Shown piece after piece: positions 1-64,000 of a DNA stretch of 64,000 nt. Position 1 is the stretch's first letter. Each line of letters begins with the position of its first letter. The DNA is from Thraustochytrium sp. TN22. Its lineage: Eukaryota; Sar; Bigyra; Thraustochytrida; Thraustochytriidae. A model generated the notes under the pieces. It ran no database searches, was not told where the DNA came from, and saw nothing but the letters and a program-made list of their open reading frames with translations. The stretch is from assembly GCA_013306675.1 (NCBI GenBank), contig JABLUY010000054.1:62001-126000 (forward strand), given 5' to 3'. The position numbers and the translations under genes were made by a program.

Positions 1-2
1 TC

Positions 3-956
3 AACGCGCGCTTGCCTGGTCCTGCAGGAGCGGCGGCGGCGCCAGCGATTGGGCTGCAGTACCGCGCGGGAGGCACGACGGACGGGGCAAGCGCCACGGC
101 GCCCGGGGGAGGGCGCCCTACCTCCCCTACCTCCTCCTCCTCCTTATCCTCGTACGCTGCTTCGACAGCGCCGACGGCTGCGCCAACGAGCGTGGACTCG
201 ACGATCATGGGCTCGCCGATTTTGACGGGCGCGCTGGTGGCTGGGTGTATTGGGTTCTGCGTGGCCATGGGCGTGCTGTACTACTACAAGTACTACCGAG
301 GAGCGGCGGACGAGGGATCGCAGCGCGCGACGGCCGTGGGTGGCGACGGCTGGATTGATCCGTACGCCTTCAATGGGATCCCGAAGGAGGGCGCGCCGCC
401 CGTGGCGAGGCCGGTCGATGCCAGCCAGCACGATGACAGCGAGCCCGTGGAGGTGGCCGTGCCCGTGGCGCAGCCCGGTGAGCGCCCGCCGCGGCCTGCA
501 AGCAGGCCACCACTGCGCCCGCTGCGCCGCCCCCCACTCACGTCGGGCGCCACGGGCGGCCCGCACGAGGCGGACCAAGACGCCATGTGCGTGAGCGACG
601 AGGAGGGATCGCGCCGCGAGAGCCAGAGGTCCGCGAGCTCGCGTAGAATCTCTGCTGCGACAGAGGAAAGCGACGCTGAGGAGGACCAGGCGGAGCGTGG
701 CCACGTGAGTCGTGTCGAAGCCCCGGCGCCACTCGTCTTACCCACGAGCATGGGCATGTCTGACGAGGACTTTCGCGCCGTGGTCCACGAGTACTACGCC
801 GAGTGGGCCCCAGAGGTGGACGAGGCTACGCTCGGCGTGGTGCTGGCGTCCTACGGCGACTCCGAGCACTCCCGTGGCGACCTCGACATGCAGCTTCACG
901 AGACCTACGGCGAAGGACTGGACGAGTTCTTCGTCCGCACGCGGCAGCAGCCGTAG
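3..956 (+). CDS. Single-pass membrane protein, C-terminal part (5' end outside window)
   Basis: The frame is open to the left window edge with no ATG before position 207, so the gene probably begins upstream. A pyrimidine-rich stretch ending in CAG at 22-27 could instead be a splice acceptor. The visible part has a Ser/Thr/Pro/Ala-rich segment, then one strong transmembrane helix (about residues 66-92 counted from position 12; Gly/Ala/Leu/Val-rich, ending in a YYYKYYR stop-transfer patch). A long Pro/Arg/Ser/acidic tail follows. The last ~60 residues look folded, with an acidic, aromatic, Tyr/Trp-containing block. The likely topology is type I with a cytosolic tail. I do not recognise the family. 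It is read as real because the reading has a sensible membrane segment and ends in TAG before a lower-GC spacer. Confidence 0.55.
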   Translation, partial: NARLPGPAGAAAAPAIGLQYRAGGTTDGASATAPGGGRPTSPTSSSSLSSYAASTAPTAAPTSVDSTIMGSPILTGALVAGCIGFCVAMGVLYYYKYYRGAADEGSQRATAVGGDGWIDPYAFNGIPKEGAPPVARPVDASQHDDSEPVEVAVPVAQPGERPPRPASRPPLRPLRRPPLTSGATGGPHEADQDAMCVSDEEGSRRESQRSASSRRISAATEESDAEEDQAERGHVSRVEAPAPLVLPTSMGMSDEDFRAVVHEYYAEWAPEVDEATLGVVLASYGDSEHSRGDLDMQLHETYGEGLDEFFVRTRQQP

Positions 957-1470
957 CCTAGTCTTCTTGACTGATGAACATCATAACCATGACCTTCTTC
1001 TTGACTCTCCCCCATGTCACTCAGCCTGAGGCGGCCCGGGCTCTCATCAAAGTCAGACCAAAGTCGCATGAGTTCCTGTCCCCCTGCGACCTGCGGCACG
1101 GGGCCAGAACCTTGGCAAAACTAGCTAGAGCGGCCCAGGGCCGCCCCGAGCCGAGGTGCTCGGAAAATCGTGCAAGGCTCCGAAGCAGCACCGGGTCCGC
1201 ACCGGCGGTGGCGAAGCGCGGTTCCGCAGCACACATCGATCGGACGCGGCAAGCCAGGCAGACCTGCTTGCTTCAAGCCGCTTGTCGTGGCTTGTTGGAC
1301 TTGGAGTGGCTTGCTTGGTGACAGTGCGGCACCAACCACCACCACCACCACACCCAGAACTCGAAGGGCGACTCGGAGCGAGCGTGGCGGCAGACCCAGA
1401 GCGGCCGCGGCACGCACAGGGGAGGCGGCGGCGGCGCAGGCGCAGGCGAAGGCGCAGGCGCAGGCGCAAA
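957..1470. other. Intergenic spacer and 5' leader
   Basis: No supported gene. The last part, from about 1420, is a CGCAGG/GGCGCA-type simple repeat that would translate as poly-Arg if the next frame were extended upstream. This is why the exonuclease start is placed at 1471. Confidence 0.5.
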
Positions 1471-2340
1471 ATGTCCTCGCCAGCGGCGCTGCCAAGCGAC
1501 GAAGTGCAGGAGGCGACGGCGGCGCTGGAGAATGCGTCGCTCGCGGAGCAGGACAAGGAGGCGCCGCAGCTGCGCGCGAGCGCACCGGCGTTCACGCCCT
1601 CGTTCGCATCGGCCGCAGCGTACGCGCCCCCAGCGGCGCCGGCGCAGGTGCAGCAAGAGCAGGAGGAGCCGTGGCTATGCTCGATCGACGTGGAGTGCGT
1701 CGCGACCGGGCTGACGAACGGGCACCGCGCCGTGGCGCGCGTGGCGCTCGTGGACCAGCACGAGAACGTGCTGCTGGACGCCCTGGTGAAACCGGAGCAG
1801 GAGATTGTGTCGCACCTGACGCCGTTGACAGGGATTGAGCCGGGGGCTCTGGAGGAGGCGCCCTCGCTGCAGGAGGTGCGCGAGCAGCTGCTGGCGCTGA
1901 TGCCCTCGCACGCCGTGATTGTGGGCCAGGCCGTGCACCACGACATTGAGTGGCTGGAGCTGGAGGAGGGCACACACTTTGCGGAGTTCATCGACATCGG
2001 GGCGCTCTTCCGCGTGGAGCGGCCGGGCAACCGGTTCCGGTACTTTTCGCTGCGGCACGAGGTGCTGCACCTAACCGGGTTCGAGGGCGCCGGCACGGAC
2101 ATTCAGTCGGGCGCGCACGACCCGACCCTGGACGCCATCTTCTCGCTGCGCCTGTACAAGCGCTTCTCGAAAGCTTCCGATGCAGACATGATCCGCGCGC
2201 GCAAGAAGCTGTCGGTGGTCCCGGCGACGCCACCGTTTTGGCGGTCGACGCCCTACATTGACGGCGTCGAGGTCGGGCCGGCCTGGCTGTACACAGAAAA
2301 GGTCAAGGATGAGGCCCTGGCAAACGGGTCAAGGTCATGA
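1471..2340 (+). CDS. DEDDh-family 3'-5' exonuclease (REX4/ISG20-like)
   Basis: A 289-residue protein. The start is the first ATG (context CAAAATG) after a poly-Arg simple-repeat leader; the frame is open further upstream but only through low-complexity sequence. Residues 1-65 are Ala/Gln/Glu-rich. A ribonuclease-H-like exonuclease domain spans about 69-235. Exo I is SIDVEC with D73 and E75. Exo II is VGQAVHHD with D158. Exo III is an H-x4-D motif with H216 and D221. All four metal-binding acids and the general-base His are present, so the enzyme is predicted active on RNA or DNA 3' ends. The closest family flavour is REX4/ISG20/AEN, implicated in rRNA processing or RNA decay; exact orthology is not established. 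The tail after about residue 250 is short and unrecognised, and its coding DNA is partly duplicated just downstream. Confidence 0.8.
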   Translation: MSSPAALPSDEVQEATAALENASLAEQDKEAPQLRASAPAFTPSFASAAAYAPPAAPAQVQQEQEEPWLCSIDVECVATGLTNGHRAVARVALVDQHENVLLDALVKPEQEIVSHLTPLTGIEPGALEEAPSLQEVREQLLALMPSHAVIVGQAVHHDIEWLELEEGTHFAEFIDIGALFRVERPGNRFRYFSLRHEVLHLTGFEGAGTDIQSGAHDPTLDAIFSLRLYKRFSKASDADMIRARKKLSVVPATPPFWRSTPYIDGVEVGPAWLYTEKVKDEALANGSRS

Positions 2341-2505
2341 AAAACATGAAATTTGTCTCTGAATCTTGTCAGCTTGGCGTCGATGCAGGCGATGTGGGTT
2401 GTCGAGGTCGGGCCGGCATTGCTGTTCACAGAAAAAGGCTCAAAGACGAAGAGGTCAAAGACGAAGAGGTCAAAGACGAAGAGGTCAAAGACGAAGAGGT
2501 CAAAT
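2266..2505 (+). repeat. Duplicated exonuclease 3' end with 15-bp tandem repeat
   Basis: The last ~50 bases of the exonuclease coding sequence (from 2266; reading VEVGPAWLYTEK) recur in diverged form from about 2401 (reading VEVGPALLFTEK). The copy then runs into four near-perfect 15-bp units at 2440-2499, each reading SKTKR in the same frame, and a partial fifth. The copy lies after the gene's TGA stop and is preceded by no start codon with good context. It looks like a non-functional segmental duplication plus replication slippage, or a relic of an older, longer C-terminus. Confidence 0.7.
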
Positions 2506-3094
2506 GAAGCTCCGATCATAGTCATTTGGCGCTACGAGTCTTGAAAGAGGAGCCAAGAGTTCGAGAAACGGAGCAAGGACAATGTCTTTGATGGTACCTC
2601 TAGCTAGCTAGAGCTAGCTCGGCCTTGAGGTAAGGCATCGGCATCAGACCGGCATAGTCCTCCACAGAACAAGTTGGGGCGGAGCGAGGCTCTGATGAAA
2701 CGGTCTTAGGGGAGAAGAAAAGATTGAAGTCAGAGCACGTCATCGTCGGGCCGCTTTGAAGAATGCATTTGTCTCACATTGTCTTCAGATGATTTGAACG
2801 ACGTATCGTAGTGTGGCTAGCCTAACTCGTCCGGCCACGATTTCATAGCCGGGCGGTGTAGTGTAGGAGGACACCTATGGTCAGAGAGTGTGGATCACAG
2901 CAGCCCTTGGGGTGCGGCAGCAGCAGAAGCGGCGGCGGCGCGGACATCTAATAATGCTCAAAGGGGGGGGCTCCGCGCCGCTTTCGCCTTCTTTCGAGTT
3001 CGCGTCGCTTTCGCGCGCGAGTATGCAAAGGCTGCCTGCGTGGGCTGAAAGCGCATGCGAGTGTGTGTGGCGCCGTGGGGTTTCAATCGATCAT
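2506..3094. other. Intergenic, lower GC
   Basis: No supported coding sequence. A CTAGCTAGCTAG run lies near 2600-2612. GC content is clearly lower than in flanking genes. The exonuclease reads in from the left and the hypothetical gene's stop lies on the right, so this is a shared 3' region of convergent genes. Confidence 0.4.
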
Positions 3095-4954
3095 TCACAC
3101 GTCGCAGTCAGAGTCGTCGGACTCGTGGATGGTGGCGAGGCGCATGCCATCGTCGCCGGAGTTCCAGTCGAGCAGCTCCTGGTCCGTGGCGGCGACTAAT
3201 GCCGCCACGAGCCGGTCGCCGATCGCAGCCGCGCTGGCGGCAGCCGGGCTGGCAGTGCCGGTGCTGCTGCCGGAGCTGGTGGTGCTGGCGGCGGCCAAGG
3301 GCGAGGCCGGCGCGGAGAAGACGTTGTGCTGCTGGGGCACCTTGCGGCGGCGCTGGCGCTGCTGCGTTGCCGCGGCCTCGCGCCAGTGCGAGAAGCGCGG
3401 CGGCGAGGGCGTTGCGGTGAACGAGGATGCGGCGTCCTCGGCGTCGACGAAGATGCTGCCGCCGCGCGCGAGCGTGGCGCAGAGCTCCTCCTCGCGGCGC
3501 TTGGACTCCTCGGACTTGAAGAGGATGGACGCGCTGCGACGGTGGTGGCGGCGCTTGCGGCTGCTGCGCGGCGACTTGGCGCTGAGGTCCGTGACGTCGT
3601 CGTGAGCCGCGGTGGCCTCGTCGAGCCCGCTCGAGCAGGGCAGCAAGTCATCCGCAACCTTTTGCAGCGAGTGGAAGCTGGACTCGAGCAGGCGTTCCAC
3701 CTCGGGGTCTAGCGCATAGACGGGGGTGTCGGCAGAGTGGAGGCTCGAGGTCTCGCTCCTGGCGTCCTCGTCGTGCTGGTGCTGGTGCTGGTGCTGGTGC
3801 TGTGCCGTCGCGTCTACGAGCGGCGCAACCATCGCTTCTGCTGCCGCTGCTGTCAGTGCAGGAGCGGTCTCGTCGAGGCGTGCCGGCTGGGGGCTCGCCG
3901 AGCGACGGCGCCGCAGCGGGCGGCGGTCCTGGCTCGGGCGCTCCCAGCCACTGGCCCCATGCGGAAGCGCGACTGCAGTGGCCGCGGTGCGCCCTGACGC
4001 GGCGTTGGTAGAAGCCAGCCGCCCCGATGCGAGGAGGCGCAGTTGGCCCTGATCGTCCTTGGCTGCCAGCTCCCCGTCGTGCCGCTGCTGCAGCGCTGGC
4101 GTCGCCGCCACCAGGTGGTCGGCGCCTCGAGACTTGTGCTGCTGCTTGTGCTGGACGGCTGTCTGCGGCTGCTGCGGCTCCTGCGGCCACGCCGGCCGGC
4201 GACGGTGCATGCTGGCGGCCGATGGCTCCTCCTGCTGCCGCTGGTGGTCATGCTGCTGCTGCTGCTGCTGCTCCGGCTGCCCCGCGGCAGTGTCCGCGGC
4301 CGCGTCATGCTCGCGGCGCTCCACGGCGCCGTTGCCGCGCCGTTGGCCCTCGGCCATCTCGAGTGGCCTGGCCCCCATGGCGCCCCCTCCGCCGCACGCG
4401 GCGGCGCTGGTGCCTCCCGCGGCGCTGCGCGCGGCGGCGGCGGCTGCGCGCGGCAGGGCGGCCTCGCGCGCGAGCACGGTGGCCAGCAGCAGGAGGTCAA
4501 CGGGCTCTGGCGCCGGCGCCTCGCCGCGCGCTGAAGCTGCGCCCGTGGACGCCGGCGGTGGTGACGCTGACCCTGTGCGAGAAGATGGTGCCACTGGTGC
4601 CGCTGCTGGGGAGAAAGCGGACACAGGCCCGAGGGCGGCCGCCGGGGCCAGCGGCGGTGGTGGCTGCGAGAGCGCCGCGGCCCAGGCCGAGCCGGGCGCC
4701 AGCAGCGAGCGCGTGCAGTCGAAGCTGCGCGTCTTGAGGCGGCGCTGCTGCGCCGCCAGCCGGCCGGCGGGCGACGGCGCCGCCGCCTGGCTGTGCCAGC
4801 GGCGATGGCGCGCCTTGCCGCCCAGCAGCAGGCTGCTGCCGCCGCTCGTCAGGGCCGCCTCGGGCTCCATTTCCGCGGGCGGCCAGAGCCGCGCGCACGA
4901 GGGCGGCGCCACGCCCAGCGACCCGCAGCTCAGGGACCGCTCCAGCGACACCAT
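3095..4954 (-). CDS. Hypothetical low-complexity protein, 619 residues
   Basis: I do not recognise this gene. The frame starts at a true ATG (4954) and stops at TGA (3095). The protein is rich in Ala, Ser, Pro, Gln and Arg, with a poly-Gln tract and an alternating Gln-His run encoded by a (CTGGTG)n-type repeat on the plus strand near 3776-3811. Better-ordered segments are an N-terminal block with KTRSFDCTRSL, and a C-terminal third with VERLLESSFHSLQKVADDLL, a basic patch (RKRRHHRR) that could be a nuclear-localisation signal, and an acidic end (SDDSDCDV). These suggest a disordered nuclear or regulatory protein. The reality of the gene rests on its length, its ATG start and a reasonable C-terminus. 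Confidence 0.55.
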   Translation of the reverse strand: MVSLERSLSCGSLGVAPPSCARLWPPAEMEPEAALTSGGSSLLLGGKARHRRWHSQAAAPSPAGRLAAQQRRLKTRSFDCTRSLLAPGSAWAAALSQPPPPLAPAAALGPVSAFSPAAAPVAPSSRTGSASPPPASTGAASARGEAPAPEPVDLLLLATVLAREAALPRAAAAAARSAAGGTSAAACGGGGAMGARPLEMAEGQRRGNGAVERREHDAAADTAAGQPEQQQQQQHDHQRQQEEPSAASMHRRRPAWPQEPQQPQTAVQHKQQHKSRGADHLVAATPALQQRHDGELAAKDDQGQLRLLASGRLASTNAASGRTAATAVALPHGASGWERPSQDRRPLRRRRSASPQPARLDETAPALTAAAAEAMVAPLVDATAQHQHQHQHQHDEDARSETSSLHSADTPVYALDPEVERLLESSFHSLQKVADDLLPCSSGLDEATAAHDDVTDLSAKSPRSSRKRRHHRRSASILFKSEESKRREEELCATLARGGSIFVDAEDAASSFTATPSPPRFSHWREAAATQQRQRRRKVPQQHNVFSAPASPLAAASTTSSGSSTGTASPAAASAAAIGDRLVAALVAATDQELLDWNSGDDGMRLATIHESDDSDCDV

Positions 4955-7293
4955 GCTCCGCCGCCGCTGCCGCTGCCGCTGCGTCTGCTGCTGCCGCGGC
5001 AGCTCCTGCTGCGGCTGCAGCTCCTTGTGCGCGCGCGCGCGCTCGATGGCGCCTGCGCCCCGAGCCTCACCGCGCTCACCTGCTCGCTCGTCCGCGCCCA
5101 GGCCTGGCCGTCGCGCCGCGCCGCGCCGCGTCGTCGCGTCGTCGCGCCGCGCCGCGCCGCGCCGCGCCGCGCCGCGCCGCGCCGCGCCGCGCCCGAAGCG
5201 TGCCTGCTGCGCGCGCCACGCGAGGCGCGCCGAGGCGTGCGTGCCGCCCGGAGCGGCGTGAACACACGCGGCTCGCTGCTTGGCCTGCTTGCGGCTCTTG
5301 CCTGCCTGTTTTCACTTGGCTGCTGGCTGCTCGCTCGCCTTGGCAGCTAACTAAGTTATTCCGTGCTCGAGCTCAGGCTTGACTTGAATGTCAATGAATG
5401 AGAATGAGGCGCACTGCTGCCAGCCAGCTGTGCTGCACGCTGCTGCTCAGCTGCTGCACCCCGAGCACCAGCCAGCACTGGCAGGCTGCAGCCACGCACG
5501 ACTCGGACCACGCGCTCAAGCTTGAGCGAGTTGTGCGGCCTGGCCTGCCAGTGCCAGTGGGCCGAGTGCTGGGCCAAGCCTTCTCCCGGCTGGCCGACGT
5601 GCCGCCTCGCGTGGCGGCAAGCAAGGCGCGGGAAACCGGGCCCCGGCCTGGCCGGCCTGGCTGGCCTGGCTGGCCGGCCGCGCGCACGCAAGCTTGTGGT
5701 TGCAAGCGCTTTCGCTCTCCAAGTTTCCTTCTCGAGCCGAGGCGAGGCGAGTCGAGCGGTGGCGGCCACGCGGTGGCGGAAGGCAAGGACCTTCGACACC
5801 TCGAGGCGAGTCGCGGTCGAGGGATCCCGCGCCTGCCGCCTCGCAGCCGAGGCGCCGCAGCCGCAGCGCCGCGCGGCCACGAGGCGTCGAGACTCGAGAG
5901 CGAGAGCGAGAGAGGCAGGGCAGAGAAGCAAACTCATCTCACGGTGACATGGCCGGCCGCGCGCGAACGAGCCGCGCGTGCAGGACAGGCCGGGGCGGTC
6001 CCCGCGCGAGGTGGCGCGGTGCCCCCCGGCGCGCGCGGGTGCGCGGCGCGGGACGAGGGCGCGCGCGCGGGGCTGGGGGCGCGGCGCGAGTCCGGAGGGT
6101 GTGCGTGCACGCGCGGCGGCGGCAGCCAGCGCAGCGCGGCGCGGCGCGCGCAGCATTGCAGCGCAGCGTGGCGGAGCGGGGAAGCCCGGCTGGCGCGGCG
6201 GCGCGGCGCGGCCAGCAGAGCAGGGCGTAGCGCGCGTCGCGTCGTGTCGTGTCCGCGCGAGTGCCGCGCCGCGTCGCGCCACGCCGACCCGCGGCGGCCG
6301 GGGCACTGGCAGCAGCTGCCAGTGGGCGGGCGGCTGGGGTTGCGGTGCCTTCCAGGGGCCAGCCAGTGCCGGCTGTTACCTCACGCTGGCTGCCGCTGCG
6401 ACGCTGCGTGGAATGCGCAGGAAAGCACAACCACTAACACTGGGCGATGTGTTGGCCGCGCAGGCTAGCGCTGTGCCACTGTGGCCGGATACCTCCCCGC
6501 TGCGGCGACCACGAGACGGAGGCCGAGGCGAAGGCGCACGCCAACGCTGGGCTCAGCGCTGCGTTGCGTTGCCAGCCGCGTTCGCGCGCGACGTCAGTAA
6601 GCGTCAGCACTGCCAGCCACCAGTGTCAGCAGTCGTGCCGTTCTTGCGCGGGGCCGTAAGCATTGAATCTTGCTCGCTGCGCGGACTCGGACGCTGCTTG
6701 CGTGGCGTCCGTGGCGTGCAGTGACGAGGGGTGCCCTCTTGCCGCCTGCCAGCTGCAAGGCAATGCTTGGCAATACTTGCAAGTGGTAACGTTAACTTTC
6801 AAGTTGGTAAAAAGGTAAGAAGCTTGCCAGCTTGCTTGCTTGCCAGCTTGCATGCGCCCCTGTTCGCTTGACAGTGAGTGGTAACTCTCCCTGCCTGCAG
6901 CCAGCGGCCAGCCTGCCGGCCGGACATAGGATAGACTCAACTCTTCTGGCTTTTATCATTACTGCAGGTGCACGGGGGCGGCGAGGACGGCTTTGATTGC
7001 GGCCAGCGAGGCCCACGACAAGACTGTCTCAGACAGACGTAGCCAGAGCTCCCCCTCCCGGCCTAGCCGCCTAGGGCGGTGCGACTGCGCACTGCGCCGC
7101 GCGCAACCTGCCGTGATTCGCCGTGATTCCGAGATTCCAGGATTCCAACCCCGGGTCCAGCGGTACCACACTTCGAGTTTCATCGACTCAGAGCGAGCGG
7201 GGACGGAGGGCGCGAGCCGGGCAGCTCGGTCTCCCACTGGCAGTCATGGCGGCGGATTTGGAGCGCTAGTCTTCATTTTGGCTTCGTCCGAAT
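4955..7293. other. Long GC-rich intergenic block
   Basis: No coding sequence I can support. The many frames here are Arg/Ala/Pro-rich readings of GC-rich simple sequence and mostly lack ATG starts. The left part holds the promoter side of the hypothetical gene starting at 4954. The sequence shifts from very GC-rich (to about 6450) to more balanced (6600-7290). Confidence 0.45.
5111..5194. repeat. GCCGC pentanucleotide repeat
   Basis: About 84 bp of near-perfect GCCGC units interrupted by CGTCGT, roughly 155-240 bp upstream of the hypothetical gene start at 4954. It is a plain microsatellite and contributes false Arg/Ala-rich frames on both strands. Confidence 0.85.
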
Positions 7294-7544
7294 TCATCCC
7301 AACGTTGGGATGAGTTCGGATGAAGCCTGACGTCAGGCTTCATTTCAATGTCAGGCTTCATCCAAAGCCTGACTTCAGGCTCCATCGCAACGTCAGGCTT
7401 CGTCCAAAGCCTCGCTCATCCTAACGTCAGGCTTCATCCCAACGGCAGGCTTCATTCCAACGTCAGGCTTCTTTCAAAGCGTTTCAAAGCGTCAGGCTTC
7501 ATCCAAAGCCTGACGTCAGACGTCAGACGTCAGGCTTCATCCAA
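7294..7544. repeat. Array of palindromes and ACGTCAGGCTTC repeats (CRE-like cores)
   Basis: At 7294-7313 there is a perfect 20-bp palindrome centred on AACGTT. At 7320-7343 there is a perfect 24-bp palindrome whose centre (7328-7335) is TGACGTCA, the full CRE/bZIP consensus. About nine further copies of a CGTCAGGCTTC(A/G)TCC-type unit follow in mixed orientation, spaced by AAAGCC or CCAACG. A triple GACGTCA block near 7509-7531 flanks the last copies. The region does not code. It may be a transcription-factor platform, a hairpin-forming satellite, or both. Confidence 0.75.
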
Positions 7545-7547
7545 ATC

Positions 7548-7673
7548 CATCCCTTCGTCAGACAGCACACAACATGCTTTGTTTTTTTCATCCCATCGTC
7601 AGACAGCACACAACATGATTCTTTTTTTTTCATCCCATCCGAGTCGTCAGACAGCACACAAAATGATTTTTTT
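7548..7673. repeat. Three tandem ~42-bp units with T tracts
   Basis: Units at 7548-7588, 7589-7630 and 7631-7673 share CATCCC, then CGTCAGACAGCACACAA, then a T run of 7-10 bases. The third unit carries a small insertion (CGAGT). The array begins where the palindrome array ends and shares its CGTCAG core. It stops about 24 bp from the 3' end of the coiled-coil gene at 7697, so it may lie in that gene's 3' untranslated region or terminator. Confidence 0.85.
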
Positions 7674-7696
7674 CGAATAGCCCGCTTCACATCACA

Positions 7697-9388
7697 TCAA
7701 GCGTCCGGGTTGCCGCGGAGCCAAGCGCCAAAGCTGGCGGCAACGGTGGCCGTGGACTTGTTGGTCGGAGAGCCCGGGCCAGAGGGCGAGGTGGCGGCGA
7801 TCTGGGAGGCCTGGAAGGCGGCGAGGCGAGCGAGGAGGTCATCCTCGTCGGAGCGGCGCGTGGCGAGGTCGGTCTTGATGCGCGCGAGATCCATCTGAGC
7901 GTCGTGCACGGCGGACTCGAAGCCGTCGCGCTCCGAGGTGAGCTGCGCGACCTTGGCCTCGTACTGGCGCGCGCGCTCCTGCGCGTCCGCGTGAAGGTCG
8001 GCGACCTCGTGGCGAAGGTCGGCGATCGTGGTGTCCCGCGCCTCGAGCAGGCCGCGCAGGCGGTCCACGTCACGCTCCATGGCGTAGAGGCGGCCCAGCT
8101 CGCTCTGGCGGTCCGCGAGCCGACGCTCCATGTCCTTGCGCAGGTCTTGAATGGCCAGCTCATACTGGCGACGCGCGTTGTCGCCCACCACCTCAGCGGC
8201 CTTGAGGCGCTCGGCGAGCTGCAGCTCGCGCCGCGCGGCGGCCTGCTCGGCGCGGCTGGCCGCCTCCAGCGCCGCCTCCAGCTCCTCAATCTTGCGCGCC
8301 GCCTTGTCCTCGGCCGCCTCGGGCTGGCCGCTGCTCGGCGCATCGTTGTGCTCGTCCTCCTCCTTGTGCTGCGTCTTCTGCTGCGCGCCAGCACCGCAGG
8401 CGCCCTCCAAGGCCGCCGCGACACTGCTCAGCACGAGCGCCTCCATGCGTTTCTCGTGCAACGAAAAGCTGTTGGCGAAGTCCATCTTGCAGCTCTCGCG
8501 CGTGCGCAGGCGCGCTAGCTCCTCGGACGCCTGCGCCGCACGGCCCTCAGCCTGCAGCGTGCGCAGCCGCAGCGTGTCGCACTCCTGCCGCAGCCTGCTC
8601 AGCTGATCGTTGTCGTCGGACCGCTCCTCCAACATGCGCTCCGTCATACCCAGCTCCTCCAGCAGGTGCTGGTCGATGGCTGACCACCGCTCCAGGTCCT
8701 CCAGCACGCGGTCCATGTCGGCGCTCCGGGCCGAGGTGGCCTCCGCGCTGCGCGCGGACCGCGCGCCGGCACTGCGCCCCGACGAGGTCGACTCCACGCT
8801 GCGCGCCGACCCGGGCTCCGCGCTCGTCGCCCCGTCCTGCGCCTCCGCCGCCGCCGCCGCCGGTGCCTCGCCATCAGTCGCCGACCGCCGCTGCCGCCGC
8901 CGACGCTGCAACTGCTGCTGCTGCAGCTGCTCCTGCAGCTGCTGCTGCAGCTGGTGCAATTGCAGCTGCTGCTGCTGCTGCAGCTTGAGGAGTTGCTGCT
9001 TCTCCTCCTGATGCTGGTCGCACTCCGTCCCGGTCATGGTGGCCGCGTACTTGCCCTCGCGGTCCTGCTCGCGAGACTGCTCAGAGGCGGTGTCATCCTC
9101 CGTCTCCTCCTCCTCCTCCTCCTCCTCCTCGCCCTCGCTGCCCGCGGCCTTTTCTTCCGTCTTGCGGCTAATCTCGCGGTCGCCCGTCACGGCCGCGTGC
9201 CCAGTGTGCCGCGAATGGCTCCGGGCCGCCACATCGTCCTCTTCTTCCTTGATCTCCTCCTCTGAGCTCACTTGCCGCGGCAACACTTGCCGCCCGCCCG
9301 TGATCATCTTTTCCGGCTTGCCGCCCTGGACGGGCGCCGCCACGCCCAGCGCCGCGCTGGCCTCCTCCAGCTGCTGCGCAGCCTCCAT
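7697..9388 (-). CDS. Coiled-coil protein, 563 residues, unknown function
   Basis: The start is placed at the ATG at 9388 (MEAAQQLEEAS). The frame is open further upstream only through an ACGC simple repeat. Residues 1-130 are acidic, with a run of Glu. A Gln-rich coiled segment (LQQQ/QLQ) follows at about 125-165, then a Ser/Arg/Ala linker, then long heptad coiled coils from about 235 to 520 with an interruption near 345-375. The C-terminus is a short non-coiled tail ending WLRGNPDA. No enzyme motif is seen. Such proteins often act as cytoskeletal, centrosomal or trafficking scaffolds, but nothing in the sequence fixes the role. The gene stops next to a T-rich tandem repeat. Confidence 0.7.
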   Translation of the reverse strand: MEAAQQLEEASAALGVAAPVQGGKPEKMITGGRQVLPRQVSSEEEIKEEEDDVAARSHSRHTGHAAVTGDREISRKTEEKAAGSEGEEEEEEEEETEDDTASEQSREQDREGKYAATMTGTECDQHQEEKQQLLKLQQQQQLQLHQLQQQLQEQLQQQQLQRRRRQRRSATDGEAPAAAAAEAQDGATSAEPGSARSVESTSSGRSAGARSARSAEATSARSADMDRVLEDLERWSAIDQHLLEELGMTERMLEERSDDNDQLSRLRQECDTLRLRTLQAEGRAAQASEELARLRTRESCKMDFANSFSLHEKRMEALVLSSVAAALEGACGAGAQQKTQHKEEDEHNDAPSSGQPEAAEDKAARKIEELEAALEAASRAEQAAARRELQLAERLKAAEVVGDNARRQYELAIQDLRKDMERRLADRQSELGRLYAMERDVDRLRGLLEARDTTIADLRHEVADLHADAQERARQYEAKVAQLTSERDGFESAVHDAQMDLARIKTDLATRRSDEDDLLARLAAFQASQIAATSPSGPGSPTNKSTATVAASFGAWLRGNPDA

Positions 9389-9486
9389 GCTTGCCGCGGG
9401 CGAGAGAGGACCGAGGAATGAATGAGACGAGAACGAAGCGACGACCGCAGGCTGCTCACGCGCGCGAGCAAGCACAAACTCCCTCA

Positions 9487-9522
<36 letters not shown>

Positions 9523-11294
9523 CGAAGCCGCGCGCTTGCTTCTTCGCTCGCTCGCTCTCGCTTGCTTGCTCGCTTGCGCGGCGTGCTAGCTAGCCGCTTG
9601 CGTTCAACCGCGCGGACTCGTGCGCGCGACCCGTTGCGCTGCCCTCGCACACAATCAGACAGACGGTCAGTCAGCCGCGTGCGCGCTCGCTCGCCCGCTC
9701 GCCCGCCCGCTGCCCGCTCGCTGCCGCCGCGCGCTGCGCGTCCACGCGCGGTGCCGCGCGCTTGCTCGCCGCAATGCAGGTTTGCCGTGCGCTCGACCTG
9801 CGCAGCCAGGCCGGCGCGCGCGCGCACGTGGTTCGCTTCGCTCTTGGTTTACTTGTGTCTGCTTGGTTGGCGTTTGCGTGTCATTCGCGCGCTTGTGCAC
9901 GCGGGTGCAGCCGCAGGCGCACTGTGGTGCACGCGCCGGCGACTGCTGCCGGACTCTAGCCTAGTACAACTCGAGGAGCTGCAGAGGAGCTAGTAGCTAG
10001 GCTGGCTAAACTAGCGGTTCGTGCTGAACCTTGTGTACGTGAGACCGCGAGCGCGCCGCGCGCCGGCGGGCTGGCGGCAGGGCTTTTCGGCCGGGCCGTA
10101 CAACTCGTCCGAGGCGAGCGAGGGCGCGAGTCCGGCCTGCGAGGGAAGGCAGGCCGACGCCACGCGGCTGGCGAGGCTGACTGCACCAGCCGGCCAGCCG
10201 CCAAGCCGGCAGGCAGGCAGACGCAGGCAGGCAGGCCTTCCTCGGACGACTGACGCGACGCGCGACCGCGGCACGCGCGGGGTCAGCGGCCATGCTGGGC
10301 GGGCTGCGCAGAAGGCCGCAGAGGCAGGAGGTCGGCCCGGGCAGCCAGGGGAGATGCCCGAAGATCCAGGTCGTCGAGCCGCACGGGAATCAGTGGCAGC
10401 GCTCACGCGTGCAGTGCCGCGGCTTGACGCAAATGAGGCGGCTGCCGCTGCCAGTGAGGAGCTTATCTTTGCTCAAGCAGCCGTTGCCGCGAGCAGCCGA
10501 GCTGCGAAAGTGTGGTCTTTGCTCGAGGCTCGCACTGCAGCCTCGGCCGGGCGCGCGCCGAGGTCGAAGGTTGAACCGTTCGTGGCTCATCTAAACCGAG
10601 AAGGGCCGCGCGGCCCGGGCCGCCCGGCGGCGGCGGCCGCAGGCCTTTCTCCGGGGGAAGCTCAAAAAACTTGAACAGTGAACACCGCCGGCGGGCAAGC
10701 ACGTGCTGCCAGGCAACAGGGCTAGCCCGACGGTGATGAGCACGCGCGGGCAAGATGGTTCAGTGAGAGGACTACTAAGGGATGATTTCTATGATCTGCC
10801 TGGCTGCACGGGCGCTTCGCTTGATCTGCATGCGCTCGCTTGATTTGCAGTGCACTCGCTTATTAGCCTGGCAGCCTGAGGCCAGCTGCGCTTGTAGCGC
10901 CGTGTAGCCGAGATGACGAAGTAAATTCCCGGCTCAGCGTGCTCGCCTAAAGGGCTTGAGGTGCGACCTTGCGATCTTGTCGCCACAACCCGCGTCGGCC
11001 CAAATCGCCCTCGAGCACCCGGCCTCCGCGCTCCTCAACTCGCCCTTCTTCGTTCTTGCGATGCTCATGGGCGCTCATGGCGACCCGGACACTTCCTAAC
11101 CTCGAAGCTTCACTCAGTGTGAGTCATCACGCTTGTCTTCGAGTCGGCACTGCAGTGACGCCCTGGCAGCTCGCTGTGCACTGGCACTGGCACTGGCAGA
11201 GCGCCACGGCGCGCAAGCAGCAGCAGCAGAAACAGCGTAGCAGCAACAGCAGCAGCAACTGTTGCGGCTGCTAATGCCAGTGCCAAACGCGAAT

Positions 11295-11352
<58 letters not shown>

Positions 11353-11831
11353 GCGCAACGCAACGCAGCACGACTGCTCCGCGGCAACCTCCGCGGCAAC
11401 CTGATGGGCACGGCATGGCACGGAGCAGGCGCAGCGCGCGCGTTCTGACGTCGCCATGCTACCAGCGAAGAAGCAGGCAAACTACAGAGCACGGCGCAGG
11501 CAGGGCAGGGCAGGGCGGCGCGGCGGTGCTCGCGGCGCGGCGGTGCTCGGAGAGCTAGCTCGCAGCGCGCAGGCGCCCGCGCTCGCTCGCTCACTCGCTC
11601 GAGAGGCCGGCCGCTCGCTCGCTCGCTCGCTCGACAGCGGAGGCGGCGAGCAGGAGAGGCGCATCTTGGTCTTCTTCCTCGGCGTGAAGTCGCGCTGCTG
11701 CTGCTGCTCTCGCTGCTGCTGGCGCTGCTGGCGCTGCTGCTGCTCCTGCTGCTGCTGCTGCTGGCGCGGCCGCGGCAGAGAGGCAAGGCGCTGGCGAGCG
11801 GACGAGCGAGCGAGCGAGCGCGCGCACAGCC
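9389..11831. other. Intergenic block between divergent genes
   Basis: No supported gene. The first part is the 5' leader of the coiled-coil gene, with an ACGC tetranucleotide repeat at about 9485-9522. The middle is GC-rich non-coding sequence with scattered CTAGCTAG motifs (9586-9595, 9984-9993) and GGCA runs (10204-10233). The right end leads into the YccV-domain gene through GCTC/GAGC repeats (11610-11634 and 11804-11820). Frames here are low-complexity and lack credible starts. Confidence 0.45.
11295..11351. repeat. (GCA)19 trinucleotide repeat
   Basis: A 57-bp uninterrupted GCA/CAG run in intergenic DNA about 480 bp upstream of the YccV-domain gene. It lies in no credible coding frame and is likely to vary in length between strains. 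Confidence 0.95.
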
Positions 11832-12547
11832 ATGACGGCGCCGGTGGTGGGCAAGGTGCTGCGGCGCGAGCTGCTGCAGACGGCGAAGCAGCTGGACACG
11901 AGGATACGCGAGCTGCGCCTGCGCGCGGGGCCGTCGCTCAAGGTGCGCGGCAGCGAGCTCTTCGACGTGCGCGAGACGGAGCGCTTCCGCAGGTTCCTGC
12001 CGCGGCCCGAGGCGCGGCGCCAGCCCAACTTTGGCAGCTACGGCGCCGTGCCCTTCGTGCCCATCGCCGATCTCTTTGAGGATGCCTTCCCGTCGGACGA
12101 GGTCATGGAGGCCTCGGCGGAGGCCGGCTTCGCGGCCCTGCGCGCGATCAACCGCCGTCTGCACGTCTATGAGAACCGCACCTTCGTGCCGTCCAAGCCG
12201 GACCGCGTGCTCTTTGACATCGGCAACGTCTTCCGCCACAAGAAGTTCGGCTTCCGCGGGGTCGTCGTCCAGTGGTTTGTCGAGTGCCCGGCTGGCCCGG
12301 ACTGGATCGAGCAGTGGGGCCCTTCAAGGACGGCCCCTCCCAGCCCTTTTACCGCACGCTCGTCGACACGCGCGACCGCCCCGAGCCCTTTATGACCCTC
12401 GCCGCGCAGGAAAACCTCCAGTTCCTGCCCAACCCGGACGACCCGGAGCCCGCGCATCCCAAGCTCGATGAGTTCTTCTCCGACTACGCCTTCGGCCACT
12501 TTGTTGTGCGCGAGCGCATGGCACTCGCCTTTCCCGAGGACTGGTGA
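11832..12547 (+). CDS. YccV/HspQ-like domain protein with a one-base frame break
   Basis: Starts at ATG 11832 (context CAGCCATGA). The first frame runs to 12395 and encodes an unrecognised N-terminal region, then VLFDIGNVFRHKKFGFRGVV, the start of a YccV-like (hemimethylated-DNA-binding/HspQ) domain, up to DWIEQWG. The rest of the same domain (QPFYRTLVD, then AAQENLQFLP) and a C-terminal segment ending FPEDW continue in another frame to 12547. Joining requires one extra C at about 12321-12325, inside GGGGCCC. No credible intron fits. A sequencing or assembly indel is the simplest reading; a real frameshift is the alternative. In bacteria HspQ modulates Lon protease, and plant ClpF carries a YccV domain. 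The substrate here is unknown. Confidence 0.7.
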
Positions 12548-13095
12548 GCCAGCAAAGGGGGGGGCGCGACGCGAGACGCCTGGCAATCGCCAGGTCATGT
12601 CACCACAGGCCTCATGCGCCGCACATCGATCATCACACAACGTCCGAGTCCAGTCAGTCGGTCAGGCGATTCTTGGCAAGGTTAGATCACCCGTTTTATT
12701 TCTGCTTCGTCGCGGCGCGCCGACCGTCACCGTGACCAGCAAGCAACGTAGCAAGAGCCAGTAACCCGCTCTGCGGATAGCGCAAGCCAAGGCCCGGTCT
12801 ATAAGCCAGGCCTTCACTCAACTCTCTGACAAGCTGGCTAGCTAGCCAGCTTTTGATTCAGCTAGCTCTCTAGCTAGCTAGCTAGTCTAGAGAGTGAGGG
12901 GGGAACGAGAGACAGCAGCCCAAAGACGAACGAGTGTGTACGAAGAAGCTAAACCATAACATGAGACAGCCTTGTACTTGTTTGCTTGTTTGCCTTGAGC
13001 GAAAGTGCGCACGCAGGCAGTCCGTCGCCCCTGCTGGCGTGAGAAAGGGACATTCCTGTGTCACGGTCATCGCTTTGGCTTGCCTTGCTTTGCGC
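12548..13095. other. 3' region between convergent genes with CTAG repeat
   Basis: No gene seen. A block of CTAGCTAG-type repeats interrupted by other sequence lies at about 12838-12890, between the 3' ends of the YccV gene and the aldo-keto reductase. Confidence 0.45.
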
Positions 13096-14265
13096 TCACG
13101 GCAACGGATTCCAATCCTTCTCCTTTTCAGGCCGATTGCCGAGAATCTCGTCCACACGAGCCAAGACAGTGTCGTCAATCTGCGACAGGCACGCGACGGC
13201 CGTGAGCGCATCCTGCAGCTGCGAGACCTTGCTGGCGCCCAGAATGACCGTCGTGGCGTGGTCGTTCTTGAGGCACCAAGCCACGGCAAAGGCAGCCATG
13301 GAGCAGCCCGCCTCCTCGGCCACGGGAAGCAGCATGTTGACGCGCTCAACAAGATCGTCGAACGATGCGATGCCAGGGTGCCGCGTGCCAGCCTGGAAGT
13401 CGCGCAGAAGGTAGGAGAAGTCGTCAAGCGCCAGCCGTGAGCCCTCTGGGATCCCGTTCGCGTACTTGCCCGTCAGCACGCCGCTTGACAGCGCGCTCCA
13501 CACGGTTGTGCCCATGCCGTACTCAGCGTAGAGTGGCGCGTACTCTCGCTCGAAGCGATCGCGGTGCAGCAAGTTGTACTGGGGCTGTTCGCAAATTGGG
13601 GCAATGAGCCCCAGTCGATCCGCCACGGCATGTGCTCGCGCAATATCCACCGCGCTCCACTCGCTCGTGCACCAGTAGAACGCCATGCCGCGCTCAATTA
13701 CGTGGTTGAACGCACGCACGATCTCCTCCATGGGCGTGTGCGGGTCCATGCGGTGCGCGAAGACCACGTCCACGTACGACATGTTGAGCCGCTCCAGCGA
13801 CCCCTGCAGACCCTCCACGATGTGCTTACGGCTCAGTCCCATGGCGTTCGGCTTCCTCGCCGGGCGATCCACCCCGAAGAAGATCTTGGTCGTCACCACC
13901 AGCTCGCGCCGCTTCACGCCCAGCTCACGCTCCATGCGAGCAAACACGCTTCCCATGAGCGTCTCAGCCAGCCCGTTTGCGTACGCCTCCGCGGCGTCAA
14001 AGAGGTTGATGCCAGCCTCCCAGCACGTCTTCATGAGCTCGAACGCCGCGTCCTCGTCCACCTGCGTCCCAAAGGTCACCCACGAGCCAAACGAGAGCCT
14101 GCTCACCACCAGGCCCGACCGACCCAGCGTCGTGTACGGCATCGCGTGTCCTTGGCATGCCTCCGGCGCATCTGCTGCTGCCGCCAGCACTGGCGACAGC
14201 GTCGTTGGGCTCGCCGCCCAAACCACCGCCATGGCGCTCACCACCATCACGCGCAGCGCCCTCAT
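13096..14265 (-). CDS. Aldo-keto reductase of the Kv channel beta-subunit type, with signal peptide
   Basis: A 389-residue protein from ATG 14265. The frame is open upstream to a GTG at 14565 but has no other ATG. Residues 1-29 are a hydrophobic signal-like sequence (MRALRVMVV...LAAAAD). The TIM-barrel reductase starts at about residue 43 (YTTLGRSGLVVSRLSFGSW). The catalytic tetrad is visible: D90, Y95 (FDAAEAY), K127 (TTKIF) and H171 (VVFAHRMDP). The segments TPMEEIVRAFNHVI and PICEQPQYNLL are hallmarks of the KCNAB/AKR6 group, whose members bind NADPH. Animal Kv-beta has Asn at the fourth tetrad position, while this protein has the ordinary His, so full catalytic activity is plausible. The N-terminal targeting sequence is unusual for this cytosolic family. 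No channel gene is nearby. Confidence 0.85.
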   Translation of the reverse strand: MRALRVMVVSAMAVVWAASPTTLSPVLAAAADAPEACQGHAMPYTTLGRSGLVVSRLSFGSWVTFGTQVDEDAAFELMKTCWEAGINLFDAAEAYANGLAETLMGSVFARMERELGVKRRELVVTTKIFFGVDRPARKPNAMGLSRKHIVEGLQGSLERLNMSYVDVVFAHRMDPHTPMEEIVRAFNHVIERGMAFYWCTSEWSAVDIARAHAVADRLGLIAPICEQPQYNLLHRDRFEREYAPLYAEYGMGTTVWSALSSGVLTGKYANGIPEGSRLALDDFSYLLRDFQAGTRHPGIASFDDLVERVNMLLPVAEEAGCSMAAFAVAWCLKNDHATTVILGASKVSQLQDALTAVACLSQIDDTVLARVDEILGNRPEKEKDWNPLP

Positions 14266-14825
14266 CGTCGACGTGTGGTTGGCGGTCCCTTTCTTGCCAG
14301 CGTATCCAGCCGCTGCCTTGCTGTACAGAGCGCTCTTTCGAAGGACGTCTGCCTGCGCGCCGCTCGGAGCGATTGCAGCGCGCTTGCTTCGGCCCAGCGT
14401 GGGGATTTTGCCGTCGATCTTTTTGTCGTGCGGTAAGTCGACCCCTGGCTTGGCTTGCTTGGCACCGGGTTCCCAGTCAATCCGAGTCACTCCGCAAGGC
14501 GCAAGGCGCTCGCTCGTTATCTCATCAGCCTGCCTCTGATGTGAGCGATGCGGCGCGGGGAACACAGTGCCAAGGTCCCGTGGCGAAACCTAAAGTGAAT
14601 GAAAGTGAGGTAATGTGAGAGCAAGGGTTCCACCCAGGTGAATGAATGCTCGTGCAGCTAAGAACGTCACAGCACAGCTGCTGGCTGATCATTCAAGTTG
14701 CAAGCGTGTTCCCTTTTGTTCCCGCGCCACAGCTCAAGGCCGGCGGCGGCGCCGCACCGTGACTTCATCAACTGCATGATCACAGGAAGAGTAAGTTACT
14801 TGGCAGCCAGCCCCCTAACTTATGG
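14266..14825. other. 5' region of aldo-keto reductase and 3' region of DRC2
   Basis: No gene supported. The reductase frame stays open from 14266 to 14565 without an ATG, so this is taken as leader or promoter. The rest is ordinary sequence ahead of the DRC2 stop codon at 14826. Confidence 0.4.
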
Positions 14826-16481
14826 TTATGGCCGAGCGACGGCAGAGCAGGAGCGCACAACGAGGTTGCCTTCGACGACAGTTGGGGGCACGCCTCGAGC
14901 AGCGGCGGCTCGCCGTGTGACATTGACGCGGCCGTTCACAACGAGGAGCGGGTTGGAGCGGTCAAGCGTGTCGGGCGCCACCGACACACCGTCCAGGTAC
15001 TGCTTGAGCATCGCCTTGAGCAGCTGATGCTCGTTGCGCAGGCGCTCCTTCTCCTTGTCAACGGCAAGCTTGGAGAGCATGGCCTTGTTGAAGCGCTTGA
15101 AGAAGCCGTCGAGCGACTGCCACTCGTCGACGAGCTGGCCGTCCGGACCCACGGCCCGTGCCTTCTCAAGGAGCTGCGCAGGCGTCTCCACGTCGTGCTG
15201 CAGCATGCGCAGCTTGTCACTGGCGGTCGAGGAGGCAGGCTGCTGCTTGGCGCCGGCACCGCACCCTCCCTCGATGCCGCCCTCGCCCTCCTCCTCAGGC
15301 GGCGGCGCGTCCACCTCCGGCTTGGCCGTCTCCGTGCTCTCGTAGAACGGCAGGAGCTTTTCCTCCTGCGTCTCGTACTTGCGCGCCAGCTGCGCGAGCT
15401 TGAGGATGCGGTCCGCCAGGTCCAGGTTCGCGTCGATCTTGCGACGGGCGTCCGTCGTGCTGCGGGTCAGGTCAGCCAGACGCGAGGACTGCGTGTCGCG
15501 GAACCGATTCATGCGCGTCTTGAGCTCCAAAAAGTGGCGGCTGATCTGATCCTTCTCAGTACGCAAGCTGCCGTTGCGCTCGTCACACTCGCGGCCGTTT
15601 TGCGTGATCTTGGTGCGCCAGTGGCTTAGCGACGATTGCAGGCGCTCGATGCGCTTGATCTTCGCCTCGATCTCCTTGGATAGCTCGTTGTCCTTGCGCG
15701 TCAAGAACTTAAAGTCCTGAGTGCGCTGGTCCGTATTCTGCAGGTAGTTCAGGTGCGCCGACTCGAAGCAGCGCTCGAGCTCCTCAATCGTGCTCTCCAG
15801 CGTGATGCGCAAAATGTTCACATCCTCGAGGTTCTTGTTGCGCACCTCCTCGCGCGTCTGCTCGTGCTCCTGCCGCGCGTCCGCCTCGCGCTCCGCCTCC
15901 TTGGCGTCCACCGCCGCGATAATGTCAAGGAGCTCCTGCTTCTCCAGCTGGTGCTGCCGCTGGACCTGCTCGCGCTCCGCGTTGAACTCAGCCGCCACCT
16001 CTGTCAGCTGCGCCTCGAACTCGTTCTCCAGCGCCAGCAGCCGCGCGTCCTGCTGATCGATGAGCCGGTCGATGTTCGTCAGGTGCGAACGCAGCGCCGT
16101 CTGGTACTGCTCCTCCGCCTCCTCCAGGTCGCGGTCCAGGCTGTGAATAATCGCGTCCTTGCGGTCCACGTCGCGCTCGTGGTTCTGCGAGAGGATCTCA
16201 ATGTCGTTGCGCAGCGACTCCACCTTGGCCAGGCGAAGGATCTTGCGCCACTGCTGCTGCACGCGGAGCTTGTTCGTCTGCGTGTTGCGCATCTCCTGCT
16301 GCATCTCCGCCTCCAGCCGCGCGCGCACCTGCATGGCGCGCAGCTTGCGCACGTCATTCTCCTCCAGCCGCCGCTTCTTGTCCTCCGCCGCCTGGTCCTC
16401 CTCGCTCAGCTCCGGCTCCGCCTTGCCGCCCTTGCCGCCCTTCTTCTTCCCGCCCTTGACGTCCTTGCCAAGCACCGCCAT
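14826..16481 (-). CDS. DRC2: Dynein regulatory complex subunit 2 (CCDC65/DRC2)
   Basis: 551 residues from ATG 16481. A Lys/Gly-rich start (GKKKGGKGGK) leads into nearly continuous coiled coil to about residue 380. The diagnostic block is LRNDIEILSQNHERDVDRKD followed by EEAEEQYQTALRSHL, which I recall as highly conserved in CCDC65/DRC2 of animals and Chlamydomonas. A second family landmark is KYETQEEKLLPFYES near 370-385. DRC2 pairs with DRC1 as the base of the nexin-dynein regulatory complex, which links doublet microtubules and controls dynein in motile 9+2 axonemes. The organism should therefore have a motile flagellated stage. The acidic linker at about 390-415 and the C-terminal tail are less conserved. 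The length is a little above the animal ~480-500 residues. Confidence 0.9.
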   Translation of the reverse strand: MAVLGKDVKGGKKKGGKGGKAEPELSEEDQAAEDKKRRLEENDVRKLRAMQVRARLEAEMQQEMRNTQTNKLRVQQQWRKILRLAKVESLRNDIEILSQNHERDVDRKDAIIHSLDRDLEEAEEQYQTALRSHLTNIDRLIDQQDARLLALENEFEAQLTEVAAEFNAEREQVQRQHQLEKQELLDIIAAVDAKEAEREADARQEHEQTREEVRNKNLEDVNILRITLESTIEELERCFESAHLNYLQNTDQRTQDFKFLTRKDNELSKEIEAKIKRIERLQSSLSHWRTKITQNGRECDERNGSLRTEKDQISRHFLELKTRMNRFRDTQSSRLADLTRSTTDARRKIDANLDLADRILKLAQLARKYETQEEKLLPFYESTETAKPEVDAPPPEEEGEGGIEGGCGAGAKQQPASSTASDKLRMLQHDVETPAQLLEKARAVGPDGQLVDEWQSLDGFFKRFNKAMLSKLAVDKEKERLRNEHQLLKAMLKQYLDGVSVAPDTLDRSNPLLVVNGRVNVTRRAAAARGVPPTVVEGNLVVRSCSAVARP

Positions 16482-17481
16482 TCTACTACGTCACGAGCGC
16501 TTGCGCTCTCGCTCTGCTGGCTGTTCCCGACCAAAGCAAAGCGCAAGCCGAGCGCTTGCTCTCTGCCGCCGCTGCCCTCGTCGCGCCGCGCAGCGCCGCG
16601 CAGCGCAGCGCAGCAGCACTCACTCACTCACCGCCGCTGCGGTCGCGCGCTCTCAATCAAATGCAGCTCGCACCCCGCTGTGCACCTGAAGCTCGATGAC
16701 TTCGCGGTCGTGCCACGCGTTGGTTGCCACGCGCGCACATGCATTCATCATCTTTCTTCGCAAAGGCAATTCTCAACCGGATGGGTGTGTGCTAATTGTG
16801 GGGCTCACTGCAGGCTGGGTATGAAAGGGAATGTTGGGAACTAGAGGGTGGACAAAGGACAGGAATGACAAAGGACAAAGGACACGCCACGAACGGAGGC
16901 GTCGGAGCCTCGGAGGGCAAGTCTGCCAGCCAGTAGCGTCGCGTCATTTTTTATTAGAACGGAAGCAGTCGCAGCGGCACGCAGCGGCACTCCCGCGTAA
17001 AAGTTGCCGGCCCGGCCCGGTCCGCCACAACGAGCCATCCAATTTCTGCCAGCTGGACTTTTTTCGAGGTGAGTGTAGGAGGGGTAGTGCAGTGGGGGTG
17101 CCTTTTCCCACACGCTCAGGCGTCAGTTGCGAAGGAGCCAGGCCGGCCAAACGGGCCACTTGGCCAGTGTTGGCCCACAATGCACGCGCAGGAGCCGCCA
17201 CGAACGGGGATGGCCAGCGGAACTGGACTGAACGTGCAAACAGGCGGCCTGGACCCAGCGCGATGGTGTCGCAGCCTTTGCGCTCCCTGCCCCCAATGCC
17301 CCGGCACGGTGGCTGTGCGGGTCCGAGATGTGACGTCACGCTCTAGTAGGCATCGTGTGGTGGGGCGCTGTAGTCACTACACGCGACCTCGCACCGCTCG
17401 CTCGCGCCGCGCCAGCAGGCAAAGCGCAAAGCCACTCCGAGGCGGCGCTCACGCGGCGGCACGCTCCTTGGTCGGCGCGCG
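16482..17481. other. Divergent intergenic region
   Basis: No supported gene in 1 kb. It separates the divergent starts of DRC2 (16481) and the vWA gene (17482), so both promoters should lie here. A short GCGCAGC repeat sits near 16588-16615. The GC content falls in the middle. Confidence 0.45.
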
Positions 17482-19605
17482 ATGCGTAGGTTGCTCTGCT
17501 GCGCGGCGGCTGCGGCCGTCGCTGTCATGGCGGCGACCGTGACTGCCACGCGCATGGAGCGCTGCGGACCGTACGACGTGGTTCTGCTCCTGGACGTCTC
17601 TGGGTCCGTCTCGGAGAGCGAGTTTGTCCAGATGAAGACAGTGGCCAAGGAGATCGCCGCGGAGCTGCATCTTGGCACCAATGACGTGACGGCGGATCGC
17701 ATTACTGTCGCCACGTTCGCGTCGGACATTCTCGGAGAGAAAAATAAGCGCAAGGACCTCGATGCCTTCAACTCGCCCGTGAAGTTTGCCAACTTCGTGG
17801 ACAACAAGCTGCCCGGGCCCCGTCAGGGAAGCATCACCAACCTCGCCCGGGCCGCTGAGTACGCAGGCAACATGCTCAGGCGTGACGGGAGGAAAACTGC
17901 GACCCGCGTCATCTTGTTGCTCTCCGATGCAAAGCAAAAGGGCGACCTCACCGGCCTCAACCAGAAGCGTATCGTGCGTACTTGCGACAACATCGATCGC
18001 AAGAACGACATTTCTGGTGCGGCGGCGCTCCAGTGTGTGCGGGAGGAGCTTCAGGCTGCCGTGGACGATGGCATCAAGCTTGTTCTGATGCCCTTTGGTG
18101 AAAGCCCTTTCATCCCTTCCGCAGGGGACGCCACCTTCCCGGACGAGGTCGTCGTGCCGCACGACTTATCCGCTACGACGCTCGCCATGACTAGCGTCTT
18201 TGATCAGACATGCCCGGAGCTGGATCCCGCAAACTGTCCAGACGAGCATCGTGATATTGTCTTCGTGGTGGAGAACTCCAACGCCACGGGAGCTGCTGAG
18301 CTTGCGCAGGCGCGAGACTTCGTACTGAACTTTGCGAGCCGCTGGTCGTGGGCTGCGGCCGGGGTACGCTTCGCCTACGTTCAGTATTCGACCACCGTGC
18401 AGTGTCAAGTTCCGCTCGTCACGGAGGGCGGCGCTCCGGGCACAAGCTCTCTCGAAGACTTTCGCCTCCGGCTGGAGTCCTGCGTAGACACCCACCAGGA
18501 CGCAAACCTCCCGGCGGCGCTCGATGTGGCCTACGAGATGCTCCTTGCAGCACGAGCGTCCGAACTGGCTGGTCCTGCTCGGGATACCATTGTCTTCCAC
18601 ATTGGGAGCGACCGGCCGTTCCTGGACCTCGACCATGGTGGCGTACTCCCGGCAAGCGCCTGCAAGGGCGTGGACCTGAAGAAGCACGAGCGTAGGAGAC
18701 CAGAGAAGTGTGCGCGCAAGCTCGTGGCACGGCTACAGGGCCTCGACGCGGTGACGTACGTTTCCGTGCGGGTATCCAAGCTTCATCACGGGATCACAGG
18801 ACCCAAGAAGAAGGACATTTACTTTCGCCTCGACCCGCAAGTTGGCGTTTACACGTGCGAGGACTACAGCGGTCTGCAACCAGTCGCCAACGAGCTCACA
18901 GTTGACTCTTGCATCCTGCCTGTGGTTGCGAGCGCGCCCATCTCTATCTCTACAGCCAACCCGACGCTCGCTCCCACCGAATACCCGACCGGCCTCCCGA
19001 CGGCAAGTCCCACCGTCAATCCGACGGGCATACCAAGTGCAACGCCCACAGAGCTGCCGACAGCAATGCCAACTGGGAGGCCGACCTCTGCTCCTACGAG
19101 CAACCCGACAGACCAGCCGATTGTCGCGCCCACCAGGCACCCGACCAAAATCCCGACGGCGAGTCCCACGGCGTCTCCGACAGGCACTCCAAGTGTAATG
19201 CCCACAGAGTTGCCCACCGCGAGGCCGACCACAGCGCCAAGCTCTGCCCCTAGCGACAGCCCAACGGGTCGCCCGACGGTCACGCCCACCATGCTCCCGA
19301 CTGAGCTTCCGACGGCGAGTCCCACCGCGAGACCGACTGCTTCTCCTTCCAGCAGCCCTACGCGTCAGCCGACGGCGAATCCCACGGCCTACCCCACGGC
19401 CTTGCCAACCTTGAACCCAACCTTGTACCCGACTGAGGCACCCACCGCCTCACCGACCGCAAATCCCACGAACCTCCCGACCGAGTATCCATCCTTCGCG
19501 CCCACAAATCGCCCAACAAACCTGCCGACAACCACGGCTCCGTCCGAGGAACCAACCCCGTATCCGACTCCGTATCCTACTTTAGTTCCGACGGAGGCTC
19601 CATAG
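17482..19605 (+). CDS. Secreted double vWA-domain protein with PT-repeat stalk
   Basis: 707 residues. A signal peptide spans about 1-22 (MRRLLCCAAAAAVAV). The first von Willebrand A domain (about 30-215) carries an intact MIDAS start, LLLDVSGSVS with D38, S40 and S42, and should bind a divalent ion and a protein ligand. A second A-like domain (about 245-455) begins VFVVENSNATG and lacks the DxSxS motif, so it is degenerate or metal-independent. From about residue 490 to the end the protein is a long PTxxPT stalk (units such as PTASPT, PTANPT, PTELPT), typical of extended, O-glycosylated stramenopile wall or surface proteins. No C-terminal membrane anchor or GPI signal is visible. The likely role is cell-surface adhesion or extracellular matrix; the ligand is unknown. 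Confidence 0.85.
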   Translation: MRRLLCCAAAAAVAVMAATVTATRMERCGPYDVVLLLDVSGSVSESEFVQMKTVAKEIAAELHLGTNDVTADRITVATFASDILGEKNKRKDLDAFNSPVKFANFVDNKLPGPRQGSITNLARAAEYAGNMLRRDGRKTATRVILLLSDAKQKGDLTGLNQKRIVRTCDNIDRKNDISGAAALQCVREELQAAVDDGIKLVLMPFGESPFIPSAGDATFPDEVVVPHDLSATTLAMTSVFDQTCPELDPANCPDEHRDIVFVVENSNATGAAELAQARDFVLNFASRWSWAAAGVRFAYVQYSTTVQCQVPLVTEGGAPGTSSLEDFRLRLESCVDTHQDANLPAALDVAYEMLLAARASELAGPARDTIVFHIGSDRPFLDLDHGGVLPASACKGVDLKKHERRRPEKCARKLVARLQGLDAVTYVSVRVSKLHHGITGPKKKDIYFRLDPQVGVYTCEDYSGLQPVANELTVDSCILPVVASAPISISTANPTLAPTEYPTGLPTASPTVNPTGIPSATPTELPTAMPTGRPTSAPTSNPTDQPIVAPTRHPTKIPTASPTASPTGTPSVMPTELPTARPTTAPSSAPSDSPTGRPTVTPTMLPTELPTASPTARPTASPSSSPTRQPTANPTAYPTALPTLNPTLYPTEAPTASPTANPTNLPTEYPSFAPTNRPTNLPTTTAPSEEPTPYPTPYPTLVPTEAP

Positions 19606-19819
19606 GTGTGTTGGGGTGGGGTAGTATTAGCACTTTTCACAATTTTGTGCATGTGTTTCAAGAACATCGTTTCCAAAAGAAAGTTCTTGTGGCACATCTG
19701 ATGCTTTGAGTCTCTTCCCGGTTTTCGTCTGGAAGCAGGCCCAAGCGCGCGTTGCACGGCACATCGGCAAGCAGCCGCCTGATCCGCTGGTCCAGCTGCC
19801 TGTTGCCAGCGAGGCCAGC

Positions 19820-21411
19820 ATCTTTGATCAGACATGTCCGATGCTCGAGGATACCAGCTGCGTCGACGAACCTCGCGATGTGATCTTCGTGGTGGAAAAC
19901 TCTGGCGCCATGAACGACACCCATCTTGCGCAGGCCCAGGAGTTCGTCCTGGACTTCGCAAGTCGCTGGTCCTGGGCTAGAAACCAGGCTCACTTCGCCT
20001 ATGTCCAATATTCTACCGCCGTGCACTGCGTGATTCCCCTCGTTGACGCGAGAGGCGACCCGGCGGTGGCCACCCTCGAGGATCTGCGGGGCATGCTGGA
20101 GCCCTGCATACGTCCTCGACAGGATGTCAATCTTCCTGCGGCTCTCGATGCAGCCTACGACCTGCTCGTACAAGCGCGCGCGGCCGACGGGGTCGGCACT
20201 CCGCGAGACGCGCTCGTGCTTCATGTTGGCAGCGACCAGCCGTTCCTGGATCTCGACCACGGCGGCAAGCTCCCGACGCCGGACTGCAAACGCTTGCTCA
20301 GAAAGGTGAAACACGAGCACAAGGGACCTGAGAAATGCACACGCAAGATGGTAAATCGGTTTCGAGTTCTCGACGCGGTAACCTATGCCTCCGTTCGCGT
20401 TTCTCAGGACCATGACGGCGTCGCGGGGAGCAGCAAAAAGGATCTCTACGCGCGACTGCGGCCTGAAGTTTAACTCTACACTTGCGAGGACTACGATCGC
20501 CTCTGGGCCGTGGTCAACGAGCTCGCCGACGGTGCATGCGCTCAGCCCACCAAATTTACAACGAGCGAACGCTCTGTGACAGAAAAAGAGACCATGCAGC
20601 TGGTACCGCGTTTCCAACCGAGAACCCGACTGCCGTTCCGACGATGCTGCCCACGGTGTTTCCGACGATGGTGCCGACCCACTTTCCGACGATGCTACCC
20701 TCGAGGTCTCCAACGATGCTACCCACCGACTTCGCGACGCTGGTGCCAACGGTCTTCCCATCGATGCTGCCCACAAACTTTCCGACAATGCTGCCCACGA
20801 ACTCTCCGACCATGCAGCCTACAGACTTCCCAACGATGCTTCCTACGCGCTTTCCAACGTCGCTACCCACGGACTTTCCAACAATGCTGCCCACGGAGCT
20901 GCCCACAGGGTTTCCATCCAGGTCTCCCACAAAGTCCCCGACTGCTTACCCGACCAAGCTTCCAACGAGACACCCTACGAAATTGCCCACGAGTGCTCCC
21001 ACGACGCGGCCCACCAAGGCACCAACCGCGCATCCGACAACGTCTCCAACCGCGCCTCCAACCTTTCCCGACCCGTGCAGCAATCTGATCCAGCAGGCTT
21101 CAAAGGTTGACTTCCCCAAGTCGGCATCTGTGTGGGTCGACGCCGCATCAGGAGTTGGCGGGGATGGGACGAGCCTCTTCCGGTCGAAGGCGCCGGTCTG
21201 TCGCAGCTTTTGCGATGCAGATGACAGCTGCGACGCTTGGATTCTGGACGCCGCTGATTTACAGGACCCTTTCTACACGGTCAGCACCTGGTATTGCTAT
21301 ACGCTTACTCTCGCCGAGCCCTTTGCGATGGTGAGGACGTCACGAGTGGTCGCCCGAGACTATACAGGCTGGGAAATCAAGGGGTGTCCTCAGCAGGTCA
21401 ACCTGCCATAG
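19820..21411 (+). pseudogene. Decayed partial tandem copy of the vWA/PT-stalk gene
   Basis: From about 19820 the sequence matches the second vWA-like domain of the upstream gene (IFDQTCP, VFVVENSGAMN, FASRWSW, YVQYST, SDQPFLDLDHGG). The signal peptide and first vWA domain are missing, and no credible ATG precedes the match. The frame meets TAA at 20471 exactly where the parent reads on, then continues as homologous CEDY and VVNELADG, and the PT stalk that follows (from about 20615) is in a different frame. The stalk is long and open (PTMLPT, PTDFPT units). It ends in a ~110-residue domain with six Cys (CSN, C-x3-C-x5-C, C, C) that resembles a PAN/Apple fold and is absent from the parent. The simplest reading is a broken tandem duplicate. 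A spliced gene using short introns is less likely. Confidence 0.65.
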
Positions 21412-21548
21412 CCAGCTAGCTAGCTAGCTGCTCAAGAGCCTTTTTAATTTGGCGATGGAGGCGTTCGGCCAGTGCGCCTGGTGCGGCGAGGCGCGTCGAA
21501 ACTAGCAGCCTCGTAGCTTCACAAAAGGAGTAAACGATTATCCAAAGT

Positions 21549-23483
21549 CTACCTGGTCAAGCGGGAAAGCTCCTCCTCCTCGTGGCAAAACTGCTCTAGC
21601 AGATCGAGGCGCTGAGACGCCCAGTCGCGGCAGAGGCGGCGCTCGGCCTCGAGGCCTTGCTCGAGCTGGGCCGCACGAGATACCTCTGCGAGCAGGCGCT
21701 GATGCGTCTGCTCCAGCTTGGCATGGGCCTCGGCAAGGCGCTTTTCGAGACTTTCGCGCTGCGCGTGCGCGCGGTCGAGCGCGTCGCGTGCGTTGGTGAG
21801 CTCGCGGTCGCGGAGGGAAAGCTCCTGGCGAAGGTCGGTGGAGTCCGCGGTACGGGCGTCGCGCGCGCGCTCAAGGTCGGCAAGCTTCGCGCGCGCGTCG
21901 TCGAGCTCGCGCTGCTTGCGCAGCACACGCTGGTCTGAGTCCTTGAGACGCTCGGAGAGGTCCTTGACGACGCTGGCGTGCTTGCGCTCGGACTCGTGTA
22001 GCTGCTTGCGCAGCACGACGGTATTCTCCTCCAGCTCCTCGATGGTGTTGGCCAAAAGTGTGGCGCGCTGCTCGGCGGTGCTGAGCGCCGCAACGGTGTC
22101 GGCGAGCGTCGTGCCGTGCGACTCGGCGCGCTCTTCAAACTCGGTCTGGCGCTTGTAGAGCAGGTCGCGGTCGGCGCGCACCGACTCGAGGTCGCGCTGC
22201 GCCGCCGCGAAGCGATCCTCCTCAGAGGAACGCTGGTCCTCGAGCGCTATGCGGGCCTCGTCGAGCTGTTGCGTGAGGGCGTTCACCTGGGTCTGCAGCT
22301 CGCGCACGCGCAGCTCCTCGCTCTGAGCGCGGTCGTGCTCGCTGCGCAGCTCCTCGCGCAGAAGTTCCAGGTCGCGCGCAGCCACTGCGCGCTCGAGCTC
22401 ACGGGCCTGCTTCTCCTGGTCCAGAGACTCGTGCAAAAAGGCCTCCGAGGCGCGCGCCGCGTCGCGCGCGCGGGCCATCTCCGCGTCGCGCTCCTCGAGC
22501 CGCATCTCGAGGATGCGCACGCGCTCTTCGGCGACCTCGAGATCGCCGTACAGCCGGCTCTGTGTGTCTACAGTCTCCTGTGCGGCAGCCAGCGAGCTAC
22601 GCAGCTGCTGGCTCTGGCGCGTGAGCTCCTGAATACGGGCGTCCTTCTTGCCGCTTTCCGTCTTGAGCCGCTCGATCGCCAGCCGCTGCGCGCGCAGCTT
22701 CTCCAGGGACGCCTGGATCCGGCTCACGTCACTCCCGCGCAGTGACGGCCCGCCGGCTGTGCTCAGCGCAGGCCCTGCGGTGCCCGGGCGGCGCTCGCCA
22801 AAGGCCGGCGGTACCGAGGCGGGCGCCTTGAGCGCTGACATGGGCAGCACTGGGCCGCCGCCGGGCGTTCCGGGTGCCGAGGCGCGCCGTCGCCCGCCGC
22901 CGGGCGCTGTCTTGGGCGTCGCGTAGGCAGCGCGGTTCTCCTGCACGGGTGTCATGGGCGCCAATTCGGCCTGGCGCTCGCGGTCATACTCCGCGAAGCT
23001 AAAGCGCGGCGGCGTGACCTCCTGCGGGTTGGTCTGCGCCATGGCGCGCAGCGCCGGGGACGGCGCGCCGCCGTTGACGAGACCATGCTGCTGCTGTGGC
23101 CGCCGTGCGCCCGAGGCCGACGAGAGCTCCGGGCTGCGCGAGTGGTCCGTCTCCCGGAGGCCGTCCAGGGAATCCGAGACCAGGAGCACGTACGGCTTAT
23201 CGGTAAGTTTGAGCCGCCCCAGCTCGCGCTGCACCATGCCGACCGGCATCTTCACGAACGAGAGTCGCGCGCGCCCCAGCACGGCGCCCACCAGGAAGAC
23301 GCCCGGCCGCAGCGCCTGGCTCTGCACCGCTTCACTGCCGCCATGCACCTCTGTGACGCGCGTGCACGCCTCGTCCGCCTCGCGCCGCACCTGCACGGTC
23401 ACGCGCTCGTCCACCACCACCTCGCGCACCGCCGCGCCGCCGCCCTTGCCCGCGCGGGCCGGCGTCGCCGGCAGCGTCGCCAT
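21549..23483 (-). CDS. Coiled-coil protein, ~644 residues, unknown function
   Basis: The start is placed at ATG 23483 (MATLPATPARAG; good +4 G). An in-frame ATG at 23741 would add 86 Arg/Ala-rich residues that look like translated leader. An N-terminal globular segment (about residues 18-110: VREVVVDERVTVQV through KPYVLLVSDS) has alternating beta-type hydrophobicity and a MVQRELGRLKL helix. A Pro/Gly-rich linker follows to about 255. A long, regular coiled coil then runs from about 260 to the end, with heptads rich in Glu, Arg, Leu and Ala. No enzyme motif is present. A centrosomal, basal-body, Golgi or cortical scaffold is possible, but this is inference from the coiled coil alone. It is divergently arranged with the RCC1 gene. 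Confidence 0.7.
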   Translation of the reverse strand: MATLPATPARAGKGGGAAVREVVVDERVTVQVRREADEACTRVTEVHGGSEAVQSQALRPGVFLVGAVLGRARLSFVKMPVGMVQRELGRLKLTDKPYVLLVSDSLDGLRETDHSRSPELSSASGARRPQQQHGLVNGGAPSPALRAMAQTNPQEVTPPRFSFAEYDRERQAELAPMTPVQENRAAYATPKTAPGGGRRRASAPGTPGGGPVLPMSALKAPASVPPAFGERRPGTAGPALSTAGGPSLRGSDVSRIQASLEKLRAQRLAIERLKTESGKKDARIQELTRQSQQLRSSLAAAQETVDTQSRLYGDLEVAEERVRILEMRLEERDAEMARARDAARASEAFLHESLDQEKQARELERAVAARDLELLREELRSEHDRAQSEELRVRELQTQVNALTQQLDEARIALEDQRSSEEDRFAAAQRDLESVRADRDLLYKRQTEFEERAESHGTTLADTVAALSTAEQRATLLANTIEELEENTVVLRKQLHESERKHASVVKDLSERLKDSDQRVLRKQRELDDARAKLADLERARDARTADSTDLRQELSLRDRELTNARDALDRAHAQRESLEKRLAEAHAKLEQTHQRLLAEVSRAAQLEQGLEAERRLCRDWASQRLDLLEQFCHEEEELSRLTR

Positions 23484-24302
23484 GCCGCGCGCGCTCAGGC
23501 TCGCCCGCTCGTACGTGGCAAACGGCTCGAGCTCCAGCCGCGGCGGCCTGCCGCCCGCCGCTCTGCGCTGCGCTGCGCCGCGCCGCGCCGCGCTGCGCGG
23601 CGCCCGCCGCCCGCGCCGCCGCCGCCACCGCGCCGCCACCGCCGCCGCCGCCGCCGCGAAGCCGCTCTGCCCGCGCCGCGCGCGCGCGCGCGCCCGCAAC
23701 GAGGGCCTGTCCTGCCCTGCCACTGCATATTCAAATTTCATTGCATCTTCGGCCTCGGCCTCGGCCTCGCGCGCGGCGGCCGCGGCGCGGCGCGGGCCGC
23801 GGCGCGGGCGTCAGCTCCGCGTCGCCGGGCCTGCGCAGTGCCCGGTCGCGCGGCGGCTGTCCTCGCGCTGGAGGAGCCCGCTCTCGGGCCCGCTCTCGAG
23901 CGCGCTCTTGAGCGCGCTCTTGAGCGCGCTCCTGAGCTCGCGCAGGCGCCCTGCCCTTGCCTGCGCGCGCGCTGGAGGCGGGCGGGCCTCGACGACCTGG
24001 AGCTGGAGAGGAGGACGCGGGAGGGCGGCGACGGCGCGGAGGGCAGCGCCGCGCCGCGCGGCCGGAGCTGTCGGCGCTGCGGAGACGCGGGCGGCGAGCC
24101 GAGCGAAGCCCCCTGACGCGGCGGGAAAGGGGACCCTTGCTCCCTGGACGGCGAGGAAAAAAAAAAAGCGGCGCTGTCCAACGGGTTTCTGCGCTCTCGG
24201 CCTCGTACCACTGCTGCAGCATGTGCCTGCAAGTGGACATGGCCTTGGGCGTCGCGGAGGGCGTCGCGAGCGCGGGCAGCCGGGCGGCGAGCGCGCCCGG
24301 CC
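23484..24302. other. Divergent promoter region
   Basis: 819 bp between divergent starts (coiled-coil gene at 23483 and RCC1 fusion at 24303). Most is very GC-rich, but a short AT-rich island lies at about 23725-23746 and could mark a core promoter. Repeated GAGCGCGCTCTT units occur at about 23890-23935. No gene supported. Confidence 0.4.
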
Positions 24303-26330
24303 ATGGCCGCGGAGTCGGTGCTGGCGGACTTTCCGCTGGTGGCTTGCGGGAGCAACGCGCAGGGCCTCCTGGGCCAGGGCGAGGGCGTGGCCGGGCGGAC
24401 TAGCGTGCCCGAGGCCGAGGCGCTGCGCAGCTTCGGCAAGGACTTCCGCGTGGGCAGCGTGGCGTGCGCGCGGGGTATCTGCTTCGTGAGCAACCAAGCA
24501 AATGGGGAGCTCTTCGCGTGCGCGTGCGGAGATGGTGCGCGAGAGGCCAACTTCGAGCGTGTCGACGTGGACGGCCTCTTCGTGCTTGCGGCCGCATGCA
24601 CCGTGTCCACGCGCTTTCTGCTGACGGGCAAGCGTCAGCTGTACTCGTGGGGTGAGGACCGCTACGGGCTGCTGGGGCGAGAGCAGCGAGGCGACGCGCA
24701 CAAGCCACGGCTCGTGCGAGCAGTGTCCAGCTTTCGCATGCAGGAGGTGGCCACGGGCCGCTTCCATGCGCTGGCGCTAAGCAATGCCGGCATTGTCTTC
24801 GCGTGGGGGCGTAATAACGCGGGTCAGCTCGGGCTTGGCGACCGCCGTGACCGCAGCGAGCCGTGTAGTATCGACGCGCTCGAGGGCTGCCGCGTCGTGT
24901 CGGTGGCCGCGGGCCCGGAGACCAGCGCAGCATGCGGCGACACCAAGTCAGGCCGCCTCATGGGCAAGCACGTCAACGCCAAGACCGAGAAGCGCCTGCT
25001 CTTCACCTGGGGCCGCGCGGACGATTTGCGACTCGGCCACTCCCGACGGGATGGCGACTTTTACGACCTCGACGACGAAGAGGACGACGCCAGGGGCAGC
25101 AAGGAGGCCAAGGCCGCGGAGGCCAAGACTGCGGTGGCAGAAAGCATCCCGGGCAAGTCGCGGCCGTACTTTGTGCCGGCGGTAGCGGCCATGCGCGAGC
25201 TGCCTGAGCGCGCTGCGCTGGGCGAGGCGCACGGCATCTGTATGTTAAGCTCCGGCCAGTGTGTTGCGTGGGGCAAGAACCAGTATGGCCAGCTCGGTCT
25301 CGCGCACATGTACGACGAGGAGGAGCCCTGCCTGATTGAGGCGCTGTCCAATATCATCGACATTGACACCGGGCCACATCATAGCGTGTTTCTGAGCTCG
25401 CCTGGGATCGTCTTTGCCACCGGATACAATCACTACGGTGAGCTGGGCTTGGGCGACACGCAGCTGCGGCTCAAGCCGGAGCCCATGATGCACCTGGTTC
25501 GCGAGGGCGTCCGGCCGCAGGCAATCCGCTGCGGGCCGTACGTGACGTACGCGTGGCTGCGCGTCGCAGAGGCGGACGCCGCGCTCTGCTTTCTGGAGGA
25601 TCTACGTCAACGCGAGTGCCAGCTCACCGGCAGCGACCCGCGGGCCCCGGACTGCGTGGAGCGGTGCGCGGCCTCGGACGGCTTCGCATACCTGGCGCTG
25701 GCCGGGCCGGCGCAATCCAAGGGCTCCTACACGTGGCAGGTGCGCGTGGACAAGCTCGCTGCGGACGGTGTGCTGGGCATTGGCATCGGCAGCGCCGCAT
25801 CCTCGGACCCCTTCATTTTTGACGCCTTTGATCAGGGCCTCTCGTGGCTCTACATGAGCAACGGCGAGCGCATGCACGACGGCGCGCTCGACGACTACGC
25901 CGAGGCCTTTTACGAGCGCGACGTGATTAGCGTCCACCTGGACATGGACCTCGGCACGTTGCGCTTCTCGCGTCGCGGCAAGGACCTTGGGCTGGCGTAC
26001 TACGTTTCGAGCACCGACCCGCTCCTGCTCTGCGTCTCGTTGCCGTCGGAGGGCGACAAAGTGACGCTGCTTGAGCCTGAGGACGACGAGGTTTCCGCGC
26101 TGCAGGACCCCGGCACGCTAATATGCTACAATGATGAGGGCCTGCAGAGGACGACTGGTATTGAGGTCTTTTACCGCTGTGGGCCGTGCGAGCTGCTGCT
26201 GTGCCGTGCCTGCGTGCGCCAGTGCGCGCACCGCTCGCATCGATGCGAGCTGTATGTGAACCAGCGCTCCGCGACGCAACACTGCGAGTGCGACCCAGTA
26301 CACTGCCAGGCCAAGCGGCTCGACGTTTGA
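24303..26330 (+). CDS. RCC1-repeat protein fused to SPRY-like and UBR-box-like domains
   Basis: 675 residues from ATG 24303 (context GGCCATGG). The N-terminal ~430 residues hold RCC1-type beta-propeller blades, seen as repeated YSWGEDRYGLLG, FAWGRNNAGQLGLGD, VAWGKNQYGQLG and FATGYNHYGELGLGD. An acidic linker (DLDDEEDD) interrupts the propeller. Residues about 455-600 look like a SPRY/B30.2 fold (SYTWQVRVDKL, GVLGIGIGS, LSWLYMSNGERMHDG). The last ~60 residues are Cys/His-rich (FYRCGPCELLLCRACVRQC, then HRSHRCEL and HCECDPVHC), resembling the C-terminal part of a UBR-box zinc finger. RCC1 plus SPRY plus zinc-finger layouts suggest a ubiquitin-ligase-type scaffold (compare the HERC and MYCBP2 groups), but no HECT or RING domain is present. 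Confidence 0.8.
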   Translation: MAAESVLADFPLVACGSNAQGLLGQGEGVAGRTSVPEAEALRSFGKDFRVGSVACARGICFVSNQANGELFACACGDGAREANFERVDVDGLFVLAAACTVSTRFLLTGKRQLYSWGEDRYGLLGREQRGDAHKPRLVRAVSSFRMQEVATGRFHALALSNAGIVFAWGRNNAGQLGLGDRRDRSEPCSIDALEGCRVVSVAAGPETSAACGDTKSGRLMGKHVNAKTEKRLLFTWGRADDLRLGHSRRDGDFYDLDDEEDDARGSKEAKAAEAKTAVAESIPGKSRPYFVPAVAAMRELPERAALGEAHGICMLSSGQCVAWGKNQYGQLGLAHMYDEEEPCLIEALSNIIDIDTGPHHSVFLSSPGIVFATGYNHYGELGLGDTQLRLKPEPMMHLVREGVRPQAIRCGPYVTYAWLRVAEADAALCFLEDLRQRECQLTGSDPRAPDCVERCAASDGFAYLALAGPAQSKGSYTWQVRVDKLAADGVLGIGIGSAASSDPFIFDAFDQGLSWLYMSNGERMHDGALDDYAEAFYERDVISVHLDMDLGTLRFSRRGKDLGLAYYVSSTDPLLLCVSLPSEGDKVTLLEPEDDEVSALQDPGTLICYNDEGLQRTTGIEVFYRCGPCELLLCRACVRQCAHRSHRCELYVNQRSATQHCECDPVHCQAKRLDV

Positions 26331-26523
26331 CCGGCCTCGAAGTGTCGTGTCTGTACATGGTTTGCCTGCTGCAGCTGTCTTGTTTCTCACCAGATTGTGT
26401 AAGCCCAGTGGCTCGCGTAAGCCGAAGGCCGCAATGGTTGCAAGGATCTGGCCTCAGCTGCCAGTGACCAAAAAGAAAAAAAAAAGTCGAAAGCTGCTCC
26501 ATCAGGTCATCTGAATCAAACGA

Positions 26524-27501
26524 TCAGGTCATCTGGATCATACCCTCATCCTCCTTGTCGTCGCGGGCCGCGAGGCGGTCTGACTCGGTGCGATCCAAAG
26601 TACCAGTCTGGTACTCGTCATCGGCGAGCTTTGGGTTGCGGCGCGCATCCATCTTCTCGTACTTTTGCTTCTTGCGTGGGCAGAGGCTGCAGAAGCAGGC
26701 AAAGAAGACGCCAATGAGCATGACGAGCGAGACGATGAGGATGGCCACGGCGCCCGGCTTGAGGCTCTCGTTCGAGTATGTGGCCATATTGCGCTGGAAG
26801 ACCTTGGGGTCGCCGCCACCGCAGCCGCCGTCGGCGACCGCGCCCACGAGCGGGATGGACTTGCCGTCCTGCGAGAACTTGAGCGACTTGAGCACGTTGC
26901 AGTAGTCGTCGTCGAACTCCTTCTTCTGGTACTCGTACTCGATCGCATCGTTGTAGCACGTGCAACCACTGTCCGTCTGGCCCAGTAGCGTGCAGGGGCA
27001 CTCGCCCACCTCGTAGGCCATGTCGCCGAAGTTGTCGTTCTCGTAGCAGCACAGGTTGAAGACCACGGACTGAAACGTGTTGACGTCATCCTCGGTCTCG
27101 TCGCTGATGCTCTGCGAGTTGGACTCCTTCGCCGCATCGTCCAGCTTGTCCAGCTCGACAAAGAGGAAGATGGACATGATGAAGCAGCCCATCAGCAGCG
27201 CCGTGGAGAAGATCACGTACAGCAGCAGCGAGCACCTGTTCTGGTACAGCGCACCGAAGAAGCCCAGCAGGCCCACGAAGATGAGCCCAAAGCCGAGCCC
27301 GAGCGGCGTCCAGATCACCGTCGCGCTCACCATGTCACTGAGCCCCTTGTACTGCACGCCCAGCCACGCCGACAGCCCAATCATGACCAGGCCGGCCATG
27401 CACATGAACGTATTCAGCGTCAGCAGGTAGCACTTGCCGCACTTGCGCGCGCCCTCCTCCGGGTCCTTGTCCTCCGCCGGCTTGCTCTTCTTGCCCCCCA
27501 T
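26524..27501 (-). CDS. Tetraspanin-like four-pass membrane protein
   Basis: 325 residues from ATG 27501. Four hydrophobic helices lie at about 25-47, 60-84, 90-116 and 251-273. The loop between helices 3 and 4 is about 130 residues and carries a CC pair (C151-C152, in NLCCYEN) with many more Cys, as in the large extracellular loop of tetraspanins, although the classical CCG is not seen. One N-glycosylation sequon (NES at 244) lies just before helix 4. The cytosolic N-terminus is Lys/Asp-rich, and C21 and C24 near helix 1 could be palmitoylated. The charged C-terminal tail is about 50 residues. Tetraspanins organise membrane microdomains; partners are unknown. The gene is convergent with the RCC1 fusion. 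Confidence 0.8.
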   Translation of the reverse strand: MGGKKSKPAEDKDPEEGARKCGKCYLLTLNTFMCMAGLVMIGLSAWLGVQYKGLSDMVSATVIWTPLGLGFGLIFVGLLGFFGALYQNRCSLLLYVIFSTALLMGCFIMSIFLFVELDKLDDAAKESNSQSISDETEDDVNTFQSVVFNLCCYENDNFGDMAYEVGECPCTLLGQTDSGCTCYNDAIEYEYQKKEFDDDYCNVLKSLKFSQDGKSIPLVGAVADGGCGGGDPKVFQRNMATYSNESLKPGAVAILIVSLVMLIGVFFACFCSLCPRKKQKYEKMDARRNPKLADDEYQTGTLDRTESDRLAARDDKEDEGMIQMT

Positions 27502-28040
27502 GGCGGCGCCCTGCGCGCTGCGCTGCCCTGCGCTGCGCTTAGCGACGCGACGCGACGCGACGCGACGACGCGCGAGCGGGCGCCTGCGAAGCGGGAGCGC
27601 GGCGGCGCGGGAGGGGGCTGGCGACGCGGGCGCGCTGGGGGCTCGCGCGGCGGCGCGGGCGAAGCGGAACTGCCGCGCGCTCGGCCTCAGGCGCCTCGCC
27701 TCATCCTCAGGCTGCCATCCTCATCCTCACCGCGCTCGTATCCACCGGCACGCGCCGCGCCCGTGATGCCCACGTCCTGCCGGCGCGCGGGCGGCGCGGG
27801 CGCGCGGGCGGCGCGACGGCCGGCGCGGGCGCGCTGAGCGGCGGGCTGGGCTGGCCTGGGCTGGCCTGGGCTGGCGTGGCGTGGCGTGGCGTGGCGTGGC
27901 ATGGCATGGCATGGCATGGCCTGGCATGGCATGGCCGGAATCGCGGCGCGGCCTCGCGCGCAGACGCGCATCCTCGTTCCGGCGCGGCAGCGCGGCGGCC
28001 GAGGCGCGCGGAGCGAGGCGGCGGCGGCGCGCGGCGCAGG
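27502..28040. other. Divergent promoter region with pentanucleotide repeats
   Basis: The 539 bp between the tetraspanin start and the ligase start holds no supported gene. A GCGAC repeat lies near 27540-27570. The GGCAT/GGCGT array described separately lies about 105-195 bp upstream of the ligase ATG. Confidence 0.45.
27845..27935. repeat. TGGC(A/G/T) pentanucleotide array
   Basis: About 90 bp: GGCTGGCCTG units grade into five GTGGC units and then ATGGC units. It lies in the 5' flank of phosphopantothenate-cysteine ligase. The frame upstream of 28041 reads repeated WHGM-type residues across it, which is why the start is placed at 28041. Confidence 0.9.
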
Positions 28041-29033
28041 ATGGCGCAGCGCGTGAGCGAGGAGGAGCTGGCGGAGCAGGCCGCCACGCTGCAGGCGTAC
28101 TTCGCGGTGCAGGATGAGCCGCGCGGGATGCGGGAGGAGCGCGAGCAGCTGGAGGCCTTCGTGGGCAAGCACCTCGGCGCGGGAAGGCCCATCGCGGTGG
28201 TCACGTCGGGGGGCACGGCGGTGAACCTGGAGAAGAGGGCCGTGAGGTTCATTGACAACTTCTCCACGGGCAAGCGCGGCGCGGCCACGGTGGAGCACTT
28301 CTTGGAAAAGGGCTACGCCGTGGTCATGCTGAGCCGCGACGGCTCGGCCGCGCCCTTCTCGCGCACGCTGCAGGCCGCCACGGGCGCCGGGGGCTTTGAC
28401 CTCAGCCTGATGGACTGCCTGGAGGTCGCAGAGGACGGCTCCGTGCGCGTGCGCTGCGGCGCCGAGGCGGGCGCCGCGGCGCTCGTGCAAGCCGTCAAGG
28501 AGTACCAGCAGTTCAAGAAGGAGGGCCTTCTGCTGCAGGTTACCTTCAAGTACCTGTCGGACTACCTCTTCAAGCTGCGCATGTGTGGCGAGGTCTGCAA
28601 GCCGGCCGGCGCCGCCGCCGTCTTCGTCCTGGCCGCCGCCGTCAGCGACTTCCACATCCCGGCCGAGGAGATGGCTGAGCACAAGATCCAGTCTCGCTCC
28701 GGCCCGCTCACGCTCGAGCTTGCTCAGGTGCCCAAGGCGCTTGGCGTGCTGCGCCACCACTGGGCGCCGGAGGCGTACTTTGTCTCCTTCAAGCTTGAGA
28801 CCGACCACGACATCCTCATCGCCAAAGCGCAGCAGTCGATTGAAAAGTACGACATGCACCTCGTCGTCGCCAACGAGCTGCTCTCGCGCTACCAGCGCGT
28901 CTCGCTTGTCTCGCGCGACGGCGAGCGCATCGTCGCCAAGCGCTCCGAGGCCGAGGAGGTTGAGGTTCCCATGGTCGAGGCGCTCTGCGACGCTCACGCG
29001 AGCTTTCGCGCCGCAGCAGAGGCGACCAGCTGA
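28041..29033 (+). CDS. PPCS: Phosphopantothenate-cysteine ligase, eukaryotic type (coenzyme A synthesis)
   Basis: 330 residues from ATG 28041 (GCAGGATGG). This cytosolic enzyme joins cysteine to 4'-phosphopantothenate, the second step of coenzyme A synthesis; the animal enzyme prefers ATP while bacterial CoaB uses CTP. Diagnostic segments are VTSGGTAVNLE (about residues 54-64), VRFIDNFSTGKRG, the VLAAAVSDFHIP core and AEHKIQS, all close to human PPCS, followed by ALGVLRHHWAP, SFKLETD and VANELLSRY. The length matches the ~310-residue animal enzyme. It stands alone, not fused to the CoaC decarboxylase as in bacterial Dfp. It is convergent with the TPR gene, stops separated by 110 bp. Confidence 0.93.
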   Translation: MAQRVSEEELAEQAATLQAYFAVQDEPRGMREEREQLEAFVGKHLGAGRPIAVVTSGGTAVNLEKRAVRFIDNFSTGKRGAATVEHFLEKGYAVVMLSRDGSAAPFSRTLQAATGAGGFDLSLMDCLEVAEDGSVRVRCGAEAGAAALVQAVKEYQQFKKEGLLLQVTFKYLSDYLFKLRMCGEVCKPAGAAAVFVLAAAVSDFHIPAEEMAEHKIQSRSGPLTLELAQVPKALGVLRHHWAPEAYFVSFKLETDHDILIAKAQQSIEKYDMHLVVANELLSRYQRVSLVSRDGERIVAKRSEAEEVEVPMVEALCDAHASFRAAAEATS

Positions 29034-29143
29034 GTCTACGTAGCAGAGATAACTTAAGTTAGGCCAAAAGATCGAAAGCTTGCACGAGGTCTACTTGACA
29101 GCATCAACGCCGATCTTGGCGTGGTGCTTACCCAGTTTGCTTT

Positions 29144-31012
29144 TTACTCCTGCAGACAGGCCCGACAGAAACGGATCGACTCCTGGACACTCTGCGTATT
29201 GGGATGGTCCGGACCCAGGGTTGCGAGACAAATGCCGGCGGCCTGCTCGTACCGGTCCAACGCCGCTGCCCAGTCCCCACGAGCTCGGTAAACCCAGGCG
29301 AGGTTGTTGAGCGAGGTCGCAGTCTCAAAGTGTGCCGGTCCGAGGGAGACCATGCGAATGTCCAACGCCTCCTCGAAGTGCCGTTGCGCCTCGTCCAGGC
29401 GCCCCTGCGCATGGTACACCTGGCCCATATTGTCCAAGGCCGCAGCCGCTTGCGGGTGCTGCGGGCCAAGATTCTCCCGGATGATATCCAACGCCGTCCG
29501 GTGACACTCAAGCGCGTCTTCGAAGCGACCCATGGCGCGCAGCACAAGGGCGGTGTTGTTGAGATACGTTGCCACAGGCACCTCCCGCGGTCCGTACACA
29601 GCCTTGATCACCTCAAGGGCTTCCTCGAAGCGCTGCAGCGCGGCCTCCAGCTTGCCCTGGCCAAAGAAGAGCGCGCCAAGGTTGTTGAGTGAGGCCGCCA
29701 CCATGGGGTGCTGTGCGCCAAACGCCGTCTGGCGGATCTCCAGCGCCTGCTCGAGGTCTTGCTGGGCCTCCTCGTAGCGGCCCAAGGCACGCTTCGCTTC
29801 GCCCATGTTGTTAAGCGTCGTCGCCACTTCTGGATGCTGAGGGCCGAGGACCTCGGTCCTGATGGTGAGCGCCTCCTCCATGCACTCAAGCGCCTCCCCC
29901 CCAAACCCTAGCTGAAAGAGAAGCATGCCGATCTGGTGCATGGCGTGGCCTGCCGACTCCATGTCGCCGCACTCGCGCCGGATCTGAGCCACCCTGTCGC
30001 GGGCGATGCCTGTGAGCCAGCCTCGGCTACGGGCCTGTACCTCCGCGTTGAGCGTACTATATCCGCCTGATAAACCGTGCACGGCGGCGTCGATCATCTG
30101 CTTGTCATCGGTCTTCCAACACTGCGCCTCGCTCATGTCCATCCGGGCTGCCATGACGACGGCGATCTGGTCCGGGTCGTGAAGCAGAGACTCCATAAAA
30201 CGATCCGCCTGGCCGGGCGTGTACGTGATGCCGAAAGGCCGGCCGCTGCGCACGGCGCCATAAATCTCCCAGACGCACCACGCGCGCTGCAGAGGGGCGG
30301 GCTCGTCCCAGCGGTCCAAGAAAACCAGCGCGTCGTCGAACTTGGTGATGGCCTCGTGGAGGCCCTCGGTCAAGATGCCCTCGCGCAGCTTCCGCGTCGC
30401 GCGGCTGGGCTGGTCTCTGCTGGTCAGCAGCGGCTGATTCGCGCAAAAGAGGTCCAGCCACACAAAGACTTGGTTCGGGTCCCTCTCGTTGAAGTGCTGC
30501 AGGAGCGCGCCCACCAGGTCCGCGAAGCGACAGCGGCGTGCCTGACTCACAAAGGTGCCCTGAAAGCGCTCACCTACGGCCCCCGGCGGCGCGGCGTTCA
30601 GGTAGATGGCCTCGTCTGGGGCCAGCTTGAGCGCGCGCGGCATCACCACGTATTCTGCCACATCCTCCGTGGTCCACTCTTCGCGCGACTTGAGCGTCAC
30701 GTCATCCTCCAGGGACACCACGAGGTCGCCTTCTTCGCGAGCTGCCCGTGCGAGCAGGCCCGCGCCGTCGATCTCGTTCACGACCAGCAAGGTGGCGCCC
30801 TTGTGCACGCGCTCGCTCAGGTCGCGCCTCGCCACGACGAGCTGCACGCCCTCCGCCAGCTTGCCATCCTGCACGCCCGTGAGCACCGCGCGCAGCAGCC
30901 GCAGGCTCACGCTGCGGTAGTCGATGATGCGCGCCTCCTCCGCGGCGTACGCCTCGTCCTTGCGCGGCCCGCTCCGCCGGCCCAGACTCCGCCGCACGGC
31001 CGCGCGCAGCAT
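29144..31012 (-). CDS. TPR-repeat protein with a TIR-like N-terminal module
   Basis: 622 residues from ATG 31012 (the frame extends to a TTG at 31027). The C-terminal half (about 340-615) holds at least six ~42-residue kinesin-light-chain-type TPRs (repeated LGPQHPEVATTLNNMG, YEEA-x4-EQALEI). The N-terminal half has a compact alpha/beta region: ADLVGALLQHF, VFVWLDLFCANQ, LHEAITKFDDALVFLD, RAWCVWEIYGAV and PFGITYTP. The order of strands and helices, with W-C-x2-E (E249) following a strand ending in Asp, parallels a TIR fold, where the Glu of WCxxEL is the NAD-cleaving residue. That assignment is inference. TIR plus TPR layouts occur in innate-immune and self-recognition proteins. The gene is head-to-head with an LRR-Roc-COR-TIR gene 1.2 kb away. 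Confidence 0.75.
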   Translation of the reverse strand: MLRAAVRRSLGRRSGPRKDEAYAAEEARIIDYRSVSLRLLRAVLTGVQDGKLAEGVQLVVARRDLSERVHKGATLLVVNEIDGAGLLARAAREEGDLVVSLEDDVTLKSREEWTTEDVAEYVVMPRALKLAPDEAIYLNAAPPGAVGERFQGTFVSQARRCRFADLVGALLQHFNERDPNQVFVWLDLFCANQPLLTSRDQPSRATRKLREGILTEGLHEAITKFDDALVFLDRWDEPAPLQRAWCVWEIYGAVRSGRPFGITYTPGQADRFMESLLHDPDQIAVVMAARMDMSEAQCWKTDDKQMIDAAVHGLSGGYSTLNAEVQARSRGWLTGIARDRVAQIRRECGDMESAGHAMHQIGMLLFQLGFGGEALECMEEALTIRTEVLGPQHPEVATTLNNMGEAKRALGRYEEAQQDLEQALEIRQTAFGAQHPMVAASLNNLGALFFGQGKLEAALQRFEEALEVIKAVYGPREVPVATYLNNTALVLRAMGRFEDALECHRTALDIIRENLGPQHPQAAAALDNMGQVYHAQGRLDEAQRHFEEALDIRMVSLGPAHFETATSLNNLAWVYRARGDWAAALDRYEQAAGICLATLGPDHPNTQSVQESIRFCRACLQE

Positions 31013-32218
31013 AGCGCTGCGTCGCAAGCCGCGGGCCCCTGGCGCGACGCCTTGCGCTCCAGCGTGAGTTTTCTAGTCCGGCTTGCGCGTTGCCCTCGCG
31101 CCGCCGCCGCGCCGCGACGCGCGCGCGCGCCGGCCCAGGTCTCGGGTCTGGCCGCGGCGCAGCGCTCTCAGGTTTCGCCGGCCTCAGGCTGCTCTTGCAC
31201 ACTCGCTCGTCAAAACTCCGCTCGGAGCCTCGGCCGCGCGTGCAGCAGTGCCCCGGGGGCGCCAACCGCTTGCGCCTGGGCTGGCGACTGCCAGGGCTGG
31301 CGGCGGCCGGCGGGCGTCGACGCGCGGCAGCCCGGGCCAGGTCGAGGCCGGGCGGTGAAACGAAACGAGCGTCGGCGGATGTGCGTCTCACATTTCTTAG
31401 CCAGCCAGTCTCCCAGGGCTCGCAGATGTTGCAGGAAGTTGGGGGGGCCTCCGTTCCCAGACTGGGGCGCAGATTTCCCGGATCTGCAGCCTGAAGGCCG
31501 CGGCGCTGCGGCGCAGCGAGGCGAGCGAGCGCGCGCGGGCGCCCGATCGTAGGCATTCGCGCGCCTGCCGCAGCGGGCCGCAGCAGGCCGCACTGGGCAA
31601 GACGCGCGCGGAGGGGGGCTCTCAGCCTTGACATGGTTCGTGCACACCGCCGCAATCAAACGCCGCTCTCAAATGCTAGCATGGCCTAGCTCCTCCTGGC
31701 TGAGAGCGCCGCTCTCAGTCAGGCCAACGCACGAGCGCGCCGCAGCGGCGGGCGGACTGCGCCGCAGCGGCGGGCGGACTGCGCCGTGCCGCGCCGCGTC
31801 GCGCCGTGCCTCTCGTCGTGCCGCGCCGTGCGGTACGCGACGCGACGATCTCGACGAAGCCCCCACCCCTACGCAGTACGCATCACGCCCGCCGCACAAG
31901 GCCAGGCCAGGCCAAGCTCGCCACGCCACCTCAGGACGCGTTGCGCTTCCCTGGTGGCGGCGGCGTGGCAGCGTCTGCTGCGGCGCCCAAGACGAGTGTC
32001 ACATTTCTTCGCTATGTCGCGCACACGTAGACTGCATCGGGCATCAAAACCATATCTCCACCCGGTCAGCGCCGGTCTGCGCCGATCTGCGTGGCCTGCA
32101 TCCCGTCTGCTCGCTCGAGCGCTCGCGCGCTCGCTCGGCGAGCGGCGAGCACCGTGGCGCAGGGCGGGGCCGTGCTTTCTCGTGACACCTCTGCTCCTCA
32201 CGGCGTAGCGGGGCAACC
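31013..32218. promoter_or_regulatory. Shared intergenic region of a head-to-head gene pair
   Basis: 1.2 kb between the ATG of the TPR gene (31012, minus) and the first ATG of the LRR-Roc-COR-TIR gene (32219, plus). No coding sequence is supported. A direct repeat of GCCGCAGCGGCGGGCGGACTG occurs twice at about 31738-31783, followed by GCGCCGTGCC-type repeats to about 31830. Both promoters must lie here, so co-regulation is possible. Individual promoter elements cannot be assigned by eye. Confidence 0.4.
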
Positions 32219-35200
32219 ATGCCGGTCATCATGCCAAGCCCCGTAGGCTACATCTTTCCCGAAACGGCGGATAAGGCTGTCCAAGCTGTCCAGGACGGCG
32301 CGACCGGTATTGGGTACGTTGCAGCAGGCGCAGATGGACAAGGGGGGCAGGCGCTTCGGAGGGCAGGGAAGCCAGAGTAGAAGTCTCCGATAGCCGCGCG
32401 ATATTTGACGGCCGCAAGCTGGCGGGCAGCGCGGCGTTGTGCACCCAAATTCGAGGAGAGCGCAAGAAGGGATTGTGGCGCGAAGCAGAGAAAGAATGAT
32501 GCAGGCGAAGGAGCGAGCGGGCACAACTAACCTTGGGCTGCCCTGGGGCTTTGCCTTATCCGAACAGGCTGGCGAACAAGCATCTAGGCGATTCTGGCGT
32601 TTCCGAGCTCGCGGAGGCGCTCAAGGGGAATGCGACTGTCGAGGAGCTGAAGTGAGTTCCTTTAGGCGCAAGCGTGGACCTTCGAATTCTGGGCTCGCCT
32701 ACGGCGCGCACCACGGACACGCGGGGGGGGGCGCTGCGAAATTTGCACGAGAGGAAGGAGAGAATTGAGGGTTGTCCTGACTGCCGCCGTTGGGTCGCAG
32801 CCTTCGTACCAACGACATCAGCTCCGCCGGTATGGTCAGCCTGGTGCAAGGGCTCTGGAGAAACACAACTCTCAGGTTCCTGAGGTGAGTTATCAGCATC
32901 AACTCTGGTGCTGTGCTAAGACCGAGGGCCTTCTGCGGCGCATTGGCCGCCGTTTTCGCGTTTGTGGCGGCTCCAACCGCGCACAAGCAAAGAAGCGAGA
33001 CGCAGAGAGCCCCATGTCTGACTGATACGCTCGACATGTTGCAGCCTCAAGTACAACATCATCGGAGACGAGGGCGCAAAGGCGGTTGGGGCCTGGCTTG
33101 AGACAAACGCGACGATCGATGAACTGCTGTACGTCAAGCGCGAAGAGGCAATTGGGTTGGATGGCTTGCAACTAGCCGGATGCTGGTAGATGGGAGGGGA
33201 AGGGGGCGAGGAGGCAGGGATGCGATCGGTAATGCCTGGTGGGGCGGGACGTCGACGCGCAGACGTTACGATTGCGATGAGACTGCCACACCTTCGCGAC
33301 CGGCTCGCGGCCAAGGGTGGACGAGTGGTGACGAGAGGTTCGGGTTGTAAAGCGGTCCGGGGCGAGGCAGGCTGGAGAGACCAGGCGAGGGTGGGTTCCA
33401 TGGGGGGCTGGCCCTAAAGAAAGAAGGGAAGAGCTTCCAAGCGCAGATTGAAATGGCACGTCGACTGACCAGTGTTGTAGGCTCTCTTGGAACAGAATCG
33501 GTGATAGGGGTGCCCGGGCGCTCGCGGACGGGCTGCGGCGCAACAGTTCCCTGACGAACCTCGAGTACGTTGAGCCGGACGGGACGCGCTCCGCGCGAGC
33601 TACCACGCTAAGACGCTGGCGGGAGATGAGCAGGGAAGCAATCGTGCCGGCTTTATGTTGCGGGCGGTCAAACTTTGAGACTGGTCTGTGCTTGCAGTGA
33701 CGAGATGGGCCTTTGCTTGGATGGACTAGGCGCGGCGCCGCGAGCTTCGAGCGCGGCGCAGAACGACGGACTGGCTGACGAAATAGCCCGCCACTGCGTC
33801 ATAACAGGCTGGACAACAATTGGATCGGCAATCTAGGCATGGAGGAGCTGGCCGGCGCCGTCGAAGAGAATGACACGCTCAGAAGCTTTACGTATGTCTC
33901 TCTGGCTGCTCTTGCTCTCCGCGGGGCGCTTATGCCATGGACCAGTCGAGGGGATTGATCCTTTGCCGCTCTTGACAGATGATTTTAGAGTTGACTTACG
34001 AGCTGCACTTTGAAACACAGCCATCATCGCAATTTTGGTGACGGCAGCATTGCAAGCGAGTTTTCTTGGAGCAGGTATGGTGCTCTCCATGAGAGGATCT
34101 ATAGGGCGCTCCATGGGGGTTCCCGATCACATGCGCAGGGCGACGAGGCGGCGACAGAAGCTGAGAGGTGGGATGCTGCGGTCCTCTCAGTGGTGCGCGG
34201 CGGTGGCAACCGCCCGTGGGGACGGTGCAAGTTGATGATCGTGGGTCAGGGCGGCTCTGGGAAGTCGTCGACGAAGCGATCGATGTGCAAGCTAGCTCCT
34301 GTGAGGGAGCACCGATCAACGCAGGTTGCTGCGGTGTTGCGAACTCGCGTGCAGGGCGAGGACCTGCACGTGATGAGTTCGGACATTGGCGAGCTGGCAG
34401 AGCACGTGCGCAAGAAGGCGCAGCTTTTACTACTGCAAGCGCCTGCGCAGTCGAGTGCCGTGCGTCGCGCATCAAACACGCTGCGTCAAGCGGCCCTGGC
34501 CCTCGGCCAACGCCTGCGCACCTCGCTACGTCGCGACTCGGGTTCCTCGCCCGCGCCTGTGGGCGCGACGGCTGGTGCGCCGCAGATTCCGGTTTTATCG
34601 GAAATAGAGACCGCGCGACGGTTCCAGCTCACGGAGGGGGATCAGGCTGTGCTGCGCGGGGAGGCCAATGTGGGATCCAACTTGAGTTTCACGATCTGGG
34701 ACTACGGCGGCCAGCAGGTGTTTTACGCGCTGCACCACATCTTCCTCACGGACAAGGGGCTGTACCTGGTTGTCTTCGACATACGCGAGATTTGTCGCCT
34801 CGAGTCGCGCGAGGCGGCGGTTCACTACCTGCGCTTCTGGCTCATGAGCATTAAGCTGCACGCACCTAGGGCGCCGATCGTGCTTGTAGGCACACACCTG
34901 GATCAGGTAAAGGGAGAAGGGGACCTTCGCGTGGTCGACCGCGTCCTGCGATCCCCCCCGCTTCGGGTTCTCTCGATGCCGACGCTAGTCAAGCCGGCGA
35001 CGTCTTACTCATTCTTTGCTGTGGACAACAGTAGTCTTGACCCCGAGCGCGCGTCGGAGCTGCGGAAGGCAGTCGTGGCAACAGCTGCTGAGCAGGAATA
35101 CGCGAAGCAGGAGGTGCCGCTGGCCTGGCTCAAGGTGCACGAGGATCTGCTACTGACACGGAGGAACTTCGTCCTGTACGAAACCGTGCTGCATCTGGCG

Positions 35201-36685
35201 GCAAGTTACGGGCAATCTGAGGCGGACGTGGACGAGATGCTGAGATACTTCCATGACCTGGGCGTGGTGGTGCACCTACGCGGTTCGGAGACGCTGGCGC
35301 GTGTGGTGGTTCTCGAGCCCCAGTGGCTGCTTGACAAGTTGGCACGCGTTATCGCGGATGACATGCACGCGCATCACGTTTTCTACGACCCGCGTCTTGA
35401 GCAGGCCCACTTGCTCGACGCATTTGTTCGCATGCGTGACGAGAACGGCGTCGCATCGCGTAAGCTGCTGGCGTGGCTTTGGAATGGCCATGAGGTCGAC
35501 TACCTCATTGCTTTCATGGAAGTCAACATGCTTCTGTGCGAGTGGCGCTTCGACACCGATGAAGATGACGATGAAGATGAGGGGCCGTACTACCTAGTGT
35601 CCGGGCTTTTGTCGGACTCGACCCGCAAGGTGATCACGACCGGCTTCGAGCGCGGCGCGTCATGTGAGCTGGACTTCTCGTCCTCCTTCCTGCCCAACGG
35701 TGTCTTTCATCGCCTCGTCGCACAGTGCGTCACGTACGCGTGCGACGACGACGAGGCCATGGCGCCCGACGTGGACTCCTCGACAGCGCGAGTCTTCTTC
35801 GGTACGGACTCGTTCCTGCTCGAGGTGGAGGATGACGTGATCCGCATCACGGTCCAACGGAATGTGGAACGACCAGTCAAGGTCTTCAAGCTGCTCGTGT
35901 CCATGTACGAGGCGCAGAGGGAGGCCCTTTTCCGAGACCTGGACCCGCAGCTTCTGCTGCGTAGCCCTCCTCCTGTCGTTCGAGTCCCGTACGAGGAGGC
36001 TGCCGCTGCGCTGCGCAGTGGCGCCCCTCGCATCCAGGGCAAGGACGATCACGGCGCCAGAACTGTTGCGGCGACTGCCTCCTTCGCACAGTTCTTTGAC
36101 GATGGCGTCGGTCCGCTCAACTCGGACGAGCGCGGTGCAGACGTGCCCCGCTACAGGGTGCCTAGACTCACGTCAGGGTTCACGAGCCACGTCTTCCTCA
36201 GCCACAAGGAGGACTTCGGTGGCGACCTCGCGCAGATGCTGTCGGACAGGCTTCGTGCCCGCGGGCTCGATGTCTGGATCTCGCAGGACTTCGCGGGCAA
36301 CCTCAACCTGCAGGCCATGATGGACGGGGTGCGGGACACGCGCACTTTTGTGCTCATCTTGACGCGTGACATCTTCCAGAGCGCCGCCGTGCGCCGTGAG
36401 CTCCGCCAGGCGGTGGACTGCGACAAGAAGATTATCTGCGTGCACGAGTCCGTGCCAGACCGCCCGGGCTACGCGCCCTTTGGCGACTACATCAAGACCA
36501 CGCCCGACTTTTGCGCCGGGCTCTTCCATGAGGAGGAGTCTCTGCCTGTGCGCCGCCGCTACTACGAAGAGGAGTCCTTCCTGGCTGAGCTAATTCGCCG
36601 AGCTCTCGCCATTTCTTGTTTTGTTTTTGCTGCTCTCTTTTCCGCCAAGAGTCGGTCAGTGTCGTCATCTTTCAAGATCTCTTGA
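32219..36685 (+). CDS. LRR-Roc-COR-TIR protein (Roco family), seven exons
   Basis: Exons assembled from the sequence: 32219-32313, 32568-32651, 32801-32884, 33045-33128, 33481-33564, 33808-33891 and 34021-36685 (1059 residues). Donors are GTACGT, GTGAGT, GTGAGT, GTACGT, GTACGT and GTATGT; all acceptors are AG and all introns phase 2. Exons 2-6 are exactly 84 nt, one ribonuclease-inhibitor-type LRR each (pattern L-x2-N-x-IGD-x-GA...L). The Roc GTPase has a P-loop GQGGSGKS at 247-254, switch II DYGGQQ at 399-404 and base recognition THLD at 463-466. A COR region follows to about 780. A TIR domain spans about 890-1030 (HVFLSHKEDFGGDLAQML), with RREL supplying E965 at the position of the NAD-cleaving Glu. 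This is the layout of a regulated immune-type switch: sensor, GTPase, effector. The ligand is unknown. The last ~30 residues are hydrophobic then Ser-rich. The start ATG has a good context (CAACCATGC). Confidence 0.85.
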
Positions 36686-36764
36686 TGGCTCAAGCGCGAG
36701 TCAAGAAAAGACTTGGCGAGCGATCGGTGACGCAAGATACATTATTTTTTTTCCTTTCTTGTTA

Positions 36765-38588
36765 TCATGTGAGCGGCGTTCGGTTGGTCCAAAAGACACT
36801 CCCGGTCGCCACGCTCGCAGCGTCGCCACGGTCCCCGAGGGAGGCGTGGCTTGGGCTCATCTCGACATCAACGATTCCGGTCTTGCTGTCGATGCGCAGT
36901 TTGGCGACCGACCCCGGGGCAGCGGCGAGAGAGCTGGCGGTGCCGAGGCCACGGTCCGCAGAGCCAGGCCGCGCTGCAATGTCCTCGAGCGGGAAGTCGT
37001 CGCGCGGAGCGGTGCGCGTCGCCACGGAAGGCGTGGTGAAGTCTAGCTTGCGCATGGTGAGCGGTGCCGGCGTGAAGTGCGGCTCCCAGGGCGCCCGATT
37101 CCGGCCGCGCGCGGGAGGCGGCGTGGACGCCGCCGGCTGCGGCGGGACGGACTCCAGGGATCCGGTCCGCTTGCGCTGCAGCTTGCTGCTGGCGCGGGCG
37201 CGTCGCTCCGTCATGTCGCGGCGCAGGCGCTCCACGTAGCGCTGCGTCTCGTCGACGTCGCGGCGCCGCGCGGGACTACTTGAGGCCGGCGCGTCCGGCG
37301 CGCGCCGCGACGGTGGTGGTCCCAGCAGGTCGCGTCTCGCGCTCCAGAACCGCTTGCTGCCCATGCTGCCGGTACTGCTGCTCCGCCCGCGCCCGACCAG
37401 GAGCGGGTTCTCCGAGGCGTCGTGGTCGTCCTCGTCGAAGCGGTCCGCACCGGGTTGCTCGAGTGGGTCTCCCCCGCCCTCTTCGTCCTCCTCGTCCTCG
37501 TCCTCCTCTTCCTCTTCACCCTCCTCTACGGTGACGGTTTCGTGAATACGCGTGGCCCCGTCGGACGCGGACAGCCGCACAAGGCGGTCCGAGCTGCTGG
37601 CGACGTGCGCAGTATGAACATCGTCCGTGAGGCTGCTGTCCGTGCCGCGGTCAAGTGCCTCCATCCCTCCCTCAAACGCGCGCCCCCCGGCGCGCAGGCG
37701 ACGGAGCTCGGCGCGCATGGCGGCGATCTCCCGCTCCTCCTCCTCTCGCGAGTCCATGACCTTGGAGAGCAGGCCCTCGAGCGTCTCCTTCTCCGAAGCA
37801 GTCTGCGCGAGCTGGCGGCGAAGGTCCTGGATCTCTCCGTCCTGGCTGCGGCGTTGCCGGCCGCCCTCGGCTTCGCGGGCCGCCTCTGCCTGGAGCGTGT
37901 TGCGCGCGGCCATGAGCTTCTCCCGCAGGTCAGCGATCTCCTCCTCGTGCGCACGCTTGGCCTCAAGCAGCTGGTGCACGGACTCCTGGAGCTCCGCGTT
38001 GACCTTTTTGACGCCCTCGAAGAAGGCCTTCATGCGCACAGCGTCCTCCTGGGCCTCGTGGATCTGGCGTCGCAGGTCGGCGCGCTCATCATCGTCCAGC
38101 CCCCGCTGCTGTGCGCCTGGCGGCGACGCGACGTTGGGCGGCGGGAGCGGCGGCGGCGGTGGCGGGCTCTCCGGCCGCTCCTCCTCGCCGCCCTCCTCCT
38201 CCTCCCCCTCGCTGGTGGCGCTCAGCAGCGGCGACGCGGCGCCGCCGTCCCCTGCCGCCGTGGCCGCCTTCCCCGGCGTGAACGGCGCAAAGGGCACGGG
38301 CGTCGGCGGCACCCACGCCTGCCTGGCGCCTCCTGCCCCTGCACGCAGCGCCGACCTGAGCCCCCTCTGCGCGGAGCCCGCCTGCCGCCGCGCCGCGCCG
38401 CCGGTGTCCAGCACGTGGTCGTCCTCGTCGCCGCCGGGCGCGCCGGCGGCGGCCCTGCGCGCCTCGGCCTTGGCGGACCGCAGCAGCGCGAGCCGCGCCG
38501 GCGACGCGCCCTCGGCGGCCTCCAGCGCGGCCACGGCCTCCTCGATGGCCGCGAGCGCCTCGGCGACGCCCTCCTCGCGCGCCGTCAT
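36765..38588 (-). CDS. Coiled-coil protein with disordered flanks, 607 residues
   Basis: Starts at ATG 38588; TAA-type neighbours are absent and the stop lies 80 bp from the Roco stop (convergent). A short N-terminal helical segment, a Pro/Ala/Glu-rich region (with eight Pro near residue 145), then a clear coiled coil at about 165-310 (LRRQIHEAQEDAVRMKAFFE and onward). This is followed by acidic, Ser- and Arg-rich disordered sequence. The C-terminus has a conserved-looking block (MRKLDFTTPSVAT, KLRIDSKTGIVDVEMSPS). I do not recognise the family. Basic-Ser stretches could be phosphorylation-regulated microtubule contacts, but nothing proves this. Confidence 0.65.
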   Translation of the reverse strand: MTAREEGVAEALAAIEEAVAALEAAEGASPARLALLRSAKAEARRAAAGAPGGDEDDHVLDTGGAARRQAGSAQRGLRSALRAGAGGARQAWVPPTPVPFAPFTPGKAATAAGDGGAASPLLSATSEGEEEEGGEEERPESPPPPPPLPPPNVASPPGAQQRGLDDDERADLRRQIHEAQEDAVRMKAFFEGVKKVNAELQESVHQLLEAKRAHEEEIADLREKLMAARNTLQAEAAREAEGGRQRRSQDGEIQDLRRQLAQTASEKETLEGLLSKVMDSREEEEREIAAMRAELRRLRAGGRAFEGGMEALDRGTDSSLTDDVHTAHVASSSDRLVRLSASDGATRIHETVTVEEGEEEEEDEDEEDEEGGGDPLEQPGADRFDEDDHDASENPLLVGRGRSSSTGSMGSKRFWSARRDLLGPPPSRRAPDAPASSSPARRRDVDETQRYVERLRRDMTERRARASSKLQRKRTGSLESVPPQPAASTPPPARGRNRAPWEPHFTPAPLTMRKLDFTTPSVATRTAPRDDFPLEDIAARPGSADRGLGTASSLAAAPGSVAKLRIDSKTGIVDVEMSPSHASLGDRGDAASVATGSVFWTNRTPLT

Positions 38589-38953
38589 GCCGCGCAGCGC
38601 CTCCTCCTCCTCCTCGCGGTCTGCCTGCCTGCCTGCCTGCCTGCCTGCCGCCGGTTTTTCCCTCGCCGTCGCCGCGCGGCGCCGCCGCCGCGCGCGCGCG
38701 CGCGCCGCGCGCCGCCGCCGCGCGCGAGGCGCGCGCGCGCGCCGCGCGGCCGGCGCCGCGGCGCCGCGCGCCCGCCCGCGCCGCCGGCGGTCTGCGCGCG
38801 CGGCGCGCGCGGCGGCGGCGGCGCGGCGGCGGCGGTTGCGCGCTGGGGCTGGTTAGTTATTAGGGGGAATGCGCGGCGCCGCGCAGGGAGGGAGGCGCCA
38901 AGGCCGAGCGAGGCGCGCGCGCGGCAGGCCCGGAAGCGGCGGCGCGCGGCGGG
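38589..38953. other. Divergent promoter region with CTGC repeat
   Basis: The 365 bp between divergent genes holds a seven-copy CTGC repeat at 38621-38649 (GGCA on the coding strand of the minus-strand gene, 33-61 bp upstream of its ATG). An extreme GCGCGC/CGCCGC stretch then runs from about 38670 to 38850. No gene. Confidence 0.6.
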
Positions 38954-38971
38954 ATGGGGCGCGCGGGCGCG

Positions 38972-39004
<33 letters not shown>

Positions 39005-40687
39005 GGGTTCGCGGAGCTGTACGCGGAGCTGTGCGTGATCGGGCGCGGGTCGTTCGGCGAGGTGCTCAAGGTGCGGCGGCGCGCGGACAGCAAGACGCTG
39101 GTATGCAAGGTGCTCTCGTACGGGCAGATGTCGGAGAAGGAGAAGCAGCTGGTGGTGTCGGAGGTGAACATTCTGCGCGAGCTGCGCCACCCGCACATTG
39201 TGCAGTACTTTGACCGCGTCATCGACAAGCGCGCGGCGAAAATATACATCGTCATGGAGTACTGCGAGAACGGAGACATGGGCCGCCTCATCAAGCGCAT
39301 GCGGCGCGACCGCTCACACTTCGAGGAGGGCCGCATCTGGAAGTCGCTGGCGCAGCTGCTGCTCGCCTTCGAGGAGTGCCACGAGCGCAAGGACACCATC
39401 CTGCACCGCGACATCAAGCCGTGCAACATCTTCCTGGACCGCGACTTCAACGTCAAGGTGGGCGACTTCGGGCTCGCCAAGGAGCTCGCAGCCGAGAGCA
39501 AGTTCGCCTACACCAACGTGGGCACGCCATACTACATGAGCCCGGAGCTCATCAACGAGAAGCGCTACAACGAGAAGTCCGACATTTGGGCGCTGGGCTG
39601 CCTGCTGTACGAGATGTGCGCGCTGCGGCCACCCTTCGAGGCGGCCAACGTGGTCTCGCTCGGCAAGCGCATCAGCGCGGGCCGCTTCCTGCGCATCCCG
39701 GCGCGCTACTCGGACGAGCTGCAGAGCGTCATCGAGGCCATGCTCACCGTCTCGCCCTCGCAGCGGCCCTCCGTGACGCAGCTCATGCGCCACGCGCGCG
39801 TCGCCAGCTACGTGGCGCGCGCGCGCGAGCGCCTGCGCTCGCCGTCCGGGTCCGCCTCGGCCAAGAGCGCCGCCTCCGGCTCGGCCGCCTCGGCGCAACA
39901 GGACGCCGCCTCGCACAGCGGTCGCGCGCGAGAGCTGCGCGCCAAGGAGCAGGCGCTGCGCGTCCGGGAGCACGCGCTGGCGGAGCGCGAGGAGGAGGTG
40001 CGCCGCCGCGAGGACGCGCTGCGCGAGCACGAGGACGCGCTGCGCGACCGCGAGGACGCGCTGCGCGCGCGCGAGAAACGCACGGCCGACTTCGAGGCCG
40101 AGCTTGCCGCCCTGCAGCGCCGGCTCTCGGCCACGGCCACGACGCCCACCTCCGCATCCGAGACGCTGTCCTCGCTAAGCCAGGGCTCGCTCGGGGCCAC
40201 GCTGGACGCCGTGACGCCGCGCCAGACGGCCAGCGAGTCCGCCGCGCGCAGCCGAGAGCGCCCGGCCACGGGGGTGGCCACCGGCTCGACGCCGCGCGTG
40301 TTGCGCGAGCGCCCGGCCTCTACGCGCGCAGCGGTCCCTGCGCGCCGCCCCTCGCACCACCTGCTCTCGCCCCCGACCCTACAGTACCAGCAGGAGAACA
40401 TCGTGCCCCGGCCGGCCAGCACGCACCACAAGTCCAGCGCTGGCAAGGCCAGCCGCCACCGCAGCCCGCTGCAACAGCACATTTCGCCCACGCTGCGCAC
40501 CTCGCCAACAGCCACGACCGCCTCTGTGTCCGTCGCCGGGAGCAGCGGCAGCGCGGGCCGGCGACGACCGGCCAGCTCTTCGGCGGCCGTGGCTCTACGT
40601 ACCCCGGTGCCGCGCGAGCTCGTCTCGCGCCACGAGCCAGCTGCCCTCCGCCAGCACAGGGCGGCGGCGAGCGCGGTGCCTCGTTGA
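38954..40687 (+). CDS. NIMA-related serine/threonine kinase (NEK2-like)
   Basis: 577 residues from ATG 38954. After a poly-Gly N-terminus the kinase domain spans about 20-285. It shows the glycine loop IGRGSFGEV (29-37), K52 (VCKVL), HRD at 151-153 (ILHRDIKPCNIFL), DFG at 171-173 and GTPYYMSPE in the activation segment. The wording (KSDIWALGCLLYEMCAL, HPHIVQYFD, MEYCENGDM) is typical of NEK kinases, which act in mitotic entry, centrosomes and cilia; NEKs are numerous in flagellated protists. The C-terminal region has a charged coiled segment of heptad-like REHEDALRDREDALR repeats (about 320-375), then Ser/Thr/Pro-rich sequence. Ciliary or basal-body function would fit with DRC2 in the window but is not shown. 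Confidence 0.9.
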
Positions 40688-41077
40688 CAAGTCAAGTCGT
40701 GTAAGCCTCAGCGCATGGAAACCTGAGCAAGAGCGAAGAAGATACGGGCGAGACAATACCAGCATCCGCATTGTGCACATAGTTACTACCTACACGCGCA
40801 CGAAACCGCGCGCACACTGTCGCATCGTGCATTGGCGCACATTGCCGTGCATGCGGCACGCACAACCTTTGTTAGTGACCAAGGCCAACCGGCCGGCCTG
40901 GCCGGGCTTTTGCGACGTCGAATACAGAGCGAAGGAGCAGCAGCAGTTATCATTGGCGTGCCAGTGCAGAGCAGAGAGAAGGGGTCTTGCAGTTGACGAG
41001 CCAGTTCGTTGACGAGTGGCTCACGCCTCCAATGACAGTGAGGCCGCTGCGTCTGCGCCCTGCCGTGCGGAGGCATC
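40688..41077. other. 3' region between convergent genes
   Basis: 390 bp between the kinase stop and the THOC6-like stop. Ordinary composition with no gene, RNA structure or strong repeat noticed. Confidence 0.4.
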
Positions 41078-42250
41078 TTACGCCTCCAGCGACATGAGGA
41101 GGTCGCGTGCCTCAGAGAACAGGTCGATGCAGTTCGAGCTGCCGGCCACAGCAATCATCCCTGAGGCCTCACTATGGCAGAGGCCGAAGAGTGAGGGCGC
41201 TGAGCACGGCACGGTGACGCTGGCGCCAGCCATGTTACGCGCCGAGAATTCGAGCGAAAAAGTGTCGCCCGCCACGAGCAGGCTGTCGTTGGCGAAGCGC
41301 AGCGCCTGGACCTGGCGGCAGCTCTGGGTCGTCGTCGTCTTGGTGACAAGACGTGAGGCGACGTGCACCATGCTGACGGCGCCTTGGGCTTTGGACCCGC
41401 GGCTCGAGCCACCAAAGGCAAGCCAGTTTTGGTCCGGCGAGGCGGCCAGCGCGCTCACCACGCCGTATCCGTCGGCGAGCGTGGCAACGCAGGTGGACGT
41501 GGGCTGGCGCACGTCCCAGAGCCGGCACATGCCGTCCTCGGAGGCCGTGGCAACAAGGCCGGTGCGCTCCATGGCCGCCACGCCGTGCAGCATGTCCTGG
41601 CCTGGCAGCGTTTGTGCAAGCTTCTGCGTCGCGACGTCAAAGAGGTAGGCGTTGCCATCGCCGGCGGCGGCCACCAGCGTGGCGCCGCGGTCCAGCGTGG
41701 CCAGGCCGTTGGTCTCGGCCACGGGCGAGAGCGCGCCGCGCGCGCCCCTGATTTGCGGAATGCGCAGCTCGCCCACGGGCGAGGAGGACGCGCCGGCCTC
41801 CCAGGGGGCGCGCCATATCCTGATCTCCTCGTCTGCGCCGGTGAACACCACTTGCGCGTCTGCGTGCTGCGCCAGCGAGTAGATCGGGCTCGCGTGTGCC
41901 TTGATGGACCGCGTCTCCACGCGCGGTGCGCCTTCCTCGTCCGCGTCCAGCGCCTGCGCCTGCGCCTGCGCCTGCGCCTGCGCCGGCACAGGCGGGCCGC
42001 CCGCCGCGCCGCCATCGGCCGCCGCGCTCGCCAGCGTCGCCTGCGCCGAGTCCACGTTCCAGCACACTAGCTCGCCCGTGGACGTGCCGCTCAGCAGCCA
42101 CCCGGCTGCCGGCGCGAACTCCACCGCGAACACCCACATGGCCGCTGCGCGCCGCGCGCAGGCCAGCCGAGGCGGCGTCGGCGGCGTGGCAACGGGCTCT
42201 GCCGTGCGGCTTGCCTTCACGCAGAATGAGACCTTCAAAACGACACACAT
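41078..42250 (-). CDS. THOC6: THO complex subunit 6-like WD40 protein
   Basis: Annotated from ATG 42250 (390 residues). A second in-frame ATG at 42139 (MWVFAVEF) would give 353 residues and starts at the first blade, so the N-terminus is uncertain. The frame continues upstream only to a GTG. WD-type blades are seen at LLSGTSTGELVCWNVD, VVFTGADEEIRIWRA, LVAAAGDGNAYLFDV, LVATASEDGMCRLWDVRQ and WLAFGGSSRG. The block RGALSPVAETNGLA, followed by AAAGDGNAY, closely resembles plant and animal THO6, as does the end (IAVAGSSNCIDLFSE). THO/TREX couples transcription to mRNA processing and export in the nucleus. Low intron content in most neighbouring genes makes a TREX subunit worth noting. A short Gln-Ala repeat loop (QAQAQAQAQ) interrupts blade 1-2. 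Confidence 0.75.
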   Translation of the reverse strand: MCVVLKVSFCVKASRTAEPVATPPTPPRLACARRAAAMWVFAVEFAPAAGWLLSGTSTGELVCWNVDSAQATLASAAADGGAAGGPPVPAQAQAQAQAQALDADEEGAPRVETRSIKAHASPIYSLAQHADAQVVFTGADEEIRIWRAPWEAGASSSPVGELRIPQIRGARGALSPVAETNGLATLDRGATLVAAAGDGNAYLFDVATQKLAQTLPGQDMLHGVAAMERTGLVATASEDGMCRLWDVRQPTSTCVATLADGYGVVSALAASPDQNWLAFGGSSRGSKAQGAVSMVHVASRLVTKTTTTQSCRQVQALRFANDSLLVAGDTFSLEFSARNMAGASVTVPCSAPSLFGLCHSEASGMIAVAGSSNCIDLFSEARDLLMSLEA

Positions 42251-42734
42251 GTGGATTGACTGACGTACAAGACGAAGACTGTTTGGCTTCACGTTGGCGA
42301 GGACACCGTGACATGGACGCTGCCCGTGAAGAGCAGCATCTCCTCGCACCCTGCCAGGACGCTGCTTTTGGCTTTGACGCGCAAGACCTCCGAGTTGGTC
42401 CTCAGCTGCAGAAGGCACAGGTAGCGGCAGGTACACATGCGAAATGTTCTAGCGTTCGCAAGGCGCTCGCGTACCCCGCCTCGACGACAGGCCCGGAGCG
42501 CTTGGCGCTTGAGGCGGCGCAGAACTCCGTCGCGCGTGCGAGGGCGGGCGGCGCGGGGCGGGCGCGGGGCGGCGAGAAGGGGCGAGGGTCGCGCGCATTG
42601 CCCGTGCGGAAGCTTCTGGGCGCAGAGAGCGGTTGCTCGGGCCGCTAGGGCCGGGGCTGCGCGCAGAACTCCTCGGCTACGGGCCGCCGGTGGACGCGGC
42701 GACAGGCGGGCAGGCAGGCGGGCAGGCAGGGACG
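42251..42734. other. Divergent promoter region with GGCA repeat
   Basis: 484 bp between the divergent THOC6-like and Brix genes. A minus-strand frame from an ATG at about 42440 to TGA at about 42293 (~49 codons) reads fairly protein-like but matches nothing I know. A GGCA/GGCG repeat at 42707-42730 ends 4 bp before the PPAN ATG. Confidence 0.45.
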
Positions 42735-44123
42735 ATGCCGAAGCGCAGTGGCAAGCGCGTGAAGCGGCGCACGCACGTGCCCGAGGCGGGCACGGCGAAG
42801 CAGCTGACGACGCAAGACAAGTCGCGTGCGCTGCTGGCGCCGGTGAAAAAGGGCGAGCGCAGCAAGGAGACCGCCGAGGCCAAGGCGCAGGCCGCGAGCA
42901 AGGTGCCGCGCAGCATCGTGGTGCGGCACGGCAAGACCGGGCGGCACCTGTCGGACCTGGTGGAAGATTTGCGCAACGTGATGAGCCCGCACACGGCGAC
43001 CAAGTTGCGCGAGCGGCGCAACGCGGCGCTCAAGGACTACGTGTACGCGGCCGGCCCGCTGAACGTGAGCCACCTGCTGGTGGTGTCGCAGGCGTCGACG
43101 ACGCCGACGCTGCGCATGACGCGTCTGCCGCACGGCCCGACGCTCTCGTTCAAGGTGGAGCGCTACACGCTGGGCCACGCTGTGCGGCAGGCGCAGCGTC
43201 GCAAGTACGATTTCACGGCGTCGCTGCTGGAGCCGCCCCTGGTGGTGCTCAACAACTTTGAGACGCCTGAGGCAGCCGGCCGGCGGCACCTCAAGGTGGC
43301 CTCCCTTACCTTCCAAAGCATGTTCCCGGCCATCAATGTAAAGACCGTGCGCCTGGAGGACTGCAAGCGCGTGCTACTGCTGCACCTGAACGAAGAGGAC
43401 GAAACGATCGAGGTGCGGCACTTTATGATCCGCACCAAGCCGCGCGGCGTGACGCGCCAGGTCAAGAGCATTCTGCGCTCGCGTCTGCCCAACATGGCGC
43501 AGGCCAAGGACATTAGCGAGGTGCTCGAGATGCAGGCGGCCTATCCGACGTCGGAGAGCGAGTTCGAGGACGAGGACGCCATGGTTGAGGTCACGCCGAC
43601 CCGCATGCTGCCCAACAAGACTCTGCGCGAGAGGCGCGCGCTCAAGGAGGCGGCCAACGGCACGGCTACGGCGGCCTCGGTGGCCGCCTTGGGCGGCAGC
43701 CAGTCCGTGGTCCGTCTCACGGAGATCGGCCCGCGCATGACGCTCGAGCTGACCAAGATCGAGGACGGCGTCTTCCAGGGCGAGGTTCAGTACCATCGCT
43801 ACCAGGAGCGCACCAAGGACGAGGTCATTGAGCTCCGGCGCATGCACGAGGAGCGCAAGCGCGTCAAGGCCGAGCGCAAGGCTCTGCAGGAGGCCAACGT
43901 GGAGCGCAAGCGCAAGGCGGAGGAGGACAAGCAGGCGCGCCGCATGGAGAAGCGTCGCCGAAGAGAGGAGGGCGAGGAGGGCGCTGGCGATGCTACGGCC
44001 AAGGCCAAGCCGGACGCCAGCGATGCCAAGGCCAAGGCGAGCGGCAAGCCGGCGGGGGCCAAGCCTGTAAAGGGCAGACAGGTGGATGGCAAGCCTGCGG
44101 GCGGCAAGCCAAAGCGCAAGTGA
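42735..44123 (+). CDS. PPAN: Brix-domain ribosome-assembly factor, Peter Pan/SSF1
   Basis: 462 residues from ATG 42735, directly after a GGCA repeat. The Brix (sigma-70-like RNA-binding) domain spans about 55-340. It shows RSIVVRHGKTGRHLSDLVED, MSPHTATKLRERR, LKDYVYAAGPLNVSHLLVVS, RLPHGPTLSFKVERY, PLVVLNNF, MFPAINVKTVRL and RLTEIGPRMTLELTKI; the last is a signature of the SSF1/Peter Pan group. These nucleolar proteins bind pre-rRNA and act in 60S subunit assembly, together with RPF2 and other Brix proteins. The C-terminal ~130 residues are Lys/Arg/Glu-rich and end in GKPKRK, a typical nucleolar-retention tail. Confidence 0.95.
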   Translation: MPKRSGKRVKRRTHVPEAGTAKQLTTQDKSRALLAPVKKGERSKETAEAKAQAASKVPRSIVVRHGKTGRHLSDLVEDLRNVMSPHTATKLRERRNAALKDYVYAAGPLNVSHLLVVSQASTTPTLRMTRLPHGPTLSFKVERYTLGHAVRQAQRRKYDFTASLLEPPLVVLNNFETPEAAGRRHLKVASLTFQSMFPAINVKTVRLEDCKRVLLLHLNEEDETIEVRHFMIRTKPRGVTRQVKSILRSRLPNMAQAKDISEVLEMQAAYPTSESEFEDEDAMVEVTPTRMLPNKTLRERRALKEAANGTATAASVAALGGSQSVVRLTEIGPRMTLELTKIEDGVFQGEVQYHRYQERTKDEVIELRRMHEERKRVKAERKALQEANVERKRKAEEDKQARRMEKRRRREEGEEGAGDATAKAKPDASDAKAKASGKPAGAKPVKGRQVDGKPAGGKPKRK

Positions 44124-44167
44124 ACGATGTTTCAGTGAGGAAAAAGGGGATGTTTTCGGCAGCAAAT

Positions 44168-44173
44168 AATAAA
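44168..44173 (+). promoter_or_regulatory. Possible polyadenylation signal AATAAA
   Basis: An AATAAA hexamer within an A-rich stretch, 45 bp after the PPAN stop and about 50 bp from the convergent GST stop. It is a rare AT-rich spot in this GC-rich DNA, which supports a 3'-end role, but no cleavage data are available. Confidence 0.4.
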
Positions 44174-44219
44174 AGTTTGAGTGATGGATGAATGGGGAGC
44201 GAAAGGAGTCAGAGCAAAG

Positions 44220-45014
44220 TCAGATGCTGGGCGCATCGGGCTGGAAGTCGGGGTGCGACTTGCAGACCGCAGGATGCTCGGAGAGTGCCTGGTCAATCTT
44301 GTCGATGAGCGGGAAGTTGGCCATGTCGACCTTGAAGCGGCGCGCGTTGTAGACCTGCGGTACAAGGGCGCAATCGGCGAGCGTGAGGCTCTTGCCGATG
44401 CAATAGTCGCCGTCGGCCCGGTCCGGGACACGGGAGAGCTCGGCCTCGAGCGCACGGAAGCCGTTCTCGATGGCGGCCTTGGCCCAGGCGATCTTATCGC
44501 CGCCGAGCTTCTCGATAAGGTTGAGCACACGCAGGTTCTGCGTGGGCTGCGTGCCGGCATTGACAATCTCCACGATGCGGCGCACGCGCGCGCGCTGCCG
44601 CACGTCCTCCGGCAGCAGGCGCGGCGTGTCTGGGAAGCGCTCCTCGAGGTACTCGAGGATAGCCACGGACTGCGTCACAACGAACTCGTCGGCGTCCACG
44701 AGCGTCGGGACCTCGCGCATCGGGTTGAGCTTCTCCGCGTACTCGGTCTTCTCCTGCTCCGAGTGCCCGTTCGCGATGTTGACCGACTTGTACTGATACG
44801 CGAGTCCCTTGGCCGCGAGTGCCATGCGCACGCGCCATGAGCAGCTGCTCCTCCAGTACGAGTACAGCGTCAGCTCGCGCTGTTCCTCCGTCGGCACATC
44901 TTCCTCCGCCGCCGCGGCCTCGCCCTCCTGCTTCTGCTTCTCCTCTTCGCCCTTTTGCTCCTCCTCCTCCTCCGTCTTGGCGCGCTTGGCCGCGGGCGCC
45001 TCTTGCTCCGCCAT
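44220..45014 (-). CDS. GSTZ1: Maleylacetoacetate isomerase / zeta-class glutathione S-transferase
   Basis: 264 residues from ATG 45014. The thioredoxin-like domain starts at about residue 47 (LTLYSYWRSSCSWRVRMAL). The SSCSWRVR motif at 56-63 is the zeta-class signature, with the catalytic Ser/Cys pair that uses glutathione to isomerise maleylacetoacetate to fumarylacetoacetate in Phe/Tyr breakdown. EVPTLVDAD and QSVAILEYLEERFPDTP form the glutathione site. The helical domain has AGTQPTQNLRVL and LTLADCALVPQVYNARRF, again zeta-specific. Residues 1-46 are an extra Glu/Lys/Gln-rich extension beginning with AAKRAKTEEEE, absent from typical family members (~216 residues) and possibly a nuclear-localisation signal. 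Convergent with PPAN, stops 96 bp apart. Confidence 0.92.
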   Translation of the reverse strand: MAEQEAPAAKRAKTEEEEEQKGEEEKQKQEGEAAAAEEDVPTEEQRELTLYSYWRSSCSWRVRMALAAKGLAYQYKSVNIANGHSEQEKTEYAEKLNPMREVPTLVDADEFVVTQSVAILEYLEERFPDTPRLLPEDVRQRARVRRIVEIVNAGTQPTQNLRVLNLIEKLGGDKIAWAKAAIENGFRALEAELSRVPDRADGDYCIGKSLTLADCALVPQVYNARRFKVDMANFPLIDKIDQALSEHPAVCKSHPDFQPDAPSI

Positions 45015-46290
45015 CTCGCCCGTGGGACTTTAGTCGCTCGAGACGAGACGCGACGCCTGGCCTCGCCTCGCCCCGCCCCGCCCCGCCGCCGCTGCTGCTG
45101 CCGCCGCCGCCCGGATGCGCGCCGCCGGTTGCTTGGTTGGTTGGATCTCTGCAACTCGAGGCGGCTTTGTGGCGCACACGGCGTAGTTAGGATGTAACGC
45201 GAGTGAGAACTTGCGCGCAGGGGTCGGCCTGGTCGGCCTGTCGGCCTCGCCGGCTGCAAGGGGCGCTGCGCGGCAGACTCCACTGCTGCGCTTAAAATCT
45301 TACGCCGCACACTGCACAGGACCTCGGCAGCGCGGCACACCGTGCAGGCTGGATCTGCTGGGGCGAGCCTGGGCCAAGAGGGATGGACACCAGGACCTCG
45401 CGAAAGGGCCTGGCCCACGCTGATGGTCCTGCACCCGCAGGAGCTGATCTGACGTGCTGCTTGCTTGCACTGGTGAGTGATCGACATCGAGCCCGCTCAT
45501 GTCAATGCAGATGCGCGAGCGCGCACACGCGCGCTAACGAGCGCGAAGTTTTCCATGACTTTAGCAGCGGATTGGGCCGGGCGATAGAAAGGTTGCAACG
45601 TTGCCAACAAGACCTGCGCTTGAGGCGCGAAGCGGACTACGACGTTCTAAAAGGCACGAAGCAAATGTGAACGGGCGCAGCTGCTACATCTAAGTGGACA
45701 CCAGCTCACGAAGGTACACGGAGGACGAATGATCATTCAGGACGAAGATCATGGCCTCTCCCGGGCAGCTCAGGAATGTGTTGAAGCTATTTCGGACGCA
45801 ACAGCGCACCTTTGCGCATATGCGGACAACGCATAGGCAGCGCTGCTACGAGTTGGGTCTGAAGCCTGGATCACAGGCCATGCGCCTCAAACGAAGGCTC
45901 ATCCGCGGTGTCAGATTCGGAAACGTCATTCATTTGCTAGGCGACGCGCAATGCAGAACCGGAAGCGCGCTCTGCCCTGCTCACGCCTCGGTCAAAAGCG
46001 AACAGCAATTACTGAAATCGACCTGCATGCCTCGGTCTCACCGTGGACAAGTTGCTGTCCTCGGCCAGAACCTCCAGCTTCAATCAGGAGCGAAAAACTC
46101 CAAACAGAGGCCATCTTTCGGTCCGAAGCCTTGCCCACTGTCAACAAGCAGAGTCACCTTCATCTCGCACTTCATGGACTACCTGGCACAGCGCTTCATG
46201 ACCGGCATGCCGACCTGTTTGGTCATCCGGGATGATCAAGAGCAGCAGCGACCGATGCTGAAGCTGGAGGACGCCCTGTTGGATCATTAG
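45015..46290. other. Intergenic or unresolved 5' region of the next gene
   Basis: 1.3 kb with no confidently coding sequence. A plus-strand frame from ATG 45751 to TAG 46290 (179 codons) has non-GC3 codon use and no domain, so it is not called. Because TAG at 46288-46290 also makes a splice-acceptor-like TTAG immediately before an open coding-like stretch, part of this region could contain an intron and a first exon of the gene at 46291. Confidence 0.35.
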
Positions 46291-46890
46291 GCGCAAGAGG
46301 AGCAACAGGAGCAGCAGCGACGGCAGCGCGAGGGCCAGCGCGAGGGCCAGAGCAAGGGCCGACTGCCTCGGGGTTCGAGCATCTTCAGCTCGAGTGGGAG
46401 CGGTGGCGTCGGTGGCGGCGTCAGTCGTAACGACGACGGCGACGAAGACGATGATGATGGCGACTCGCTCGAGCCCCTTGGCGCGACGCAGGCGCTGAAC
46501 ATGACACAGATGTCGCAGGAGGAGCAGGAGGAGGGAGCAGCAACAGGAGCAGGAGGAGCAGTAGGAAGAGGGAGACGCACCCGCGCCGCCGGAGGCCGAG
46601 GTCGGCATGGGCGCAAGCAGCGTCACGCCGACATGGAGACGGCTCAAGAGCGCAAGCGGCGCCGCTCCAACGTGACGGGCCCACAGCGCTTCAAGACACA
46701 GTTCACGCGGCGTCTCAACGAGTGGGAAACGATGAAGGCGCGCTACCGCAACCAGATGCTCACGCCCACCTTCAAGGCCATGGCATGCAAGGCAGTGCAG
46801 GAGATCGTGGACAAAGCCTCCGCGCGGCGCGCCGCCTTCGGGACCTCTAGGGCAGATTCGAGTCCGGGCCCAGCTCCGCAATCCATGTGA
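46291..46890 (+). CDS. Basic, Gln/Glu-rich hypothetical protein (3' exon or short gene)
   Basis: An open stretch of about 199 codons ending in TGA at 46890, read in one frame. It starts after an AG that could be a splice acceptor; the first ATG inside is at 46501. Composition is Gln/Glu/Arg-rich, then Gly/Ser, acidic (NDDGDEDDDDGDS), then a basic segment (RGRRTRAAGGRGRHGRKQR). A helical C-terminal block follows (RFKTQFTRRLNEWETMKARY, FKAMACKAVQEIVDKASAR). This looks like a small nucleic-acid-binding or nuclear protein. I do not recognise the family, and the 5' end is unresolved. Confidence 0.4.
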   Translation, partial: AQEEQQEQQRRQREGQREGQSKGRLPRGSSIFSSSGSGGVGGGVSRNDDGDEDDDDGDSLEPLGATQALNMTQMSQEEQEEGAATGAGGAVGRGRRTRAAGGRGRHGRKQRHADMETAQERKRRRSNVTGPQRFKTQFTRRLNEWETMKARYRNQMLTPTFKAMACKAVQEIVDKASARRAAFGTSRADSSPGPAPQSM

Positions 46891-47603
46891 CCCTTGCGCG
46901 CGTGCCTGTTCGCGCGCGCTCGTCTTGACCCAGCTTTAGCGACGCCTTCGGGCCGGCTTCGGCGCCGCAACGACGTCTCCTCGCCGCGGCATTGCACGCG
47001 GTGCGCCTCGCAGCTCGGCGGGCTCGCGCCTCGGAGCTTCGCTTCGCGGCGCCCGCGCTTTGGGACCCGCTCGGGCTCCGCGCCCGAGCCGCCGCCGCTC
47101 CTCGCCTGCATAAATGCATTTCGCTGGCGGGGGCACCCTGCGCGCTCGCGGGTTGTCGGCGCAGGCCGGCCCGGCGCCCAAGCAGGGTATCCTTCGGCGG
47201 CGCGGGGCGGACTCCGCGGGTGCCCCCGGGGCAGCGCGCGAGTCGCGCGGCCGCCGGGCCAACCTCGCCCGCCGCGTGCCGTACGGCGGGGCGCACGAGG
47301 AGGTTCGCCCGGCGCCGGAACGCGGCGCGCGCCCCCGGCCTGGCGCCGTCCAAAATGCTCGATGGTCGGCGCCATTGCTTCCGTCGTGCCCGAGCGCGCG
47401 GCGCGCGGCGGCGGGCATTGCGGCATCGCGGCGGGGCGCAGAGGCAGCGGCGGCGGCAGGCAGCGCAGGCGCCGAGCGGGCGAGCGAGAGCGTCCGGCGA
47501 GCGTCGCTCGTGCGCGTGGCGTCGCAGGCAGGCAGGCAGGCAGGCAGGCGGGCAGGCTTTGGTCGCTCCGGTCTCGCTCGTGGAGGACCTCGCGCAGGAG
47601 AAG
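46891..47603. other. Upstream region of transketolase
   Basis: 713 bp without a supported gene. The transketolase frame is open upstream to 46992 only as Arg/Ala-rich sequence. A GGCA repeat at 47525-47556 lies 48-79 bp upstream of the ATG. Confidence 0.45.
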
Positions 47604-49679
47604 ATGGGCGAGCCCGCGACGAAGCGCGCCAAGACGGCGGACCCCGAGCTGGATGCGGCGTGCATCGAGTCGATCGGGTTCCTGAGCGTGGACCAGGTGC
47701 AGGCGGCGAACTCGGGCCACCCGGGCGCGCCCCTGGGCATGGCCACCATGGCGTACGCGCTGTGGAGCAAGTGCCTCAAGTACAACCCGGCGAACCCGAA
47801 GTGGTGGAACCGTGACCGCTTCGTGCTGTCGAACGGGCACTCGTGCGCGCTGCAGTACAGCATGCTGTACCTGACGGGCTACGCGCGGCCGACGCTGGAC
47901 GACCTCAAGGCGTTCCGGCAGCTGGACTCGGTGACGGCCGGCCACCCGGAGAACGAGCTGCTGGAGGGCGTGGAGGTGTCGACGGGCCCGCTGGGCTCGG
48001 GCATCAGCAACGCCGTGGGCCTGGCCATGGCCTCGGAGCACATGGCGGCGGAGTTCAACGAGGAGGGCTTTGACCTCTTCGACAACTACACGTTCGTGTT
48101 CACGGGCGACGGCTGCATGCAGGAGGGCGTGGCGTCCGAGGCGTGCTCGCTGGCCGGCCACCAGAAGCTGGGCCGGCTGATCGTGCTGTACGACGACAAC
48201 AAGATCTCGATCGACGGCGACACGGCCGTGGCCTTCACGGAGGACGTGGCGAAGCGCTTCGAGGCGTACGGCTGGCAGGTGCTCGAGGTGGCGAACGGCA
48301 ACTCGCGCGACCCGAGCGAGCTCATCAAGGCCATCGAGGAGGCCAAGGCGTGCAAGGACAAGCCGTCCTTCATCAAGGTGAGCACCATCATCGGCTACGG
48401 CGCCTCCAAGCAGGGCACGGGCGACGTGCACGGCGCGCCGCTCGGCACGGACGAGATCAAGCGCATGAAGAAGGAGCTTGGCCTCGACCCGGAGAAGACC
48501 TTTGACGTGCCGGAGAACGTGCTGGAGCACATGCGCCAGGCCCAGGAGCGCGGCGCCGAGGCCGAGGCCGAGTGGCAGAAGCTGCTCGACGAGTACACGG
48601 CCAAGTTCCCGGAGAAGGCGGCGGACCTGAAGCGCCGCTTCGCCCGCGAGCTGCCCGAGGGCTGGGAGGCGAAGCTTCCCAAGTGGACCCCGGAGGACAA
48701 GGCCACCGCCTCGCGCGCCAGCTCGGGCGTCGTGCTCAACGCCATGGCGGACGCCATTCCGGAGATCGTCGGCGGCAGCGCCGACCTGACCGGCAGCAAC
48801 AAGACTGCGCTCAAGAACGCCACGGACTTCCAGCCGGGCGCGCGCGGCGGCCGCTACCTGCGCTTCGGCGTCCGCGAGCACGCCATGTCGGCCGTGTGCA
48901 ACGGCATCGCCGCCTACGGCTCGCTCATCCCCTTCGGCGCCACCTTCCTCGTCTTCGCTGGCTACATGCTCGGCTCCATGCGCCTCTCGGCCATCAGCGG
49001 CTTCCAGGTGCTCTACATTCTCACGCACGACTCGGCCGCCGTCGGCGAGGATGGCCCCACGCACATCCCCATCGAGATGCTCGCGTCGCTCCGCGCCATG
49101 CCCAACATGCTGGTGTTCCGCCCGGCTGACGCCAACGAGGTCTCGGGCTCCTACCGCTCCTCGCTGCTGTGCAAGCACGGCCCGTCGTCCATCGCGCTCA
49201 CGCGCCAGGACCTGCCCAACCTTGCCGGCTCCGACGCCAACAAGGTTGCCCTCGGCGCCTACACCATCGAGCCTGTCGCGGACGGCTCCAAGCCGGCCAT
49301 CATCATCGCGGCCACCGGCTCTGAGGTCGAGCTGGCCATCGAGGCTGCCAAGAAGCTCACCGCCGAGGGCACCCCGGCCGCCGCCGTCTCCATGCCCTGC
49401 TGGGAGCTCTTCGAGGAGCAGTCCCGCGCCTACCAGGAGGAGGTCTTCGTCCCGGGTGTGCCCGTGCTCGGCGTCGAGGCCGGCTGCACTCAGGGCTGGG
49501 GCAAGTACGCCCACTACACGCACGGCATCAACACCTTCGGCAAGTCTGGCCCTGGCGGCAAGGTCATGGAGCACTTTGGCTTCACCACGGAGAACGTCCT
49601 TGGTCTCGCCAAGAAGCTCATGGACCGCTACAAGGACACGCCGGCCCCTTCGCTGGTCGAGGCCCATGCCCTCATGTAA
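47604..49679 (+). CDS. TKT: Transketolase (pentose phosphate pathway)
   Basis: 691 residues from ATG 47604 (GAGAAGATGG), the usual length for the enzyme. It moves two-carbon ketol units between sugar phosphates using thiamine diphosphate (ThDP). The start reads MGEPATKRAKTADPELDAAC; the KRAKT segment is similar to that of the GST zeta gene. The ThDP-metal motif GDGCMQEG begins at 168 and ends in the DDNKISIDG segment. E425 in RFGVREHAM is the conserved activating Glu. HDSAAVGEDGPTHIPIE, followed by RPADANE and ALTRQDLP, and IATGSEVELA are all family hallmarks. No plastid or mitochondrial presequence is present, so it is predicted cytosolic. It most resembles bacterial, yeast and plant transketolases in length, not the shorter animal type. 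Codon use is strongly GC3-biased, consistent with high expression. Confidence 0.97.
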   Translation: MGEPATKRAKTADPELDAACIESIGFLSVDQVQAANSGHPGAPLGMATMAYALWSKCLKYNPANPKWWNRDRFVLSNGHSCALQYSMLYLTGYARPTLDDLKAFRQLDSVTAGHPENELLEGVEVSTGPLGSGISNAVGLAMASEHMAAEFNEEGFDLFDNYTFVFTGDGCMQEGVASEACSLAGHQKLGRLIVLYDDNKISIDGDTAVAFTEDVAKRFEAYGWQVLEVANGNSRDPSELIKAIEEAKACKDKPSFIKVSTIIGYGASKQGTGDVHGAPLGTDEIKRMKKELGLDPEKTFDVPENVLEHMRQAQERGAEAEAEWQKLLDEYTAKFPEKAADLKRRFARELPEGWEAKLPKWTPEDKATASRASSGVVLNAMADAIPEIVGGSADLTGSNKTALKNATDFQPGARGGRYLRFGVREHAMSAVCNGIAAYGSLIPFGATFLVFAGYMLGSMRLSAISGFQVLYILTHDSAAVGEDGPTHIPIEMLASLRAMPNMLVFRPADANEVSGSYRSSLLCKHGPSSIALTRQDLPNLAGSDANKVALGAYTIEPVADGSKPAIIIAATGSEVELAIEAAKKLTAEGTPAAAVSMPCWELFEEQSRAYQEEVFVPGVPVLGVEAGCTQGWGKYAHYTHGINTFGKSGPGGKVMEHFGFTTENVLGLAKKLMDRYKDTPAPSLVEAHALM

Positions 49680-49742
49680 GTGAGGCTGGGCCCAAAGACG
49701 AGCACACCTTTGATGACCGGCACCATTCTCACGGGCGCAGGC

Positions 49743-49841
49743 AAGAAGTGTGACGCAGGCAAAGATTCGCAAAGAAGAGTGAAACAGGCAAAGATCCGTA
49801 AGAAGAGTGAAGCAGGCAAAGATCCGCAAGAAGATTGAAGG
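49743..49841. repeat. 28-bp tandem repeat, about 3.5 copies
   Basis: Units of 28-29 bp (consensus AAGAAGAGTGAAGCAGG, then CAAAGATCCGC) at 49743-49770, 49771-49799, 49800-49827 and a partial fourth, followed by a run of Ts. It sits 64 bp after the transketolase stop, in the 3' space of convergent genes. It is AT-richer than its surroundings and non-coding on the plus strand. Confidence 0.85.
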
Positions 49842-50317
49842 TTTTTTTTTTTTTTCTACCAGGGCTAGTTACCCTCAGGCTGGCTGGCCGTCTTGCCAGT
49901 GGCCTTGGCTTGGCTAACTCACAGTCAGAGGCCTCTACCATGTCGTCATCGATGTCGTCGCGCTCACGGTGGACGCGCGAGAACACAGACTTGTGGCGGT
50001 AGCCCGCAACGCGCTCGTCCGCGACAGGGACCAGCAGCGCGGACCAGCGCCGAAGCCATGGCTGTGTTTCCAGGGCTCGCAATCAAGGTCACACCTTGAT
50101 GACTTTCTTTGCGCCTGCCTACTACCGGTATCTGGGAAAGTCGAAATCCCTCAAGACGGATGATTGTTTGTCTCACTGTCAGAAGAAGCTACGCTGTACC
50201 TGACGCAGGTGACGCACGTGACGAAGGGCTAGCCATGGTCTTGAACACAAACAAAATACACACATGGATAACCTTATTCGACAATGCCCTCCCTCATCTT
50301 GTTGAACAGATATATCC

Positions 50318-52831
50318 TCAAAAGACACTGTAAAAGTGCTTAAGGATCGACTTGCGCCACATGGCGCGCGCCGAGCTGTCCGCACGGGGCTCAGAGAGCA
50401 AGCTGCGGCGCACGATGACGATATTGCGGATCAGAGCGCAGAGAAAGAGGATGTGAAAGGTGGCAGCCGCCGCATCGATCATGAGCGTATGCAGCTCGGC
50501 GATGGACACGGCGCGGTCGCCGTAAGCCTCGAGCGCGAGTACGCGCCAATAAGCGCTGGCGAGCGTGTTGAGTAGATCGGCCGAGTTGGCGGCGAGGGCG
50601 ACCCAAAAGTCAAAGACAGCAAATTGCGGGTGCACGGGAAAGTGCATAAAGCCCCAGACGAGGTAGGCGATCTGCACGGCCATGATCAAATGACCCAGGC
50701 GTGGGGCCTCGAGCGGGTGGTGCAGGGCGCGCGCACCCATGACGACGAGGCGCAGGCCGAGGTAGACCAGAAAGGCGAGGCTGTATTGCCAGGTGGTGGC
50801 GACAATGCGCGGGAGGCGCGAGGAGTCGAGGCAGCGGCGCTGCCACTTTTGGTTGTGCGGCCAGCGCACAAAGGTGTTGATGATGTGGACGCCCTCGCCG
50901 CAGGACTCCATGGCCGTGCCGATCGGCTCCGAGTTGATGTGGCGCACGTCGCCGGCGATGCAGAGACCATCGTTGCGGCCGCTGGGAAAGAGGTGCGCGC
51001 CGACCGGAACCGGGCCCTGCACGAGCGCTGGGAGCTGGCCAAGAAAGCCGCAGAGCGCGCCGGGCGTGTCGCGCGCGTCCGGGTCTGGGACGCCGGCGGC
51101 GACCGAGGGCGTGGTGCTGACGATCATGAGCGGGCCGTCGCCCGAGGTATCGAGCGTGATCTTTTGCGAGGGCGAGCGCAGCTGGACCACCTGGCCGCTG
51201 ATGATGGGCTGCTTGGGGTCCATGTAAGGGAACCACTCGGCGTAGTCGGCGGCATGCGGCGGCGTCATGAGCTGGCCCTCGAGGCGCAGGTTGCCGAGCA
51301 CGTGGACGGAGCGCGCGCTGAGGTCGCCCTCGATGAGGACGTCGCCCTTGACGACGAGGTTCTTGTCAAGCACGACAGTGTCACGCGCCGCCGCGGCCCG
51401 GGCGGCGTGCGCGGCCGCCATTGCGGCGTCCTCGTCCGCAGCGCCCCACGGGTCGGGGCCGCCAAAGTGTTGTGGCGGCTGGTGCTGGTGGGGCTGGTGC
51501 TGCTGGTGCTGGTGCCGCCGGCGTTGCTGCGGGCCAGGTCCGCCCGCGTTCGGGGGGCAATAGAGGCCCTGCGTCTGCGAGCCGAGGCTGCCGTCCGCGT
51601 ACGGGTCCGCCGGACCGTGGCGCCCGACGTGGAAGGAGGCGGGCGGCACGGGCGGCGGCGGCGGCGGCGACGCGTAGGGTGAGGACTTGACAGTGTCGAG
51701 CAGCTTGCGCTTCTTGAGGCGCGAGGCGTGCGCGCGATCCGCGTGCGCCTGCGCCCCGCGCTCCGGCGCGTCGTCGGCGCTGCTGGCCGGCCAGAACTGC
51801 ACGAGCGAGGGCACGCCGTGGACAACAAAGGAGCGGCAGGAGGTCTTGGTGACGGGTTCGGAGGCGTCGCTGCGCTCCAGCAGGGTGTACCAGCGGCCCG
51901 CATAGCGGTGCTGGTGCGCCTCGTTGCGTTGGTTGCGCGACTTACGCGTCATGTTGCGCGCGACGAGCCCGCGGCGGAAGCCGTGCGCCTTGCTCCACCA
52001 GATCTCGCCGTTGGAGAAGCCCTGGTACTTGACGGCCACGAGCTTGGCTGGGTCGCCCAGCAGCTCCTCCTTGGCGGCCTCGGGCAGGGTGTGCTTGAGG
52101 TCTGGCGCCACGTAAAAGAGCGGCACGTCTTGCGCGATGGGCGAGGCCTGCGGCCGCCGCGGCAGGCCGTCCGCGAACTGGCCCGCGCGCGACTTCCAGA
52201 GCAGCTCGAAGACCTCCTCCAGGTTGAGGCGCGCCACGGGCACGTTGGCCTCTGCCAGGGCGGCCGACCGCCGGCCCAGCGAGTCGGCGTCGTCCACGTC
52301 GTCCTCGTCCGAGGACGACATGTTCGCGTACGCGCCGCGCGAGCCGGCCGGCGGCGTCGGCGAGATGGTCGCGTGCGCGCGCTGGCCGTCGTTCACGGAC
52401 GAGGGTGGGGACGCCACTGACGTGGATGAGGCCGAGCGCCCGCCCAGCGAGCTGGCCGACGTGGACGCGGCCGACGAGGTCTCTTCGCCGCCCGCGTCGC
52501 ACCCTGCCGTCGCGCGGGCCGCGCTCGCTAGGTGGCCCTGGCCGCCGCCGCCGCCGCCGCCGCCGCCGCTGCCGCTGCCGTCGCCGCCGCCGCCGAGGCC
52601 GGGCCCACACCCGCAGGACGCCGCATCCAGGGGCGGGCCGGGGTCGGCCCAATCCATGAAGTCGAGCAGCAGGTCCTCGCCGTCCTCCTGCTTCATCGCG
52701 CCGGCGCCGCTGCTGCCGCCCAGGCCTTCGCCGCCTTCCGCGTGCAAGGCGCTACTGCCGCTGCCGGCGCCGCTGCCGGCGGCCGAGAGCGGCTCCGCCA
52801 CGTTCCGCCCCACGGCGCCGAGGCCTGCCAT
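50318..52831 (-). CDS. Predicted membrane-tethered regulator with a peptidase-G2/IMC-like module
   Basis: 837 residues from ATG 52831; the frame extends upstream only to a TTG through Arg-rich sequence. A Gly/Ala/Ser-rich start contains an acidic-hydrophobic stretch EDLLLDFMDWADP (about 52-64) of transactivation type. A Trp/basic segment at about 255-380 (VAVKYQGFSNGEIWW, NMTRKSRNQRNEAHQHR, RWYTLLER) may bind nucleic acid but is not recognised. After a Pro/His/Gln linker, about 485-640 holds beta-solenoid-like NLVVKGDVLIEGDLS, then DYAEWFP, GQVVQL, MIVSTTPSVAAG and GQLPALVQGPVPVG. This resembles the intramolecular-chaperone/auto-cleavage (Peptidase_G2) module of phage appendages. Four hydrophobic helices follow (about 677-810). 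The order regulator - self-cleaving trimeriser - membrane anchor is that of MYRF, though the fold of the DNA-binding part is unproven. Confidence 0.7.
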   Translation of the reverse strand: MAGLGAVGRNVAEPLSAAGSGAGSGSSALHAEGGEGLGGSSGAGAMKQEDGEDLLLDFMDWADPGPPLDAASCGCGPGLGGGGDGSGSGGGGGGGGGQGHLASAARATAGCDAGGEETSSAASTSASSLGGRSASSTSVASPPSSVNDGQRAHATISPTPPAGSRGAYANMSSSDEDDVDDADSLGRRSAALAEANVPVARLNLEEVFELLWKSRAGQFADGLPRRPQASPIAQDVPLFYVAPDLKHTLPEAAKEELLGDPAKLVAVKYQGFSNGEIWWSKAHGFRRGLVARNMTRKSRNQRNEAHQHRYAGRWYTLLERSDASEPVTKTSCRSFVVHGVPSLVQFWPASSADDAPERGAQAHADRAHASRLKKRKLLDTVKSSPYASPPPPPPVPPASFHVGRHGPADPYADGSLGSQTQGLYCPPNAGGPGPQQRRRHQHQQHQPHQHQPPQHFGGPDPWGAADEDAAMAAAHAARAAAARDTVVLDKNLVVKGDVLIEGDLSARSVHVLGNLRLEGQLMTPPHAADYAEWFPYMDPKQPIISGQVVQLRSPSQKITLDTSGDGPLMIVSTTPSVAAGVPDPDARDTPGALCGFLGQLPALVQGPVPVGAHLFPSGRNDGLCIAGDVRHINSEPIGTAMESCGEGVHIINTFVRWPHNQKWQRRCLDSSRLPRIVATTWQYSLAFLVYLGLRLVVMGARALHHPLEAPRLGHLIMAVQIAYLVWGFMHFPVHPQFAVFDFWVALAANSADLLNTLASAYWRVLALEAYGDRAVSIAELHTLMIDAAAATFHILFLCALIRNIVIVRRSLLSEPRADSSARAMWRKSILKHFYSVF

Positions 52832-53193
52832 GCAGTCGACCGCGCCGCCGCCGCTCGCGCCGCCGCGCCCAGTCGCGCCTCGCTGCCGCGCCGCGCTCGG
52901 GTCTGCCTGCCTGCCAGCCAGCCTGCCGCCGCGCGCCCCGCGCCTGCCGGCCGCGCGCCTTGCGCTTTGCCGCCGACGTCGCGCGCCGCGTGCGAGCCGC
53001 GCCGCGGACTTCTGCGCCCGCGCGGCTCGGGTCAGGGGGGCTCTGCGGCCGCGGCCGGGCCGGCCGCCGCCACGTCGCGCGCCTCGCAAGTCGGAGTTCG
53101 TAACTACGAATGGGCACGAAGAAAAGCAAACTCCTGCGCTGCGCCTGCGATCAAATCAGTCAAATCAGCTGGCAGATCAGATCGCCTGGCTGG

Positions 53194-53225
<32 letters not shown>

Positions 53226-55560
53226 CGCGAGCTTGCGAGCAAGCGAGCTGGCAATCGCCAGGCCGAGGCGGCGCCAGCGACCGGGAGCTGGCCGCGGCGA
53301 GGGATCTGTGCCGTGGGAGGCACATCGTCACGGCGCCGAGGGTGGCGGAGCTGCACGGCGAGCCCGACGTGGCCGCCCGGCAGCTGGCTGGTACCGGTAG
53401 CACCGGTGGTCCGGCGGCCGGAGTCGCCAGCCCGGCCGCACGAGGCGGGTCCAGCCGGCCGGCCGCCTGGGCTCCTGCCAGCGGCGGGCTGGCTGGCCGA
53501 ACTTGAGGCGAGGCCACGGATGCGAGCAGGCGCGAACTGTTTCCGACGCTTGGTCTTACGACTCGGAGCCGGCTGGCGGCGCGCTCGCCTCGAGAGTCGA
53601 GACCACCACTGCACTGCACTGTGCAGCCACTGCGGTGGCAGGCAGCTAGCCTGAGCTAGCCGTGGGCCGCCTGGTGCAGCGGGGCCTTCAAGTTGGCAGC
53701 GCCGCGCGGCAGCGGGCTGTCCGGCGGCGGTCAGTCCGCTGTCCTGGCGTGCGGGCCGTGCGGGCAACTCCAAGCCTGCAAGCAGTGCACGGGTGATGGC
53801 TCATCATGGCAGGCACTTGCCAATGCCAACCAACTTGAAGCAGCGAGGCTGGGATCAGTGAGCTAGCGGCCAGCTGAGGACTCGGACCCCGCGGCAGCGG
53901 CCGCTGCAAAAGCCGCACCGCGCCGTTTTGAAAACCTGCGCGGTCAGTCCGAGCGAGCGGGTGGTTCAAGACGTCGAGGAGCCCGCCGCGGAGGCCCGCG
54001 GAGCGCGGCCTGAGTGAGGATGCTGGCGAGCGTCTCCGACAGCTTGCGAGAGGCGCGGCCAGCCGACCTGAGCTCGAGGCCAAGGCACCGCAGCGAGCCG
54101 CGCGTCGCGTCAGAGCGTTCACATGGGCAAGAGGCAAGGCGGAAACGCCCCCTCACAAGCTTGGCTTGGATTCTGCGGTCACGGTCACGGTCACGGCCAG
54201 CCCGCAGCCTAGTGCCAGGATTGTCCCACCTGTTCTTTAGAACATGAAACTTGTGTGGTAGGAACGGAACACCAAGAACGGCGGCCGACCATCAAGGCGG
54301 CGGCGCGCGGCGGCGAACTTGAAGCTTTCGAGCGCCGTGCTTGTGGTGGCAACAAAGCAACACACTGTGGCTTGACAGTGATCATGATGAATGGACGACT
54401 CACTTCGGCGCCTCGCACGTGTGCATGCAAGGCTGGTGGCTGGCCTTTGAGAGAGGGAGGGCGGGCCCAGCAAAACGCGCACGAGCTGCTGCTGGCAGTG
54501 CTGCATTCGTGTTCCGACACGACTCCAAAGAGCGAAGGTTTGCCTCTTCATTGCATTGCACGCGGCCACTGCCGGCCGCCATTGGTTACGAGCACCGGAG
54601 TTCCCGTCATGGGGCCCGCGAAAGAGCCGTGGCGGCGTTCTGCAACTTCAAGTTCTACTTTTTTTCATCTTGCTCCGAGTCCGTGTGGCCGACAAAAACG
54701 CGCAAAAAGGCCGGCCTGCACGTCGCGCGCGGTGTTGCGCTGCGCCGCCGCTGCGCGTGCAGCGGTGCGAGCGAGGCCCGTGCTCACTCGCTCGTTGCAG
54801 CGCGCTCACTCGCTCGTCCAAGTACGCACTGCAGCCCGGCAGCCTGAGCCGCTCCCTCGCCCCCTCTCACGCCGTCTGTCCCCCCGCAGTGCACTGCAAG
54901 CGGTGCTCGCTCGCGCCTTCAGGCGCGCTCAGGCCGGCAGGCCGGCAGGCAGGCAGGCCGCAGGCGGCCGCCCGTGATCACTCGCTCGCCCGGCATGGCC
55001 GGCACGCCGTCCATTGCTGCGTCCCTCGCTGGCCTCGGCGGCGCGCACTCCACGAGCCCAAAGCGCTCGCTCGTTCAACCTCGTTGAACGGGCGCCAGTA
55101 GGCTGCGGCGCGTGCAGGCGCAAAGACGGCGCGCGCCCCCGGGTGCGGGCTCCGGCGCCGGCGGCGACGCGCGCGGCGCGCGGCCGGTGGGGGTCAGGGC
55201 GCGCCTTCTGCGCTGGGCGCGCGCAGTCGAGTCCAAGGCAAGTCCATCTCGCGGCCACGGACCTGCTCGACTCGGACTCGGACGCTAGGTAGGCGACGCG
55301 CGCAGGCGCGGCCGGCAAACTCGCTTCCGGGTCCTGCGCGCGCGGGCGTGGGCGACGCCGCGGCGGCCGCAGGGGCGCTCGCGGGCGGCGCGCGGCGGCG
55401 GTCGCGGAGGCGCGCGCGAGGAGGCAGGCCAGCCAGCCAGCCTGCCAGCCTGCCAGCCGGCCGGGCGGGGCGGGCGGGCGGGTGTGCGGCGGCGGCGCGC
55501 GGCGTTGCGGCCCTACATACCTTTCCGCGCGCGTGAGCGACGCGTACGAGCGCAGAGAAA
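52832..55560. other. Long intergenic region between divergent genes
   Basis: 2.7 kb with no supported gene. The left end is the leader of the membrane-tethered regulator, with TGCC repeats (52903-52925) 72-95 bp before its ATG. An eight-copy GGCA repeat lies at 53192-53226, and another GGCA cluster at about 54935-54962. A CGGTCA triplicate lies at about 54177-54197. The right end (55425-55480) is rich in CCAGCCAGCCTG, about 80-135 bp before the myosin ATG. The many frames are Arg/Ala/Pro-rich and lack good starts. Confidence 0.45.
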
Positions 55561-58500
55561 ATGGGGTCGTTTGAAAAGGGCGAGTACGTGTTCATCCCGG
55601 ATGAGGAGCACTGCTACGTGCCGGCGCAGGTGACGACGGCGTTCCAGGCCGGCAAGGCCGGCGTCGTGTCGCTGGTGTCGAGCGGGCGCCAGGTGCGCAT
55701 CACGGGCGCGATGAGCGCCAAGGTGGTGCGCATGGACAAGCAGAGCCTGCGGCGGTGGCCCGACATGGTGGTGCTGAAGCAGCTGGACAACGCGGCGCTC
55801 CTGCACAACATTCGCGAGCGGTACAAGCACGACGAGATCTACACGAGCATCGGGTCGATCCTCATCAGCGTGAACCCGTACAAGCTGGTGATGGAGCTCT
55901 TCAACCAGGACGTCCTGGACCGGTACATGCAGAGCGGGTCGGCGCTGAGCTCCATGGACCCGCACATTTACGGCATCGCGGAGCACGCGTACGTAAGCAT
56001 GATGGAGGATGACGTGGACCAGAGCTGCATCATCACGGGCGAGTCGGGCGCCGGCAAGACCGAGGCGACCAAGCTGTTCCTGGCGTATATTGCGGAGCGC
56101 AGCCGGCGTCAGCGGCGCGAGCGCAGCATGTCCGCGGATGAGCAGGAGCAGGCGTCGGCGCTCAACGTGCCGCTGCGCGAGCAGATCCTCGAGGCCAACC
56201 CGCTCATGGAGGCCTTTGGCAACGCCAAGACGGTGCGCAACAACAACTCGTCGCGCTTCGGCAAGCTCATCGACGTCAAGTTCGCGCACCGGCTGGGCTG
56301 CGTGGCGGGCGGCGAGATCACCAACTACCTGCTCGAGAAGAGCCGCGTCGTGAGCCACCTCGAGGGCGAGCGCAGCTATCATGTGTTTTACCAGCTGTGC
56401 GCCGCCGCCACGCGGAGCTACGCCGACTACAAGGACAAGTACGGCCTCATGGACGCCACCGAGTTCTACTACCTGAACCAGTCGCAGACGCCGTCCACCA
56501 TGGTGGACGACATGGACGACGCCTCTCTGTGGGAGGAGACCTCGCGCGCCATGAAGTCGCTCCACGTGACCGACGAGCAAAAGGAGGATGTCATCCGCGT
56601 GCTGGCCGGCATTCTCCACCTGGGCAACATCGAGTTCGAGCCCATCAGCGCCAAGTCGGACTTTGCCAAGGTCAAGAACCGCGCCTCGCTCGAGCAGGCG
56701 GCCTACCTCTTCGGCGTCGACGTGGAGGCGCTGGAGCGCGGCCTGCTCACGCGCGACATCTCGAACCGCGTCGAGCGCGTCATCCAGAAGCACAACGTCC
56801 GCGAGGCCAACGACTCGCGCGACGCCCTCGCCAAGCACACGTACTCGCGCCTCTTCAACTGGCTCACGGGCTGCATCAACGCGGCGCTGCGCAGCCGCAT
56901 GGACCGCGTCAGCTACGACGACGTCCGCACCATCTCGGTGCTGGATATCTTCGGCTTTGAGTCCTTCACGGTGAACTCCTTCGAGCAGCTGTGCATCAAC
57001 TACTGCAACGAGAAGCTCCAGGGCTTTTTCAACGACCACATCTTCAAGCTTGAACAGGAGGAGTACCGCCGCGAGGAGATCGACGTCACCCAGATCGGCT
57101 TCTCCGACAACCAGGGCGTCATCGCGGCCATTGACCACCGCTCCGAGGGCATCTTTGCCATCTGCGACGACGAGGTCAACCTGCTGCGCGGCACGGACGA
57201 CGGCTTCCTCAACAAGGTGCGCTCGGCCGCCAAGCAGGCTGCCAAGAAGGCGGAGCAGTTCGAGGCCGAGCAGGCGGCGCGCATCGCCGCCGGCCTGGCG
57301 CGGCCCGCGCTGACCGACGGCGACGCCGCAGAAGAGGACGAGCCCTCGGACGCCGGCGCCGCCAAGGGCCCGCGCAAGGGCAGCCTGCACAGCCTGCGCA
57401 AGATGAGCCGCGCCGCCGGCGCCATGCTGCGCGGCGCGGCCGGCGGCTCGGCGGCCGTGGCGGACTCCGGCAAGGTCGTGCTCAAGGAGCCCAACGTCAA
57501 GGAGATGCGCTCCAACCCGAACGCGCGGTCCTCCTTCATCGTCGTCCACTTTGCCGGCGAGGTCATGTACAACACTGTGGGCTTCCTCGAGAAGAACCGC
57601 GACACGCTGCGCAACGACCTGGTCGAGGTCATCAACTCGACGGAGGTGGACCTGGTCAGGGAGCTCTTCGAGGTGGACGACATCCCCACCAACGGCGGCG
57701 GCAGCGCGCGCAAGGCCAAGGTGAACCGCAAGACGCTCGGCCGCAAGTTCCAGGAGCAGCTCGACGCCCTCATGCTGCGCCTCAACGTGACGGAGCCCCA
57801 CTTTGTGCGCACCATCAAGCCCAACTCGCAAAAGGTGCCGGACTTCTTCGAGGCGCCCCTCGTGCTCGATCAGCTGCGCTACGCCGGCCTGCTCGAGGTG
57901 TGCCGCATCCGCCAAATGGGCTACCCGATCCGCAAGGACCACGACGACTTTTTCCACCTCTTCCGCTGCATCCGCCCGGACGCCGCCGACGTCTTCGAGC
58001 TCATCCAGCTGCTCCACGCCGACGGCGCGCTCTACGGCACCGAGTGGCAGCGCGGCAAGACCAAGATGTTCATGCGCGCCGCCCAGTACGACCGCCTCAC
58101 CAACCTGCGCGAGGACGCGCTGCGCGGCGTCGTCACGCTCATGCAGCGCACCGTGCGCGGCTACGTGGCCCGCACCCGCTACCGGCGCGTGCGCGACGCC
58201 TTCAAGGACCTCGAGCGCGGCATCGCCAAGCGCGACCGCTCCATCCTCGAGGTGGCCATCCCCTTCGCCGCCTCCCTTCCCAACGCCGGTCGCAATGTGG
58301 CGCTCATCGAGCGCTCGCGCCGTGTGCTGGCGGAGATCAAGCAGGAGGATGAGCTCCTGGCCGCGCTCGAGCTGGCCGTCGAGGCGCGCGACGTCGACGC
58401 GCTCCCGGGCCTGGTCGAGTCGGCCGAGCGCATGAACGTGGCGGACCGCCCCATCGTGGACCGTGCCTGCCGCCTGCTGGACGAGTACCACGAGCAGCAG

Positions 58501-61392
58501 GCCGCCACGACGGCGCTGCAGCGCGCCATCGAGTCCCGCGACCTCGCGGCGCTGGCCGCCGCTTTGGCTGTCGCCGACAAGCTGGGCCTCGGCGCTTCCA
58601 ACGAGGCGCGCACGGCGCGCGCACTCCTGGACCGCCTCGAGGAGCAGACGCGCCTCGTCGAGGAGCTCGAGGACGCCATCGCGCGCAAGGACGTGCGCGC
58701 CATGGAGGATCTCGTGCAGGCGCTCGTGGACCTGGGCGCCGGCGACCACGAGGCCGTCAAGGAGGCGCAGCGCCTCACCAAGAAGATCGCGCAGGAGTCC
58801 AAGGCGCGCAAGGAGGCGCTCGCGCGCCTCGAGCGCGACGCGCGCGATGCCATCCAGAGCCGCGACCTGGAGCAGCTCGACGCCGTGCGCATCCGCATCG
58901 CTGAGCTCGGCGCCAAGGGCGAGCCCTTTGATGAGGTGCTGCGCCTGCGCGAGGAGCTCCAGGAGCGCCACGGCATCCTGCACCGCCTCACCATCGAGAT
59001 GGGCCTCCTCGGCAGCCGCTCGCGCAACCTCGACGGCATCGAGGAGGAGGACCTCGACCCGCTCCTGGACGCCCTGCAGACCGCGCGCTCCCACGGCTTC
59101 AACGAGGACAACGAGCCCGAGGTCAAGGCGGCCTCCGACTTTTTTGCGCGCATGCAGCGCCAGCTCCAGGTGCAGCAGCAGTTGCGTGACGCGCTCGAGG
59201 AGAACACCTTCCCGGCGCTCCTCGCCGCCCTTCTCGCCGCGCAGAGCCTCGGCATGGAGACGGCCGACGCGCGCAAGGTCGCCGCCGAGGTGCGCCAGCT
59301 CGACCGCATCCGCATGGCGCTCGACCGCCTCGACACGCGCCGCGCGCGCGAGCAGCGCGCCGCCCTTCTGCGCTACGCCACGCCCGAGGAGCGCGACGAG
59401 CTCGATCGCGACCGCATCCAGAACATGGACTCGGACGAGTACGAGGAGCTCAAGGCGGACGCGGAGGCCAACCACGGCGACCGCTTCCAGCTCAAGAACT
59501 TTTGGCGCCTGCGCGCCGACGAGGACTACGTCGAGAACCTGGCGCCCAGCGAGCGCAACCGCGAGGCTGACATGAAGCTCTGGTCCTCGCGCAACGTCAT
59601 TCCCAAGTCGCTCACCGAGCTCGACGAGGACCAGGAGGTCATCGCGCTGCGCGTCAACCACGCGCTCCTCCAATTCTGCGGCGACATGGGCGGCACGCAC
59701 TCGGCCAGCCTCATGCAGTACATAGTCGTGCGCGGCCTCGAGGACCCGCGCATCGGCGACGAGGTCATCGTGCAGATTGTCAAGCACCTGCGCGGCAACG
59801 TCATCCCGCAGAGCGAGCACAACGCCTGGCTCCTGCTGTGCGCCGTCACCAAGTACTTTGGCCCGTCCGAGCACCTCGCGCCCTTCTTCGTGAACTTCCT
59901 CCTGGAGAACCGCTCGCGCCCCAGCCTCATTGGCAACTTCGCGCGCCTCTGCCTGGCCCAGACCGGCCCGTCCATGGCGCTCGGCCCCTCGCTCTTCAAG
60001 CCGTCCACCGACGAACTCGCGCAGTACAGGCAGCGTCCGCCCGTGCTCATGTCCATCAACATCGTGGACGGCACCACTGTGACGCTCCCGTGCAGCCCGG
60101 ACCAGCGCATCGAGAGCATCCACAAGCTCGTGCGTGCCAAGACCGGCATCCTCGACGCCGTGCACCGCCCGGCCTACGCCATCTTCATCAAGGACACCTC
60201 GCAGACGTCCAACGATGACCTGCGCGACCGCCTCATCAAGTTCTTCAAGTACTACAACACCTCCAAGCTCGCGCACATCGAGACCTTTGTGTCGTTTTGG
60301 CGCGGTCGCGAGGACGAGCTCTTCCGCCTCCTGCGCGACAAGTACGGCGAGGAGCCCAGCAAGTTGCACAGCGAGACTGCCAGCGTCGGCAGCTCCACGC
60401 GCGCCTCCACGCGGTCCGTCGGCATGCGCATGCCTATCACGGCGGCGCGCGCCGCCACCAGGCTCATGCGCGTCAACCACGTGCCGCCCAAGGCCGGCCC
60501 GCCGCCGCAGGCTGCCTGGCCGCTGCCCTACTGGGTGTACCCGGGCGCCGTGTACCAGAACTTGGCCAAGCAGGAGCGCGAGCCGCAGTTCTTTTTCAAG
60601 CGCCGCTTCATCCCGGACAAGGGCCGTGCCGACATGCAGCTCTTCCAGCAGGTCAAGATGGACGTCGAGTCCGGCCTCCTCACCATCACCAGCCTGCAGG
60701 ACGTCGCCGAGCTCGCGGCCATTGCCGTTGCGCTCGAGAGCGAGACCAGCCTCGACATGAGCGATCCGGACGAGCTCCTCGACGCGGACCTTGGCCGCTT
60801 CATCCCGAGCACCTGGCTGCGCGACCACTCCGCCGAGTCCATCGCCGTCACCATCGCCAACGAGGTCGACCTCGGCTCGGCGGGGCCCCAGCAGCTGCGC
60901 CAGCGCTACGTCGACATTGCCTCCACCGCGCCGGCGTTCGGCATGGCGCTCTTTTACGCGACGCGCGGCGACACGGACAGCAACGCGCAGTACGTCATTG
61001 GCGTGGACCAGCGCGGCGTGCACATCCTCGACTCGCAGCGCTCCACCATCGTGCGCTCCTTCCCCCTCAAGGCCATCAAGAAGTTCGGCGCCACCTCGTC
61101 GGTCTTCTGGATGAAGGTCAAGAAGAGCGCGCTCAAGCAGACGGAGCGCGACTCGCGCCGCTTCGGTGGCGTCAAGCCCAAGGACATCAAGGGCGAGACC
61201 GCTGGCGCGGCCGGCGGCGGCTTCTCCTTTTTGCGCAAGGATGGCTTCGACGTCGTCCTCAACACGCTCCAGGCGTGGGAGATTTACGACATCATCTTCG
61301 ATCTGCGCAAGGTTCAGACCGCCAAGGACCAGGCCGCGCTCGCGCAGGCCCCGGCTGCGACCCCTCTCCGTGCCCGCAGTGTGCGTGTCTAA
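55561..61392 (+). CDS. MyTH4-FERM myosin
   Basis: 1943 residues in a single exon; ATG 55561 has context GAAAATGG. The motor domain spans about 60-850: P-loop GESGAGKT at 160-167, switch I NNNSSRFGK near 228-236, switch II DIFGFE at 462-467, and actin-binding FVRTIKPN and LRYAGLLEVCRIRQMGYP. A ~100-residue Ala/Lys-rich insert lies at about 560-650, in or near loop 2. One or two IQ motifs (MQRTVRGYVARTRYRR) follow. A helical-repeat neck/tail at about 895-1290 comes next. A MyTH4 domain then occupies about 1330-1490 (LALRVNHALLQF, GDEVIVQIVKHLRGN). It is followed by a FERM domain at about 1500-1920 (ubiquitin-like SINIVDGTTVTLP, PH-like C-lobe VIGVDQRGVHILDS). MyTH4-FERM myosins bind microtubules and membrane cargo at protrusions; stramenopiles have several classes. 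The class here is not assigned. Confidence 0.95.
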   Translation: MGSFEKGEYVFIPDEEHCYVPAQVTTAFQAGKAGVVSLVSSGRQVRITGAMSAKVVRMDKQSLRRWPDMVVLKQLDNAALLHNIRERYKHDEIYTSIGSILISVNPYKLVMELFNQDVLDRYMQSGSALSSMDPHIYGIAEHAYVSMMEDDVDQSCIITGESGAGKTEATKLFLAYIAERSRRQRRERSMSADEQEQASALNVPLREQILEANPLMEAFGNAKTVRNNNSSRFGKLIDVKFAHRLGCVAGGEITNYLLEKSRVVSHLEGERSYHVFYQLCAAATRSYADYKDKYGLMDATEFYYLNQSQTPSTMVDDMDDASLWEETSRAMKSLHVTDEQKEDVIRVLAGILHLGNIEFEPISAKSDFAKVKNRASLEQAAYLFGVDVEALERGLLTRDISNRVERVIQKHNVREANDSRDALAKHTYSRLFNWLTGCINAALRSRMDRVSYDDVRTISVLDIFGFESFTVNSFEQLCINYCNEKLQGFFNDHIFKLEQEEYRREEIDVTQIGFSDNQGVIAAIDHRSEGIFAICDDEVNLLRGTDDGFLNKVRSAAKQAAKKAEQFEAEQAARIAAGLARPALTDGDAAEEDEPSDAGAAKGPRKGSLHSLRKMSRAAGAMLRGAAGGSAAVADSGKVVLKEPNVKEMRSNPNARSSFIVVHFAGEVMYNTVGFLEKNRDTLRNDLVEVINSTEVDLVRELFEVDDIPTNGGGSARKAKVNRKTLGRKFQEQLDALMLRLNVTEPHFVRTIKPNSQKVPDFFEAPLVLDQLRYAGLLEVCRIRQMGYPIRKDHDDFFHLFRCIRPDAADVFELIQLLHADGALYGTEWQRGKTKMFMRAAQYDRLTNLREDALRGVVTLMQRTVRGYVARTRYRRVRDAFKDLERGIAKRDRSILEVAIPFAASLPNAGRNVALIERSRRVLAEIKQEDELLAALELAVEARDVDALPGLVESAERMNVADRPIVDRACRLLDEYHEQQAATTALQRAIESRDLAALAAALAVADKLGLGASNEARTARALLDRLEEQTRLVEELEDAIARKDVRAMEDLVQALVDLGAGDHEAVKEAQRLTKKIAQESKARKEALARLERDARDAIQSRDLEQLDAVRIRIAELGAKGEPFDEVLRLREELQERHGILHRLTIEMGLLGSRSRNLDGIEEEDLDPLLDALQTARSHGFNEDNEPEVKAASDFFARMQRQLQVQQQLRDALEENTFPALLAALLAAQSLGMETADARKVAAEVRQLDRIRMALDRLDTRRAREQRAALLRYATPEERDELDRDRIQNMDSDEYEELKADAEANHGDRFQLKNFWRLRADEDYVENLAPSERNREADMKLWSSRNVIPKSLTELDEDQEVIALRVNHALLQFCGDMGGTHSASLMQYIVVRGLEDPRIGDEVIVQIVKHLRGNVIPQSEHNAWLLLCAVTKYFGPSEHLAPFFVNFLLENRSRPSLIGNFARLCLAQTGPSMALGPSLFKPSTDELAQYRQRPPVLMSINIVDGTTVTLPCSPDQRIESIHKLVRAKTGILDAVHRPAYAIFIKDTSQTSNDDLRDRLIKFFKYYNTSKLAHIETFVSFWRGREDELFRLLRDKYGEEPSKLHSETASVGSSTRASTRSVGMRMPITAARAATRLMRVNHVPPKAGPPPQAAWPLPYWVYPGAVYQNLAKQEREPQFFFKRRFIPDKGRADMQLFQQVKMDVESGLLTITSLQDVAELAAIAVALESETSLDMSDPDELLDADLGRFIPSTWLRDHSAESIAVTIANEVDLGSAGPQQLRQRYVDIASTAPAFGMALFYATRGDTDSNAQYVIGVDQRGVHILDSQRSTIVRSFPLKAIKKFGATSSVFWMKVKKSALKQTERDSRRFGGVKPKDIKGETAGAAGGGFSFLRKDGFDVVLNTLQAWEIYDIIFDLRKVQTAKDQAALAQAPAATPLRARSVRV

Positions 61393-61656
61393 ACATACGC
61401 AAACGCACGTACGCAAACGTCCACAAAAGTGTAGTAAAAGCAGCATACCCATCAGCACAGCACAGCACGCTGCTGCTGTTGCAGCTGCAGCTGCAACGGT
61501 GATGAGATGAGATGAGATGAGATGAGACGAGAGAGACCACACACAAACAAGAGCAACTGCATGCACAAGATCATAAAACCCAGCATAGCAGCAGAAATCA
61601 CCGTTCATTCTGTTTCATCGCAATCGTTTGCACGCAAACCATCATCTTGTGTGTTG
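61393..61656. other. 3' region between convergent genes with GATGA repeat
   Basis: 264 bp. A five-copy GATGA pentanucleotide repeat lies at 61501-61526. No polyadenylation hexamer of the canonical type is obvious on either strand. Confidence 0.5.
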
Positions 61657-64000
61657 TTACATGCCTCCACCATTGGTCCTGGCGTTGTCATCCTGATACT
61701 TGAGGAGGGGATCAGTAATCACTGTTCCCGGGCGCTTACCCATACGAGCCATCTCGGCTTGCAGAGCGCTTGGCGCCTTGACCCAAAAGTTGAGCATGAG
61801 CGAGGCGTCCTGGTTCAGCACCGCGTGCCACCAGCGCGGTGGGTTGTACAGCATCTGATTCTCGGCGACATCGACCTGCACACCATTGGCCAGTGCGAAG
61901 CGAAAGTCGGGGAACTTCTGCGAGGTGCGCTCGGCGAAGAGCCGCGGGTCGCGTACGTCGGACCATACCACGATGCCGCGGTGCCGACCGTACATGAAGG
62001 TGGAAGCCACGGGCGGGAACAGATACCAGCGTTTCGTGCCCAGGACCTGGTACGCCATGTTGCCCAGATTGGAGTGGTCCACGTGCAGGCCGCTGAAGCT
62101 TCCGTACGGGCCGGCCCAGAGCGAGGGTCGCTGCAGCAGCGAGCGCTGGATCCAGCGCGGGTACCGGAAACCGAAAGTCTTCATGAGCTGCGGCGAGAGC
62201 TTGTTGTTGCCCGCGTACAGCGGGGGCGCCTTGAGGTCCAGGTCCGCCTGAGCAGCGCCGATACCGTTGCCTTGCGCGTCCACGATGCCGGACCGGCGCA
62301 AGAACTCGCCCATGGGCATGCGCGTGATCTTGCGCGTCTTGACGTTGGCGTAGTCGTCGCGCACTGACAGCGAGACGCCACTGCTGCGCTGCGTGAAGCT
62401 TCGCCAACTTCCCTCCCAGATGCGATCGCCCGCGTCGAGGTCGATTACCGACGGCGCGCTCCGCGCGTGCAGGTACTCGGTGATCACTTCAAACGTGAGG
62501 CGGCTCGCCGGCAACCGGCCAGCCAGCGTGGTGCACGAGGTGCACGACTCGGGCCCGCTGCACACGTGTATGCCGTGCTGCGCGTTGCGGTCAGCTGTGC
62601 CCATGATCTCGTTGCGGTACATGACGTTGAGGATGAAGTTGGCCGCGAAGCCGGCGGCCACCGCGGACGAGCTCGGGTCCTCCACGTCCCGCGGCATGGC
62701 CAGCGTGGGCGAGAAGAGGTCGAGCGCGCGCAGCGTCGCGGTGTGGTCGTAAAGCTGCAGCAGACGACCGTGCGGCTGCAGCGCATCCGCGAGCGCCTCG
62801 AGCTCCGGCAAGGTGGCGTCCTCCAGTACGACGACCTTGCGAAAGCCGTGGCGCTGCAGCAGCTTGCCAACGTTCGCGGCGTCGCGGCCGCTGGTGTCAA
62901 AGACGAGCAGCGTGACCTCCGCATCGAGGTTGAGGCTCGCACCTTGACTGCACGGCGAGAGCGCGAGCGGGCGAACAAGGCCCTGCAGGCGCGCGCTGCC
63001 GGACTGCGCGTCCTCGCCCAGGGCGCCGTCGGCGCGCGCGTTTACGAGGACGAAGAGCGCGTCCGGGTCACTCTGCGCCGCGGCCCGCGTGGCCGCGAGC
63101 GTGGCAAAGGGCGGAGCGGGCAGTTCGACCAGCGCGGCTGAGGAGGTGGCCGGGCGGCGCACGGCCACGGCGGACTCGCCCTCGACGCGCACGAGGGCGT
63201 CGGACGCGAGGTTGTTGTCGCGCAGGATCTGCACGAGGGCGCCGCCCGGCGCGTAGGGCTGCAGCACCCAGAGAACGTCGACGGAGCGCAGTGGCAAAAG
63301 GTTCACGACGCGCAGCGCGCGGCGGGTGGCGCCCAGCACGGCTTCGCCCGCGCCGGGCCAATCGACGACGACGGTAAGCGCGACGCTGTCGAGCGCGTGC
63401 TGAGGCGCGCGCGCCTCGATGGCCGCGCGGATGCGTGCCTGGAGCGCGCGCTCGTCGGCGGCCGAGGCGGGCGGTGGCGCCTCAAGCAGGGCGAAGCGGT
63501 CCCAGAGTTTGGCAGCGGCGCGCAGCAGGCGCGCGGCGGGCCGAGGCCCGGCGGATGTCGCGTCGTCGATGCTGACGAGCACGGCGACGCGCTCGAGCTG
63601 GCGCGTGGCGGCCTGCATCCAGGGCTCGCCGCCCTTGGGCCGGTACAGCCAGCAGAGGTGCGGGTGGAAGCCGTCGGGGCGGTCGGCCTGCAGCCACTGG
63701 CCGCCGCCCAGGTGCATGCCTGCGGCGCCGGCGGTCTGCATGCCGCAGTGGCGAAGCGCCGGGCAGCGGTGTCCGATGAGCGCCCTGAACTGCTCGATGC
63801 TGGTGAAGTTCTCCTCGCCCGTGAGCCCGAACTCGAGCAAGACCTGGTGCCGCTTGGACGCGGCCTCCGCGGGCGGCACAAAGTCGAGCGGGAACAGGCT
63901 CATATCGTCCGGCGCGCCCTCCTCCACGTCGAGCGTGACGTCGCCGCCCTCCCCCGCGGCCTCCTCCCTCGCCCACCGGTACACCTCCTCCTCCTCGCAG
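61657..64000 (-). CDS. JmjC/cupin-8-like protein, 3' part (5' end outside window)
   Basis: At least 780 residues; the frame is open to the right window edge with no ATG, so the start lies outside. The C-terminal third has the double-stranded beta-helix features of JmjC/cupin-8 dioxygenases: GPYGSFSGLHVDHSNLGNM with the H-x-D iron ligands (about 62078-62086), VLGTKRWYLFPP, and the distal His in NPPRWWHAVLN (about 61825). FIH1- and JMJD-type hydroxylases use iron and 2-oxoglutarate on protein or RNA substrates. The N-terminal half is an unrecognised alpha/beta region with several short hydrophobic strands (VTLLVFDTSG, KVVVLEDATLPEL) and Cys clusters (CSGPESCTSC). This may be a second domain rather than a known fusion. 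The substrate is unknown. Confidence 0.8.
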   Translation of the reverse strand, partial: CEEEEVYRWAREEAAGEGGDVTLDVEEGAPDDMSLFPLDFVPPAEAASKRHQVLLEFGLTGEENFTSIEQFRALIGHRCPALRHCGMQTAGAAGMHLGGGQWLQADRPDGFHPHLCWLYRPKGGEPWMQAATRQLERVAVLVSIDDATSAGPRPAARLLRAAAKLWDRFALLEAPPPASAADERALQARIRAAIEARAPQHALDSVALTVVVDWPGAGEAVLGATRRALRVVNLLPLRSVDVLWVLQPYAPGGALVQILRDNNLASDALVRVEGESAVAVRRPATSSAALVELPAPPFATLAATRAAAQSDPDALFVLVNARADGALGEDAQSGSARLQGLVRPLALSPCSQGASLNLDAEVTLLVFDTSGRDAANVGKLLQRHGFRKVVVLEDATLPELEALADALQPHGRLLQLYDHTATLRALDLFSPTLAMPRDVEDPSSSAVAAGFAANFILNVMYRNEIMGTADRNAQHGIHVCSGPESCTSCTTLAGRLPASRLTFEVITEYLHARSAPSVIDLDAGDRIWEGSWRSFTQRSSGVSLSVRDDYANVKTRKITRMPMGEFLRRSGIVDAQGNGIGAAQADLDLKAPPLYAGNNKLSPQLMKTFGFRYPRWIQRSLLQRPSLWAGPYGSFSGLHVDHSNLGNMAYQVLGTKRWYLFPPVASTFMYGRHRGIVVWSDVRDPRLFAERTSQKFPDFRFALANGVQVDVAENQMLYNPPRWWHAVLNQDASLMLNFWVKAPSALQAEMARMGKRPGTVITDPLLKYQDDNARTNGGGM

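Follow-up and report, generated by a model that had tools for sequence, protein, structure and literature searches.

The question raised by this locus, found in a 64,000-nucleotide stretch of contig JABLUY010000054.1 of Thraustochytrium sp. TN22 (hereafter, the window), is whether a Roco protein could serve as a receptor in the way that plant TIR-NLRs do, as the preliminary description of the DNA had suggested. The open frame from 33995 to 36685 contains Roc, COR-A and TIR_2, each above its Pfam cutoff (hmmscan, window 34151-36684), and since all three lie in one uninterrupted frame, the Roc-COR-TIR fusion does not depend on splicing. The predicted gene model has seven exons and encodes a protein of 1047 amino acids (Table 1), with an LRR_6 match (2.4e-20) across the spliced N terminus, and the phase is identical between the five leucine-rich repeat (LRR) exons and the Roc exon.

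Table 1. Features of the LRR-Roc-COR-TIR gene, in window coordinates
Feature	Position	Strand	Remarks
Putative first exon	32219..32313	+	ATG to phase-2 donor GTACG; placed by open frame and donor alone; no domain recognized
LRR exon 1	32568..32651	+	84 nt, phase 2, GT-AG; missed by the stricter LRR pattern
LRR exon 2	32801..32884	+	84 nt, phase 2, GT-AG; also found by the stricter LRR pattern
LRR exon 3	33045..33128	+	84 nt, phase 2, GT-AG; also found by the stricter LRR pattern
LRR exon 4	33481..33564	+	84 nt, phase 2, GT-AG; also found by the stricter LRR pattern
LRR exon 5	33808..33891	+	84 nt, phase 2, GT-AG; also found by the stricter LRR pattern
Last exon	34057..36685	+	single open frame for Roc-COR-TIR, with stop codon 36683-36685
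Roc P-loop (G1)	34244..34267	+	motif GQGGSGKS
Roc domain, Pfam-matched part	34673..34903	+	contains G3 DYGGQQ and G4 THLD
COR-A domain	35117..35521	+	followed by the beginning of a COR-B-like stretch (profile-profile alignment only)
C-terminal TIR domain (TIR_2)	36191..36451	+	Pfam and PDB profile match
Codon of the invariant Glu (RREL)	36398..36400	+	residue 953 in the gene model; aligned with SARM1 E642

This exon design is common in the family: of the 49 LRR units detected by the strict pattern in 15 oriented stretches, 41 coincide with exact AG-84nt-GT exons. In 5 of these 15 stretches (C86, C406, the C288 cluster, C261 and the plus strand of C215) the strict pattern found no LRR unit, as might be expected if the LRR exons came from another gene and Roc-COR-TIR were expressed alone, although a looser motif recovers LRRs in C86 and C406. 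We consider this explanation very improbable, given the shared phase of the window exons and two paralogs, L038 (C188) and L029 (C402), in which one open frame encodes LRR_6, Roc, COR-A and TIR_2. The domain order is thus independent of predicted splicing, and these two paralogs rule out chance or faulty splicing behind the fusion. The four domain types and their order had been proposed from the letters alone, and they are borne out by the single-frame paralogs and by the profile searches, in which Roc, COR-A and TIR_2 matched the open frame and LRR_6 the spliced N terminus; the three Roc motifs listed in Table 1 were likewise found where a Roc domain had been claimed.

The putative switch module is that of a Roco protein: a Roc domain, a COR immediately after it and the GTP-binding motifs are all present. 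By hmmscan of the window protein, Roc (PF08477) matched at 9e-16 (58.6 bits versus a cutoff of 27) and COR-A (PF16095) at 4.9e-13 (49.6 bits versus 35.3), while the top PDB match for the Roc part (residues 177-402) was LRRK2, at 9.5e-16. About 135 residues separate the P-loop from the Pfam-matched part of Roc. No match to COR-B (PF25497) was obtained in the Pfam profile search of the window protein, and the start of a COR-B-like stretch is visible solely in the profile-profile alignment with bacterial Rocos, which extends from Roc to this point (3.2e-30). Neither NB-ARC nor another STAND NTPase was detected in the window protein at E values up to 1, its NTPase being Roc. Roc-COR has been described as a nucleotide-dependent dimerization module (PMC6337361).

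Scanning of the whole genome (37.89 Mb, 453 contigs) yielded 46 COR-A matches, 38 of which share their open frame with a TIR, and only two matches to NB-ARC. The number 38 combines 34 genes from a comparison of the COR-A and TIR tables, carried out with 76 of the 123 TIR rows, with 4 more found separately; among the 47 omitted rows, those on COR-A contigs had a different open-frame length. Judging by sequence, the window gene is one of about forty LRR-Roc-COR-TIR receptor-like genes, a number that backs the receptor reading beyond what domain order alone could do. Several observations would fit decaying copies. COR and TIR are in two overlapping frames in C265 (21505), Roc is split across frames in C288 (156595), C4:66112 sits in a 169-aa frame, and the P-loop was not seen in the read frame for 8 of 32 family rows, some of them truncated by the end of the contig or locus. 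Still, it is very unlikely that the many copies are merely amplified, decaying genes without current function, as COR and TIR are kept together in the 38 frames mentioned above and dN/dS was below 1 in all 14 paralog pairs tested (the highest Roc-COR value being 0.85 and the highest TIR value 0.66; 0.29 and 0.13, respectively, for the window gene versus C158). The paralog pairs tested are under purifying selection.

Diversification within the family may proceed by modules. Paralogs with nearly identical COR ends bear different TIRs, and the identity breaks at the border of the TIR domain, indicating effector swapping. Diversifying selection on the LRR exons was not seen, with no dN/dS above 1 in five comparisons of 54 to 108 codons each.

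The TIR domain of the window protein (TIR_2, PF13676; 1.6e-11, 45.1 bits versus a cutoff of 28 by hmmscan) had been suggested to be a possible NAD-cleaving enzyme. Two TIR alignments, type 1 (17 sequences, including the TIR of C261) and type 2 (14 sequences), together cover 31 of the 46 COR-A genes; the other 15 are C11:296154 (L034), without a TIR in its frame, C321 and C285:9265, whose loci were extracted, and 12 genes without an extracted locus. The top PDB matches of the type-1 profile were SARM1 NAD hydrolases (2.1e-8), with the Glu of RREL aligned to the catalytic E642 of SARM1, as claimed, although it is residue 953 in our gene model and not 965. Matches of the type-2 profile to solved TIRs were weak (best, 0.0013), and the aligned part stops short of the Glu, so that its position in type 2 comes from the paralog and hhalign alignments only. 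The Glu is invariant in all 31 sequences. Type-1 members as little as 31% identical to the window TIR still have it, in an alignment with just 9 invariant columns out of 168. The Trp four residues before the Glu, which contacts the ligand in SARM1, is absent from all 31, being replaced by Ala, Val, Ser, Tyr or Gln in type 1 (17/17) and by Asn, Ile or Ala in type 2 (14/14). The roles of these two positions (W71 and E75) are taken from PMC7075850, according to which over 70% of all TIRs have the Glu, it does not follow reported activity, and it is also frequent among TIR groups without reported enzymatic activity. The enzymatic claim is therefore weaker than it was stated, its alignment with SARM1 holding while the pocket Trp is missing, and NAD cleavage by these domains is, from the alignments, plausible. 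It is possible, if somewhat doubtful, that the TIR is a nonenzymatic scaffold, with Roc-COR governing self-association and partners recruited as by the TIRs of TLRs and MyD88. The replaced Trp, the wide occurrence of the Glu and the shortened BB-loop region of 5 of the 17 type-1 TIRs (L046, L016, L055, L028 and L030) would fit such a role, but its strict conservation among otherwise divergent type-1 sequences and their match to SARM1 hydrolases argue against it.

Relatives were also sought outside the genome. Viral contigs gave none with the window protein as the query, and genome contigs gave none with the protist alignment, whereas bacterial Rocos used as queries against the genome contigs then retrieved 522 relatives, of which the best 80 loci, weighted to cyanobacteria, make up the bacterial set. 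Among them are LRR-Roc-COR-TIR and LRR-Roc-COR-CHAT proteins (e.g., L098, L112, L078, L136 and L138) from cyanobacteria, one Planctomycetota genome and one Myxococcales genome. Of these best 80 loci, 73 extend 60 residues or more beyond COR, and in these the C terminus matched TIR_2 in 26 cases and CHAT in 9, both occupying the position of the protist TIR; the first five bacterial plasmid Rocos scanned lacked a TIR. The premise that Roco proteins usually carry a kinase or no effector was in this respect incomplete. The bacterial LRR-Roc-COR-TIR proteins have the same domain order as the protist one, yet their LRRs match best to LRR_8, LRR_4 or LRR_14 and score lower or not at all for LRR_6, and, unlike the protist gene, they are encoded in one continuous frame, have a clear COR-B match and lack the long insert behind the P-loop. 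A profile of 13 bacterial Roco TIRs, taken from 25 C termini with a TIR-profile match (the other 12 being of a second kind or cut short), matched type 2 at 3e-8 and type 1 only weakly (1.3e-4). In these 13, as in the protist TIRs, the Glu is invariant and the Trp is missing.

Among eukaryotic systems, plant TIR-NLRs also form large sets of paralogs in which sensor repeats, a nucleotide switch and a TIR are joined in one protein, but with the TIR at the N terminus and the LRRs at the C terminus, the reverse of the order found here, and with an NB-ARC ATPase in place of the Roc GTPase. SARM1 shares with the protist protein a C-terminal TIR with an aligned catalytic Glu (type 1) and differs in its ARM and SAM modules, the lack of Roc-COR and the retained pocket Trp. 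LRRK2, the best-studied Roco, is not known as a pathogen receptor. General stress or developmental signaling instead of immunity would be in keeping with this and with the abiotic-stress response reported for several brown-algal LRR-ROCO genes (PMC11378527). We regard such a role as rather unlikely, as the copy number, the varied TIRs on near-identical cores and the modularity of the LRR exons would be more usual of receptor repertoires. The brown-algal genes themselves are presented as candidate immune receptors and form a large LRR-Roc-COR family with one LRR per phase-2 exon, as here, although their exons are of 72 bp (PMC11378527) versus 84 nt, and proteins of that type have no further domain where the protist protein adds a TIR.

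The LRR-Roc-COR-TIR architecture is not unique, given the bacterial proteins and the published eukaryotic ROCO-TIR proteins, which again widen the premise about Roco effectors: a TPR-ROCO-TIR in Chondrus crispus (PMC11378527) and, in Aplysia, ROCO-TIR proteins of which two are TLR-like with LRRs (PMC9334734); TIR is also named in the legend of a ROCO figure (PMC4104024). These join Roc-COR and TIR in one protein, like the protist family, but in the accounts given of them they are few in each organism and have other sensor or accessory domains, with no large repertoire described. New here are the size of the repertoire, its modularity and the scarcity of NB-ARC.

Taken together, the window gene probably belongs to an expanded receptor-like Roco family with an LRR sensor, a Roc-COR GTPase dimerization switch and a TIR effector; we infer the sensing, the GTP switching and the firing of the TIR. 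The LRRs at the N terminus, with each symmetric exon encoding a single repeat, would be the variable sensor, and a ligand bound by them could shift the Roc-COR monomer-dimer equilibrium and bring the TIRs together. Once assembled, these might signal or kill the cell by acting on NAD+ or on a related nucleotide, or else by drawing in partner proteins. By analogy, the family would work like a TIR-NLR while being a Roco and not an NLR, and its function would presumably be immune. More tentatively, and somewhat short of what we would call probable, Roc-COR may have taken the place of NB-ARC/NACHT in an NLR-like repertoire of some forty GTP-driven receptors that diversifies by shuffling of single-LRR exons and swapping of whole TIRs between paralogs, and whose ancestor was a bacterial conflict system of the LRR-Roc-COR-effector type (TIR/CHAT). 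If so, single-celled eukaryotes would use an NLR-like immune repertoire with an engine different from that of plant and animal immune receptors, namely a GTPase of the type of LRRK2, the Parkinson's disease protein. It would also offer a system to study Roc-COR dimerization with an easily measured TIR output instead of a kinase, and would connect the Rocos of eukaryotes with a group of bacterial ones that bear TIR or CHAT, a caspase-like effector, at the equivalent position.

As for the rest of the window, 10 further open reading frames were scanned (out of 31 of at least 400 aa) and showed no defense-type domain. Chloroa_b-bind had no match across the 37.9-Mb genome, a result that lends no support to a photosynthetic alga as the source. 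The window, with a GC content of 65 to 69%, also encodes a sperm-tail NYD-SP28 protein and a Brix protein, which, along with the introns, rule out bacterial contamination of the contig.

The window spans bases 62001-126000 of contig C403, which is eukaryotic judged by its introns and gene content. The LRR-Roc-COR-TIR architecture proposed for its Roco gene in the preliminary description was borne out by hmmscan, in which Roc, COR-A and TIR_2 all scored above their own Pfam cut-offs in one open frame, and by a profile search with the spliced N-terminus (LRR_6, 2.4e-20). In the spliced model, five LRR exons lie 5' of this frame, each of exactly 84 nt, in phase 2, with GT-AG borders and encoding one 28-residue repeat. 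The GTPase motifs listed in that description (P-loop GQGGSGKS, DYGGQQ and THLD) were likewise all present. The P-loop stands about 135 residues from the Pfam-matched part of Roc, and much of this gap is a long insert relative to bacterial Rocos, located between the P-loop and DYGGQ and shared with paralogs. A splicing accident as the source of the domain order was ruled out, since LRR_6, Roc, COR-A and TIR_2 share one unbroken frame in each of two paralogs, L038 (contig C188) and L029 (contig C402).

Features of the window and of other contigs of the genome
Feature	Location	Strand	Remarks
Roco gene	window 32219-36685	+	spliced model
Roc-COR-TIR open frame	window 33995-36685	+	Roc 9e-16, COR-A 4.9e-13, TIR_2 1.6e-11
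Roc insert	window 34268-34670	+	
Glu codon of RREL	window 36398-36400	+	residue 953
TPR-rich protein	window 29147-31072	-	adjoins Roco gene; TPR_12 1.7e-84
Type-2 genes L039, L040, L018	C288, ~22-35 kb		adjoining
Tandem TIR array	C160, 1247-4627		4 TIR_2 matches, one per 1043 bases, one internal TGA each

A six-frame search of the genome (37.9 Mb, 453 contigs) gave at least 46 COR-A matches (42 above cut-off), at least 123 TIR_2 matches and at least two NB-ARC matches (both above cut-off), all of them lower bounds because the search goes exon by exon. A TIR shares the frame of 38 of the 46 COR-A matches: it lies downstream in 34 according to the table of COR-A versus TIR_2 matches, in C221, C229 and C11:177129 according to the frames scanned, and in C215:26266 by alignment. 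At C265:21505 the TIR occupies a frame overlapping that of COR-A, and no TIR was seen with the remaining 7. Among the adjoining type-2 genes of contig C288, frames of 1303 and 1149 aa each have two TIR_2 matches flanking COR-A (TIR-Roc-COR-TIR by position). Two other TIR frames, L003 (C391) and L005 (C89), match the Mind-bomb-type SH3_15, weakly in L005, and L003 also ZZ; neither Roc nor COR was matched in their scanned part.

Fourteen aligned TIRs, termed type 2, form a clade with a support of 1.000 in both the TIR tree and the core tree; the other 17, including the window gene, make up type 1, with C261 adjoining type 2. The Glu of RREL was invariant in both (17/17 and 14/14). In a PDB search, the type-1 profile retrieved SARM1 NAD hydrolases first (2.1e-8), followed by bacterial and plant TIRs. 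Its match to SARM1 chain 7knq (724 residues) ends at residue 656, and counting back along the motif of another SARM1 chain aligns the Glu with Glu 642, the catalytic residue. The type-2 profile reached 0.0013 at best against solved TIRs, the aligned stretch ending before the Glu. Passages of PMC7075850 are in line with a catalytic role of the SARM1 Glu, describe ligand binding in SARM1 by this Glu together with a Trp at Glu-4, and report the Glu in >70% of all TIRs surveyed, without a tie to reported activity. The Trp was absent from all 31 aligned protist TIRs, and 13 aligned bacterial Roco TIRs had the Glu in 13 and the Trp in none. The chances that these TIRs cleave NAD+ appear nearly balanced.

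TIRs were most likely transferred whole between paralogs, as the identity break at the TIR border and the conflict between trees suggest. Just before the border (alignment columns 600-780), base identity was 95-98% for C158-C11a, 94-97% for C158-C99 and 94% for C11a-C288b, and behind it 81, 74, 87%, 81, 73, 83% and 83, 75, 72%, respectively. The dS of C158-C11a (0.094 in Roc-COR versus 0.508 in TIR) agrees. No such break was found for C158-C288b (96-99% before; 97, 98, 81% behind) or C11a-C99 (92-99%; 96, 99, 95%). Further 5' (columns 300-420), near its contig end, C158 was only 81-90% identical to the other three copies. The core tree joins C11b and C229 to the window gene, but the TIR tree joins them to C10, C265 and C398 (0.998 each). 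Some of the copies compared here might be haplotypes of one another. Among 15 oriented stretches, 10 contained LRR-like units by pattern (49, of which 41 in exact AG-84nt-GT exons); the strict pattern found none in five, two of which show LRRs with a looser one. dN/dS was <1 in all 14 paralog pairs tested (for the window gene versus C158, Roc-COR gave 0.29 and the TIR 0.13) and 0.2 to 0.8 in five LRR exon comparisons.

Five bacterial plasmid Rocos had LRR-Roc-COR and no TIR in a profile scan. Genome contigs were scanned with these as queries, and the best 80 of 522 relatives, which lean to cyanobacteria, were taken as loci; among the 73 with at least 60 residues after COR, 26 carried TIR_2 and 9 the caspase-like CHAT (e.g., L081, L110 and L117), another effector in the slot of TIR in bacterial Roc-COR proteins. 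Whole-frame scans found LRR, Roc, COR and TIR in one frame in cyanobacteria, one Planctomycetota and one Myxococcales genome. In profile comparisons, type-2 TIRs matched bacterial Roco TIRs at 3e-8, type-1 TIRs matched them at 1.3e-4, and the two types matched each other at 4.1e-8. These frames and matches are compatible with the protist fusion having descended from a bacterial one, though they are no proof of it.

A literature search for the ROCO-TIR fusion by name, with spelling variants, matched only PMC11378527, parts of which name a Chondrus crispus TPR-ROCO-TIR and describe LRR-ROCOs of brown algae, in which each LRR has its own phase-2 exon, as in the window gene, but which lack its TIR. 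Sections of PMC9334734 mention two TLR-like Aplysia proteins that carry both ROC and COR, along with other TIR proteins in which ROCO domains occur, and a figure legend of PMC4104024 places TIR among ROCO partners. Among the matches listed in further searches, with subscription journals largely not covered, no title or abstract start pointed to bacterial Rocos with TIR or CHAT, or to an LRR-Roc-COR-TIR family of large size. According to a portion of PMC6337361, Roc-COR is a module whose dimerisation depends on nucleotide. The most likely reading is that ligand binding by the LRRs would shift the Roc-COR dimerisation equilibrium, upon which the attached TIRs would assemble; Dictyostelium TirC exemplifies an oligomerising TIR with NADase activity (excerpt of PMC13142454).

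In the neighboring TPR-rich protein, the best matches of the 25 of 29 families listed all start from residue 377 or later, the N-terminal half being without a domain among them. A profile search of the genome found no light-harvesting protein. The window encodes a sperm-tail NYD-SP28 protein, which suggests that the host is a flagellate.
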